Assembly: GCA_039815145.1 (NCBI GenBank)
Contig: JBCBZW010000036.1
Location: forward strand, 1-42,946
Direction of reading: 5' to 3'
Source: Pseudomonadota bacterium
GTDB lineage: Bacteria; Pseudomonadota; Gammaproteobacteria; Steroidobacterales; JBCBZW01
Length of the DNA stretch: 42,946 nucleotides
Position numbers and translations under genes: made by a program. This document shows, piece after piece, positions 1 through 42,946 of the stretch (position 1 is its first letter; every line of letters starts with the position of its first letter). The notes beneath the pieces are model-generated. The model was not told where the DNA came from. It did not search any database and saw only the letters and a program-made list of their open reading frames with translations.

Positions 1-438
1 ACGGCCCTGGTCCTCGCCAATGTGCCCTTCTCCCTGGTGGGTGGCGTGGCGGCGGTGCTGCTCGATGGGAGCGTGCTCACCGTAGGCTCGATGGTGGGTT
101 TTGTGACGCTCTTCGGCATTACCGTGCGCAATTCGATCATGCTCCTCTCCCACTACCGCCACCTCGTGACCGAGGAGGGCGCCGAGTGGTCCCTGGAGAC
201 CGCGGTGCGGGGCGCGCAGGAACGATTGCCGTCGATCCTGGTCACTGCTCTGGTGACGGGCCTCGCGATGCTGCCCATCGCCATTGGCAGTGATAACCCC
301 GGGCGCGAGATAATGGGGCCCATGGCGGTGGTGATCATCGGCGGCTTGGTGTCGTCCACCTTGCTGAACCTGATCGTGCTGCCGGCCCTGGCCTTCCGCT
401 ACGGTGGCCTGGCGCGCTGGACAGCCGCTCGGGCGTGA
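1..438 (+). CDS. Heavy-metal efflux RND transporter (CusA/CzcA type), C-terminal fragment
   Basis: The reading frame is open from the first base, so this is the last ~145 residues of a larger inner-membrane pump. Visible features fit the final membrane segments of heavy-metal RND permeases: an N-V-P-F start, the segment GSMVGFVTLFGITVRNSIML with its following S-H-Y, the R-G-A-x-E-R-L helix, and a last helix running STLLNLIVLPAL. CusA/CzcA proteins export Cu, Ag, Zn, Co or Cd by proton antiport, together with a membrane-fusion protein and an outer-membrane channel that would lie before this window. The metal cannot be told because the substrate residues are upstream. The next gene starts 67 bases downstream on the same strand, so co-transcription is possible. 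An AcrB-type drug pump is less likely, given the GITVRNSIML stretch. Confidence 0.88.
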   Translation, partial: TALVLANVPFSLVGGVAAVLLDGSVLTVGSMVGFVTLFGITVRNSIMLLSHYRHLVTEEGAEWSLETAVRGAQERLPSILVTALVTGLAMLPIAIGSDNPGREIMGPMAVVIIGGLVSSTLLNLIVLPALAFRYGGLARWTAARA

Positions 439-505
439 GCCGCTGAGACGTAAGCGCCGGGCGGATACGTTCTTCTTCTTAACCTCGATCCGACGAGGAG
501 GATCT

Positions 506-1558
506 ATGGCGACCACGGCGTTTGCCCGCCTGATCACCGCGCTCTTCGCGTGGATCGCCGCCATCGGCCTCAGCGGCGCGGCGGCATGGGCGCAAGAGCC
601 GGAAGCCGCACCGAGCGACGAGTTGCCCGTCGTGCGCGTGGGGCTGCTGCGCTTCGGCACGGTGAACTGGGAACTCGACACCTTGCGCCACCACGGCTTC
701 GGGGAAGCCCGCGGCGTGCGCGTCGACACGGTGCCCCTGGCTTCCAAGAGCGCCCTGACCCTCGCTCTGCAGGCGGGTGAGATCGACCTGATGGTCGGGG
801 ATTGGCTGTGGGTGGTAGGTGAGCGCCAGCGCGGTGGAGAGTACTCCTTCGTCCCCTACTCCACGGCGGTCGGTAGCCTCATCGTGCGCGAAGGTGCCGG
901 CATCGAACGCCTGCGCGATCTGCGCGGACAGCGCGTGGGCATCTCGGGCGGTCCCAACGACAAGAACTGGATTCTCCTGCGCGCCTACGCGCGGCGCGCC
1001 CTGCGCGAGGACCTGCGGGGGGTCACCGATCAGATGTTCGCGCCACCGCCGCTGCTCAACGACCTACTCGAGCGCGGCCAGATCGACCTGGCGATCACCA
1101 ACTGGAACTACGCGGTGCGACTGCAGTCGCGCGGGTTCCGCGCGTTGGTGCGCGTGCAGGACGTGTTGCCGGAGCTCGGGATCGCCGAGCCGATCCCCCT
1201 CCTTGGGTGGGTGTTCCGCGAGGAGTGGGCGAGCGCGCACGCGGAAGACCTGAAGGCCTTCATCGAGGCAAGCTACGCGGCCAAGCGCTTGCTGGCCTCG
1301 TCCGACGAGGAATGGACGCGCCTACAGCCCAAGTTAGGCTTGGGTATCGTCGAAGCTCAGCTCGACGAGCTGCGCGAGGGGTACCGCGCAGGGATCCCCC
1401 GGCGCTTCGGCGAAGCGGAGCGGGCCGCCGTCGGGCGGGCGCTCGCGGTGCTCGTTGATGAGGCTGGCGCCCGCGCGCTCGGGCTCGAGTCTGACACGCT
1501 GCCGGAGGGCACCTTCTGGCAGGGCTTCGCCCTCGGCGAGGATACGGGTTCGCCGTAG
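506..1558 (+). CDS. ABC-type periplasmic substrate-binding protein (NitT/TauT-like)
   Basis: A 350-residue exported protein. The ATG at 506 is chosen because GAGGAGGAT lies just upstream and because it gives a clean signal peptide (hydrophobic residues ~8-28, cleavage likely after AWA, before QEP). The mature part resembles solute-binding proteins of the NMT1/TauA type: an early V-R-V-G-L-L-R-F-G-T strand, an A-L-Q-A-G-E-I-D-L-M segment, a domain-switch region (VGISGGPNDKNW), and a second-lobe D-L-A-I-T-N-W-N-Y stretch. Such proteins normally deliver a small organic ligand to an ABC permease, but no permease or ATPase lies next to it here. Related proteins sit beside PQQ-dependent alcohol dehydrogenase genes in other bacteria; nothing of that kind is in this window. 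The ligand is unknown. It may share a transcript with the RND gene upstream. Confidence 0.8.
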   Translation: MATTAFARLITALFAWIAAIGLSGAAAWAQEPEAAPSDELPVVRVGLLRFGTVNWELDTLRHHGFGEARGVRVDTVPLASKSALTLALQAGEIDLMVGDWLWVVGERQRGGEYSFVPYSTAVGSLIVREGAGIERLRDLRGQRVGISGGPNDKNWILLRAYARRALREDLRGVTDQMFAPPPLLNDLLERGQIDLAITNWNYAVRLQSRGFRALVRVQDVLPELGIAEPIPLLGWVFREEWASAHAEDLKAFIEASYAAKRLLASSDEEWTRLQPKLGLGIVEAQLDELREGYRAGIPRRFGEAERAAVGRALAVLVDEAGARALGLESDTLPEGTFWQGFALGEDTGSP

Positions 1559-1570
1559 CCGGTAAGGCCG

Positions 1571-2668
1571 CTAGGCGTCCGGCTCCAGGTAAGGGGCCGC
1601 CGCGTCGCTCATCGCGCGAAAGTCGTGCCCGACACCGTCTACCACCGTGAGGCGCCAACGCAAGGGCACCTGCTCGCGTTCGGCCAGGGCCTGCGCCATG
1701 CGAAAGAAGAACTGGCCTCGACTCAGGCGGTGTCGGCCTTGCTGATCGACCAGGGGCGAATGGAGTAGGGTGCCGCCGGCACCGTCGTGGTTGTCCTCGG
1801 CGCCGAGCAAGACGATGAGCTCTTTACTGAAGGAATCGAATAGTGTTGCCGGGGTCAGGCCGGTGCCGTCGAGGCCCACGGGAAGTGCCTGGTCGAAGCT
1901 CGGGAGCGTGTAGAACCCGGCATTGGCCGCGATCACGCGGCGAGCCTGCGATTGAGGTCGGCAGAGCACGAAGCGATGGGCGATCTGTGCGCCGGCGGAG
2001 TGTCCGAACACGTCGTAGTGGGTGGCGCTTGCCCCCGTGGCCTGCTTCAAGTGCTCGAAGATGCGGTCGAAGTCGGCGAACAGCCAGCGCGCCGGGTCGG
2101 GATTGCCGGCAAAGGCGATGTCCCCATCGTCGGCGATGTCGAGTACCTCGCCGCGACCCTCTCGCCGCGGTTGTACATCGGGAAACGAGAGGTCCTTGAT
2201 CAGGCCACCCATGTGGTACTCGGCGAAACCGTAGGTCTCGGCGGGGTACTCCAGGGCGGCGACCAGCTTGCCGCTGCTGCGCGCCATCGCGAGCCACACG
2301 TTGCGGTACTCGGCCGCATCCCGCCCACTGCCCGGCACCACCAGCAGTACTGGCGCATCCGCAGTGAAGCCGGGCGGTAGGTAGTAGTGGACCGTGATCG
2401 CGGCGCTCTCCTGGCCAGCGCCGCCCGGCAGGCGAAAGTGTCCCGCGCCCTGAGGTAATGCGGTCGGGGCCATGCCGAGGCGCTGCTCATGAATGGGCCT
2501 GAGCGTCATGTCGCATTCCGGGCATTGACCGGGGGCACTGAACTCGATCCCATCTGCCGCGCAGCCGCAGGGCGGGCACTCGAAGGACTCCTGCGCCACG
2601 CGGCGCGTGCCGCACGCGGCCACGCCCGCCAGGGCGAGGCTGGCGGCGAGTAGCTCTCGACGATTCAT
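1571..2668 (-). CDS. Lipoprotein alpha/beta hydrolase with N-terminal HMBD-like cysteine motif
   Basis: 365 residues from the ATG at 2668, which is preceded by GGAG; an upstream ATG at 2716 would overlap the preceding gene. The N-terminus MNRRELLAAS...GVAAC has a twin arginine and a plausible lipobox ending at Cys19, so it is probably an exported lipoprotein. Residues ~31-58 carry five cysteines (C31, C34, C36, C49, C52) and end in PGQCPECDMTLRP, closely matching the P-G-x-C-P-x-C-x-M-x-L-x-P half of the heavy-metal-binding domain found in CusB-like proteins. Residues ~90-365 look like an alpha/beta hydrolase: the G-H-S-A-G nucleophile elbow puts the serine near 224, an acidic residue may come from GAEDNHD (~290), and the histidine from GVGHDF (~348). 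It lies 10 bases after the GlxA-type regulator on the same strand, so the two form an operon. The substrate is unknown. Confidence 0.8.
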   Translation of the reverse strand: MNRRELLAASLALAGVAACGTRRVAQESFECPPCGCAADGIEFSAPGQCPECDMTLRPIHEQRLGMAPTALPQGAGHFRLPGGAGQESAAITVHYYLPPGFTADAPVLLVVPGSGRDAAEYRNVWLAMARSSGKLVAALEYPAETYGFAEYHMGGLIKDLSFPDVQPRREGRGEVLDIADDGDIAFAGNPDPARWLFADFDRIFEHLKQATGASATHYDVFGHSAGAQIAHRFVLCRPQSQARRVIAANAGFYTLPSFDQALPVGLDGTGLTPATLFDSFSKELIVLLGAEDNHDGAGGTLLHSPLVDQQGRHRLSRGQFFFRMAQALAEREQVPLRWRLTVVDGVGHDFRAMSDAAAPYLEPDA

Positions 2669-2678
2669 TCGGGGCTCC

Positions 2679-3650
2679 TTAGCCTGACGCGGACGTTCGC
2701 TTGAAGCGCGCGGCATGTTGGTGGGGGGTGCAGCCGAAGTGGCTGCGGAAGGCCTTGCGCAGGCCGTCTTCGCTGGCGAAGGCGGTCGCTCGCAGCACCT
2801 CGCTCATGGCGACGCCCTGTTCGAGCAACATGCGCGCGCGATCCAGGCGCAGGCGTTTCACGAACTGCGCCGGCGGGGTGCCGAAGGTGTCCTGGAAGCG
2901 TCGGGTGAACTGGCGCTCGCTGAGTCCAGCGCGTTCGGCGAGGCGACTCACCGGCAGCTCGATGTGCAGGTGCGTGGCCGCCCATGCGCACACCTCTCCG
3001 AGGCGATCGGTGGCGGCGAGCTGCATGCGCAGGGGATCGGAGTATTGGGCCTGGCTGCCCGGTCGGCGCAGGTACACCACCAGCTCCCGGGCGCTCGCGG
3101 CAGCGGCGTCGCGGCCGACGTCGGATTCGATCAGCTCCAGGGTGAGGTCGATTCCGGCCGTGACGCCGCCCGAGGAGCACATGCGGCCGTCGATCAGGAA
3201 CAGGGAGTTCGCATCCACCTCGATGGCGGGGTAGCGCTTTTGCAGCGCCTGCGCGTGGGCCCAGTGGGTTGCCACGCGCCGCCCGTCGAGCAAACCGGCC
3301 TCAGCCAAGGCGTAGGCGCCCGTGCACACGGAGGCGATGCGCTCGAACCGGTGCTCGTGACGTCCCAGCCAGCGGGCGAGGGCGAGCAAGGTGCGAGGCT
3401 CGCGTATCCCCACGCCGCCCGGCACGAGCAGCGTGTGCGCCTGCGGTGCTTCGGGCAGGTCACGGTCCGCCCAGAGCTTGAGGCCGGACTCGCAGACCAG
3501 GGGGTTCTCCCCGATGCCCCAGCTGGTAAGGGCGTAGGAGGGTGAGCCGTCGGCGCGGAAGGCGGCGGCGAAGGCTTCCCAGGGGCCGGCCACGTCGACG
3601 GCGTTGACCCCTGGGTAGAGCAAGGTGGCGATGGTGATGGGTGCTGACAT
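2679..3650 (-). CDS. GlxA-type AraC-family transcriptional regulator (DJ-1/PfpI + HTH)
   Basis: 323 residues with two recognisable parts. Residues ~5-185 form a DJ-1/PfpI (class I glutamine amidotransferase-like) domain with the A-S-V-C-T-G-A-Y nucleophile-loop sequence typical of GlxA regulators. Residues ~215-320 form the AraC/XylS double helix-turn-helix, with LAERAGLSERQFTRRFQDTF and the second-helix region ending F-R-S-H-F-G-C-T-P. The N-terminal domain presumably senses a metabolite; in these regulators it is not known to be an active enzyme. The lipoprotein hydrolase starts 10 bases after its stop and is the natural target. A tandem 9-bp repeat upstream (3701-3718) is a candidate binding site. 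The start codon lacks an obvious Shine-Dalgarno sequence but gives the expected DJ-1 N-terminus. Confidence 0.9.
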   Translation of the reverse strand: MSAPITIATLLYPGVNAVDVAGPWEAFAAAFRADGSPSYALTSWGIGENPLVCESGLKLWADRDLPEAPQAHTLLVPGGVGIREPRTLLALARWLGRHEHRFERIASVCTGAYALAEAGLLDGRRVATHWAHAQALQKRYPAIEVDANSLFLIDGRMCSSGGVTAGIDLTLELIESDVGRDAAAASARELVVYLRRPGSQAQYSDPLRMQLAATDRLGEVCAWAATHLHIELPVSRLAERAGLSERQFTRRFQDTFGTPPAQFVKRLRLDRARMLLEQGVAMSEVLRATAFASEDGLRKAFRSHFGCTPHQHAARFKRTSASG

Positions 3651-3700
3651 GAGGCCAGCATAGGGCGGATGCGGATGGCGGAAACGACGTTTTTCAGTCT

Positions 3701-3718
3701 ATTTAGGACATTTACGTC
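3701..3718 (-). promoter_or_regulatory. Tandem 9-bp direct repeat, candidate operator of the GlxA-type regulator
   Basis: Two adjacent 9-mers, ATTTAGGAC and ATTTACGTC, match at 7 of 9 positions and lie 51-68 bases before the regulator's start codon, in a locally AT-rich patch. AraC-family proteins usually bind direct repeats. The repeat is seen in the sequence; the binding role is inferred. Confidence 0.3.
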
Positions 3719-3786
3719 TGAGGCGAGCCCGACGGCTGCCGCAGGCTGACTCGAGCATCCACGCCCAAGTCAGCTCTCGGATATCT

Positions 3787-6234
3787 TCAAGGTTCTTTCT
3801 TGCGCAGCGAAGTTGGTGGGCTCTTTCGTATGATGGACGGCCTGCGGCGTTTCTCGAGCGGCGGACGTTCGCTGCGCCACGGGGCGCTGAGCTGCAGCGC
3901 GTGCGCCGGAATCTCTACGGTCACGTTGGCGCCCGCGATGCCGCTGGGCAGGTGTTCGTGCCCTGCTTTCACGGTGAAACCGAATGGACGCGCTAGCGTG
4001 AGCTCGGCAGTGCCATCTGCAGTGAGATTAGTTACCACAGTCGTTAGGTTCGTCGTCTCGCGGAACGGAAGCGTATAAACGCCAAGCTTTCCGAAATCGA
4101 GTGCGAGTTCGCCCTGCATTGCCACCTGCGGTGCCGCCCACACGCTATCGGCGCTGCTCGATGCCTCGAAATCCACGTCGGTCATCAGGGCGGCTTCGAA
4201 CGTCTTGAACGTCGCCACGGCGCGGACACCCGGGCGTAGGCGATCACCGGCCAACGTCACCTCAAACGGTGGTGGGTCGACGAGCCAGAGCATTTCCAGC
4301 ACAGCCCGAGGCATGGTCATCTGCCAGCGCCTACCCAGGCACTGCGCCATGGCCTCCGTGAGCTCCTCGAGCGCCTGGCCGGGTGCGGCCTCCGCCGGTG
4401 CGTCGATCGTGCGGTGTTGAAGCCCGGCGCTGGTGCGAATGAGCGTACGCAGGGGATAAGGTGCAGCGAAGAACTCATCGAGCGCTGCCTGACCTGGCGT
4501 TCGCGGAAACTGAATCTGCACGGTGCCATTCGGGGTCGGGGTGCCGGTCGCGGGCGTCCCGTCGGGCCAGTCCAGGCCGTACATCCGCGCGACCGCGATG
4601 GGTAGATCGCTGGGCGGATCGCCGAGGATGGCCGGGGGGCTACACATCTCCCCCTGTCCTTCGATGGTGAAACTGCCGCCATAACCGGTGTGCAGGTTGC
4701 TGCAGCTGCCCTGGACGCCGAACAGAAGGGCACCGTCACCAACCTCGAGCGGTTTTCGCGGCACGCCGGGATTCACCGGTGTGTTGGCGAACGCCGGCTT
4801 AGGCTCAATCGTGATCTTGCCAGACAGCGTCATGCTCTCGCCGCCCAGGGACCCGGCGCGAGCCCCTTCCAGCGAGATCCTACCGTGAGATGGGCCGTCG
4901 AAATCGACGGCGCGCGACAGATCAAAACGTTCTGGGCACAGGAGATCACCCGAAGGCTTTGCAACGCAGAATGACTGGCAGTCTGGATCAAGCGCATCGC
5001 AGCTGTCGCCCACGCCCTGACTGAGCGCGTCGGCGAGCGCTCCAAGCACGGCCTCGCTCACCGCGGCAAAGGCAGGTCCGTTCCCAAGACCGGCCTGTAC
5101 CGAGCAGATTTCAAGATCAGCCTGCGAGGCCTGCGCTGCGATGGAAACGTCATGCAGCAACCAATCGTCTGTGGCCTGATCGTCACGAAAGACGTCAACG
5201 ATGTTGATCACATCGACGTCGATATCGTTCGGGCAGACAGTTGCGCCTGCGGGTACCTGACCGCTCAGGTGAATATCGAGATACTCATCCGGCGGGTAGA
5301 TGCGCAATTCTGCGACCGGACCGGCCGTCAGGCGAAATCCTGGTATCGCATCGCATCCGGGGTCATCGTTGTCGTTCTGCTCACACCACACGCCGTCGCC
5401 GTCGAAATCCCGCTCGCAGCCGGCCCGCCTGGGGTTCGCTACACAGCCAAGTTCGCGGGCCATTTCTTCCCGGACATGCCGTTCTATGACGTCCTTCCCG
5501 AACCGAATCGACCAATCCTCACTAGAGAGCAAATTGCCTCGGTTCGGCAGCGTCAGGCCCGGGCCGCCGTTTTCAGCGTAAGGGCCATCGATCTCGAGCC
5601 GGATGAACAGCCCGAAACCGACCACGCCTATTGCCCATCGACTGAATCTCGCCCCTTCCGGCAGGAACCGTTCGATCAGTTCCATCGGAAGGTCGTAGCA
5701 CGGGATGTCGCCGAGTGCGCTGACAAGCGCAGGTGGGAGCTGGTCAGGCGCGATGCTCTTAAAGCTGCCGTATTCGACAGCATCCAGCGAGGCGCACAGG
5801 CTAGGCCTGGTATCGCCCTCGATCCGCCAGTTGTACTTCAACTCCACCGGCCAGGTGTCATAGAACGATGGGGCGGGGCTGAGGATATCGCTCGCGTCGC
5901 AATCGCGTGTCAGGCAGTCCGGTGGGCGCATGAAGAACTCCGCAGGGACCGACGTGCCGTTCCAGTCGGTGATGCCGGGTCGCCGCGGAATGTCGATGCG
6001 ATCCAACACGACCGGTGGGCTGTCCGGTTCGAATACGAACTCTTCAAGCGAGCAGATTTCCTGAACGTAGAAGTAGTCCCACAACAACTTCTCCAGAACT
6101 TCTGAATCGATGTGAATATCCACAATGCCGGTCTGGGCCATCGTGGACGTGGGCGTCCAGCAACCTACGAGGATTGAGAGAGCGCCAAGGACTATCGGGC
6201 GCCAGCACAGTGCATTTGCCATAGTGAACTCCAT
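3787..6234 (-). CDS. Large exported protein of unknown function (815 residues)
   Basis: I do not recognise this protein. Two ATGs compete: 6234, preceded by GGGAGGAA, and 6222, preceded by GGAG. Both give the same hydrophobic leader (roughly residues 10-25), which contains LSILVGC, a possible lipobox, and alternatively a signal-peptidase I site after MAQ. The mature protein is acidic and cysteine-containing, with no further membrane helix. One segment near residue 270-290 (D-F-D-G-D-G-V-W-C, then a run of Asn/Asp) resembles the Asp-rich calcium loops of extracellular proteins. Much of the rest reads as alternating short strands, as in secreted beta-rich proteins. The C-terminus is basic (RRRPSIIRKS). 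Its GC content looks lower by eye than that of its neighbours. It follows a multi-pass membrane protein by 15 bases on the same strand. A surface or periplasmic location is likely; no function can be assigned. Confidence 0.75.
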   Translation of the reverse strand: MEFTMANALCWRPIVLGALSILVGCWTPTSTMAQTGIVDIHIDSEVLEKLLWDYFYVQEICSLEEFVFEPDSPPVVLDRIDIPRRPGITDWNGTSVPAEFFMRPPDCLTRDCDASDILSPAPSFYDTWPVELKYNWRIEGDTRPSLCASLDAVEYGSFKSIAPDQLPPALVSALGDIPCYDLPMELIERFLPEGARFSRWAIGVVGFGLFIRLEIDGPYAENGGPGLTLPNRGNLLSSEDWSIRFGKDVIERHVREEMARELGCVANPRRAGCERDFDGDGVWCEQNDNDDPGCDAIPGFRLTAGPVAELRIYPPDEYLDIHLSGQVPAGATVCPNDIDVDVINIVDVFRDDQATDDWLLHDVSIAAQASQADLEICSVQAGLGNGPAFAAVSEAVLGALADALSQGVGDSCDALDPDCQSFCVAKPSGDLLCPERFDLSRAVDFDGPSHGRISLEGARAGSLGGESMTLSGKITIEPKPAFANTPVNPGVPRKPLEVGDGALLFGVQGSCSNLHTGYGGSFTIEGQGEMCSPPAILGDPPSDLPIAVARMYGLDWPDGTPATGTPTPNGTVQIQFPRTPGQAALDEFFAAPYPLRTLIRTSAGLQHRTIDAPAEAAPGQALEELTEAMAQCLGRRWQMTMPRAVLEMLWLVDPPPFEVTLAGDRLRPGVRAVATFKTFEAALMTDVDFEASSSADSVWAAPQVAMQGELALDFGKLGVYTLPFRETTNLTTVVTNLTADGTAELTLARPFGFTVKAGHEHLPSGIAGANVTVEIPAHALQLSAPWRSERPPLEKRRRPSIIRKSPPTSLRKKEP

Positions 6235-6249
6235 TGCCAGGTTCCTCCC

Positions 6250-7098
6250 TCAGGTTCCCGCGGCGGCTAACCGCTCCGCCGTCCGTGCGTCCTCGCTGCG
6301 GTGCGCGCGGTGCGGGCACCACCAGCCGATCGCCCCGGCAGCAAGGCCCAGGCCTAAGCCCATCGCTACTACCTGGCCGACCGGCAGCGCCGCGAACGCG
6401 TCCGCCAGGCGATCCCAGAGCGCCGTGGGCCCGAACCAGGCGTAGCCGACGTACATCAGCACCGAGCACCCGATGGCCAGGAGAAAGGGATCCGCCGGCT
6501 TACGTCGCTTGATATCGATAACCAGCAGCACGAGCAGCGCGAGGGTGGTCAGGCCCATCGCCGCATCGAGCGCCATGCCAAACTTGGCGAGTTCTTCAGG
6601 GGCTCTTATGGCGAAACCAGGCACGAAGTTGGCCAGCAGTCGCGCCAGCGATGGGCCGACAAGGGGGGTCAACGTCGCCAGCATGTAGCGCGCGTGGCGT
6701 TCCGGGTCGCGCCGGTGGCGTAGGGCCAGCCCGTAAAACAGGGCGAAGGCTAAGGTGGCTACCCAGTCGGCGACGGCGAGGTCGTGGCCGAACAGAAGAT
6801 TGAACGGCGAGTTCTCTCGCAGCAGAGTGACCTGCGTGACCAGCAGTCCGCCAGCCACCATGAGGGGGGCGAGCAGCACACTGGCTCGACCGAGCCAGGC
6901 GTGGAGGCGCCAATGACGATGATGGATGGACGCGCTTTGGCAAATCAGCAGCACGATCCAGGCGGTGGCCGTGATGCCGTGTAGATGGTGCGCCGCAGGC
7001 GCGTCGTCGAGCACCAGAAAGTAGGTCGGTGCGAAGGCGGCCAGGGTAATCACGAGGAAGGCGAGCACGAAGTAATGGGCATGGCGAAAGGGCAGCAC
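6250..7098 (-). CDS. Multi-pass membrane protein (DUF2306-like), histidine-rich
   Basis: 282 residues with about seven hydrophobic helices: near residues 10-30, 45-60, 72-92, 110-130, 140-160, 180-200, and two closer to the C-terminus. Conserved-looking polar positions sit in or next to the helices: H-H-L-H-G near residue 37, then H-H-R-H-W-R-L-H-A-W-L-G-R, and an R-H-R-R-D-P-E-R-H-A-R loop. This pattern of histidines flanking helices, together with L-H-x-x-L-G-R, resembles the DUF2306-type membrane proteins; the assignment is tentative. It is the first gene of a two-gene operon with the 815-residue exported protein (15-base gap). Heme or metal binding by the histidines is possible but only inferred. 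Confidence 0.7.
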   Translation of the reverse strand: MLPFRHAHYFVLAFLVITLAAFAPTYFLVLDDAPAAHHLHGITATAWIVLLICQSASIHHRHWRLHAWLGRASVLLAPLMVAGGLLVTQVTLLRENSPFNLLFGHDLAVADWVATLAFALFYGLALRHRRDPERHARYMLATLTPLVGPSLARLLANFVPGFAIRAPEELAKFGMALDAAMGLTTLALLVLLVIDIKRRKPADPFLLAIGCSVLMYVGYAWFGPTALWDRLADAFAALPVGQVVAMGLGLGLAAGAIGWWCPHRAHRSEDARTAERLAAAGT

Positions 7099-7180
7099 GT
7101 TGGCACCTCGATGAGCGATGTTCGAGGCAAATGCTTTGGTTTTACGGTGGCGCTCAGCAATGCCGGCGGGCGGTCATGGG

Positions 7181-7210
7181 CGCATCTGGCCGCGCTTGGC
7201 CGTGCCTGGC
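7181..7210. repeat. Three tandem 10-bp repeats between two divergent genes
   Basis: CGCATCTGGC, CGCGCTTGGC and CGTGCCTGGC follow each other without a gap, and a fourth partial copy (CGCATC) follows at 7211. Consensus: CGYRYYTGGC. The period is one helical turn, and the array lies 59-88 bases upstream of the HTH-TPR gene and ~85-110 bases upstream of the divergent membrane-protein gene, where an operator would be expected. The repeats are seen directly; the role is inferred. Confidence 0.5.
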
Positions 7211-7268
7211 CGCATCGGATCGCGGAGGCTGGGGTGCCTGAGGCGGTTGGCGTTCGCGAGGTTGCGCG

Positions 7269-8702
7269 ATGACCGATGGCGATTCAGGTATCGCCTCGCC
7301 CCGTCTCGTGGGGTGGAAGCGCATCGCGTCCCACCTACGCTGCAGCGAGCGGACGGCGCGTCGCTGGGAGGCGCAGGAGGGGCTGCCGGTTTACCGTCAC
7401 GTGCACGAGACCAAGAGCACCGTCTTTGCCTTGCCCGGCGAGCTGGACGCATGGCTCGCGGAGCGCGCGGCGGATGGCCCGGCGCTGGGCGCGACCGAGG
7501 CCGCTGCCGAGGAACCAGCGCCGCTGGCGATGCCATCACGGCCGGGCGCGAACCGGCTGACGGTGCTGGTGGCGAGCATCCTCGTGGTGGCCCTGGGCGT
7601 GATCATCGCGCTGCGTTACGTACCTGAGCGCCAGCCGCTGCCCGCGCCGGGCGTCACCCTCTCCACCGACCCGGTGGCCAACGGGCTCTACCATCGCGGT
7701 CGGGCCATGTGGGAGCAACGCGGCGCTGAGGCCAGCGAACGGGCGATCAAGATGCTGGGCGCCGCCGTGGAGCGCGATGAGGAGTTCGCCGCTGCCTGGT
7801 CGGCGCTGGCCATGGCCTGGGCGACCTACGCCACCTATGTGGTCGAAGCGGACAACGGCCGCGCCTTGGACGAGGCTATCGTCGCCGCCAGCCGCGCTCT
7901 CGAGCTGGACCCCTCACTCGCCGAAGCCCGTTCCATGATGGCCTTCTTCGCCCAGCGCAAGGGCGATTGGGCCGAGTCCCAGCGGATCTACGAGCAGGCC
8001 CTGGCGCTCGATCCGGACAACGGCAATCTGATCCTGTGGTACGCGAGTCACTTTCGCGAACTCGGCATGTTCGAGCGCGCGAACGAGCTCACCGCTCAGG
8101 CGCGCGCGCTCATGCCGACCTCGCCGGCGGTGCTCACGGAGATCGCCATGAACCACCTTCAGGCCCACGAGACGCAGCGCGGCGCCGAGCTGCTCGACGT
8201 CATCCGCGAAGACCTCGGCATCGAGACGCCGATCCTCTGGTTCGGCACGGGCATGGTGGAGAGACGGCGCGGCGACCCCCAGTCCCTGAGCGCCTGGGCA
8301 CAGCGATCCCCGTTCCCGGGGACGGCGCCATTGCTCATGGAGTTCGTCGCTGTCGAGTTGGATGATGGTGACGCTGTCGACGCGCTCGCGACGAACATCG
8401 AGGCTGCGTACCAGAACGGTCGATTGCCGGGTTTCGGGGCGGTCCACCTGCTTATCGAGATCGATCGGCCGGAGCGAGCGCTCTCGGTGGCCGAGTGGGA
8501 GGCAGAGGACGGCGAGTTCATCAACTCCGCCGTCTTCTACGATCTGCAAAAGCCCGCCCTGCGCCTATCGGATCGATTCACCGCCGTGGCTGATCGCCTC
8601 GGCATGGTTGCCTATTGGAAAGAGGTCGGTGCGCCGGACTTCTGCCGCAGTCAGCCGGACACGCCGGTGTGCCTGGTCATCGCCGGCGACGCTCGCCCCT
8701 AG
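7269..8702 (+). CDS. Membrane-anchored HTH regulator with periplasmic TPR domain
   Basis: 477 residues in a CadC-like layout. Residues ~12-65 form a MerR/excisionase-like helix-turn-helix with V-G-W-K-R-I-A, E-R-T-A-R-R-W-E, G-L-P-V and the closing E-L-D-A-W-L. One membrane helix follows at ~96-117. The remaining ~350 residues are helical repeats; TPR-like repeats are clearest between ~125 and 290 (e.g. A-L-E-L-D-P-S-L-A-E-A and A-L-A-L-D-P-D-N-G-N). The HTH would be cytoplasmic and the TPR part periplasmic. Proteins with this HTH-TM-TPR architecture are common in acidobacteria and some proteobacteria, mostly uncharacterised. The tandem 10-bp repeats upstream could be its binding site. It ends 3 bases from the convergent NtrC-type gene. 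Confidence 0.85.
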   Translation: MTDGDSGIASPRLVGWKRIASHLRCSERTARRWEAQEGLPVYRHVHETKSTVFALPGELDAWLAERAADGPALGATEAAAEEPAPLAMPSRPGANRLTVLVASILVVALGVIIALRYVPERQPLPAPGVTLSTDPVANGLYHRGRAMWEQRGAEASERAIKMLGAAVERDEEFAAAWSALAMAWATYATYVVEADNGRALDEAIVAASRALELDPSLAEARSMMAFFAQRKGDWAESQRIYEQALALDPDNGNLILWYASHFRELGMFERANELTAQARALMPTSPAVLTEIAMNHLQAHETQRGAELLDVIREDLGIETPILWFGTGMVERRRGDPQSLSAWAQRSPFPGTAPLLMEFVAVELDDGDAVDALATNIEAAYQNGRLPGFGAVHLLIEIDRPERALSVAEWEAEDGEFINSAVFYDLQKPALRLSDRFTAVADRLGMVAYWKEVGAPDFCRSQPDTPVCLVIAGDARP

Positions 8703-8705
8703 GGG

Positions 8706-10133
8706 CTAGGTGCCACTCAGGCCGTGCTGCTTGAGGCGGTAGCGAAGGGTCTCCCGCGTCACGCCGAGTTCCCGGGCGGCCTGGGAGACATTGCCGTCGG
8801 TGCGGGCGAGAGCTTCTTCGATCAGAAGTCGCTCAGCTTGCGCTAGCGTGAGCCCGCGAAGGGCGTCCATGCCCGTGGGCGGCTTGCCGCCGTTGCCACT
8901 TTGCAGTCCCGCGTCCGCAGCCACCAGCGCAGGGGTAAGTAGTTCGCCGCCACCCATCAGCACGGCGCGCTCCATCACATGGCTGAGCTCGCGAACATTG
9001 CCCGGCCAGTGGTAAGTCTTCAGCGTGCTCGCCGCCTCGGGGCTGATCGCGGGGGTTGGGAGGCCGAAGCGTCTAGCGGTCGTCGCGACGAAGTGTTCCG
9101 CTAGCTTGAGCACGTCGTCGGGGCGCTCGCGCAGGGACGGCGACTCGAGGGTCAGCACCTTCAGGCGATAGTAGAGATCGGCGCGGAAGCGTCCGGCCTC
9201 GATCTCCTGCTCCAGTTCGCGGTTGGTGGCGGCGATGAACCAGGCGTCGACGTTCACCTCGCTCGAACTGCCCACCCGCCGCACGCGCCGCCGTTCCAAC
9301 ACCGCGAGGAGCTTCGATTGGGTCTCCATCGGCAGCTCGCCGATCTCGTCCAGGAAGACGGTGCCTCGCTCGGCGGCTTCGATCAGGCCGGTGCGCTCTT
9401 CGGTGGCGCCGGTGAACGCGCCCTTGCGGTGGCCGAAGAGTTCGCTCTCGACGAGGTCCGCGGGAAGCGCCGTGCAGTCCACGTGCACGAAGGGTTGCTG
9501 CGCCCGTTCACTGCGCTCGTGCAGGGCGCGGGCGAGCAGGCCCTTGCCGGTGCCGGTCTCGCCGAGCACGAGCACGTTCGGTGGCATAGGGGCGGCGCCG
9601 AGGCGGGCGATGCGCGTCACCTGCTCGCGCAGGGCGGCGGCGGCCGGCGTGTCGCCGAGGTAGTCGGCGGCCACCTCGCCACCGGCCTGGCCTCGCTCGC
9701 GCGAGCGCGATGCGGCCAACTGTCGGCGCACTTCGCGTTGGGACAGGACGCGTTGGATGTTGAGGGTGAGTTCGTCGAGGTCCACGGGCTTGCGCAGGTA
9801 GTCGTCTGCGCCGGCCTTCATCGCGGCCACGGCGTCTTCCAAACCGCCGAAGGCGGTCATGACGATCACCGCGGGATTGCCGGCCCCGAGGGGGTCCTGC
9901 GCATCGCTGAGCTGCTCCAGCAGGTCCATGCCCGAGCCGTCCGGCAGGCGCATGTCGAGGAGCACGAGATCGATGGCGTCCTCCTTGGCGGTGGTCTGCA
10001 GGGTGTCTCGGGCCGATCCGATGTCCCCGGCGACCACCACCTTGTAGCCCGTTCGCTCCAGGTGGCGGCGCACGGCGGAGGCGAGGAGGGTCTCGTCCTC
10101 GACCAGTAGCAGGTGGGGTGAGCCCTGACTCAA
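8706..10133 (-). CDS. Sigma-54-dependent response regulator (NtrC family)
   Basis: 475 residues in the standard three domains. The receiver domain (~6-125) has acidic residues E12/D13, the phosphoacceptor Asp60 in LVLLDMRLPDG, and the conserved Lys in L-R-K-P. The AAA+ domain (~160-400) has the Walker A motif GETGTGKG, the sigma-54 contact loop GAFTGAT, the Walker B segment G-T-V-F-L-D-E-I-G-E and the arginine-finger region RFRADLYYRL. A Fis-type HTH closes the protein (N-V-S-Q-A-A-R-E-L-G-V-T-R-E-T-L-R-Y-R-L). It activates sigma-54 promoters when phosphorylated. Its start overlaps the stop of the upstream histidine kinase by 4 bases, so the pair is translationally coupled. Target genes cannot be named, as I found no clear -24/-12 promoter in the window. 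Confidence 0.95.
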   Translation of the reverse strand: MSQGSPHLLLVEDETLLASAVRRHLERTGYKVVVAGDIGSARDTLQTTAKEDAIDLVLLDMRLPDGSGMDLLEQLSDAQDPLGAGNPAVIVMTAFGGLEDAVAAMKAGADDYLRKPVDLDELTLNIQRVLSQREVRRQLAASRSRERGQAGGEVAADYLGDTPAAAALREQVTRIARLGAAPMPPNVLVLGETGTGKGLLARALHERSERAQQPFVHVDCTALPADLVESELFGHRKGAFTGATEERTGLIEAAERGTVFLDEIGELPMETQSKLLAVLERRRVRRVGSSSEVNVDAWFIAATNRELEQEIEAGRFRADLYYRLKVLTLESPSLRERPDDVLKLAEHFVATTARRFGLPTPAISPEAASTLKTYHWPGNVRELSHVMERAVLMGGGELLTPALVAADAGLQSGNGGKPPTGMDALRGLTLAQAERLLIEEALARTDGNVSQAARELGVTRETLRYRLKQHGLSGT

Positions 10134-11692
10134 GGCGAGGGTTCCTCCACGTTAGTGATTTCCCTCGGTAGCTCGACCAGCGCCCGCGTGCCACCCTCTT
10201 CGCGTTGGCTGAAGGCGAGGCGTCCGCCGTGGCCGCGGATCACCTTGTAGGCGAAGGGGATGCCGAGCCCCGTGCCGCGACGCTTGGTGGTGGGGCCGGG
10301 GCGCAGCTGCTCCGGCTCGGTCTGGGGGGTGAACCCCGGCCCGCTGTCGAGTACCGCCAGCTGGGCGTCATCGCCTGCCAGGCGCGTATCGATCCTTACG
10401 GTGGCGCCACGGGGTGATGCTTCGATGGCGTTGTTGATCAAGCCGTGCAGCGCCTGTTCCATGAGATCGACATCGACCGTCAGCGACCCCTGCGCGTCCG
10501 CGTGGCTTACCTCGAGGGCGACCCCCTTCTCCGCGGCGCGCGCTTCGCAGGGCGCCATGGCGCCGTGGGTGAGTTGGGGCAGGGTACAGGCGACGGGGTG
10601 TGGACGCAGGGGATGCAGGTAGCTCAGGAGTGAGTTCACCCAGCGCCCGAGGCGATCGACGGTGGCGATCACCTCATCGCGCACCTCATGCCACTCCTCG
10701 GTGTCGCTCACATCCACCACCTGCACGGCGGCGCGAATGCTCGCGAGGGGGTTGCGAATGTTGTGTGCAACAACGGGCACGAGGGCGCCAAGGGCCGCCT
10801 GGCGTTCCTGGGTGACGAGGGCGTCGCGGCTCGCGATGAGCTCCTGCGCCATGTCGTTGAGGGTGAGGCTCAGCTCACGCAGCTCGCGCACGGCGTCGTC
10901 GGCATCGATCTGGGTGTCGAGTTCGCCCTCGCGCATGGTGGCGGCGCCCTGGCGGATCGCTTCCATGGGGCCAACGAAGTGTCGGCGGAAGCGTCGCCGT
11001 GTCCACAGCAGTAGTCCTAAGCCGATGGCGATAGGAATCGAGATCAGCATCGGGGCCAGACGATTGAAACGGGCCAGGCGCTGCTCGAGCTGTTGGCGCT
11101 CCTCGATGATGGCCGCGTTGAGGGCGAGAAACGCGGTTTCAAAGTCACCGAGGATCCAGCGTTGGTAGGCGGGGTCCAGTTCTTCCGTGCGCGCCTGCTC
11201 GGTGACGTCGGAGGCGTCGGCGAACACCCGGTTCATGGCCGTCTGCATGCGAGCGTACGCCTCGCGCATGTCCGTGATGGCCTCGCGTTCGGGCGCTTCG
11301 GTGGCGTTCTGTTCCAGGCCGTTGAAGGAGAAGTCGATGCCGTAGAGCAGGCGCCAATACTTGTCGAGGGCGTCGGGGTCTTGCTGCAGCTGGGCGCGGG
11401 TGACCTCCTTCACGCCCCGATACACATCACCGCGCAGGGACTGTGCCCCGGAGAGCAAGGTGTTGATGCGTACGGCTTCGGAGGAGGCTCCGTGCCAGAA
11501 GCTGGCCCACAGGCCACCGATGCCAGCGGTGATCACCAGCAGGGCGAGGAACCCGCCCTCGAGCGTGTTGACCAGGGCGCGCAGGGAGCGAGCGCTCGGC
11601 TCACCCGGGCGCGGGGCCGGCGATCTCGAGGACGCGGGAGCGTGTGCGGCCGGGCTTGCCTTCGCGGGCTCACCGGCGGAGCTGGATACCAT
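10130..11692 (-). CDS. Sensor histidine kinase, partner of the NtrC-type regulator
   Basis: 520 residues. A Pro/Ala/Ser-rich cytoplasmic leader (~1-38) comes before transmembrane helix 1 (~48-66), a periplasmic sensor of ~145 helical residues, and helix 2 (~212-230). A HAMP-like linker (~231-290) leads into the H-box A-H-N-I-R-N-P-L-A-S-I with the phosphorylated His at 310. The ATP-binding domain shows the N-box L-I-N-N-A-I-E-A-S-P, the G1 box D-S-G-P-G-F and the G2 box G-T-G-L-G-I-P. The kinase would phosphorylate Asp60 of the regulator encoded next (4-base overlap). The ligand sensed is unknown. The Pro-rich leader is unusual; a later start is possible but no better ribosome-binding site was seen. 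Confidence 0.93.
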   Translation of the reverse strand: MVSSSAGEPAKASPAAHAPASSRSPAPRPGEPSARSLRALVNTLEGGFLALLVITAGIGGLWASFWHGASSEAVRINTLLSGAQSLRGDVYRGVKEVTRAQLQQDPDALDKYWRLLYGIDFSFNGLEQNATEAPEREAITDMREAYARMQTAMNRVFADASDVTEQARTEELDPAYQRWILGDFETAFLALNAAIIEERQQLEQRLARFNRLAPMLISIPIAIGLGLLLWTRRRFRRHFVGPMEAIRQGAATMREGELDTQIDADDAVRELRELSLTLNDMAQELIASRDALVTQERQAALGALVPVVAHNIRNPLASIRAAVQVVDVSDTEEWHEVRDEVIATVDRLGRWVNSLLSYLHPLRPHPVACTLPQLTHGAMAPCEARAAEKGVALEVSHADAQGSLTVDVDLMEQALHGLINNAIEASPRGATVRIDTRLAGDDAQLAVLDSGPGFTPQTEPEQLRPGPTTKRRGTGLGIPFAYKVIRGHGGRLAFSQREEGGTRALVELPREITNVEEPSP

Positions 11693-11881
11693 CTCGGCGC
11701 CTGCCTAGGTGCATGACCTTGTCTGCGTTGGACTATACTGCCGCCTTTCTAATATTCGCGACTCTTGACCCCACCCACACCGGCGTCATCCCTTGAGGGG
11801 GCCGGGGCAGGGCAGGGGCGTACAGGTCACGTCGCCGGGGGCATGGGCGGCGTTGAACACCAAGACTAATGGGGCGTTCGC

Positions 11882-13105
11882 ATGAGAGTAATCGTTCTGG
11901 GTGGGGATGGCTTTTGCGGCTGGCCGACGGCCTTGTATCTGTCCGACCAGGGGCACGAGGTCTGCATCGTCGACAACCTCTCCCGACGCAACATCGACAA
12001 CGAGCTCGAGGTGCAGTCGCTGACGCCGATCCAACCGATCGGCAAGCGCATCGACACCTGGCGCGAGCTCACGGGTCGCGAGATCCAGTTCGCCAACATC
12101 GACATCGCGCACAACTTCCAGCGTCTGCGGAACCTGATCGAAGAGTTCCGGCCGGAGGCGATCGTGCATTTCGCCGAGCAGCGCGCGGCGCCCTACTCCA
12201 TGAAGGGCGAGGTGCAGAAGCGCTACACGGTGAGCAACAACCTGAACGCCACCCACAACGTGCTGTGCGCCATCGTCGAGGCGCAGCAGGACATCCACCT
12301 GGTGCACCTCGGCACCATGGGTGTGTACGGCTACAGCACCACCGGCATGGTGATCCCCGAGGGGTACCTCGAGGTGCAGGTGCAGGCGGAGAACGGCGAG
12401 CTGGTCTCCCAGGAGATCCTGTACCCGCCGCAGCCGGGCAGCATCTACCACCTGACCAAGACCCAGGATCAGCTGTTCTTCTGGTACTACGCGCGCAACG
12501 ACGGCGTGCGCATCACGGACCTGCACCAGGGCATCGTGTGGGGCACGCAGACGGAGCAGACCAGCCGCGACGAGCGCCTGATCAACCGCTTCGACTACGA
12601 CGGCGATTACGGCACCGTGCTGAACCGCTTCCTGATGCAGGCGGCGATCGGCTACCCGCTCACCGTGCACGGCACGGGCGGGCAGACCCGCGCCTTCATC
12701 CACATTCGCGACACCGTGCGCTGCATCGAGATCGCGCTCGAGAATCCGCCGGCGAAGGGCGACCGCGTGCAGATCTTCAACCAGATGACCGAGACCCACC
12801 GGGTGCGGGATCTGGCGGAGAAGATCTCCTCGCTTACCGGGGTGAAGGTGGATTACCTGCCGAACCCGCGCAAGGAGAAGCCCGAGAACGACCTGCGGGT
12901 GGCGAACGACTGCTTTCTGGATCGGGGCCTGAAGCCCACCACCCTGGATGAGGGGCTGATGGACGAGGTGCGGGACATCGCCCTGAAGTACGCGGACCGT
13001 TGCGACCGCTCCAAGATCCCCTGCACGTCCACCTGGGTGCGCCAGGACGACGAGGGCGCAGAGGCTGGCGATAAGGCCGCGCCAGCCCAGGCGGCGGCCC
13101 GCTAG
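11882..13105 (+). CDS. sqdB: UDP-sulfoquinovose synthase (SQD1/SqdB family)
   Basis: 407 residues of the extended short-chain dehydrogenase fold. Residues 7-14 are the NAD-binding G-G-D-G-F-C-G-W, with the tryptophan typical of SQD1-type enzymes. H-F-A-E-Q-R-A-A-P-Y-S-M (~96-107) is another family hallmark. The catalytic residues are likely Thr145 in L-G-T-M-G-V-Y-G, Tyr189 and Lys193 (Y-H-L-T-K). The enzyme makes UDP-sulfoquinovose from UDP-glucose and sulfite, the head-group donor for the sulfolipid SQDG in phototrophs, and for sulfonated glycans in some archaea. The Ala/Glu-rich last ~25 residues look like a non-conserved tail. No sulfolipid glycosyltransferase lies in the window, so the acceptor is unknown. 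A weak promoter-like pair (TTGGAC at 11728, TAATAT at 11750, 16-base spacer) lies upstream. Confidence 0.92.
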   Translation: MRVIVLGGDGFCGWPTALYLSDQGHEVCIVDNLSRRNIDNELEVQSLTPIQPIGKRIDTWRELTGREIQFANIDIAHNFQRLRNLIEEFRPEAIVHFAEQRAAPYSMKGEVQKRYTVSNNLNATHNVLCAIVEAQQDIHLVHLGTMGVYGYSTTGMVIPEGYLEVQVQAENGELVSQEILYPPQPGSIYHLTKTQDQLFFWYYARNDGVRITDLHQGIVWGTQTEQTSRDERLINRFDYDGDYGTVLNRFLMQAAIGYPLTVHGTGGQTRAFIHIRDTVRCIEIALENPPAKGDRVQIFNQMTETHRVRDLAEKISSLTGVKVDYLPNPRKEKPENDLRVANDCFLDRGLKPTTLDEGLMDEVRDIALKYADRCDRSKIPCTSTWVRQDDEGAEAGDKAAPAQAAAR

Positions 13106-13151
13106 CTCAGTAGACCGGGCGGGGCTGGAGGTCTTCCAGCGCCGCCGCTCG

Positions 13152-13173
13152 GCGGGCGCGAGTCAGCGCCCGC
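13152..13173. terminator. GC-rich hairpin between convergent genes, possible terminator
   Basis: GCGGGCGC (13152-13159) pairs perfectly with GCGCCCGC (13166-13173) across a 6-base loop, directly between the convergent sqdB and EF-hand genes. There is no T tract on either side, so termination by this hairpin alone is uncertain. Confidence 0.3.
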
Positions 13174-13413
13174 TCAGTACTCCCACCACACCTGCTTCCA
13201 CCAGGTGATGAACTCCTCGTAGTCGATACAGCCGTCGCTGTTGGTATCGATCATGGAGAAGGCCTCGGCTGCCTGCTGCACGGACGACTCCGGGCTAAGC
13301 ACCTGTAGTAACTTGGAAAACTCCGAGAAATCGACGGTGCCATCACCGTCCGTGTCGGTGAATTCGAAGTTGTCGCGGATGGTTTTCAGCTCGTCTTCCG
13401 GAATCGGTCGCAT
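13174..13413 (-). CDS. Small two-EF-hand calcium-binding protein
   Basis: 79 residues from the ATG at 13413, preceded by AGGAG. An ATG at 13482 would add 23 residues that do not look like part of the domain. Two canonical 12-residue EF-hand loops are seen: D20-E31 (D-T-D-G-D-G-T-V-D-F-S-E) and D56-E67 (D-T-N-S-D-G-C-I-D-Y-E-E). Both keep acidic ligands at positions 1, 5 and 12 (position 3 is D and N) and Gly at position 6, so both should bind calcium. The pairing of two hands is the calmodulin-lobe arrangement. There is no signal peptide, so it is cytoplasmic. The C-terminal end (I-T-W-W-K-Q-V-W-W-E-Y) has four tryptophans, unusual in so short a protein, and could be a hydrophobic contact surface. 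Partners are unknown. Confidence 0.85.
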   Translation of the reverse strand: MRPIPEDELKTIRDNFEFTDTDGDGTVDFSEFSKLLQVLSPESSVQQAAEAFSMIDTNSDGCIDYEEFITWWKQVWWEY

Positions 13414-13512
13414 GGTGTGCCGGGCTCCTGCTCGGTCGTGGGGCTCAGGTCGAAAGGCCCCGCAGTTTACCCGTGTTTTCACGATCTCGGTCGCGCTTTG
13501 GCCACTTGACCC

Positions 13513-13540
13513 TTGCGTCTGCGAGCTTAGGTGTTATAGT
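13513..13540 (+). promoter_or_regulatory. Candidate sigma-70 promoter of the gntR-ABC operon
   Basis: TTGCGT at 13513-13518 and TATAGT at 13535-13540 are separated by 16 bases, in a locally AT-rich stretch about 95 bases before the GntR start codon. The -10 matches the consensus at 5 of 6 positions; the -35 only at 3. The -10 lies inside the dyad at 13531-13552. Confidence 0.45.
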
Positions 13541-13552
13541 TGGGTACAACAC
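13531..13552. promoter_or_regulatory. Imperfect inverted repeat over the -10, candidate GntR operator
   Basis: The left arm GTGTTATA and right arm TACAACAC pair at 7 of 8 positions around a 6-base centre. The dyad covers the proposed -10 element of the gntR-ABC operon. GntR regulators bind such symmetrical sites, and this position would block RNA polymerase, so autorepression is the simple reading. Confidence 0.5.
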
Positions 13553-13633
13553 TAGTTCACTAAGCCGGTTGGGCGGGGTTGGCCCGCGACCGGTACGGGA
13601 GGCCGCCCGAGGCCGCAACGTAAGAGACTGACG

Positions 13634-14085
13634 ATGGAACCGAAATGGAACGATACGCAGCCGATCTATCGGCAGCTACGTGACCGGGTCGTCGCGATGA
13701 TCCTGGAGGATGTCGTGGGCGACGGTGACGCGCTGCCGTCGGTGCGCCATGTGGCGGCCGAGTACCAGCTCAACCCCCTGACCGTGATGAAGGGCTACCA
13801 AGCGCTGGTGGATGAGGATCTGGTGGAGAAGAAGAGAGGACGTGGCATGTACGTGAAGTCCGGGGCCAAAGCGCTGCTCCTGAGTGATGAGCGCAACCGG
13901 TTCATCCAGGAGACCTGGCCGAGCGTGGCGATGACGATTCGCCGCCTGGGGCTGTCGTTAGAGGAATTGCTTGCGGCCCCCGTGCCCGAGGAGCAGGACG
14001 AAGGCGCCCTGAGCCCCGGCGGTGCCGCCAACGACGCGGGCGACGCCAAGCCGGCCAAAGACAAGGACGACGGAGACGACAAGCC

Positions 14086-14089
<4 letters not shown>
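13634..14089 (+). CDS. GntR-family transcriptional regulator (YtrA-like)
   Basis: 151 residues. Residues ~8-75 form a GntR winged helix-turn-helix: P-I-Y-R-Q-L-R-D-R-V near the start, then D-A-L-P-S-V-R-H-V-A-A-E-Y-Q-L-N-P-L-T-V-M-K, and the wing K-K-R-G-R-G-M-Y-V. There is no large ligand-binding domain; instead a short helical segment (~90-117) is followed by a Gly/Ala/Asp/Lys-rich tail of ~30 residues. This short form fits the YtrA subfamily, whose members usually repress the ABC transporter genes they precede. The stop codon overlaps the ATPase start by 4 bases. The dyad at 13531-13552 is a likely operator. Confidence 0.92.
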
Positions 14090-14951
<862 letters not shown>

Positions 14952-14955
<4 letters not shown>

Positions 14956-15899
14956 ACACCACCCTGACCCTGGTCCGGCGCGAGTTGCTCGAGCACCGAT
15001 CGATCTTCTTCGCTCCCGGCATTCTCACCCTGATCATTCTGGCTGCCTCGCTGTTCGCGGTGGCGAAGGGCCTGAGCGTGGGCAGCGAGGTGAACTACGC
15101 CCTCGATGAGCTGCGCTCGGCGGACCCGGAGCGCGTACGCGTCATGCTGCGCAGCCTGCTGTCGGTCAGCCTGATTCCCTTCGCGGTGCCGTTCAATCTG
15201 CTCATGAGTGCGGTGGCGAGCTTCTACCTCCTCGACAGCCTGTACGGCGAGCGTAAGGACCGCAGCGTCCTGTTCTGGCGGTCGCTGCCGGTGTCGGACA
15301 CGCAGTCCGTGGTGGCCAAGCTGCTGACCGGGTTGGTCGCCGTGGGCCTGGTGGAGATGGTGGCGGTGATCATCGCCTTCGCCCTTAACGGCATCATCCT
15401 GTCGGTGGGCCTGCTGGCGCTCGGGGAGAACCCGATCACCCTGCTGTGGCTGCACGCACCGTGGATCTCGGGGCCCCTGTTCCTGCTCTACGTGGTAATG
15501 GCTCAGGCGATCTGGTTCGCGCCCTTCGCGGCTTGGCTGCTGCTGGTCTCCTCGGCGGCGCGTAACGCACCGTTCCTGTGGGCCCTCGGCATCCCGGCGG
15601 CGCTCATGTACCTCGAGTGGTTGTTGTTCCGCACGCAGAACTTGATCGACTGGATCGGTGGCCACGTGCGCGACTTCGGCTACTACGCCCTCAACACGGA
15701 TGACGATGAGGTTCGCTTCTCCAGCGACGACTTCGAGGACATCTTCGATGACTTCGGCGACATCGAGGCCCCCCTGTCGCTGCTGGAGATTCCCGATCCG
15801 ATCGCGCTGCTGACGGCGCCTGGCCTGTGGATCGGGCTCGTGATCGCCGCGGTCTTCACCGTGGGTGCCGTCCGCCTGCGTCGTTACCACGACGTTTGA
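14952..15899 (+). CDS. ABC transporter permease (ABC-2-like), partner of the ATPase
   Basis: 315 residues with about six membrane helices: one near residues 20-40, a pair at ~70-95, two between ~110 and 155, further helices at ~165-220, and a last one at ~285-305. The segment L-Y-G-E-R-K-D-R-S-V-L-F-W-R-S-L-P-V-S-D (~97-116) is characteristic of ABC-2 type permeases. A long acidic extracytoplasmic or cytoplasmic loop (~245-275, rich in Asp and Glu with Phe) precedes the final helix. It overlaps the ATPase gene by 4 bases and is followed by a strong terminator, so it ends the gntR-ABC operon. The transported molecule is unknown. Confidence 0.9.
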
Positions 15900-15908
15900 G
15901 CCACCCGA

Positions 15909-15942
15909 CGCCCGGCGCCACCCCCTAGGCGCCGGGCGTTTT
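15909..15942 (+). terminator. Rho-independent terminator of the gntR-ABC operon
   Basis: A perfect 11-bp stem (CGCCCGGCGCC at 15909-15919 with its complement at 15928-15938), an 8-base loop and then TTTT. It begins 9 bases after the permease stop codon. Confidence 0.88.
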
Positions 15943-16008
15943 GCGCGCTCGACCTCAGCCCTGCGATAATCGCCTCATCAGACCGCAGGTATAGAAGGAG
16001 GGCGTTCC

Positions 16009-16365
16009 ATGCGCGGCATGCTGATACAGCTGCTCATCACGGCCTTCGCCCTGTGGGTCGCGGACGAGCTGCTGGACAAGGTCATCATCGATGATCTGCC
16101 GACGCTGGTGATCAGCGCTGCGGTGCTCGGCTTGGTTAACGCCTTCATCAGGCCCGTGCTGACCTTCCTCACCTTTCCCTTTACGATCATCACCCTCGGT
16201 CTATTCCTGTTCGTGCTCAATGCCGCCATGCTCCTGCTCGCCAGTAGCCTGGTGCCGGGCTTCGAGATCCAGGGACTCACGACGGCATTTTTCGCGTGGG
16301 TCATCGTGAGCCTCGCGAGCGCGGGGGCGTCGATGCTCATCGGTGAGGACGGTGAGCGCGACTGA
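16009..16365 (+). CDS. Small four-helix membrane protein (phage holin 4-type superfamily, YvlD-like)
   Basis: 118 residues, almost entirely four hydrophobic helices (~5-20, 28-46, 55-78, 88-110). The ATG at 16009 has GGAGG eight bases upstream. The motif G-L-V-N-A-F-I-R-P-V-L, followed by the P-F-T-I-I-T-L-G-L-F helix and the V-P-G-F short loop, is the signature of the Phage_holin_4_2/YvlD family. Despite the family name, most members are chromosomal genes away from any prophage, and no phage genes surround this one. The function is not established. The gene lies after a terminator and has its own ribosome-binding site, so it is probably a separate transcript. Confidence 0.87.
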   Translation: MRGMLIQLLITAFALWVADELLDKVIIDDLPTLVISAAVLGLVNAFIRPVLTFLTFPFTIITLGLFLFVLNAAMLLLASSLVPGFEIQGLTTAFFAWVIVSLASAGASMLIGEDGERD

Positions 16366-16410
16366 GGTTCCGTCGTTTCCCTTTGCCGCAGAGTGGTCGT
16401 TTCAAGCTAG

Positions 16411-18252
<1,842 letters not shown>

Positions 18253-18346
18253 GGGCACGCGAATTTTCGCGCCGGCCGACGGTCGGTAGACTATCGACAG
18301 CCATTCCCATCCATCGATCGCCTGCGAAAGGCCGAGTACCCCCAGT

Positions 18347-19711
18347 ATGAGTGCACCCCTTCCCCGCGTCCGGTTGTTCCGTCCCGTTCCTCCTGCTCGC
18401 CAGCTCTTGCTCGCGGTCGGCGCCCTGGCGATCGGGGCGTTGACCAGCTCCTGCACGGGGGGGAGCACGGGCGGTGCGACGGCCGAAGGCGACGCCGCCA
18501 GCGCCGATGCGGCGCCGATCGTGCCCGCCGTGCCGCCCGCGCTCGGGGCTTGGCGGGCCACGGTGCAACTGCCAGGTGGGGAGCTGCCGTTTACCCTGAG
18601 CCTGGCCGAGTCCGCCCAGGGCCTGACGGCGACGGTGGAGAACGGAGAGGAGCGGGTGCCGGTCGGGCGGGTCGCCCAGGAGGGCAACGAGTTGCTGTTC
18701 GAGTTTCCCGCTTTCAACAACCGCATCGCCGCCACCCTGCGCGAGGACGGCTCCCTGGCGGGCGACCTGACGCTGGTCAAGCGCGGCGGTGAGTTGCAGG
18801 TGATGCCCTTCGAGGCTTACCCCGGCGCCGTGCATCGCTTCCAGGTGGCGAACCCCTCGCGGGTGGATCTGGACGGCCGTTGGGCCGTGACCTTCACCGA
18901 CGATGAGGGCAAGACCTCGCCCGCCGTCGGCGAATTCACCCAGACGGGCGGTGAGCTGCAGGGCACCTTCCTCACGCCCACGGGCGACTACCGCTACCTG
19001 GCGGGCAACGTGGACGGCGACGGCATGGCCCTCTCCACCTTCGATGGCGCCCACGCGTTCCTCTTCCGCGCCCGCATGCAGCAGGACGGCACGTTGGTGG
19101 GTGACTTCTGGTCCGGCACGCGCTGGCACGAGCGCTGGCGAGCCCGTCGCGACGACAGCGCCGCCCTACCCGACCCGCAGACCCTGACCTTCCTCAAGGC
19201 CGGCTACGACAGCTTCACTTTCGAGTTCCCCGATCAGGATGGGGAGCCCGTGTCCCTGGACGATCCGCGCTTCGACGGCAAAGTGGTGCTGGTCGCGCTG
19301 GCCGGCAGTTGGTGCCCGAACTGCCACGACGAGGCGGCGTACCTCGCCGAGTACTACCGCCAGAATCGCGACCTGGGCGTGGAGGTGGTGTGCCTGATGT
19401 ACGAGCACTTCGAGGACTTCGAGACGGCGGCAACCCAGGTGAAGCGTTTCCGCGAGAAGTTCGACATCCAGTACACCACTTTGGTGGCGGGCAGCTCCGA
19501 CAAGACCAAGGCGGCCGAGACCCTTCCCATGCTCAATCGCGTGCTCGCCTTCCCCACCACGATCTTCGTCGATCGTGCGGGCGAGGTGCGTCGCATCCAC
19601 ACGGGCTTCTCCGGGCCGGGCACGGGGCAGTACTTCGAGGACTGGGAACGGGAGTTCCTGGCCTTTATGTCGACTCTGCTGAGCGAGTCAGGGGCGACGG
19701 CGAGTCGCTGA
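18347..19711 (+). CDS. Exported TlpA-like thioredoxin-fold protein with N-terminal beta domain
   Basis: 454 residues. A basic, hydrophobic leader (~18-36) ends in A-L-T-S-S-C, a near-lipobox, followed by a Gly/Ser/Thr/Ala-rich linker, so a lipoprotein or other envelope location is likely. Residues ~65-270 form a beta-rich domain. Residues ~290-450 are a redoxin/TlpA domain with the active site W-C-P-N-C near 322 and the cis-proline region F-P-T-T-I-F-V-D. Family members reduce or transfer disulfides in the periplasm; with both cysteines present it should be active, but its partner is unknown. The 3' end overlaps the convergent Nudix gene by 47 bases. It follows the ABC exporter by 94 bases. 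Confidence 0.87.
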   Translation: MSAPLPRVRLFRPVPPARQLLLAVGALAIGALTSSCTGGSTGGATAEGDAASADAAPIVPAVPPALGAWRATVQLPGGELPFTLSLAESAQGLTATVENGEERVPVGRVAQEGNELLFEFPAFNNRIAATLREDGSLAGDLTLVKRGGELQVMPFEAYPGAVHRFQVANPSRVDLDGRWAVTFTDDEGKTSPAVGEFTQTGGELQGTFLTPTGDYRYLAGNVDGDGMALSTFDGAHAFLFRARMQQDGTLVGDFWSGTRWHERWRARRDDSAALPDPQTLTFLKAGYDSFTFEFPDQDGEPVSLDDPRFDGKVVLVALAGSWCPNCHDEAAYLAEYYRQNRDLGVEVVCLMYEHFEDFETAATQVKRFREKFDIQYTTLVAGSSDKTKAAETLPMLNRVLAFPTTIFVDRAGEVRRIHTGFSGPGTGQYFEDWEREFLAFMSTLLSESGATASR

Positions 19712-20126
19712 GGAAGCGCTCGGTCCACTGCAGCACCGACAGCACCCGTGGGGTGAGGCGCTCTACGGCCGCATCCAGCGAAAACCAGCGAAACTCGTGG
19801 TGCTCCGGGCGCCCCAACTCGGGGTTGATGCCCAGCACCACATGCACTTCCTGAGTGATCGCCGCGTAGTAGCGGGAGACCTTGCCAGGTCCGTAGGGGC
19901 CCGTATCGATGAACTCGTGGCCCCACACGAATTCCAGGTCGGTGATGCCGGTTTCCTCTTCGACCTCGCGCATGGCGGCTTCCAGCGGGCTCTCCCCGGC
20001 CTCCACCCCGCCCTTGGGGAAGTCCCAGTGGCGGTAGGCGCGCAGCAGCAGCACCCGAGGTCCCTCGGGTGAGAGCCGCACCGGCACCACGCCGGCGGAA
20101 AACGCCTTGATCCTTCGTCCCGCCAT
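19665..20126 (-). CDS. Nudix hydrolase (diadenosine tetraphosphatase-like)
   Basis: 153 residues with a perfect Nudix box at 39-61: G39, E45, R53, E54, E56, E57, E58 and G60 in the G-x5-E-x7-R-E-U-x-E-E-x-G-U pattern. The surrounding sequence (A-G-V-V-P-V-R, then H-W-D-F-P-K-G-G) is closest to the asymmetric Ap4A hydrolases (NUDT2 type), which split dinucleoside polyphosphates made under stress. The exact substrate cannot be read from the sequence. The last 15 or so residues (S-D-S-P-S-P-L-T-R) lie antisense to the end of the TlpA-like gene, so a 47-base convergent overlap exists and the tail is probably not conserved. The next gene is divergent. Confidence 0.9.
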   Translation of the reverse strand: MAGRRIKAFSAGVVPVRLSPEGPRVLLLRAYRHWDFPKGGVEAGESPLEAAMREVEEETGITDLEFVWGHEFIDTGPYGPGKVSRYYAAITQEVHVVLGINPELGRPEHHEFRWFSLDAAVERLTPRVLSVLQWTERFLSDSPSPLTRSAEST

Positions 20127-20343
20127 GACCTCAGTATCTCAAGCTTGCACCGCGAGCACTGTGGGCCACCCGACAGCCGGGGTGCCCTGTGCATCGCTCA
20201 GGTGCCGATGAGAGCACGGTTTGAAGCTGTACGCTGCCTTAGGCGAGACTAGAGAGTGCTGATCAGTTCACAGGCGGTGTGCCGTGACGGCACAATCCGC
20301 GCCTGCACCACCGTCCCAAGCCCAATTCGGAAGGACCACCCCC

Positions 20344-22074
20344 ATGTCGAGCGCTGAATCGCCCCAGGACGAGCGAATCTGGCTTCAGGAATATCCCCCT
20401 GGCGTGCCCCAGGACATCGAGCCGCAGCGTTACGCCTCCGTGAAGGCGGTGATCGAGGAGAGCTGCGAGCGCTACGCCGACAAGCCCGCCTTCAGCAACA
20501 TGGAGCACGAGCTGACCTACCGAGAGCTGGATCGCCTGAGCGCCGCCTTCGGCGCCTGGCTCCAGCACGGCGCCGGCCTGCGCAAGGGCGATCGGGTGGC
20601 CGTCATGCTGCCCAACCTGCTGCAGTACCCGGTGGCGGCCTACGGCATCCTGCGCGCCGGCATGACCGTGGTGAACGTCAATCCGATGTACACGCCGCGC
20701 GAGCTCAGGCATCAGCTGTCCGACTCGGGCGCCTCGGCCATCGTGATCCTGAAGAACTTCGCCAACACGCTGGTCGACGTGCGCGATGACCTGCCCGACC
20801 TCAAGCATGTGATCACCACTCAGATCGGCGACATGTTGCCCTGGCCGAAGTCGGCGATGATCAACGCGGTCGTCAAATACGTGAAGAAGCTCGTGCCGCC
20901 GGTGCAGTTGACGGGCGCGGTGGCGCTCCCCGCTGCGCTCAAGCAGGGCGCGTCGATGACCCTGGACGACGTCGCGCTCACCCACGACGACCTGGCCTTC
21001 CTGCAATACACCGGGGGCACGACTGGCGTCGCCAAGGGCGCGATGCTGACCCACGGCAACATGGTGTCCAACCTCGAGCAGTCGGCGGCCTGGCTGTCGC
21101 CCGTGACGAGTGACGGATCGGACATCGTGATCACGGCGCTTCCGCTCTACCATATATTTTCATTAACTGCGAATTGCCTCGTCTTCACCAAGATCGGCGG
21201 CAAGAACGTGCTGATCACTGACCCCCGTGACATGGCGGGCTTCATCGGTGAGCTGCGCCGCCATCGCTTCACGGCGATCACCGGGGTGAACACGCTCTTC
21301 AACGGCCTGCTCCACGCCGAGGGGTTCTCAGGCCTCGACTTCGGCCCCTTGAAGATCACCCTTGGCGGTGGAATGGCCGTGCAACGGGCCGTAGCGGAGC
21401 GCTGGGCGGAGGTCACGGGCAAGCCGTTGATCGAAGCCTACGGCCTCACGGAGACCTCGCCCGCCGCCTGCATCAACCCACTGACGATCGAGGCCTACAA
21501 CGGGTCGATCGGCGTGCCCATCTCCTCCACCCACGTCACCGTGCGCGACGACGACGGCAACGCCCTGCCCCGGGGCGATGTCGGGGAGATCTGCATCGGC
21601 GGACCGCAGGTGATGAAGGGCTACTGGCAGCGCCCGGAGGACACGGACAAGGTGATGACCGAGGCGGGCGATCTGCGCACCGGCGACATGGGCTACGTGG
21701 ACGAGCGCGGCTACGTGTTCATCACCGATCGCAAGAAGGACATGATTCTGGTGTCGGGCTTCAACGTTTACCCGAACGAGATCGAAGACGTGGTGGTACG
21801 CCATCCCGCCGTGCTGGAGGCCGCTGCCATCGGCGTGCCTGATCCGAAGAGCTGCGAGGCCGTGAAGCTGTTCGTGGTGTGTGATCAGGGGCAGCAGCTC
21901 GACAAGGCAGCGATCATCGCCCACTGCCGCGAGCATCTGACCAACTACAAGGTGCCGCGCCACGTGGAATTCCGCGAGGACCTGCCGAAGAGCAACGTCG
22001 GCAAGATCCTGCGCCGCACCCTGCGCGATGAAGAGCTGGCAGCGAAGGCGCCGGCCGCGGAGCAGGCCTCTTGA
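20344..22074 (+). CDS. fadD: Long-chain acyl-CoA synthetase
   Basis: 576 residues from the ATG at 20344, which has GGAAGGA at a good distance; a GTG at 20284 would add 20 Pro/Ala-rich residues and is less likely. The AMP-binding motif Y-T-G-G-T-T-G-V-A-K-G-A lies near residue 220, Y-G-L-T-E-T-S-P near 365, and the fatty-acyl-CoA synthetase signature runs through T-D-R-K-K-D-M-I, V-S-G-F-N-V-Y-P-N-E-I-E-D. The acceptor lysine is in S-N-V-G-K-I-L-R-R near the end. The enzyme activates long-chain fatty acids with ATP and CoA for beta-oxidation or lipid synthesis at the inner membrane. Length and layout match FadD of gammaproteobacteria. The following gene overlaps its stop codon. Confidence 0.93.
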   Translation: MSSAESPQDERIWLQEYPPGVPQDIEPQRYASVKAVIEESCERYADKPAFSNMEHELTYRELDRLSAAFGAWLQHGAGLRKGDRVAVMLPNLLQYPVAAYGILRAGMTVVNVNPMYTPRELRHQLSDSGASAIVILKNFANTLVDVRDDLPDLKHVITTQIGDMLPWPKSAMINAVVKYVKKLVPPVQLTGAVALPAALKQGASMTLDDVALTHDDLAFLQYTGGTTGVAKGAMLTHGNMVSNLEQSAAWLSPVTSDGSDIVITALPLYHIFSLTANCLVFTKIGGKNVLITDPRDMAGFIGELRRHRFTAITGVNTLFNGLLHAEGFSGLDFGPLKITLGGGMAVQRAVAERWAEVTGKPLIEAYGLTETSPAACINPLTIEAYNGSIGVPISSTHVTVRDDDGNALPRGDVGEICIGGPQVMKGYWQRPEDTDKVMTEAGDLRTGDMGYVDERGYVFITDRKKDMILVSGFNVYPNEIEDVVVRHPAVLEAAAIGVPDPKSCEAVKLFVVCDQGQQLDKAAIIAHCREHLTNYKVPRHVEFREDLPKSNVGKILRRTLRDEELAAKAPAAEQAS

Positions 22075-22865
22075 GTGAGTCCCGAGGCGGCAAGGGTGTC
22101 CACTTAGCAAAGCTTGCAACGTTATTAGGAAGAAGCCACGAAGTGCGTGGCCGTCAGGTGGACATGCGTCCGCCGGACGAGGCGATGCTCTGGTTCGAGG
22201 GCTGGCAGGCAAAGCGCCTGGCCATGACCTACGCAGATCTCGAGGCGCAGGCCCGCTACAAGCCGGCCGTCGACTTCTTTCTCTCCGACATCTACGGCGC
22301 GCGGGATTTCAGCCAGCGCGATGACGACGTGCGTCGGGTCTACCCGCTCATGTCGCGGGTGCTGTCGGAGGAGGCGATCGCCTCGATCACCCTGGCCATG
22401 GACCTGCACGCGATGAGCCAGGAGCTGGATGAGAAGATGCTGATCCAGCTGCGCGATCATCTGAACGTGACTGTGGGCGAGGAACTGCGGGCCGAGGATT
22501 ACGCCGAGGCCTATCGGCGCATCGGCGAGGTGGAACAGCGTCAACGGCAGATCGACCTGGTGGTGCAGCTCGGGCGCACCCTCGACCGCGTCGTGCCCAA
22601 TCCCATGCTCTACACGGCCGTGAAACTGGCCCACGGGCCGGCCCACATGATGGGCTTCGGCGAGCTGCAGGACTTCGTGGAGCGCGGCTTCGTCGCCTTC
22701 CGCCACATGCACGGAGCCGATCGTTTCTTGGGGGCCGTGCGCGATCGAGAGCTCGCCATCCACCATCGCCTGATGGCCGGTGAGCCGCCGTCGCGTTGGT
22801 TCATGGCCGGCGATGCGCTCGAGCGCGATCTCGCCGAGGCCGATCCGGGCGAGGCGGCTGGATGA
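22071..22865 (+). CDS. Conserved protein of the FFLEE-motif type, function unknown
   Basis: Up to 264 residues. The frame opens with TTG at 22071, overlapping the fadD stop by 4 bases. Later starts (GTG 22143 with AGGAAG upstream, ATG 22164) are also reasonable, so the N-terminus is uncertain. The protein is soluble and helical, with F-F-L-S-D-I-Y-G-A-R-D-F-S-Q-R-D-D-D near residues 73-90; proteobacterial relatives have F-F-L-E-E/D here and are named for it. Further landmarks are E-Q-R-Q-R-Q-I-D-L and the end region F-V-E-R-G-F-V-A-F-R-H-M-H-G-A. No catalytic motif is seen. Overlap with fadD argues for joint expression and perhaps a role near fatty-acid metabolism, but that is inference. Confidence 0.75.
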   Translation: MSESRGGKGVHLAKLATLLGRSHEVRGRQVDMRPPDEAMLWFEGWQAKRLAMTYADLEAQARYKPAVDFFLSDIYGARDFSQRDDDVRRVYPLMSRVLSEEAIASITLAMDLHAMSQELDEKMLIQLRDHLNVTVGEELRAEDYAEAYRRIGEVEQRQRQIDLVVQLGRTLDRVVPNPMLYTAVKLAHGPAHMMGFGELQDFVERGFVAFRHMHGADRFLGAVRDRELAIHHRLMAGEPPSRWFMAGDALERDLAEADPGEAAG

Positions 22866-22889
22866 TCGCACGCGGAACGCGTTAGGCGC

Positions 22890-23321
22890 GTGTCCAAGCT
22901 CCATGCGGCCGTGCAGGCCCACCACCTTCGGGCCGCGCTCTGCGTCGCGTTCTGGTTGGCCATCTTGCTGGGCGGTTCCGTCTGGCTGGTCCATCGCCTG
23001 GCCCCCACCTTCCCCGAGCTCACGCCCGCCCTGACCCTCGCCTGGGCGATCAGCACCTGGTTGCTGGCGATCAACTTGTGCACTTGGCAGTTCTGGCACC
23101 TGGACAAGCGCCTCGCGGGCGAAGCGGGGCGGGTACGTGTGCCCGAGTCGCTGTTGCTTCTGCTGAGCACGGCCGGGGGGTTGCCGGCGGCGCTGCTGGC
23201 GATGCGCCTGCTGCGCCACAAGTCAGCTAAGCGTTCCTTTCAGTGGCGCCTGCTGCCGATCGCATTGCTGTGGATCGGTGCGTTAGGCGCGGCGCTTTGG
23301 TGGCTGCTCGAGCGAAGCTAG
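22890..23321 (+). CDS. DUF1294 family membrane protein
   Basis: 143 residues with four hydrophobic helices (~15-35, 46-63, 88-103, 121-138). The family landmarks are clear: D-K-R-L-A-G, R-V-P-E-S-L-L-L-L, G-G-L-P-A-A-L-L-A-M-R and L-R-H-K-S-A-K-R-S-F. The GTG at 22890 is the best start. The function of DUF1294 is not known; some members are fused to cold-shock domains, but no such domain is present here. It lies 24 bases after the FFLEE-type gene and may close the fadD operon. Its stop overlaps the convergent mutM stop by 4 bases. Confidence 0.82.
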   Translation: MSKLHAAVQAHHLRAALCVAFWLAILLGGSVWLVHRLAPTFPELTPALTLAWAISTWLLAINLCTWQFWHLDKRLAGEAGRVRVPESLLLLLSTAGGLPAALLAMRLLRHKSAKRSFQWRLLPIALLWIGALGAALWWLLERS

Positions 23322-24136
23322 CGCTGGCATTGCGGGCAGTAGTAGCTCGCCCGTTGGCCGATCACGCGCTGGCGAATCGCGCTGCCGCAGGTGCGGCAGG
23401 GTTCGCCCTCGCGGCCGTAGACGGCGAGTTTCAGTTGGAAGTAGCCGGGCGAGCCGTCGCTGCGCAGGAAGTCGCGTAGGGTGCTGCCGCCGCTGTCGAT
23501 CGCTCGCTGCAGCACCTCGCGCACGGTCTGCGCCAAGCGGTGGTAACGAGCGCGTGAGACGCGCCCGGCGGGTCGGGTCGGCGAGATACCCGCCTCGTGC
23601 AATGACTCGCTGGCGTAGATGTTGCCCACGCCCACCACCACGTGGCCGTCCATGAGGAAGTTCTTCACGGCGCCGCGGCGCCCGCGCGAGCGAGCGAAGA
23701 GGTAGTCGCCGTCGAAGTCATCCCCGAGCGGCTCCGGGCCCAGCTCGGCGAGCAGCGGATGGGACTCGACCGGATGCGGCGCCCACAGCAGGGAGCCGAA
23801 GCGTCGCGGGTCGTTGAAGCGAAGGGTGGCGCGATCGAAGCGCAGGTCCACATGGTCGTGGAGCTTCAACGCCCGTTCGGTGGCTGCCTCGATCACCCGC
23901 ACGCTGCCCGACATACCCAAGTGAAGCAGCAGGTTCCCGCGGGGCAGGCGGAAGATCAGGTACTTTGCTCGCCGCGTCAGTCCCTCCAGGGGCTGGTCTG
24001 CGCTGTCGGCGGCCAGGGTGGCTGGCACGGGCCAGCGCAGGCGAGGTTCGCGCACCACCACTTCGCGCAGGGTGCTGCCCTCCACGTGCGGGGCGATGCC
24101 GCGGCGGGTGGTTTCCACTTCGGGTAACTCGGGCAC
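23318..24136 (-). CDS. mutM: Formamidopyrimidine-DNA glycosylase
   Basis: 272 residues. The mature N-terminus P-E-L-P-E-V-E-T gives the catalytic Pro2 and Glu3. The DNA-binding H2TH segment lies around V-G-V-G-N-I-Y-A-S-E-S-L (~170). The C-terminal zinc finger has Cys247, Cys250, Cys267 and Cys270, with the R-x-S-Y-Y-C-P context typical of bacterial MutM. The enzyme removes 8-oxoguanine and formamidopyrimidines and then cuts the abasic site. All key residues are present. Its position near rpmG-rpmB-radC-coaBC-dut-pyrE repeats the E. coli order, with a desaturase gene inserted between. Confidence 0.96.
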   Translation of the reverse strand: MPELPEVETTRRGIAPHVEGSTLREVVVREPRLRWPVPATLAADSADQPLEGLTRRAKYLIFRLPRGNLLLHLGMSGSVRVIEAATERALKLHDHVDLRFDRATLRFNDPRRFGSLLWAPHPVESHPLLAELGPEPLGDDFDGDYLFARSRGRRGAVKNFLMDGHVVVGVGNIYASESLHEAGISPTRPAGRVSRARYHRLAQTVREVLQRAIDSGGSTLRDFLRSDGSPGYFQLKLAVYGREGEPCRTCGSAIRQRVIGQRASYYCPQCQR

Positions 24137-24346
24137 GGGTCTCCTTCAGCGCGGACCGGGTTGTCGGCCTGTGACCTCGGCCAGCGAGGATCTCGGGGTG
24201 GCACGTTAGCATTTCCCCATCCGTGGGCGGCGCGGCGCCAACCTAGCCGCCTTTACGGTGATTGCGGATATCGCGAATTCGAGTATCGGCCTACGGTGCA
24301 TCGTCGGTTGCTGGGCCCGGGCCATCGCAAGATCGCCCTGCTGGAT

Positions 24347-24376
24347 TTGTCAGCGGCTGCAGCGCTCCGCTACAGT
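24347..24376 (+). promoter_or_regulatory. Candidate sigma-70 promoter of the desaturase gene
   Basis: TTGTCA (24347-24352) and TACAGT (24371-24376) are 18 bases apart and lie 59 bases before the proposed start codon. They match the consensus at 5/6 and 4/6. A second -10-like hexamer, TATATT, lies at 24393-24398 without a good -35. The 298-base region between mutM and the desaturase otherwise shows nothing recognisable. Confidence 0.45.
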
Positions 24377-24434
24377 GCCCCTCGCACCGGCGTATATTGC
24401 GGTGCAATATCCACGACACTCTCCCGAGGATTGG

Positions 24435-25619
24435 ATGGACTATCTCGACGGCTTACTGAACCTCAAGTTCTGGGGCGTGACGATACTCACGCTAATTTTC
24501 CTGCAGATGACAATCGCGTCGGTCACCTTGTACCTGCACCGCGATCAGGCCCATAGAGGGGTCGATCTGCACCCGATCGTCCGCCATGTCATGCGCTTCT
24601 GGCTCTGGCTGTCCACGGGCATGGTCACCGCCGAGTGGGTGGGCGTGCACCGCAAGCACCACGCTCACTGCGAGACGGAAGACGATCCTCACAGCCCGCA
24701 GGTCCACGGTCTGAAGAAGGTGGTGTTCGAGGGGGTGGAGCTGTACCGCAACGCCGCCAAGGATGCGGAGGCCGTGGCCAAGTTCTCCCGCGGCACGCCC
24801 GATGACTGGATCGAGCGCAACCTCTACGCCCGCTGGCGCTTCGCCGGGCCCACCTGCATGGCGCTGATCGACCTGGCGCTGTTCGGCGTCGCCGGGATCA
24901 CGGTGTTCGGCCTGCAGATGCTCATGATCCCCTTCTTCGCTGCGGGTGTGATCAACGGCGTCGGCCACCACACCGGCTACCGCAACTTCGAGTGTGAGGA
25001 TGCGTCCACCAACATCACGCCATGGGGTTTGTGGATCGGCGGCGAGGAGCTGCACAACAACCACCACGCCTTCCCGAGCTCGGCGCGCTTCTCGGTGCGC
25101 AAGTGGGAGTTCGACATCGGTTGGCTGTGGATCCAGATGCTGTCCGCCGTGGGGCTGGCGAAGGTGCGTCGGGTCTTTCCCAAGCCGGTCATCGCGGCGA
25201 TGGATGAGCCCGCCGTGGACCTCGAGACTATGCGCGCCATCATCACCAACCGCATGCACGTGCTGCGCGACTACGGCAAGCGCGTGACCCTGCCCGTCCT
25301 CGCGACGGAGGCGAAGCAAGCGGAGGACGCCCGCTGGCGTCAGCTTCTGCGTCGCGCTCGTAAGCTCATGATCCGCAGCCCTCAGCTGCTGGACGATCCC
25401 TCTCGGCGCGAGTTGGGCGATGTGCTGGCCAACAGCGAGCAGCTGCAAAAGGTGCACGAATTCCGCGAGCGTCTGCGTCAGATGTGGAGCGGTGTGCATT
25501 CCCACGAGCGCCTCGTGGACATGATGCGCGAGTGGTGCGCAGAGGCCGAGGCGAGTGGCATCCGTGCCCTCGAGGAGTTCTCAGCGCGCCTGCGTCGCTA
25601 TCGCATGCAGACTGCCTGA
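24435..25619 (+). CDS. Membrane fatty-acid desaturase (delta-9 type) with C-terminal helical extension
   Basis: 394 residues from the ATG at 24435 (GAGGA upstream); the open frame extends back to 24258 but the extra 59 residues do not fit the family. The three histidine boxes that hold the di-iron centre are present: H-R-D-Q-A-H (~35), H-R-K-H-H (~73), and H-N-N-H-H (~207). Membrane helices flank them (~10-30, 48-65, 135-180). The enzyme would introduce a cis double bond into a saturated acyl chain with O2 and an electron donor, changing membrane fluidity. Residues ~255-394 form a charged helical tail unlike the catalytic domain (see findings). No electron-donor gene is adjacent. The gene sits inside the conserved mutM-rpmGB block. 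Confidence 0.9.
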   Translation: MDYLDGLLNLKFWGVTILTLIFLQMTIASVTLYLHRDQAHRGVDLHPIVRHVMRFWLWLSTGMVTAEWVGVHRKHHAHCETEDDPHSPQVHGLKKVVFEGVELYRNAAKDAEAVAKFSRGTPDDWIERNLYARWRFAGPTCMALIDLALFGVAGITVFGLQMLMIPFFAAGVINGVGHHTGYRNFECEDASTNITPWGLWIGGEELHNNHHAFPSSARFSVRKWEFDIGWLWIQMLSAVGLAKVRRVFPKPVIAAMDEPAVDLETMRAIITNRMHVLRDYGKRVTLPVLATEAKQAEDARWRQLLRRARKLMIRSPQLLDDPSRRELGDVLANSEQLQKVHEFRERLRQMWSGVHSHERLVDMMREWCAEAEASGIRALEEFSARLRRYRMQTA

Positions 25620-25631
25620 ACCGCTTACCGG

Positions 25632-25651
25632 GCTCCCCGGCGCCGGGGAGC
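25632..25651. repeat. 20-bp perfect palindrome after the desaturase gene
   Basis: GCTCCCCGG and CCGGGGAGC flank a central CG, 12 bases after the desaturase stop codon. It could form a strong hairpin in the 3' untranslated region, next to the larger terminator hairpin at 25670. No T tract follows it directly. Confidence 0.5.
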
Positions 25652-25669
25652 TTCGCGACCGACCAAAAA

Positions 25670-25704
25670 GAAAGGCCGCTCCAGATGTTCTGGAGCGGCC
25701 TTTC
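25670..25704 (-). terminator. Bidirectional rho-independent terminator
   Basis: A perfect 16-bp stem (25670-25685 with 25689-25704) around a 3-base loop. On the minus strand it is followed by a T-rich run from the AAAAAG stretch at 25665, so it should end the rpmB-rpmG transcript. On the plus strand, CTCGTTT follows, a weaker tail that could help end the desaturase transcript. Confidence 0.88.
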
Positions 25705-25750
25705 TCGTTTGGGGCAACGCCTGACCGCCACTGAGGGCGGCCGGGAGGCC

Positions 25751-25918
25751 TTACTTGATCTTCGCTTCCTTGTACATCACGTACTGGCGGATGCGCGGGT
25801 CGAACTTGCGCACTTCCATCTTCTCCGGATGCAGGCGCTTGTTCTTGGTGGTGGTGTAGAAGTGCCCGGTGCCGGCGCTGGACACGAGGCGGATCTTGTC
25901 GCGGGCAGAGTTGGCCAT
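25751..25918 (-). CDS. rpmG: 50S ribosomal protein L33
   Basis: 55 residues, easily overlooked because of its size. The sequence [20 protein letters not shown], then [17 protein letters not shown] and Y-K-E-A-K-I-K, is the L33 signature. There are no zinc-binding cysteines, so this is the cysteine-free (C-minus) form usual in gammaproteobacteria. It follows rpmB by 14 bases and ends before a strong terminator. It is a structural protein of the large ribosomal subunit near the E site. Confidence 0.97.
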
Positions 25919-25932
25919 GGCTCGCTACTCCG

Positions 25933-26169
25933 TCAGATCTTGTGGCCGGCAGCGCGCAGGTCCTTGAGGACCGCTTCGATGCCGCGCTTGTCGATGATGC
26001 GCATGCCATGGGTGGACACGCGCAGCTTCACGAAGCGCTTTTCGCTCTCCACCCAGAAACGGTGGTCGTGAAGGTTCGGCAGAAACCGACGGCGGGTCCT
26101 GTTGTTGGCGTGCGATACGTTGTTACCGGTCGCCGGACCCTTGCCCGTGACCATGCATACCCTAGACAT
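25933..26169 (-). CDS. rpmB: 50S ribosomal protein L28
   Basis: 78 residues from the ATG at 26169. Landmarks are [12 protein letters not shown] at the N-terminus, then [14 protein letters not shown] and a C-terminus [13 protein letters not shown]. The open frame continues upstream but without a start that would fit the family. Only one Cys is present, so there is no zinc site. It heads the rpmB-rpmG operon; a promoter is proposed 63-91 bases upstream. The protein is part of the large subunit and is needed for its assembly. Confidence 0.97.
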
Positions 26170-26231
26170 GGCGTCTTTACCTTTGGAATTCGTGGTTCCC
26201 TGGCGCAGGGGCCGGGGATCGAGAACCGCGC

Positions 26232-26260
26232 ATACTAGCGGGGGCGGCGCCGTTCGGCAA
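26232..26260 (-). promoter_or_regulatory. Candidate sigma-70 promoter of rpmB-rpmG
   Basis: Read on the minus strand, TTGCCG (26260-26255) and TAGTAT (26237-26232) have the ideal 17-base spacing and end 62 bases before the rpmB start codon. Both match the consensus at 4 of 6 positions. Confidence 0.5.
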
Positions 26261-26315
26261 TAGGCGCGGGTCTCGCGGGGCGCAACGGCCTGCGCCGGGC
26301 GCCCCTGGTGCGGTC

Positions 26316-27239
26316 CTAGTCGCAGTCTCGAATGTCGATGCTGCCGCTCATGGTGTTCACAGACACCCGCACGCTGCCATCGCCTTCGCGAAATCTCAGT
26401 CGGGAGCCGGGGCCCCAGCCCTCTTCCTTGGGGCGCTGGCGCGTGACCCGGTCCACGATATCGCCGGAGAACGACTCCAGGTCGAATTCGACATTTTCCC
26501 GCTTGCACAGGTGCAGGGTCACCTCGCCGGAGACGGATCCAGCCCGCAGGCGAGCCTGCTTGCGCAGATGCCCGCGCAGGGTGATCTCGCCGGAGACGCT
26601 TTCGAGCTTCGCCTCGTCCAGCACGTCACTGCGCACGCGGGCATCGCCCGAGATGGTGCTGACGCGCACCTCGCCGTTGACGTCGTCCACCTCCGCATCG
26701 CCGCTCACGGCGTTGACGTAGAAGCGGCCCTCGGCGCCGTTGCCGTCGAACTCGATGTCGCCGGAGACCGTCTCCAACTGCACGTCCTGGCTGGTGCCGT
26801 CGACTTCGATGTCGCCGCTCACGCTCTGCACGCGCTGGTCACCGCGGTGGCCGTCCACGGACACGTCGGCGCTGACGCTGGAGATCTCCAGGCGAATGTT
26901 CTCGGGCACGTCGATGGTGAGGTCCGCATCGCGGCTGTCGCTGCGGCCGTACCAGCGCTTGTCGGCCTCGACGCGGATCTCCCCATGGTCATCGTCGTGT
27001 TGGACGATGAGCGACTCGGGATCGCCCTCGAGCTCCGCCACCAGGCGTACCTCGCTGCGCGACCAGGCGCGCACGTCGATCTTGCCCTGCACGTTGATGA
27101 TCTTGAGGCTACCGCCGTCGGCGAGGGCAAACTCACGTTCCACCGTGGTGTCGGCCATCGCGGGCGTGATGGCTGCGCTCACCAGCGAGGCGCACAACAA
27201 CGCCTGCATCAGCGACCGGAAGCAATACGTCTGGCTCAT
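26316..27239 (-). CDS. Exported DUF4097 beta-repeat protein
   Basis: 307 residues with a signal peptide (~10-29, cleavage after M-A-D or A-M-A). From about residue 115 to 265, a repeat of roughly 18-22 residues recurs about eight times, each with V-S-G-D/E-I/V/A at its core (S-V-S-A-D, S-V-S-G-D, T-V-S-G-D, A-V-S-G-D, T-I-S-G-D, S-V-S-G-E and S-F-S-G-D). This is the DUF4097 pattern, predicted to fold as a beta-helix-like solenoid. Members are common next to ECF sigma factors and anti-sigma factors, and are suspected to act on the envelope, but their role is unknown. Its start overlaps the stop of the putative anti-sigma gene by 4 bases, so it belongs to that operon. Confidence 0.86.
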
Positions 27240-27832
27240 ATCTCGATGACCTGCTGAGCGGTTTGGGCGAGGCGCTGCACCGACTTCAGCAAGCTCAGTT
27301 CCTGCTGGCTGGTGGTGACGAGTAGCTGCTGTAAGGAGGCGTTGTCCGGGTCTTCGGCCAAGGCCAGCTCGATGGTGGTGAGCGCGGCGCGGATCTCGAG
27401 GAGAGTGCCCGCCACCACGCGACGCGACGCGGGATCGAGGCGTTCCAGGCTGGCCTCGAGGATCGCCATCAGTTCGCCCCGGGCCATCGTGTAGTCGACC
27501 GGTAGCACGTTGGCGGCGATTGGGGTGAACTCATCGGTCGGCGCGGGCAGCTGGGCGACCAGCGCGTCCCGCATGCCGGTTGGTGCGTAGTGGGCACGGG
27601 TGGCGACGAAGGTGGTCAGGCTGGCCGTGGCCACCAGAAGCACCGTGGCGGCGAGGCCCCAGAGGTGACCGTTGCCGGTGGCTCTGGCCGCGACCGTCTC
27701 GGACGCACGCGCCTCGGCGCCGAGCTCGTCGCGCGGCGTCAGGCGCTTCTCGATATGTGGCCAGAGGTCGTTCGGCGGTGTGATCTGCCGGGGCAGCTCG
27801 CGAATGGCCTGGTCGAGTTCTTGGTCGTTCAT
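27236..27832 (-). CDS. Putative membrane anti-sigma factor
   Basis: 198 residues from the ATG at 27832, which has AAGGAG nine bases upstream; a TTG at 27850 is less likely. Residues ~1-35 (D-Q-E-L-D-Q-A-I-R-E-L-P and L-W-P-H-I-E-K-R-L) look like the short sigma-binding region of membrane anti-sigma factors. One membrane helix follows at ~57-78 (L-W-G-L-A-A-T-V-L-L-V-A), and the rest is a helical periplasmic domain. There is no H-x3-C-x2-C zinc motif, so it is not a ZAS-type anti-sigma. The call rests mainly on its place, 14 bases after the ECF sigma gene and overlapping the DUF4097 gene. Direct sequence evidence for sigma binding is weak. Confidence 0.7.
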   Translation of the reverse strand: MNDQELDQAIRELPRQITPPNDLWPHIEKRLTPRDELGAEARASETVAARATGNGHLWGLAATVLLVATASLTTFVATRAHYAPTGMRDALVAQLPAPTDEFTPIAANVLPVDYTMARGELMAILEASLERLDPASRRVVAGTLLEIRAALTTIELALAEDPDNASLQQLLVTTSQQELSLLKSVQRLAQTAQQVIEI

Positions 27833-27846
27833 CTCTCGTCTCTCCT

Positions 27847-28452
27847 TCAACGCACGAGACGCTGCTTGAGCAGCTGGCGCGCGCGATGCAGCTGCGCCTT
27901 GCTGGTACCCGCGGCGACCCCCAGGGCGTCGCCGGCCTCCTCGTGCGTGAAACCATGCAGGGATACCAGCACAAATACCTTACGCGCCTGTTCCGGAAGC
28001 TCGGCTATCGCCTGCTCCAGATCGAGCTGGGCCGCGTCGTCCGGCGTGGGCGCGGCCACGCGATCCAAGGGGTCGATGATCTCGCCGTCTTCGTCGCTGT
28101 GCGCGCTGACCAGCTTGAGGTGGGCGTTACGACGCTTCCACTTGCGCTTGAGGCCGAGGGCCTGGTTGACGGCGATTCGATGCAGCCAGGTGCTAAAGCG
28201 GCTATCGCCGGCGAAGTTGCCGAGCGCGTTCCAGGCGTTCACGAACGCCTCCTGCACGCAGTCCTCCGCGGCCGCGGTGTCCGCGGTCAGGCGCAGGCAC
28301 ACGGCGTAGAGCCGCGCGTTGTGGCGCCGGTACAGGGTCTCGAAGGCCCGCGTATCGCCGGTGCGGGCCAGGCTCACCAGCTGCTCGTCGCTCCGCTCGT
28401 CCTCGGATTGATTCGCTCGAATGTCGATCACCGTTGCCGTCATGGGTCTCAT
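27847..28452 (-). CDS. ECF RNA polymerase sigma factor (RpoE-like)
   Basis: 201 residues from the ATG at 28452; an ATG three codons later (28443) is equally possible, and the longer open frame to 28674 is not family-like. Region 2 shows D-T-R-A-F-E-T-L-Y-R-R-H-N-A-R-L-Y, then E-D-C-V-Q-E-A-F-V-N-A-W and F-S-T-W-L-H-R-I-A-V-N. Region 4 shows I-A-E-L-P-E-Q-A-R-K-V-F-V-L, F-T-H-E-E-A-G-D-A-L-G-V and the HTH recognition helix G-T-S-K-A-Q-L-H-R-A-R. These are the sigma-2 and sigma-4 domains of extracytoplasmic-function factors. It directs transcription of a stress regulon, probably including its own operon. It is co-transcribed with the putative anti-sigma and DUF4097 genes. Confidence 0.94.
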   Translation of the reverse strand: MRPMTATVIDIRANQSEDERSDEQLVSLARTGDTRAFETLYRRHNARLYAVCLRLTADTAAAEDCVQEAFVNAWNALGNFAGDSRFSTWLHRIAVNQALGLKRKWKRRNAHLKLVSAHSDEDGEIIDPLDRVAAPTPDDAAQLDLEQAIAELPEQARKVFVLVSLHGFTHEEAGDALGVAAGTSKAQLHRARQLLKQRLVR

Positions 28453-28660
28453 CGCGTTCCGCGGCTGTTCGTCGTGGGGCCTTGGATGCTTCGCGCGACA
28501 GGAAAGGTTTGAGTCCGGACGCGTTGGAATCAAGCACCCGAGCCCTAGGCAGCGCTGTTCGACGGCCCAATATGGCCGATCAGCGGTTTTTTGGGGCAAC
28601 TCGTGCGTAAAACAATTGTCGCATCCGGACACACCCGTGATGCACGAGGGGGGCGAATCG

Positions 28661-29263
28661 GTGCTCGATACCAAAAAATGCCGTGATCAGCGGCCGTGCA
28701 GCGCGCTCGCGAGCTGCGCAGCAGCGTTCGGACTGAGCTTGGCCCTGGGCGCGACCGCGAGCGCGCAGACCTCGACCGCCGGCACGGCAGCGCCGCCGTC
28801 CCCACCCTCCAAGCCCTGTGCGGGCGAGGCCTTTCGCGCCTTCGACTTCTGGCTCGGCGACTGGCAGGTGCGCACCGCGGACGGCAACGTGGCGGGCGTG
28901 AACCGGATCACCCGTCGCGAGGGCAACTGCGTGCTCCTGGAGCAGTGGACCGGCGCCTCGGGCAGCACTGGCATGAGCATGAACTTCTACAGCCCCGCCT
29001 CTGACCGCTGGCGCCAGGTGTGGCACAGCGCGTCCGGCGCCCTGATCGACATCAGCGGCGGTTGGACCGGAGAGTCGATGGTGCTGACGGGCACCATCGA
29101 GTACGTGGGCAACGCCACCACGCAACCCTTCCGCGGCACCTGGACGCCCCTGGAGGATGGCCGCGTGCGCCAGTTTTTCGAACAGTCGGGCGATGATGGC
29201 GAGACCTGGCAGGCTTGGTTCGAGGGCTTCTACGCCCGCCGGGAGTCCCCAGCCGAGCGTTAG
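28661..29263 (+). CDS. Exported protein with DUF1579-like fold
   Basis: 200 residues from the GTG at 28661, which has GAGGGGG upstream; an ATG at 28640 is the alternative. A signal peptide (A-A-A-F-G-L-S-L-A-L-G-A-T-A-S-A, cleaved before Q-T) precedes a Ser/Pro/Thr linker. The domain begins F-D-F-W-L-G-D-W-Q-V and contains E-G-N-C-V-L-L-E-Q-W-T-G, N-F-Y-S and G-E-S-M-V-L-T-G-T-I-E-Y, a pattern of beta strands shared with a large family of DUF1579-like proteins of unknown role. It is divergent from the ECF sigma gene and starts 208 bases from it, so a shared regulatory region is possible. The function is unknown. Confidence 0.78.
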   Translation: MLDTKKCRDQRPCSALASCAAAFGLSLALGATASAQTSTAGTAAPPSPPSKPCAGEAFRAFDFWLGDWQVRTADGNVAGVNRITRREGNCVLLEQWTGASGSTGMSMNFYSPASDRWRQVWHSASGALIDISGGWTGESMVLTGTIEYVGNATTQPFRGTWTPLEDGRVRQFFEQSGDDGETWQAWFEGFYARRESPAER

Positions 29264-29301
29264 CCGATCGCTATCGATAGCTATACGAGGTCGTAAGGTA
29301 T

Positions 29302-30015
29302 CTACAGTAGTCCGCGCTCAGCCAGGGACGTGTAGCTCTCGTCTCCGACCACCAGATGGTCGACTAATCTCACCTCCACCAGCGCGAGGGCATCGCGCAG
29401 GCGTCGCGTGATCGCCTCGTCGGCGTGGCTCGGCTCCGCCACGCCACTGGGATGGTTATGGGCGACGATCATGGCTGCGGCGTTGTGCTCCAGGGCCTGG
29501 CGGACCACCTCGCGCGGGTGCACGCTGGCGCCATCGACGGTGCCCCGGAAGAGTTCCTCGAAGCAGATGAGGCGATTTCGGTTGTCGAGGTAGAAGCAGC
29601 AAAACACCTCGTGGGGCAGATCGCGCAGGCGTGCGCGCAGAAACTCGCTCGCCGCCTGCGGTGTATTGAAGGCCTCGGGGCGGTCGAGCGCCTCCTCCAG
29701 GTGCCGGCGCACGAGTTCCACCGCGGCCTGCAATTCCGCGTAGCGCGCACTGCCCACGCCGGGCACGGCACACAGGCGCTCTTGGCTGGCGTTCAGTAGC
29801 GCCCGCACGCTGCCGAAGTGGCCCAACAGGGCGCTGGCGATCTCGTAGGCGGATTGCTGGCGGTTGCCATGGCGCAGCACGATCGCCAACAGCTCGACGC
29901 TGGACATGGCGCGCGGCCCTAGCTGCAGCAAGCGCTCACGCGGGCGTTCTCGGGTCGGTGGATGGATCAACGGCGTCACGAGCGCGGGGAGGCGCCTCCG
30001 GGGCTTAAGGCTCAA
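29302..30015 (-). CDS. radC: RadC family protein (JAB/MPN domain)
   Basis: 237 residues. An N-terminal helix-hairpin-helix region (~65-90, with V-P-G-V-G-S-A-R-Y-A-E-L-Q) is followed by the JAB/MPN metalloprotease-like domain (~115-237). The JAMM motif H-N-H-P-S-G-V-A-E-P-S-H-A-D starts at residue 186, with His186, His188, Ser196 and Asp199 in the zinc-binding pattern. The conserved R-P-R-E-R-L-L and S-S-V-E-L-L-A-I-V-L-R at the front are typical of RadC. Earlier claims of a DNA-repair role have not held up, and the function is still open. It lies divergent to coaBC, as in E. coli, with 86 bases between. Confidence 0.94.
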   Translation of the reverse strand: MSLKPRRRLPALVTPLIHPPTRERPRERLLQLGPRAMSSVELLAIVLRHGNRQQSAYEIASALLGHFGSVRALLNASQERLCAVPGVGSARYAELQAAVELVRRHLEEALDRPEAFNTPQAASEFLRARLRDLPHEVFCCFYLDNRNRLICFEELFRGTVDGASVHPREVVRQALEHNAAAMIVAHNHPSGVAEPSHADEAITRRLRDALALVEVRLVDHLVVGDESYTSLAERGLL

Positions 30016-30101
30016 CCGAAGTTTGCGCGCGCGGTAGAGGTTTGCGCGTCGGCTTATCGCTATGATGTGCCCACTAATCCGATCGGTGAGGGGAGCGGAC
30101 C

Positions 30102-31337
30102 TTGGCCGCAGCCGGCAAGCTCGAAGGTAAGCGCGTCCTGTTGGGCGTGAGTGGTGGTATCGCAGCGTACAAGAGTGCGGTGCTCGTGCGGCGTCTGCGC
30201 GAGCAGGGCGCCGAGGTGCAGGTGGTGATGACCGCCGGTGCCGCCCAGTTCATCACCCCCCTGACCCTGCAGGCGCTCTCCGGCCGTCCCGTGCGCGACG
30301 CCCTGTGGGACGACGCCGCGGAGGCGGCCATGGGGCATATCGAACTGGCGCGCTGGGCAGATCTGGTGCTGATCGCACCGGCCACGGCGCACCTCCTCGG
30401 CCGCCTGGCCAACGGGCTGGCCGACGACCTGCTCTGCACCCTTTGCCTGGCCACGGAAGCGCCCATCGTGATGGCGCCGGCGATGAACCGCGCCATGTGG
30501 CAGCACCCGGCCACCCAAGCTAACCGCGAGGTGCTGGCGCAGCGCGGTGTCACCCTGCTCGGGCCCGGTGAGGGATCCCAAGCCTGCGGCGAAGAGGGCG
30601 CTGGGCGGATGCTGGAGCCGGAGGAGATCGTGAGCGCGCTGGTCGGTGGCGACGCGCCCCTGGCCTCGGCCGTGTCCCAGGCGCTCGCGGGCCTACGCGT
30701 ATTGATCACCGCCGGACCCACCCGCGAGCCGCTGGATCCCGTGCGCTTCCTGAGCAACCGCAGCTCGGGGAAGATGGGCTACGCCGTGGCCCAGGCCGCA
30801 GTAGAGGCGGGCGCGGATGTGGTACTTGTAAGTGGTCCAACGCACCTGGCAGCGCCGTCAGGTGTCGAGCGGGTGAATGTGGAGAGCGCGCGCAGCATGC
30901 ATGAGGCGGTGATGGCGCGAACGGTGTCGGCTGACATATTCATCGGCACGGCGGCCGTGGCGGACTACGAGTGTCGCGAGCCAGCCGAGCACAAGATGAA
31001 GAAGGCCCAGCTGGGCGATCGGATGGTGCTGGAGCTGCATCCGGCGCCGGACATCCTGGCCGCCGTCGCCGCGCTGCCGGAGCCGCCGTTCAGCGTCGGC
31101 TTTGCTGCGGAGACCCGCGATCTCGAGCACAACGCGCGCCACAAGCTCGAGCGCAAGCGCCTGGACATGATCGCCGGCAACCTGGTGGGGGCCACGCGCG
31201 CCTTCGACTGTGCGGACAACGACATCACTGTGTTTTGGGCCGATGGCAGCCGCGCCCTCGGCCATCTACCGAAGCTCGCTCTGGCCCGTTCCCTGGTGGA
31301 CGTGATCGGCGAGCGGTACCGAGCGACGAGAGGATAG
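30102..31337 (+). CDS. coaBC: Phosphopantothenoylcysteine decarboxylase / phosphopantothenate-cysteine ligase
   Basis: 411 residues from a TTG start at 30102 with AGGGGAG upstream. The N-terminal flavoprotein half (CoaC) has [10 protein letters not shown], the catalytic His in M-G-H-I-E-L, and P-A-M-N-R-A-M-W (residues ~127-134). The C-terminal half (CoaB, from ~205) has [13 protein letters not shown] and [10 protein letters not shown], with the CTP-binding segment later. The bifunctional enzyme adds cysteine to 4'-phosphopantothenate and then decarboxylates it, steps 2 and 3 of coenzyme A synthesis. dut starts 4 bases after its stop, so the two are co-transcribed, as in E. coli. Confidence 0.96.
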
Positions 31338-31341
31338 CGCA

Positions 31342-31806
31342 ATGCCTGAGGAGCTACGTTCGATCTCGCTGAAGGTGCTGGACCCCCGCCTGCGGGAGTT
31401 CGGCGTACCGGAATTGGCCACCCAGGGAGCGGCGGGTCTGGACGTGCGGGCGTGCATCGAGCAGCCGCTGAAACTGGAGCCCGGGGCGACGGAGCTCATC
31501 CCCACAGGCTTTGCCATCCACATCGGGGATCCCTCGCTTGCGGCGGTGCTTTTGCCCCGTTCGGGCATCGGTCACAAGCAAGGGCTGGTGCTAGGTAACC
31601 TGACCGGGTTGATCGACTCCGATTACCAAGGTCAGGTGTACGTATCCATGTGGAATCGTGGACGCTTCGCGCGCGAGATTACGCCGGGCATGCGGATCGC
31701 GCAGATGGTGTTCGTGCCGGTCGTGCAGGTGCGCTTCGAGGAAGTCGAGCGCTTCGAGGTAAGCGATCGCGGGGAAGGCGGTTTCGGCCACTCCGGGACG
31801 GAGTAG
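31342..31806 (+). CDS. dut: Deoxyuridine 5'-triphosphate nucleotidohydrolase
   Basis: 154 residues with all five dUTPase motifs: [33 protein letters not shown], and the C-terminal [10 protein letters not shown] arm that closes over the active site. The homotrimeric enzyme hydrolyses dUTP to dUMP, which supplies dTMP synthesis and keeps uracil out of DNA. It lies 4 bases after coaBC, matching the dfp-dut pair in E. coli. Confidence 0.96.
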
Positions 31807-31827
31807 CGATCGGGGCGCGTGCCGTCC

Positions 31828-32532
31828 TCAGCGGCGCCCGCTGGCGCCGGTGCTCGTCTGGCGCAGGGCGTCCGGGGTGGCGAATTCGCGATAGATCTCG
31901 AGGTCTGACTCGAAGCGCCGCTCCTGCTCGATGAGCTTACGGCGCAGGTTCTCCGCATCTTCCTGGCGCTCGCTCAGGGCCTGGTTGGCCACCTGCAGAT
32001 CGAGCAACAGATCTTCCGGCATCGGCGGCAGAGCGCTTTGCGGCGAGTACGGGAAGTTGAATTCCCTCGCCTTGGTCATGAGCGAGCGCAGTTCGTCGCG
32101 CAGCTCGCGCACCTTGTGGTCGTTGATCGACTGGCGGTAGTAAAGCGCTTCCATCCGAGACTCGTGGTAGGCCTCCAAATCGCCGATCGTGGCGTAGGAG
32201 CGGAAGAGGTTGTCGCGGTACTCCGCCTGGCGCTCCGCGAGGGCGGCGCGAGCGGCCTCGCGCTCGGCTTCCATCTTCTGGCGTGCGAGCTCTTCGGCGG
32301 TTGGCGCGCGCGGTGTCTTGCCGGTGACCACGCCCTGATCGTTCAGGGATTCAATCTCCTTGTCCTTGTACTCCGGCGGCACGCTATCGCCGATGTGCGT
32401 AACGCCGTTCTCGTCCACCCAGCGCTTGTACTCCTTCGCGACGGCACCGTTGGTAAGCACGCAGGCGAGGAGGCAAAGCCCCACCGAGCGAACCCACGAT
32501 TTGTGCTGGCGACTGAACACGTTACATATCAA
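31828..32532 (-). CDS. Exported DUF4124-type protein with coiled coil
   Basis: 234 residues. A signal peptide (~14-32, V-G-L-C-L-L-A-C-V-L-T-N-G-A-V-A) is followed by the short DUF4124 domain, K-R-W-V-D-E-N-G-V-T-H-I-G-D-S-V-P-P-E-Y (~35-54). Residues ~75-165 and ~180-220 are strongly charged, with heptad-like spacing, so a long coiled coil is likely. Members of this family are periplasmic and common in gammaproteobacteria; none has a clear biochemical role. It occupies the place between dut and pyrE where E. coli has slmA, on the opposite strand from dut. Confidence 0.84.
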   Translation of the reverse strand: MICNVFSRQHKSWVRSVGLCLLACVLTNGAVAKEYKRWVDENGVTHIGDSVPPEYKDKEIESLNDQGVVTGKTPRAPTAEELARQKMEAEREAARAALAERQAEYRDNLFRSYATIGDLEAYHESRMEALYYRQSINDHKVRELRDELRSLMTKAREFNFPYSPQSALPPMPEDLLLDLQVANQALSERQEDAENLRRKLIEQERRFESDLEIYREFATPDALRQTSTGASGRR

Positions 32533-32628
32533 CTCTGCGCTGCCTGGATGGAGGGACTCGGCGACCGGACCTGTCCCCGATCGACGACGTGGACGATCAG
32601 TTTACCGCCGCCGGCGGGCCCAGACACG

Positions 32629-33282
32629 TCATTGGACCCCGTACCTCGCCCGGTAGTCTTCTAGGGACTGCAGAATCTGTGATCTGTTCCCGTCGGCGCG
32701 CAACCATTGTGTCAAATCGTGAAGCGACGCCACGCTCGCGATCTGCAATCCCAGCTCGCGCTGCGCCTCATCGATGGCCGACAGCTCACCCTGGCCCCGC
32801 TCCTGGCGGTCCAGGGCGATGAGCACGGCGGCGGGGTCCGCGTCCTGCGCGCGAATGATCTGCACCGATTCCCTAAGCGCCGTGCCGGCGGTGATCACAT
32901 CGTCCACCACCAGCACCCGACCGGCCAGGGGCGCGCCCACCAGATGCCCGCCCTCCCCGTGGTCCTTGGCCTCCTTGCGGTTGAAGGCGAAGGGCAGGTT
33001 GCGCTTGTGCTCGGTGGCGAGGGCGGCCGCCGTGGCCGTGACCAGGGGGATGCCCTTGTAGGCGGGGCCGAAGAGCATATCCACTTCGAGCTCGCGCTCC
33101 ACGATCGTGTGCGCGTAGAAGCTTCCGAGCTTGGCGATCGCCTCCCCGGTGGAAAACAAACCGGCGTTGAAGAAGTAGGGGCTGACGCGGCCGGACTTCA
33201 GGGTGAACTCACCGAAGCGCAGGGCGCCCACCTCCTCGCAGAGGGAGAGGAATTGATCGCGGATGGAGCTGCTCGTGTTCAT
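32629..33282 (-). CDS. pyrE: Orotate phosphoribosyltransferase
   Basis: 217 residues from the ATG at 33282; the longer open frame upstream is antisense to exonuclease III and not family-like. The PRPP-binding motif [13 protein letters not shown] is at ~125-137, the substrate loop carries [13 protein letters not shown] near 98, and the N-terminal [15 protein letters not shown] is typical of the enterobacterial-type enzyme. The enzyme converts orotate and PRPP to orotidine 5'-phosphate in pyrimidine synthesis. The exonuclease III gene starts divergently 88 bases away. Confidence 0.96.
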
Positions 33283-33370
33283 GGGCCTCGTCGACGGTGG
33301 CGTAGGACATGTGGCCCCGTATGATAAGCCGCCGAACCGCACCGGCGGCAGCTTCGAGGAATTCCCATCC

Positions 33371-34165
33371 ATGCGTATCGTCACCGCCAACTTGAACGGC
33401 ATCCGCTCCGCCGGCCGCAAAGGCTTCTTCAGTTGGATGACGCGCCAGCGCGCCGACGTGGTGTGCGTGCAGGAGACCAAGGCCCAGCGCGATCAGCTGG
33501 ACGACGCGCTCTACCACCCGCGCAGCTTCCACAATGCTTTCGTGGACGCGCAGAAGAAGGGCTACAGCGGCGTCGCCCTCTACGCCCGCCGCGAGCCGGA
33601 CGAGATCATCACCAGCCTGCGCGACGCGAGCCATGATCGCCACGCTGGCTGGGACGAATTCGACGCTGAGGGCCGCTACGTGGAGGCGCGCTTCGGCAAG
33701 CTGAGCGTGGTATCCCTGTACCTGCCCTCGGGCTCCTCCGGTGACGTGCGCCAGGACGCCAAGTGGCGCTTTCTGGACCTGTTCGGCCCGCACCTCGAGC
33801 GCTTGGCCAAGGGCGAGCGTCAGTACGTGATCTGCGGCGATTGGAACATCGCCCACAAGCGCATCGACATCAAGAACTGGCGCAGCAACCAGAAGAACTC
33901 CGGCTTCCTGCCGGAGGAACGTGCCTTCATGGACACGCTGATCGACGACTACGGCTACGTCGATGCCTTCCGCGAGGTCGACCAGCGTGAGGAGCAGTAC
34001 ACGTGGTGGTCGAACCGCGGCCAGGCCTACGCCAACAACGTCGGCTGGCGCATCGACTATCAAATCCTATCGCCTTCCCTCGCGGGCAGCGTCAGCAAGG
34101 CTCGCGTCTACCGCGAGAAGCGCTTCTCCGATCACGCGCCGCTGATCATCGACTACGCTTTCTGA
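33371..34165 (+). CDS. xthA: Exodeoxyribonuclease III
   Basis: 264 residues from the ATG at 33371 (GAGGA upstream). The motifs of the Exo III/APE1 family are present: N-L-N-G-I-R-S-A near the start, V-Q-E-T-K (~33-37), the G-D-W-N-I-A-H centre (~157-163), and the S-D-H-A-P-L-I-I-D end with the catalytic His. The enzyme cuts abasic sites and removes 3'-blocking groups in base-excision repair, using Mg2+. The xthA-type assignment is firm; whether it is the major AP endonuclease of the cell cannot be told. It overlaps the convergent AmpG-like gene by 13 bases. Confidence 0.93.
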
Positions 34166-35706
34166 GCCTCGTCCTCCTCGCCCTGGACGAACTCGGGTTG
34201 GGTCTCGGTCCACTTCAGCAGGCGATAGACCCACGGCAGCAGCAGGTACGCCGGGATGCCGGCCAGGAAGGTGAGCAGGAAGGTGTCCTGATAGCCGATC
34301 ACTTCGCTCAGGTTGCCGCCGACCCAACCGGCCACGGACCTGCCGAAAATGAACATCGAGGAGAGCAGCGCGTACTCGGCTGCGGAGCGGCGCTTGTTCA
34401 CGATGGACATGAGGAAGGCCAGGAACGCGCCGGTGCCCAGCCCCTGGGTGAAGGACTCCACGGCCGACGCCGAGTACATGATGGTCTGCGCGAACAGGTC
34501 CGGCGGCGTCTCCGGCGCCAGGGGTAGCGCTAGGGAAACACCCCAGTAGCCGAGGTTGGAGACCATCTGCGTGAGGCCGAGAGTCCACAGGGCGTGGAAG
34601 ACCCCGATGCGGTCGGTGATCAGGCCGCCAATCAGGCCGCCGGCTATCGAAAGCGCTAGGCCGATGTTCACGGACACCAGGCCGATCTGCGCCGGCGAGA
34701 ACCCCACATCCAGCCAGAACGGCTTGACGATGAAGCCCATGGTGGTGTCCGCGAGCTTGAAGGTCACGATGAAGATCAGCACCACCACCATGCCCGGGCG
34801 CCGGAGCATGCCGATGATGGCGCCGAACATCAGTCCCTGGTCGATGGGCTGGGCGCCGTCCTTATCGGCGGCCTGTGCCGCGCTGCGCTGACTCGCAAGC
34901 AGGGTGAGGGCGAACCAGATCAGCGCCGAGGCCCCCAGGGCGTACCACCAGAAGCCGGCGATGCCGTCGGCAAACTTGACCGTCTTGTTCACGATCCAGG
35001 CGGTGCCTAGGAGCATGGCGATCACCGATGCCATGGCCGGCGGCGTGCGCACGACGGTGAAGAGCTCCTCGCGCAACCCCAGCGTGGGCGGCCTCTCGAG
35101 CGGTTGCTCCGCGGGCGCCAGACGACAGGCGAAGGCGCAGAGGATCAGTAGGGCGCAGGTGCAGGCGTACACTCCGCTCCAGCCAATCAGGTTCTGCATC
35201 GCCAGCGCAAAGCCGGCAACGATCATGCCCGCTCGGTAGAACGCCACGCGCAAGCCGTTGGCGATGCCGAGTTCTTGCTTGTTGACCAGTTCGATCGTGT
35301 ACGCGTCGATCGCGATGTCGTTGGTGGCGGACATGACCACGAACAAGCCGATCATCATCCACACCCAGGGGCCGAAGCCGAGGGAGAAGACGAGGGGACT
35401 GAGCAGGGCCGCCATCGCGAGGTCGACGACGAACATCCACCGGCGAAAGCCCCGCAGGTGACCGACGATGGGAGCCCACAGGTACTTCAGCGTCCAGCCC
35501 AGGCCGAGCAGACTCAGGAACCCGATATCACCGAGGTTCACGCCCTGGGCACGGAAGTACACCGGCAGGATTTCGTAGAAGACGCCGAGGGGAAAGCCCT
35601 GCGAGAAATAGAGCACGCCGATCCAGAAGGCCTTCTGCCGCCATAGCTGCGGGCGCTCCAGGGGGCTCGTGCTCGAGGCACTCGCGGTGTTGGCGTTATC
35701 TGGCAT
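34153..35706 (-). CDS. AmpG-like MFS permease
   Basis: 517 residues with 12-14 predicted helices. The AmpG pattern is visible in the first helix pair: G-V-L-Y-F-S-Q-G-F-P-L-G and L-G-L-G-W-T-L-K-Y-L-W-A-P-I-V. Next come R-R-W-M-F (~88) and the D-I-A-I-D-A-Y-T-I-E-L helix (~130). AmpG imports anhydromuropeptides from the periplasm for cell-wall recycling and controls beta-lactamase induction in some species. Many relatives of similar sequence have other substrates, so the specific role is uncertain. There is no ampC, ampR or nagZ in the window. The gene ends inside the xthA 3' end. Confidence 0.84.
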   Translation of the reverse strand: MPDNANTASASSTSPLERPQLWRQKAFWIGVLYFSQGFPLGVFYEILPVYFRAQGVNLGDIGFLSLLGLGWTLKYLWAPIVGHLRGFRRWMFVVDLAMAALLSPLVFSLGFGPWVWMMIGLFVVMSATNDIAIDAYTIELVNKQELGIANGLRVAFYRAGMIVAGFALAMQNLIGWSGVYACTCALLILCAFACRLAPAEQPLERPPTLGLREELFTVVRTPPAMASVIAMLLGTAWIVNKTVKFADGIAGFWWYALGASALIWFALTLLASQRSAAQAADKDGAQPIDQGLMFGAIIGMLRRPGMVVVLIFIVTFKLADTTMGFIVKPFWLDVGFSPAQIGLVSVNIGLALSIAGGLIGGLITDRIGVFHALWTLGLTQMVSNLGYWGVSLALPLAPETPPDLFAQTIMYSASAVESFTQGLGTGAFLAFLMSIVNKRRSAAEYALLSSMFIFGRSVAGWVGGNLSEVIGYQDTFLLTFLAGIPAYLLLPWVYRLLKWTETQPEFVQGEEDEAQKA

Positions 35707-35744
35707 GCTGCATGGACTGGCTACTACGGTGCGGGAGTGAATTG

Positions 35745-36113
35745 GTGAGTGATGATAGTGCGTGGGTAGACGTCGCGCCCTTGGAAGAGTTCGAGGACCC
35801 AGGCACGCGAGGGTTCACCCACGAGGATTGGGACCACTGGGGCTTCGTGGTGCGCGTGGGCGATGCGCTAGCGGCCTATCGCAACGTGTGTCCCCATGCG
35901 GGTCATCCCATGAACTGGGCGCCCGACGCGTTCCTGACGCCAGACGAAGAGCACCTCATCTGCGCCTCGCACGGCGCCATCTTCGATCGCTTGAGTGGGG
36001 AATGCATCGCGGGGCCCTGTCCGGGCCAGCGCTTGCAGGCGGTGGCCGTCCGCGTGGACGACGGGCGTGTGCAGGTGGCGCCAGCGCAGGCGGCTGGCGC
36101 AGGGCAGGACTGA
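35745..36113 (+). CDS. Small Rieske [2Fe-2S] ferredoxin-like protein
   Basis: 122 residues from the GTG at 35745, which has GGGAG at a good distance; an ATG at 35712 would add 11 residues that lack a ribosome-binding site. The cluster ligands are C49 and H51 in C-P-H-A-G-H, and C73 and H76 in C-A-S-H-G-A-I-F-D. The order C-x-H...C-x2-H and the glycine/proline-rich close P-C-P-G-Q-R-L identify a Rieske domain. Alone, without a catalytic domain, it is likely an electron carrier for an oxygenase or a nitrite reductase small-subunit-like protein. The partner is not in the window. It starts 38 bases from the AmpG-like gene, divergently. Confidence 0.9.
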   Translation: MSDDSAWVDVAPLEEFEDPGTRGFTHEDWDHWGFVVRVGDALAAYRNVCPHAGHPMNWAPDAFLTPDEEHLICASHGAIFDRLSGECIAGPCPGQRLQAVAVRVDDGRVQVAPAQAAGAGQD

Positions 36114-36129
36114 CCGCGGTCTTCGCGGA

Positions 36130-36429
36130 TCAGCGATCGCCGGCGTCGAAGTAATCGAGGGGATCGAACCAGACGGCGTGCGGACTATCGTCGTAGTCCA
36201 CGCCGTAGTCTTCTTTCTGTAGATCCATCGAGCCGGTGTAGTCCTCCGGCGGCTGTATCTCCATCGGCTCCTGGTCATCCCAGGTGTCGACGTCGATCTC
36301 CTCGACGGTGCCATCGAAATGCTGGGTCTCGATGGTGCCCGAAGGCTCATCCAACGCGACCACTTCGAATACGCGGCCATCCGTGTGCCGGTACCAGCCT
36401 CCCACGCTCGGAACGACTAGGTTTGCCAT
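36130..36429 (-). CDS. Small acidic conserved protein (DUF6763-like)
   Basis: 99 residues (ATG at 36429; one codon earlier at 36432 is equally open). The N-terminal half, V-G-G-W-Y-R-H-T-D-G-R-V-F-E-V-V-A-L-D and I-E-T-Q-H-F-D-G-T-V-E-E-I-D, with the E-D-Y-T-G tail motif, resembles the short DUF6763-type proteins of gammaproteobacteria. The C-terminal part is strongly acidic (Asp/Tyr/Glu). There are no cysteines, signal or membrane helix. It has no known function. It converges on the Rieske gene with 16 bases between them. Confidence 0.72.
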   Translation of the reverse strand: MANLVVPSVGGWYRHTDGRVFEVVALDEPSGTIETQHFDGTVEEIDVDTWDDQEPMEIQPPEDYTGSMDLQKEDYGVDYDDSPHAVWFDPLDYFDAGDR

Positions 36430-36553
36430 CACGCACCCCGTTTTTGTTGCAGTGCCTCGCAGACGTCACAACTCGCCTCCATAATACGCCCCTCCTCGCC
36501 CGAGGGAAGTGGAGTTCCGGCACCTGTCGCCGGCTGTTGGATAGCTGATCGCC

Positions 36554-37312
36554 ATGTTCGAGTCGTTCGTTAAAACCTTCGTCGTGTTCTTCGTGGTCGT
36601 AGAACCGATCTCGCTGGTGCCCGTGTTCGCGGCGCTCACCCGCGGCGGCGGCGCGGTATTCCGCCGGCGCATGGCCGTGAAGTCCGTGGCGCTCGCGGCG
36701 GTGATCTTCGCCCTGTTTCTGCTCAGCGGCGATCTGCTTCTGCGCACCCTCGGCATCAGTCTGGACGCGTTCAAGATCGCGGGCGGCTTGCTGCTGTTTC
36801 TGCTCTCAGTCGACATGGTGTTCGCGCGCCAGTCGGGTCTGCGTTCGGCCACCGTGCGCGAGCAGGAGGAAGCCCGCTATCGCGAGGACATCTCCGTCTT
36901 CCCCCTGGCCTTTCCCCTAATCGCAGGGCCGGGCGCCCTGGCCACCTTGGTGCTCCTCGGGGCGAGCACGGACGGGGATCCGGTGGCGATGGCCGCGCTG
37001 GGCTTGGTGGTGCTGACGGTGCTTGCGATCACGCTCGCGCTCCTGCTCGGCGCGCGCTATGTGGAACGGCTGATCGGGGTCACCGGCGCCAACGTGATCA
37101 GTCGCCTGGCTGGCGTGGTGTTGGTGGCGTTGGCGGTGCAGTTCGTGATCGACGGCGTGCGCGACACGGTGGTCAGCACGCGCCAGGCGGTACAAGCTCT
37201 GGAGGCTCAGGCAACGGCGGTGGCACCGCCAGTCGACGACGCGACGACCGCCCCCGTGCCTGAGACGGAAACGCCCCAGGCGCCCGCCGAACCCTCTTCG
37301 CCAGAAACCTAA
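36554..37312 (+). CDS. MarC family inner-membrane protein
   Basis: 252 residues. Six membrane helices lie in the first ~205. The family landmarks are F-F-V-V-V-E-P-I-S-L-V-P-V-F, the G-D-L-L-L-R-T-L-G-I-S-L-D-A-F-K-I-A-G-G helix (~55-75), F-P-L-A-F-P-L-I-A-G-P-G and the R-L-A-G-V-V-L-V-A-L-A-V-Q-F end. A Pro/Thr/Glu-rich tail of ~40 residues follows, which most MarC proteins lack. MarC was once tied to multidrug resistance, but that link was withdrawn and its role is unknown. The 3' end overlaps trmB by 4 bases. Confidence 0.88.
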   Translation: MFESFVKTFVVFFVVVEPISLVPVFAALTRGGGAVFRRRMAVKSVALAAVIFALFLLSGDLLLRTLGISLDAFKIAGGLLLFLLSVDMVFARQSGLRSATVREQEEARYREDISVFPLAFPLIAGPGALATLVLLGASTDGDPVAMAALGLVVLTVLAITLALLLGARYVERLIGVTGANVISRLAGVVLVALAVQFVIDGVRDTVVSTRQAVQALEAQATAVAPPVDDATTAPVPETETPQAPAEPSSPET

Positions 37313-38031
37313 ACGACTCGATAGGCGAGATCCAGCACCTCGTGGCCCAGGCGTTCGCCGCGGCGCTCGAAGTGCGTTTGCGGGCGCGTGGTGGCGGCGG
37401 CTAGCTGTGCCTCGTCCACGACACGCTCCAGGCCGGCGTGGGCGTCCGCCACCTCGATCATGGCCTCGCCGTAGGGCGCCCAGTCCGTCGCCATGTGGAG
37501 GATGCCGTCAGGCCGCAGGGCGCGGCTCACCAGATCGAGGAAGGCCGGTTGCACGATGCGTCGCTTGTGGTGGCGCTTCTTCGGCCAGGGGTCTGGGAAG
37601 AGCAGCATCACCCGGTCGATCGCGTCGGGGGCCAGGCGATGCTCGAACACCTCGACGGCGTCTTGCTGCGCGATGCGTACGTTGCTCAGCCCGCGCTCCT
37701 CGATGCCGTTCAGGGCGCGGCCAACGCCGGGTGGGTACACCTCGATGCCAAGGAAGTTTTGCTCCGGGAAGCGCTCGGCGTGCCAGAGCAAGCTGGCGCC
37801 GTTGCCGAAGCCTATGTCCACGCAGCAGGGGGCGTCACGACCGAAGGTAGCGCTCAGGTCGATCGGCGTGTTGTCGATCGGGATGCCCAGCTCCGGGTAC
37901 AGGCGCTCGAGGCCTTCGCGCTGGGCGCGGGTGAGCCGTCCGTCGCGCCTGACGAAGCTGCGCACACGAGCTCTCGGCCTTTCGTCCTCGGCAGCAACGC
38001 TGGTCGGCGCGTCGTCTTCCCGCTCTGCCAT
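37309..38031 (-). CDS. trmB: tRNA (guanine-N7-)-methyltransferase
   Basis: 240 residues. An Arg-rich leader (~15-35, R-A-R-V-R-S-F-V-R-R) comes before the SAM-binding core, with motif I V-D-I-G-F-G-N-G-A-S near 72 and F-L-G-I-E-V-Y-P-P-G-V-G. The TrmB signature L-L-F-P-D-P-W-P-K-K-R-H-H-K-R-R is at ~143-158. The enzyme forms m7G46 in the variable loop of tRNAs. The gene follows thiG by 3 bases, a thiS-thiG-trmB arrangement shared with many gammaproteobacteria. Confidence 0.95.
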   Translation of the reverse strand: MAEREDDAPTSVAAEDERPRARVRSFVRRDGRLTRAQREGLERLYPELGIPIDNTPIDLSATFGRDAPCCVDIGFGNGASLLWHAERFPEQNFLGIEVYPPGVGRALNGIEERGLSNVRIAQQDAVEVFEHRLAPDAIDRVMLLFPDPWPKKRHHKRRIVQPAFLDLVSRALRPDGILHMATDWAPYGEAMIEVADAHAGLERVVDEAQLAAATTRPQTHFERRGERLGHEVLDLAYRVV

Positions 38032-38034
38032 CGC

Positions 38035-38850
38035 CTAGAAGAAGATGCCTTCGATGGGCGATGAGGCGGTGGCGTAGCGCTTCTTCGGAATCCGCCCGGC
38101 GCGGTAGGCCAGGCGGCCCGCTTCCACGCCGAGGCGCATCGCGTGGGCCATCATCACCGCATCGCGGGCGCCGGCGATCGCCGTGTTCATGAGCACGCCG
38201 TCGCAGCCGAGCTCCATCGCGAAGGCCGCATCGGAGGCGGTGCCCACGCCCGCGTCCACCAGCACGGGCACCTTCGCTTCCTCGACGATCGTGAGGATGT
38301 TGTAGGGGTTCTGGATGCCGAGGCCGGAGCCGATCGGCGCAGCCAGCGGCATCACCGCGACGCAGCCGAGTTCCTCGAAGCGTTTCGCCATGATGGGGTC
38401 GTCGTTGGTGTACACCATGACGTCGAAGCCGTCCTTCACCAGCGTGGCCGCCGCCTCCAAGGTGGCGGGGACGTCCGGGAACAGGGTCTTCTCATCCCCG
38501 AGGACTTCGAGCTTCACCAAGGAGTGGCCATCGAGCAACTCGCGTGCCAGGTGGCAGGTGCGGACGGCGTCCTTCGCCGTGTAGCACCCCGCCGTGTTAG
38601 GCAGCAGGGTGAATTCCTCGGGCGGCAGGGCCTCGAGCAAGCTGGGCTCGTCCGCGTGCTGGCCGATGTTGGTGCGGCGAATGGCCACGGTGACGATCTC
38701 GGCGCCCGCCGCCTGGGTGGCGGCGCGGGTTTCGTCGAGGTCGGCGTACTTGCCAGTGCCGGTGAGCAATCTTGATCGGTACTGCTTACCGGCGATGGTC
38801 AACGGATCGGCGTTGGCAGCCGTGGCCGTCGGGGAAGGGGTGTCGTTCAT
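38035..38850 (-). CDS. thiG: Thiazole synthase
   Basis: 271 residues from the ATG at 38850 (GGAGAG upstream); the open frame continues upstream over thiS in another frame but is not real. Typical segments are [10 protein letters not shown] near residue 28, [32 protein letters not shown] with the substrate-binding lysine, and [14 protein letters not shown]. ThiG makes the thiazole ring of thiamine from deoxyxylulose 5-phosphate, an iminoglycine and ThiS-thiocarboxylate. The protein ends about 15 residues past the usual TIM-barrel end. It lies 17 bases after thiS. Confidence 0.95.
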
Positions 38851-38867
38851 GGGCTCTCCGCCGCAGG

Positions 38868-39095
38868 TCAGCCGCCGCCCACCGCGTGCACGATTTCTAT
38901 CTGGTCGCCATCGCGAAGGCGCGCCTGGTCGTGCTGTGAGCGGGGCACGATCTCGCCGTTGCACTCGAGGGCGAAGCGCCGCCCCGCCAGGCGCAGGGCC
39001 TGCACGAGATCGGCGACCGTGGCGTCCCCCGCCAGGCGCACGGGGTCGCCGTTGGCGAGCACGGTGATCGCGTGGGTGTCGGCATGGGTGGTCAT
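38868..39095 (-). CDS. thiS: Sulfur carrier protein ThiS
   Basis: 75 residues with the ubiquitin-like fold pattern: an opening beta hairpin ([12 protein letters not shown]), then [21 protein letters not shown], and [14 protein letters not shown]. It ends in Gly-Gly-Gly, whose terminal glycine is adenylated by ThiF and turned into the thiocarboxylate used by ThiG. Neither thiF nor thiC is in the window. It is the first gene of the thiS-thiG-trmB cluster. Confidence 0.93.
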
Positions 39096-39137
39096 GGCGC
39101 CGCAGTGTACACGACGGCGCCCCCACCCCAGGCCGCG

Positions 39138-39323
39138 CTAGTCCTCGGGCTCGCGGCCCTTCGCCGGTGGGTCCGGCTCCGGCAGGCGTCCCGCCTCCTT
39201 GAGGGCGCGGCGGACGATGAACTCGAGCTGCGCGTTCATGCTGCGCAGGTCGTCATCGGCCCAGCGACGCAGGGCCGCGAGGGTGCGCGGGTCCGTGCGA
39301 AACAGAAAGGAGCTTCTTGCCAC
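39138..39323 (-). CDS. Small Arc/ribbon-helix-helix-type DNA-binding protein
   Basis: 61 residues from a GTG at 39323. A basic opening strand ([10 protein letters not shown]) is followed by two helices ([11 protein letters not shown] and [18 protein letters not shown]), the strand-helix-helix pattern of Arc repressors. S-M-N-A-Q-L-E-F is the Arc-like turn. A short Pro/Glu-rich tail ends the protein. It should dimerise and bind an inverted repeat through its first strand. It lies 88 bases after the SPFH gene on the same strand, and the 30-bp palindrome before that gene is the obvious candidate target. The GTG start has a poor ribosome-binding site. Confidence 0.75.
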
Positions 39324-39355
39324 GGCTTGCGCTTAACTCGTCCGGCGCGGAGCGC

Positions 39356-39372
39356 CCCCGCCCTCGGCGGGG
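39356..39372. terminator. GC hairpin between the SPFH and ribbon-helix-helix genes
   Basis: CCCCGCC (39356-39362) pairs with GGCGGGG (39366-39372) across 3 bases. It lies between two co-directional genes and has no T tract, so it might reduce read-through into the RHH gene rather than end transcription. Confidence 0.25.
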
Positions 39373-39411
39373 CAGGGGCAGACCGCGGTGTGTTCAGGTG
39401 CCATCGTAGGC

Positions 39412-40356
39412 TCAGCTGTAGAGCGTGCCGGCGTTCACCACCGGTTGCGTATGGCGGTCGCTACACAGCACCACAAGCAGGTTGGAGACCATCGAGGCGC
39501 GCTTCTCATCGTCGAGGTCCACGATTTCCTCCTTCACCAGGCGATCCAGCGCCATCTCCACCATCCCCACTGCGCCGTCGACGATACGCGAACGCGCCGC
39601 CACCACGGCTTGCGCCTGCTGGCGCTGGAGCATGGCCGCGGCGATCTCCGGCGCGTAGGCGAGGTGGCTGATCCGCGCCTCGACCACCTCCACGCCCGCC
39701 GTTTCGAGCCGGTCCTGGATGTCCTGGCGCAGTTCGGCGCAGATCTCCTGCGTGCTGCCGCGCAGGGACGTGTCATGGTCCTCGCTATCGTAGGGGTGGC
39801 GGCTGGCGAGGTTGCGCAGGGCTGCCTCGCTCTGCACGGCGACGAAGTCCTCGTAGTCGTCCACCTCGAACAGGGCCTCGGCCGTGTCCACCACCTTCCA
39901 GACCACCACGGCGGAGATCTCGATGGGGTTGCCGTCGCGATCGTTCACCTTGGACGGGCGGCCCGAGGTACGGGCCTTCTGCTGCACCACCTTGCCCTCG
40001 GCGTTCTTCTTCTCGGGCGTGGTGATGGAGCCGGTCTCGAAGTTGCGCACGCGGCGGCTGATGCGCTTCTTGGAGAAGAAGGGGTTTACCCAGTAGAAGC
40101 CCGATTTGGTGATCGAGCCCTTGTAGTGGCCGAACAGGAGTAGGACCCGGGCGTCGTTCGGGGCGATGGCGACGAAGCCGAAGACGATGGCCACCGCGGT
40201 GGCCATGAGCACTAGCGCCACCGGCACGCCGACAGACTTCAGGGCCGGGTTCGGAGCCGAGTGGATGAGCAGGGCGAGCCCGCCAAGGAACAGGGCGGGG
40301 CAGGTGATGAGGGCCAGCCATCCGGTGGCGGCGTTGTAGGTTTTTTCGGTCGACAT
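39412..40356 (-). CDS. SPFH-domain membrane protein
   Basis: 314 residues from the ATG at 40356 (GGAGA upstream). Two hydrophobic helices at ~12-31 and ~42-63 form a hairpin anchor. The SPFH (band 7) domain follows (~65-255), with [24 protein letters not shown] and [15 protein letters not shown]. The last ~50 residues are a helical tail. Proteins of this kind cluster in membrane microdomains and scaffold other proteins; the cargo is not known. It precedes an Arc-type regulator gene on the same strand, a combination that recurs in proteobacteria. The 30-bp palindrome lies 23-52 bases upstream of its start codon. Confidence 0.86.
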
Positions 40357-40378
40357 GAGCGCTTCTCCAGCGGCTGAG

Positions 40379-40408
40379 CGATATCTAAGTGATATCACTT
40401 TGATAGCG
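40379..40408. promoter_or_regulatory. 30-bp near-perfect palindrome upstream of the SPFH gene, candidate operator
   Basis: The centre AAGTGATATCACTT (40387-40400) is a perfect 14-bp palindrome. The flanks extend the symmetry to 30 bp, with 13 of 15 positions per arm pairing (CGATATCT left, TGATAGCG right). The site lies 23-52 bases before the SPFH start codon, where the promoter should be. A ribbon-helix-helix protein encoded in the same operon is the natural binder. Confidence 0.62.
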
Positions 40409-40661
40409 ACCGGAGCAAGCGAGAGGTGTCTTCTAGCTAGATGGTAATTTCTAGTGTTAGTTTACTAGTAAATAAAAGTTTCTAAAAATAAAATTAAACC
40501 AGGAAGTTAGGGCTTCTTGTCTTTGGTCAATCCACTCGGCCGACCCAGGGCTCGAAGTGTTGCGCCGAACGCTGGATCGAGCCAGGAGTCGTGATGCGAT
40601 GAGCTTCCAGATTTGCGCGAAAGCCCCAACGCTCGAATGATTCTGGCGCGTGGGGCGACGA
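40409..40661. other. Noncoding spacer with AT-rich island
   Basis: The 305 bases between the DUF885 stop and the SPFH start hold no convincing gene. The stretch ~40430-40500 is very AT-rich against a GC-rich background and contains a perfect 12-bp palindrome TTTACTAGTAAA at 40461-40472. This could be an UP element, a nucleoid-protein site or a second operator for the SPFH operon. Bases 40500-40660 return to normal composition, and I see nothing recognisable there. Confidence 0.5.
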
Positions 40662-42515
40662 TCACCGCGCCGCCAACTTCTCTGCCACAAACCGCTCGAT
40701 CATCCCCTCCAGCACCGGCAGGGGCACACCCCCCTCGCTCAACACCCGGTCGTGGAATTCGCGCACGTCGAAGTCAGCCCCCAGCGCCTCCCGCGCCCGC
40801 TCGCGCAGTTCGATGATCTTCAGCTCCCCGATCTTGTAGGCCAGGGCCTGGCCCGGCCAGGCGATGTAGCGGTCGATCTCCGTGCGCACCTCCAGCAAGG
40901 ACAGGGCGGTGTTGCTGCTCAGGTAGTCGAGCGCGTGCTGCCGACTCCAGCCCTTGGCATGCATGCCCGTGTCCACCACCAGGCGGCAGGCGCTCCACAT
41001 CTCGTAGGTGAGGCGGCCGAAGTCCTCGTAGGGCGTCTCGTACATGCCCATCTCGACGCCGAGCTTCTCGGAGTAAAGGCCCCAGCCCTCACCGAAGGCA
41101 TGGGGATAGATGTGGCGTCGGAAGTTGGGGCGACCCTCGAGTTCCTTCGCGAGCGCGGCTTGCAGGTGATGGCCGGGGACGGCCTCATGCAGGGTGAGGG
41201 CGGGCAGGGTGTAGAGGGTGCGCTTGTCCAGGGCGTAGGTGTTCACCCAGTACTCGCCGGAGCGGGATCCGCTGAGGGGAGCGCCGGAGTAGCGCCCGCT
41301 GGTGTAGTTTGGGGCAATCGCCAGGGGGACGGGGGCGACCGTGTAGGGTTGGCGCGGGAGTTTGCCGAAGAACTTAGGTAGTTGACCATCCGCCTTCTTG
41401 GCCAGATAGGAGGCATGCATCAGCAGCTCGCGCGGCGTCTGCACGTAGAACTGGGGATCGCTGCGCAGGAAAGCGAGGAATTCAGCGAAGCTGCCCTCGA
41501 AGCCCACCTCCTCGATGATGGCCTCCATCTCGGCGCGGATCCGCGCGACTTCCGCCAGGCCCTTCTGGTGAACCTGCTCGGGCGTGAGGTCCAGATTCGT
41601 GTAGAAGCGGACTTCGCCGGCGTAGTAGGCCTCGCCCTCGGGCAGCTCGCTCGCCCCGAGGTTGGTGCGGGCATTGGGGATGTACTCCTCGACGAAGAAG
41701 CGATGGAACTCGCGCAGGGCCGGCATGACCTCCACTTCCATGCTGTAGCGGCCTACTTCAGGCAGGGCAGCGGCCAGTTCGTCGTCGACCCCCGGCGGCA
41801 GATTGAGGAAGGGTTGGAAGAGGGGGCTGTCCTCGATCTCGGTGGTGGCGACGGCTTCCACCACCCCGGCCACGTCCTCGAGGATGATCGCCGGCAGGGT
41901 GAAGCCGTCGGCGAGGCCCTGCCGCATGTTCTCCATGTTCTCCTCGAGATAGTTGGGGAACGCGGAGAGCCGGCGCAGCCAGGCCTGGTAGTCCTCGGTG
42001 GTGCGGAACGGCTGGGAGCGGACGGCCCAGTTCAGGGTCATGTAGAAGCCCGAGTCGCTGTTCAGCGGAATGCGATAGGCGCGGAAGCGCGCCCGGTCCG
42101 CCCGGTGGCGCAGCATGAAGGCGAAGACGTCGTAGTTCACCTTGTCCGCTTCGGAGAGGGCCTCGCGCTCGATCTTCTCAAGGCGTGCCTGGAACTGGCT
42201 CGCGGCGGCGGCCCGGCGCAGGTGATCGCGCGGCGCGGCACCCGGCAAGAGGTGGTCGTAGCGGTGGTCGCCCACGGAGGTGGCGAGGAGCGGGTTCTCG
42301 CGTAGGCGGAACTCCCATTCGTCCTCGAACAGGGCGTACAGCGCGACCGTGGGATCCTCGGCCGGCTCGTCGGCTGCCTCGTTGGGGGCTGGCGCGGGAG
42401 GTTCGGCGATCGGTGGCATCACCGGTGGCGTCTGCGGGTGGGCCTGGGCGAGGGCTGAGGTGGCGCTGGCAGCGCACAGCAGCAGGCAGGCGATCAGGGC
42501 GAAGACACGGCTCAT
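40662..42515 (-). CDS. Exported DUF885 family metallopeptidase-like protein
   Basis: 617 residues. A signal peptide (~5-24, cleaved after A-L-A) is followed by a Pro-rich linker (~25-50) and the DUF885 domain. The zinc-site motif H-E-A-V-P-G-H-H starts at residue 443, and the third-ligand region E-G-W-G-L-Y-S-E at 476, both typical of the family, which is related to gluzincin-type peptidases. The mature enzyme is probably periplasmic or a surface protein, acting on peptides. Its substrate is unknown. It is a single-gene transcription unit on this strand, ending before the AT-rich spacer. Confidence 0.92.
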   Translation of the reverse strand: MSRVFALIACLLLCAASATSALAQAHPQTPPVMPPIAEPPAPAPNEAADEPAEDPTVALYALFEDEWEFRLRENPLLATSVGDHRYDHLLPGAAPRDHLRRAAAASQFQARLEKIEREALSEADKVNYDVFAFMLRHRADRARFRAYRIPLNSDSGFYMTLNWAVRSQPFRTTEDYQAWLRRLSAFPNYLEENMENMRQGLADGFTLPAIILEDVAGVVEAVATTEIEDSPLFQPFLNLPPGVDDELAAALPEVGRYSMEVEVMPALREFHRFFVEEYIPNARTNLGASELPEGEAYYAGEVRFYTNLDLTPEQVHQKGLAEVARIRAEMEAIIEEVGFEGSFAEFLAFLRSDPQFYVQTPRELLMHASYLAKKADGQLPKFFGKLPRQPYTVAPVPLAIAPNYTSGRYSGAPLSGSRSGEYWVNTYALDKRTLYTLPALTLHEAVPGHHLQAALAKELEGRPNFRRHIYPHAFGEGWGLYSEKLGVEMGMYETPYEDFGRLTYEMWSACRLVVDTGMHAKGWSRQHALDYLSSNTALSLLEVRTEIDRYIAWPGQALAYKIGELKIIELRERAREALGADFDVREFHDRVLSEGGVPLPVLEGMIERFVAEKLAAR

Positions 42516-42631
42516 GGCGGCTCCTCACAGGGCTCGGTGTACGGGGTCGGGGCGTGGAGTCTAACCGGGTCGAATGGGGTCGGGCCACGGTGCGCGCCGC
42601 TGCGGTGAGACTGCTACACTCGCCGCTCGAG

Positions 42632-42705
42632 GCGGGTGTAGTTCAATGGTAGAACCTCAGCTTCCCAAGCTGATGACGTGGGTTCGATTCCCATCACCCG
42701 CTCCA
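42632..42705 (+). tRNA. tRNA-Gly (anticodon CCC)
   Basis: The full cloverleaf is seen: acceptor stem GCGGGTG/CACCCGC (7 pairs), D arm GTTC-AATGGTA-GAAC, anticodon stem TCAGC/GCTGA around the loop TTCCCAA (anticodon CCC at positions 34-36), T arm GTGGG-TTCGATT-CCCAT, discriminator T and an encoded CCA at 42703-42705. It reads the GGG codon. A -10-like TACACT lies at 42615-42620, 12 bases before the tRNA, with no good -35. Confidence 0.95.
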
Positions 42706-42737
42706 CTCCCTCCCCTGTTGCTTCGGGTACGGCACCG

Positions 42738-42946
42738 TTGATTCGCGTCGAGTCCGTGACGGTTCGGGCCGACGATGGCCGTGCGATCCTCGAAGATCTC
42801 ACCGTCGAGTGGGATCAGGCGAGGGTCGGCGTGATCGGCGCCAACGGCTCGGGCAAGAGCACCTTCGTTCGATTGCTCAACGGCCTGGTGCGCCCCGACG
42901 TCGGCGCTGTGCACGTGGACGGACTGCTCGTCGACCGTAACCTGGC
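42738..42946 (+). CDS. ABC transporter ATP-binding protein, N-terminal part (ECF/CbiO-BioM-like)
   Basis: The gene runs off the right edge of the window. The proposed start is TTG at 42738, 33 bases after the tRNA; no ATG fits and the ribosome-binding site is poor, so the start is uncertain. The 69 residues seen read L-I-R-V-E-S-V-T-V-R near the start, then a Walker A motif G-A-N-G-S-G-K-S-T, followed by F-V-R-L-L-N-G-L. That last part matches the ATPases of vitamin/metal energy-coupling-factor transporters (BioM, CbiO). The signature and Walker B motifs are beyond the edge, so the substrate class is only suggested. Confidence 0.72.
   Translation, partial: MIRVESVTVRADDGRAILEDLTVEWDQARVGVIGANGSGKSTFVRLLNGLVRPDVGAVHVDGLLVDRNL

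Follow-up and report, generated by a model that had tools for sequence, protein, structure and literature searches.

Tandem TGATATCA boxes as a candidate operator of an SPFH and Arc-like ribbon-helix-helix gene pair

Introduction

What is a near-palindrome of 30 bp doing directly ahead of a gene for an SPFH membrane protein, and does it have anything to do with the small gene for a ribbon-helix-helix (RHH) protein that follows? RHH proteins bind DNA as dimers, and adjacent dimers can cooperate. An earlier note on this DNA placed the palindrome at the promoter of a self-regulated scaffold operon, in which a DNA-binding protein is paired with a membrane protein. Here, we follow up this proposal in the stretch of DNA that was analyzed (the window; 42,946 nucleotides, one contig of a 6.0-Mb assembly) and in relatives of the two genes across bacteria.

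Results

The locus and its 30-bp element

The features of the locus are listed by their coordinates in the window:

39138..39323, minus strand: Arc-like RHH gene, 61 residues, GTG start; its family profile finds P22 Arc among PDB chains
39412..40356, minus strand: SPFH / Band 7 gene, 314 residues; Pfam PF01145, E = 5.1e-25; AlphaFold2 mean pLDDT 80
40379..40386, minus strand: Box 3, AGATATCG on the minus strand, a 6/8 match to TGATATCA
40390..40397, minus strand: Box 2, the central box, exact TGATATCA (8/8), core of the reported palindrome
40401..40408, minus strand: Box 1, CGCTATCA on the minus strand, a 6/8 match to TGATATCA

The SPFH gene has a DUF885 gene as its upstream neighbor, and the RHH gene is followed by ThiS and ThiG genes. 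The 61-residue Arc-like gene indeed comes after SPFH on the same strand, as the earlier note had it, with an open reading frame that starts 88 bp past the SPFH stop. The palindrome, CGATATCTAAGTGATATCACTTTGATAGCG at 40379–40408, was also described correctly in sequence and coordinates: it is symmetric in 13 of 15 pairs when compared with its own reverse complement, its perfectly symmetric 14-bp core lies at 40387–40400, and it sits 23–52 bases upstream of the SPFH ATG (40356, minus strand). Under a first-order Markov model, 0.28 sites with at least 13/15 symmetric pairs are expected per window, and for perfect palindromes of 14 bp or longer the same model predicts 5.9 where 13 are seen. Because of this excess, symmetry alone is no evidence, and we rejected the palindrome as such as an argument, such palindromes not being rare in the window.

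The reported 30 bp correspond exactly to three 8-bp boxes of the TGATATCA type, spaced 11 bp apart. The site picked out in the earlier note stands, but its unit is an 8-bp TGATATCA box repeated every 11 bp and not a single long palindrome. Perfect 20-bp palindromes also occur in the window at 40187–40206 and 25632–25651 (0.12 of at least 20 bp are expected per window); the former lies within the SPFH reading frame and is not conserved in the sister species.

Co-occurrence of the boxes and the RHH gene

We read the box consensus by eye from a first set of 30 orthologous loci and afterwards scored it on other sets, using as the site score the number of matches, out of 16 positions, to two TGATATCA boxes at 11-bp spacing. 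The first set came from a search of 97 genomes (the window's and 96 relatives) with the SPFH protein, which returned 30 loci including that of the window. In 29 of these 30, SPFH is followed by the RHH gene, across a gap of about 350 bp in three, and all 29 score at least 13/16; L031, the sole locus of the set that has no RHH gene, is also without boxes. A phylum-wide draw of 398 genomes yielded 48 with an RHH match, 43 of them strong (window included) and 5 weak. All 43 strong RHH loci have both SPFH upstream and the site, and the 5 weak matches (E = 5.0e-6 to 9.9e-4) all lack SPFH upstream. The SPFH subfamily was present at E < 1e-50 in 46 of the 398 genomes, which leaves 3 without the RHH gene, and none of these 3 RHH-free SPFH loci carries the site (scores of 10, 11 and 10).

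Two further sets gave a similar picture. A contig scan of named genomes, which overlaps the first set through shared contigs, covered the best 80 of 183 loci encoding a relative; SPFH is upstream in 77 among these best 80, and the site is present in 77/77. From a plasmid collection, we analyzed 17 of the 28 records with an SPFH match and 9 of the 10 with an RHH match. The SPFH regions with a canonical RHH gene score 13–16 (8/8), and the 7 without one score 7–11 (0/7); the remaining two, on plasmids of Bosea and Rhizobium, have diverged RHHs and score 12 and 10. Other SPFH paralogues (17 selected, one of them from the window's genome) had no RHH gene, and their site scores were 7–10.

We then combined 170 loci of the SPFH subfamily, some of them redundant (the window entered twice) and many from uncultured genomes of one gammaproteobacterial group. 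Where the RHH gene follows directly, a score of 13/16 or more is reached by 157 of 159 loci, the exceptions being Bosea (12) and Rhizobium (10); without it, all 11 score 7–11, so that none reaches 13/16. Removal of identical and short SPFH rows left the site in 142/144 loci with the RHH gene versus 0/10 without. Lack of a conserved palindrome upstream of orthologous pairs had been named in the earlier note as grounds for abandoning the idea, and the counts of 157/159 and 0/11 come down on the side of conservation. Excluded from these counts were L105–L109 (weak RHH, no SPFH), L139 (no SPFH), and L156 and L165, where the RHH gene is close to a contig end; in the L165 genome, SPFH on a different contig has a 14/16 site, and the L156 genome holds SPFH fragments only. 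The gap between SPFH and RHH has a median of 23.5 bp and measures 100 bp or less in 114 of 118 loci. It exceeds 240 bp in seven loci (L026, L062, L066, L184, L028, L030 and L077), and the open reading frame in this gap, where present, differs from locus to locus (97 residues in L026; 81, hydrophobic, in L062; 59 in L184).

Orphan and diverged RHH genes

Two RHHs of the same type, Thermus L199 and L139, have neither SPFH nor boxes. L199 is the Thermus thermophilus plasmid pTthSNM1-7c, on which the RHH gene (2477–2668) lies behind ABC permease and ATPase genes; SPFH is absent from the 5 kb examined, and a TGATATCA array is absent just upstream of the RHH gene. It is possible that the ABC transporter genes are a second cargo of this type of repressor. 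The L139 RHH gene, at about 4001–4180, is an orphan between two open reading frames that we take to be CorC-like and Lnt-like, with no SPFH of the subfamily in the genome and no site in the locus. Given these two orphans, this type of RHH is not absolutely bound to SPFH.

The two low-scoring loci of the combined set have diverged RHHs: in Rhizobium (L201), the match is at E = 1.1e-13 and the site reaches only 10/16, and in Bosea (L200), the strand reads EALSLR and the site reaches 12/16. In the Bosea and Rhizobium upstream regions, no repeat at a spacing of 10, 11, 12 or 22 bp passed our filter, and the diverged sites still contain single GATATC sequences. Judging from these sequences, operator specificity may possibly have changed in Hyphomicrobiales.

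Spacing and number of boxes

With boxes 11 bp apart, a score of 14/16 is attained by 110 of 115 promoters; with any one of the other spacings between 8 and 16 bp, it is attained by 0 to 5. In Markov shuffles, a score of 13 is seen in 0.5 of 115 and a score of 14 never, and a coding control does not exceed 10. The best box is exact TGATATCA in 104 of the 115 aligned sites. Relative to this box, the mean match is 5.9/8 at +11 bp and 4.5/8 at −11 bp, and it drops to about 2/8 at distances of 22 and 33 bp on either side. Most loci have two good boxes (88 of 115), with three in 25 and one in 2.

Position of the boxes relative to promoters

The earlier description of the element as lying at the promoter was not borne out in the window itself, where no sigma-70 consensus match was found at 40330–40520. 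Promoter-like hexamers occur in many of the loci compared. A TTGACA-like −35 hexamer (at least 4/6) begins 17 bp upstream of box 1 in 44 of 113 loci, and in 37 of 113 it is joined, over a 17-bp spacer, by a −10-like hexamer; any other offset tried gave at most 6. The −10-like hexamer extends from base 6 of box 1 to where box 2 starts. A promoter of some kind overlaps the array in 70 of the 113 loci, a set dominated by related gammaproteobacteria, compared with a mean of 35 and a largest value of 45 when the upstream 40 bp were shuffled (20 trials). The first box itself looks like a −35 hexamer in 76 of the 113, so the promoter may also be arranged in other ways.

One target or a regulon

We searched for GATATCANNNTGATATC, allowing at most one mismatch, in 97 genomes, of which 29 bear the gene pair and 68 do not. 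All 29 pair-bearing genomes match the motif at the SPFH locus. In the window's genome, the 40379–40408 site is the sole match, and the 6.0-Mb assembly yielded no second copy of the 14-mer with up to two mismatches. Off-locus matches numbered 16 in the 29 pair-bearing genomes (101 Mb) versus 15 in the 68 others (190 Mb), a density of 0.158 versus 0.079 per Mb, or about twofold (p = 0.06); matches to a reversed-pattern control were rarer, though its composition differs from that of the motif. Among the 16 off-locus matches in pair-bearing genomes, 14 sit within stretches of 90 or more codons uninterrupted by a stop, and we found no convincing second target beyond the SPFH–RHH operon among them. 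In the genomes tested, a single clear site is the norm. Given the roughly doubled density of off-locus matches where the pair is present, a small regulon with a few targets beyond the operon may exist.

Taxonomic spread and the SPFH tree

Named carriers of the site fall in nine phyla. Those in Pseudomonadota include Dyella, Arenimonas, Alteromonas, Maritalea and Qipengyuania. Further carriers belong to Acidobacteriota, Gemmatimonadota, Candidatus Eiseniibacteriota and Myxococcota; these are uncultured assemblies, and mis-binning is therefore possible in their rows. The plasmid collection added Deinococcota, Bacteroidota (Prevotella, Parabacteroides and Phocaeicola) and Bacillota (Acetoanaerobium), and Actinomycetota are represented by Nonomuraea, in an 11.85-Mb record filed as a plasmid. 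The site is not a local feature but one common to distant phyla.

We also mapped the site (threshold here 12/16) and the RHH gene on a tree of 80 SPFH rows. Supported branches require at least 3 changes in whether the RHH gene is present, and RHH-free rows appear among the carriers in two places (Deinococcus radiophilus together with D. proteolyticus, and L238). The site follows the RHH gene in about 2.9 of 3 independent pairs and never goes the opposite way, which is too few for significance (p = 0.25). The RHH gene and the boxes vanish together, in a small number of independent cases. Because independent events are few and branches are long, we claim agreement in presence and absence only, and no order of gain and loss.

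The two proteins

Compared with the PDB, the RHH family profile matches tandem Arc at E = 3.1e-8 and plain Arc at 9.1e-5 (Arc chains span 3.1e-8 to 3.3e-3), with weak matches to Mnt (0.083) and AmrZ (0.57). Pfam Arc is matched at E ≤ 0.1 by 25 of 26 family members; the window's RHH by itself gives E = 0.012, under the curated cut-off. The N-terminal strand of the family mostly reads [KR]K-[ASP]-[FY]-[APL]-[LM]-R, and that of the window's protein is divergent (SSFLFR). AlphaFold2 predicts helices and no strand for the RHH, this being a monomer model of a dimeric fold class. The family alignment shows no conserved C-terminal tail that could hold a partner. In the plasmid records NZ_CP097154 and NZ_CP098495, the RHH proteins are named “PTS ascorbate transporter subunit IIC” and “toxin-antitoxin system HicB family antitoxin,” names that are probably wrong. 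Three faecal fragments filed as “Bacteriophage sp.” (MT838963, MT840070 and MT836356) also match the RHH and may be phage or host DNA.

The SPFH protein belongs to the SPFH superfamily by its SPFH/Band 7 domain (PF01145). The AlphaFold2 model of the window's protein has N-terminal helices at 12–33 and 37–58, followed by the SPFH domain and a long helix, and through the two predicted helices the protein probably sits in the membrane. Foldseek matched this model to stomatin, HflK, QmcA and prohibitin, with E values from 6.4e-10 (stomatin) and TM-scores by query length of about 0.4. In sequence, the protein is far from HflK, stomatin and QmcA (best E = 1.3e-4, to HflK), and we rejected its assignment to the HflK subfamily, as it scores 24.3 bits with NCBIfam TIGR01933, for which the cut-off is 159.4. 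Residues 112–135 of the window's SPFH (39952–40023 in the window) form a stretch of 24 residues that is missing in more than 80% of 35 relatives and mostly has low confidence in the AlphaFold2 model. Ahead of the two predicted helices, the N-terminus has on average 2.4 K+R versus 1.25 D+E across 36 aligned proteins (one of each in the window's SPFH). By the positive-inside rule, which orients membrane helices, this excess is a weak hint that the SPFH domain lies on the cytoplasmic side.

Discussion

A self-repressed operon and its alternatives

We consider it highly probable that the 30 bp act as the operator through which a dedicated SPFH–RHH operon is repressed by its own Arc-like RHH, with dimers bound side by side. 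The self-regulated scaffold operon of the earlier note, with its DNA-binding protein and membrane protein, appears well supported by comparison of the loci, in which the boxes track the RHH gene. A regulator gene does lie behind the putative operator, RHH being downstream of SPFH on the same strand. In the mechanism that we propose, SPFH would be encoded first and RHH second on one transcript. Each TGATATCA box would take one dimer of the small Arc-like RHH encoded by the second gene, and two or three such dimers would adjoin about one helical turn (11 bp) apart, as Arc dimers do on their operator. This array would lie over the promoter's −10 region, and the repressor would thereby control how much is made both of itself and of the SPFH scaffold. 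Binding by the RHH, repression, co-transcription and cooperativity are what we infer; because the boxes are one turn apart, likely overlap the −10 hexamer and have the regulator just downstream, autorepression is the simplest reading. These sequence comparisons point to SPFH–RHH as an ancient self-controlled two-gene unit.

A different emphasis is that the RHH binds the boxes but the main point is the partnership, in that SPFH or the state of the membrane holds or releases the RHH, or SPFH acts as co-repressor, to give a membrane-coupled switch. This would suit the close tie of the RHH to one SPFH subfamily, which lies upstream of 43/43 strong RHHs in the phylum-wide draw, and the basic SPFH N-terminus, which weakly suggests a cytoplasmic SPFH domain. 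We nevertheless hold it to be rather unlikely: the RHH alignment has no conserved partner-binding C-terminal tail, two RHHs of this type lack an SPFH partner, and plain autorepression explains the observations. Similarly doubtful is the more specific idea of SPFH as a sensor, in which the assembly state of the scaffold would hold or free the Arc-like repressor and a membrane condition would thereby be read into scaffold transcription. If true, this would be a minimal two-gene membrane thermostat kept in at least nine bacterial phyla.

It is very unlikely, in our assessment, that the TGATATCA boxes are bound by a different transcription factor, with its gene elsewhere, and that the RHH is a co-inherited passenger or acts at other places. 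The somewhat denser off-locus motif matches in pair-bearing genomes would agree with such a factor, as would the pairing of usual boxes with a divergent RHH strand (SSFLFR) in the window. However, the RHH gene and the boxes occur together in 157/159 loci and are jointly absent in 11/11, and the spacing of the boxes fits an array of RHH dimers. Unlike the pattern for a global regulator, there is no second 14-mer in the window's genome, and 14/16 off-locus matches fall in open frames. It seems most improbable that the array is no operator and has been kept because SPFH transcription or translation needs it as a promoter, DNA-bending or RNA element. The boxes do overlap a likely −10 hexamer in many loci, and the 14-bp palindrome could pair in RNA, but SPFH genes of the same subfamily without the RHH gene have no array, the 11-bp periodicity is sharp, and there is no Rfam match at 39000–40700.

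Relation to known systems

The proposed autorepressor operon recalls that of P22 Arc, in which the half-site spacing is 11 bp and Q9 and N11 contact bases. The RHH profile matches Arc chains with homology over the strand-helix-helix, the N-terminal strand ends in an Arg aligned with Arc R13, the RS.N turn and helix 2 are conserved, and the boxes are tandem subsites about one helical turn apart. In contrast to Arc, the residues aligned with Q9 are mostly A/S/P and those aligned with N11 mostly A/P/L; with these two positions changed, the protein must recognize DNA differently from Arc. The sites differ as well, being two or three TGATATCA boxes and not Arc half-sites, and the partner gene encodes a membrane scaffold.

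RelB/RelE-type operons offer a second comparison. RelE is a co-repressor for RelB, and in type II toxin-antitoxin modules the antitoxin gene usually comes first. These operons share with the present locus a small RHH of a two-gene operon and tandem repeats near its own promoter; here, however, the partner is SPFH and not a toxin, the RHH comes second, and the alignment shows no conserved C-terminal tail for partner binding. We accordingly rejected a type II toxin-antitoxin module, both by gene order, as the RHH is second in the SPFH+RHH loci of the first set, the phylum-wide draw, the contig scan and the plasmids, and by the partner, which has only PF01145 in Pfam and no match in PADLOC, a defence library. 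Passages of a RelB study (PMC2812701) describe dimers that bind one face of the DNA at tandem repeats, with half-site spacing being critical.

The locus also resembles SPFH–NfeD operons (stomatin-like SPFH1, flotillin-like SPFH2 and SPFH5) in having an SPFH membrane protein in a conserved two-gene operon, but its second gene encodes a DNA-binding RHH and not NfeD. We rejected such an operon for the window, where SPFH is adjoined by DUF885 and by RHH, ThiS and ThiG, and no NfeD is present. In the relevant passages of a survey of 12 SPFH subfamilies (Hinderhofer et al. 2009, PMC2636767), NfeD partners are reported for SPFH1, 2 and 5 only. The term “DNA-binding” is absent from the main text of this survey and from that of a Pseudomonas aeruginosa SPFH study (PMC13086221), and the ribbon-helix-helix term occurs in the searchable text of PMC8656257 solely within a reference on VirC2. 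Our search of open-access literature, as far as its texts are searchable, found no published account of an SPFH–RHH pair or of the TGATATCA site.

Implications

An Arc-like autorepressor operon with a membrane scaffold as its cargo would be of a known kind, with a cargo that is new. Bacterial SPFH proteins appear in the literature sampled here as scaffolds, protease partners and membrane organizers, and control of their dose is not the subject of those texts. The natural pairs form a large collection for studying the specificity of RHH–DNA recognition, and they suggest a better name for small genes that are currently labelled HicB antitoxin, hypothetical protein or PTS subunit. For the SPFH family, the finding means that one subfamily apparently comes with a dedicated repressor and operator, an arrangement conserved in phyla that range from Pseudomonadota to Bacteroidota, Deinococcota, Actinomycetota and Bacillota. 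This would provide a defined promoter, site and mutant with which to ask when cells need more SPFH scaffold.
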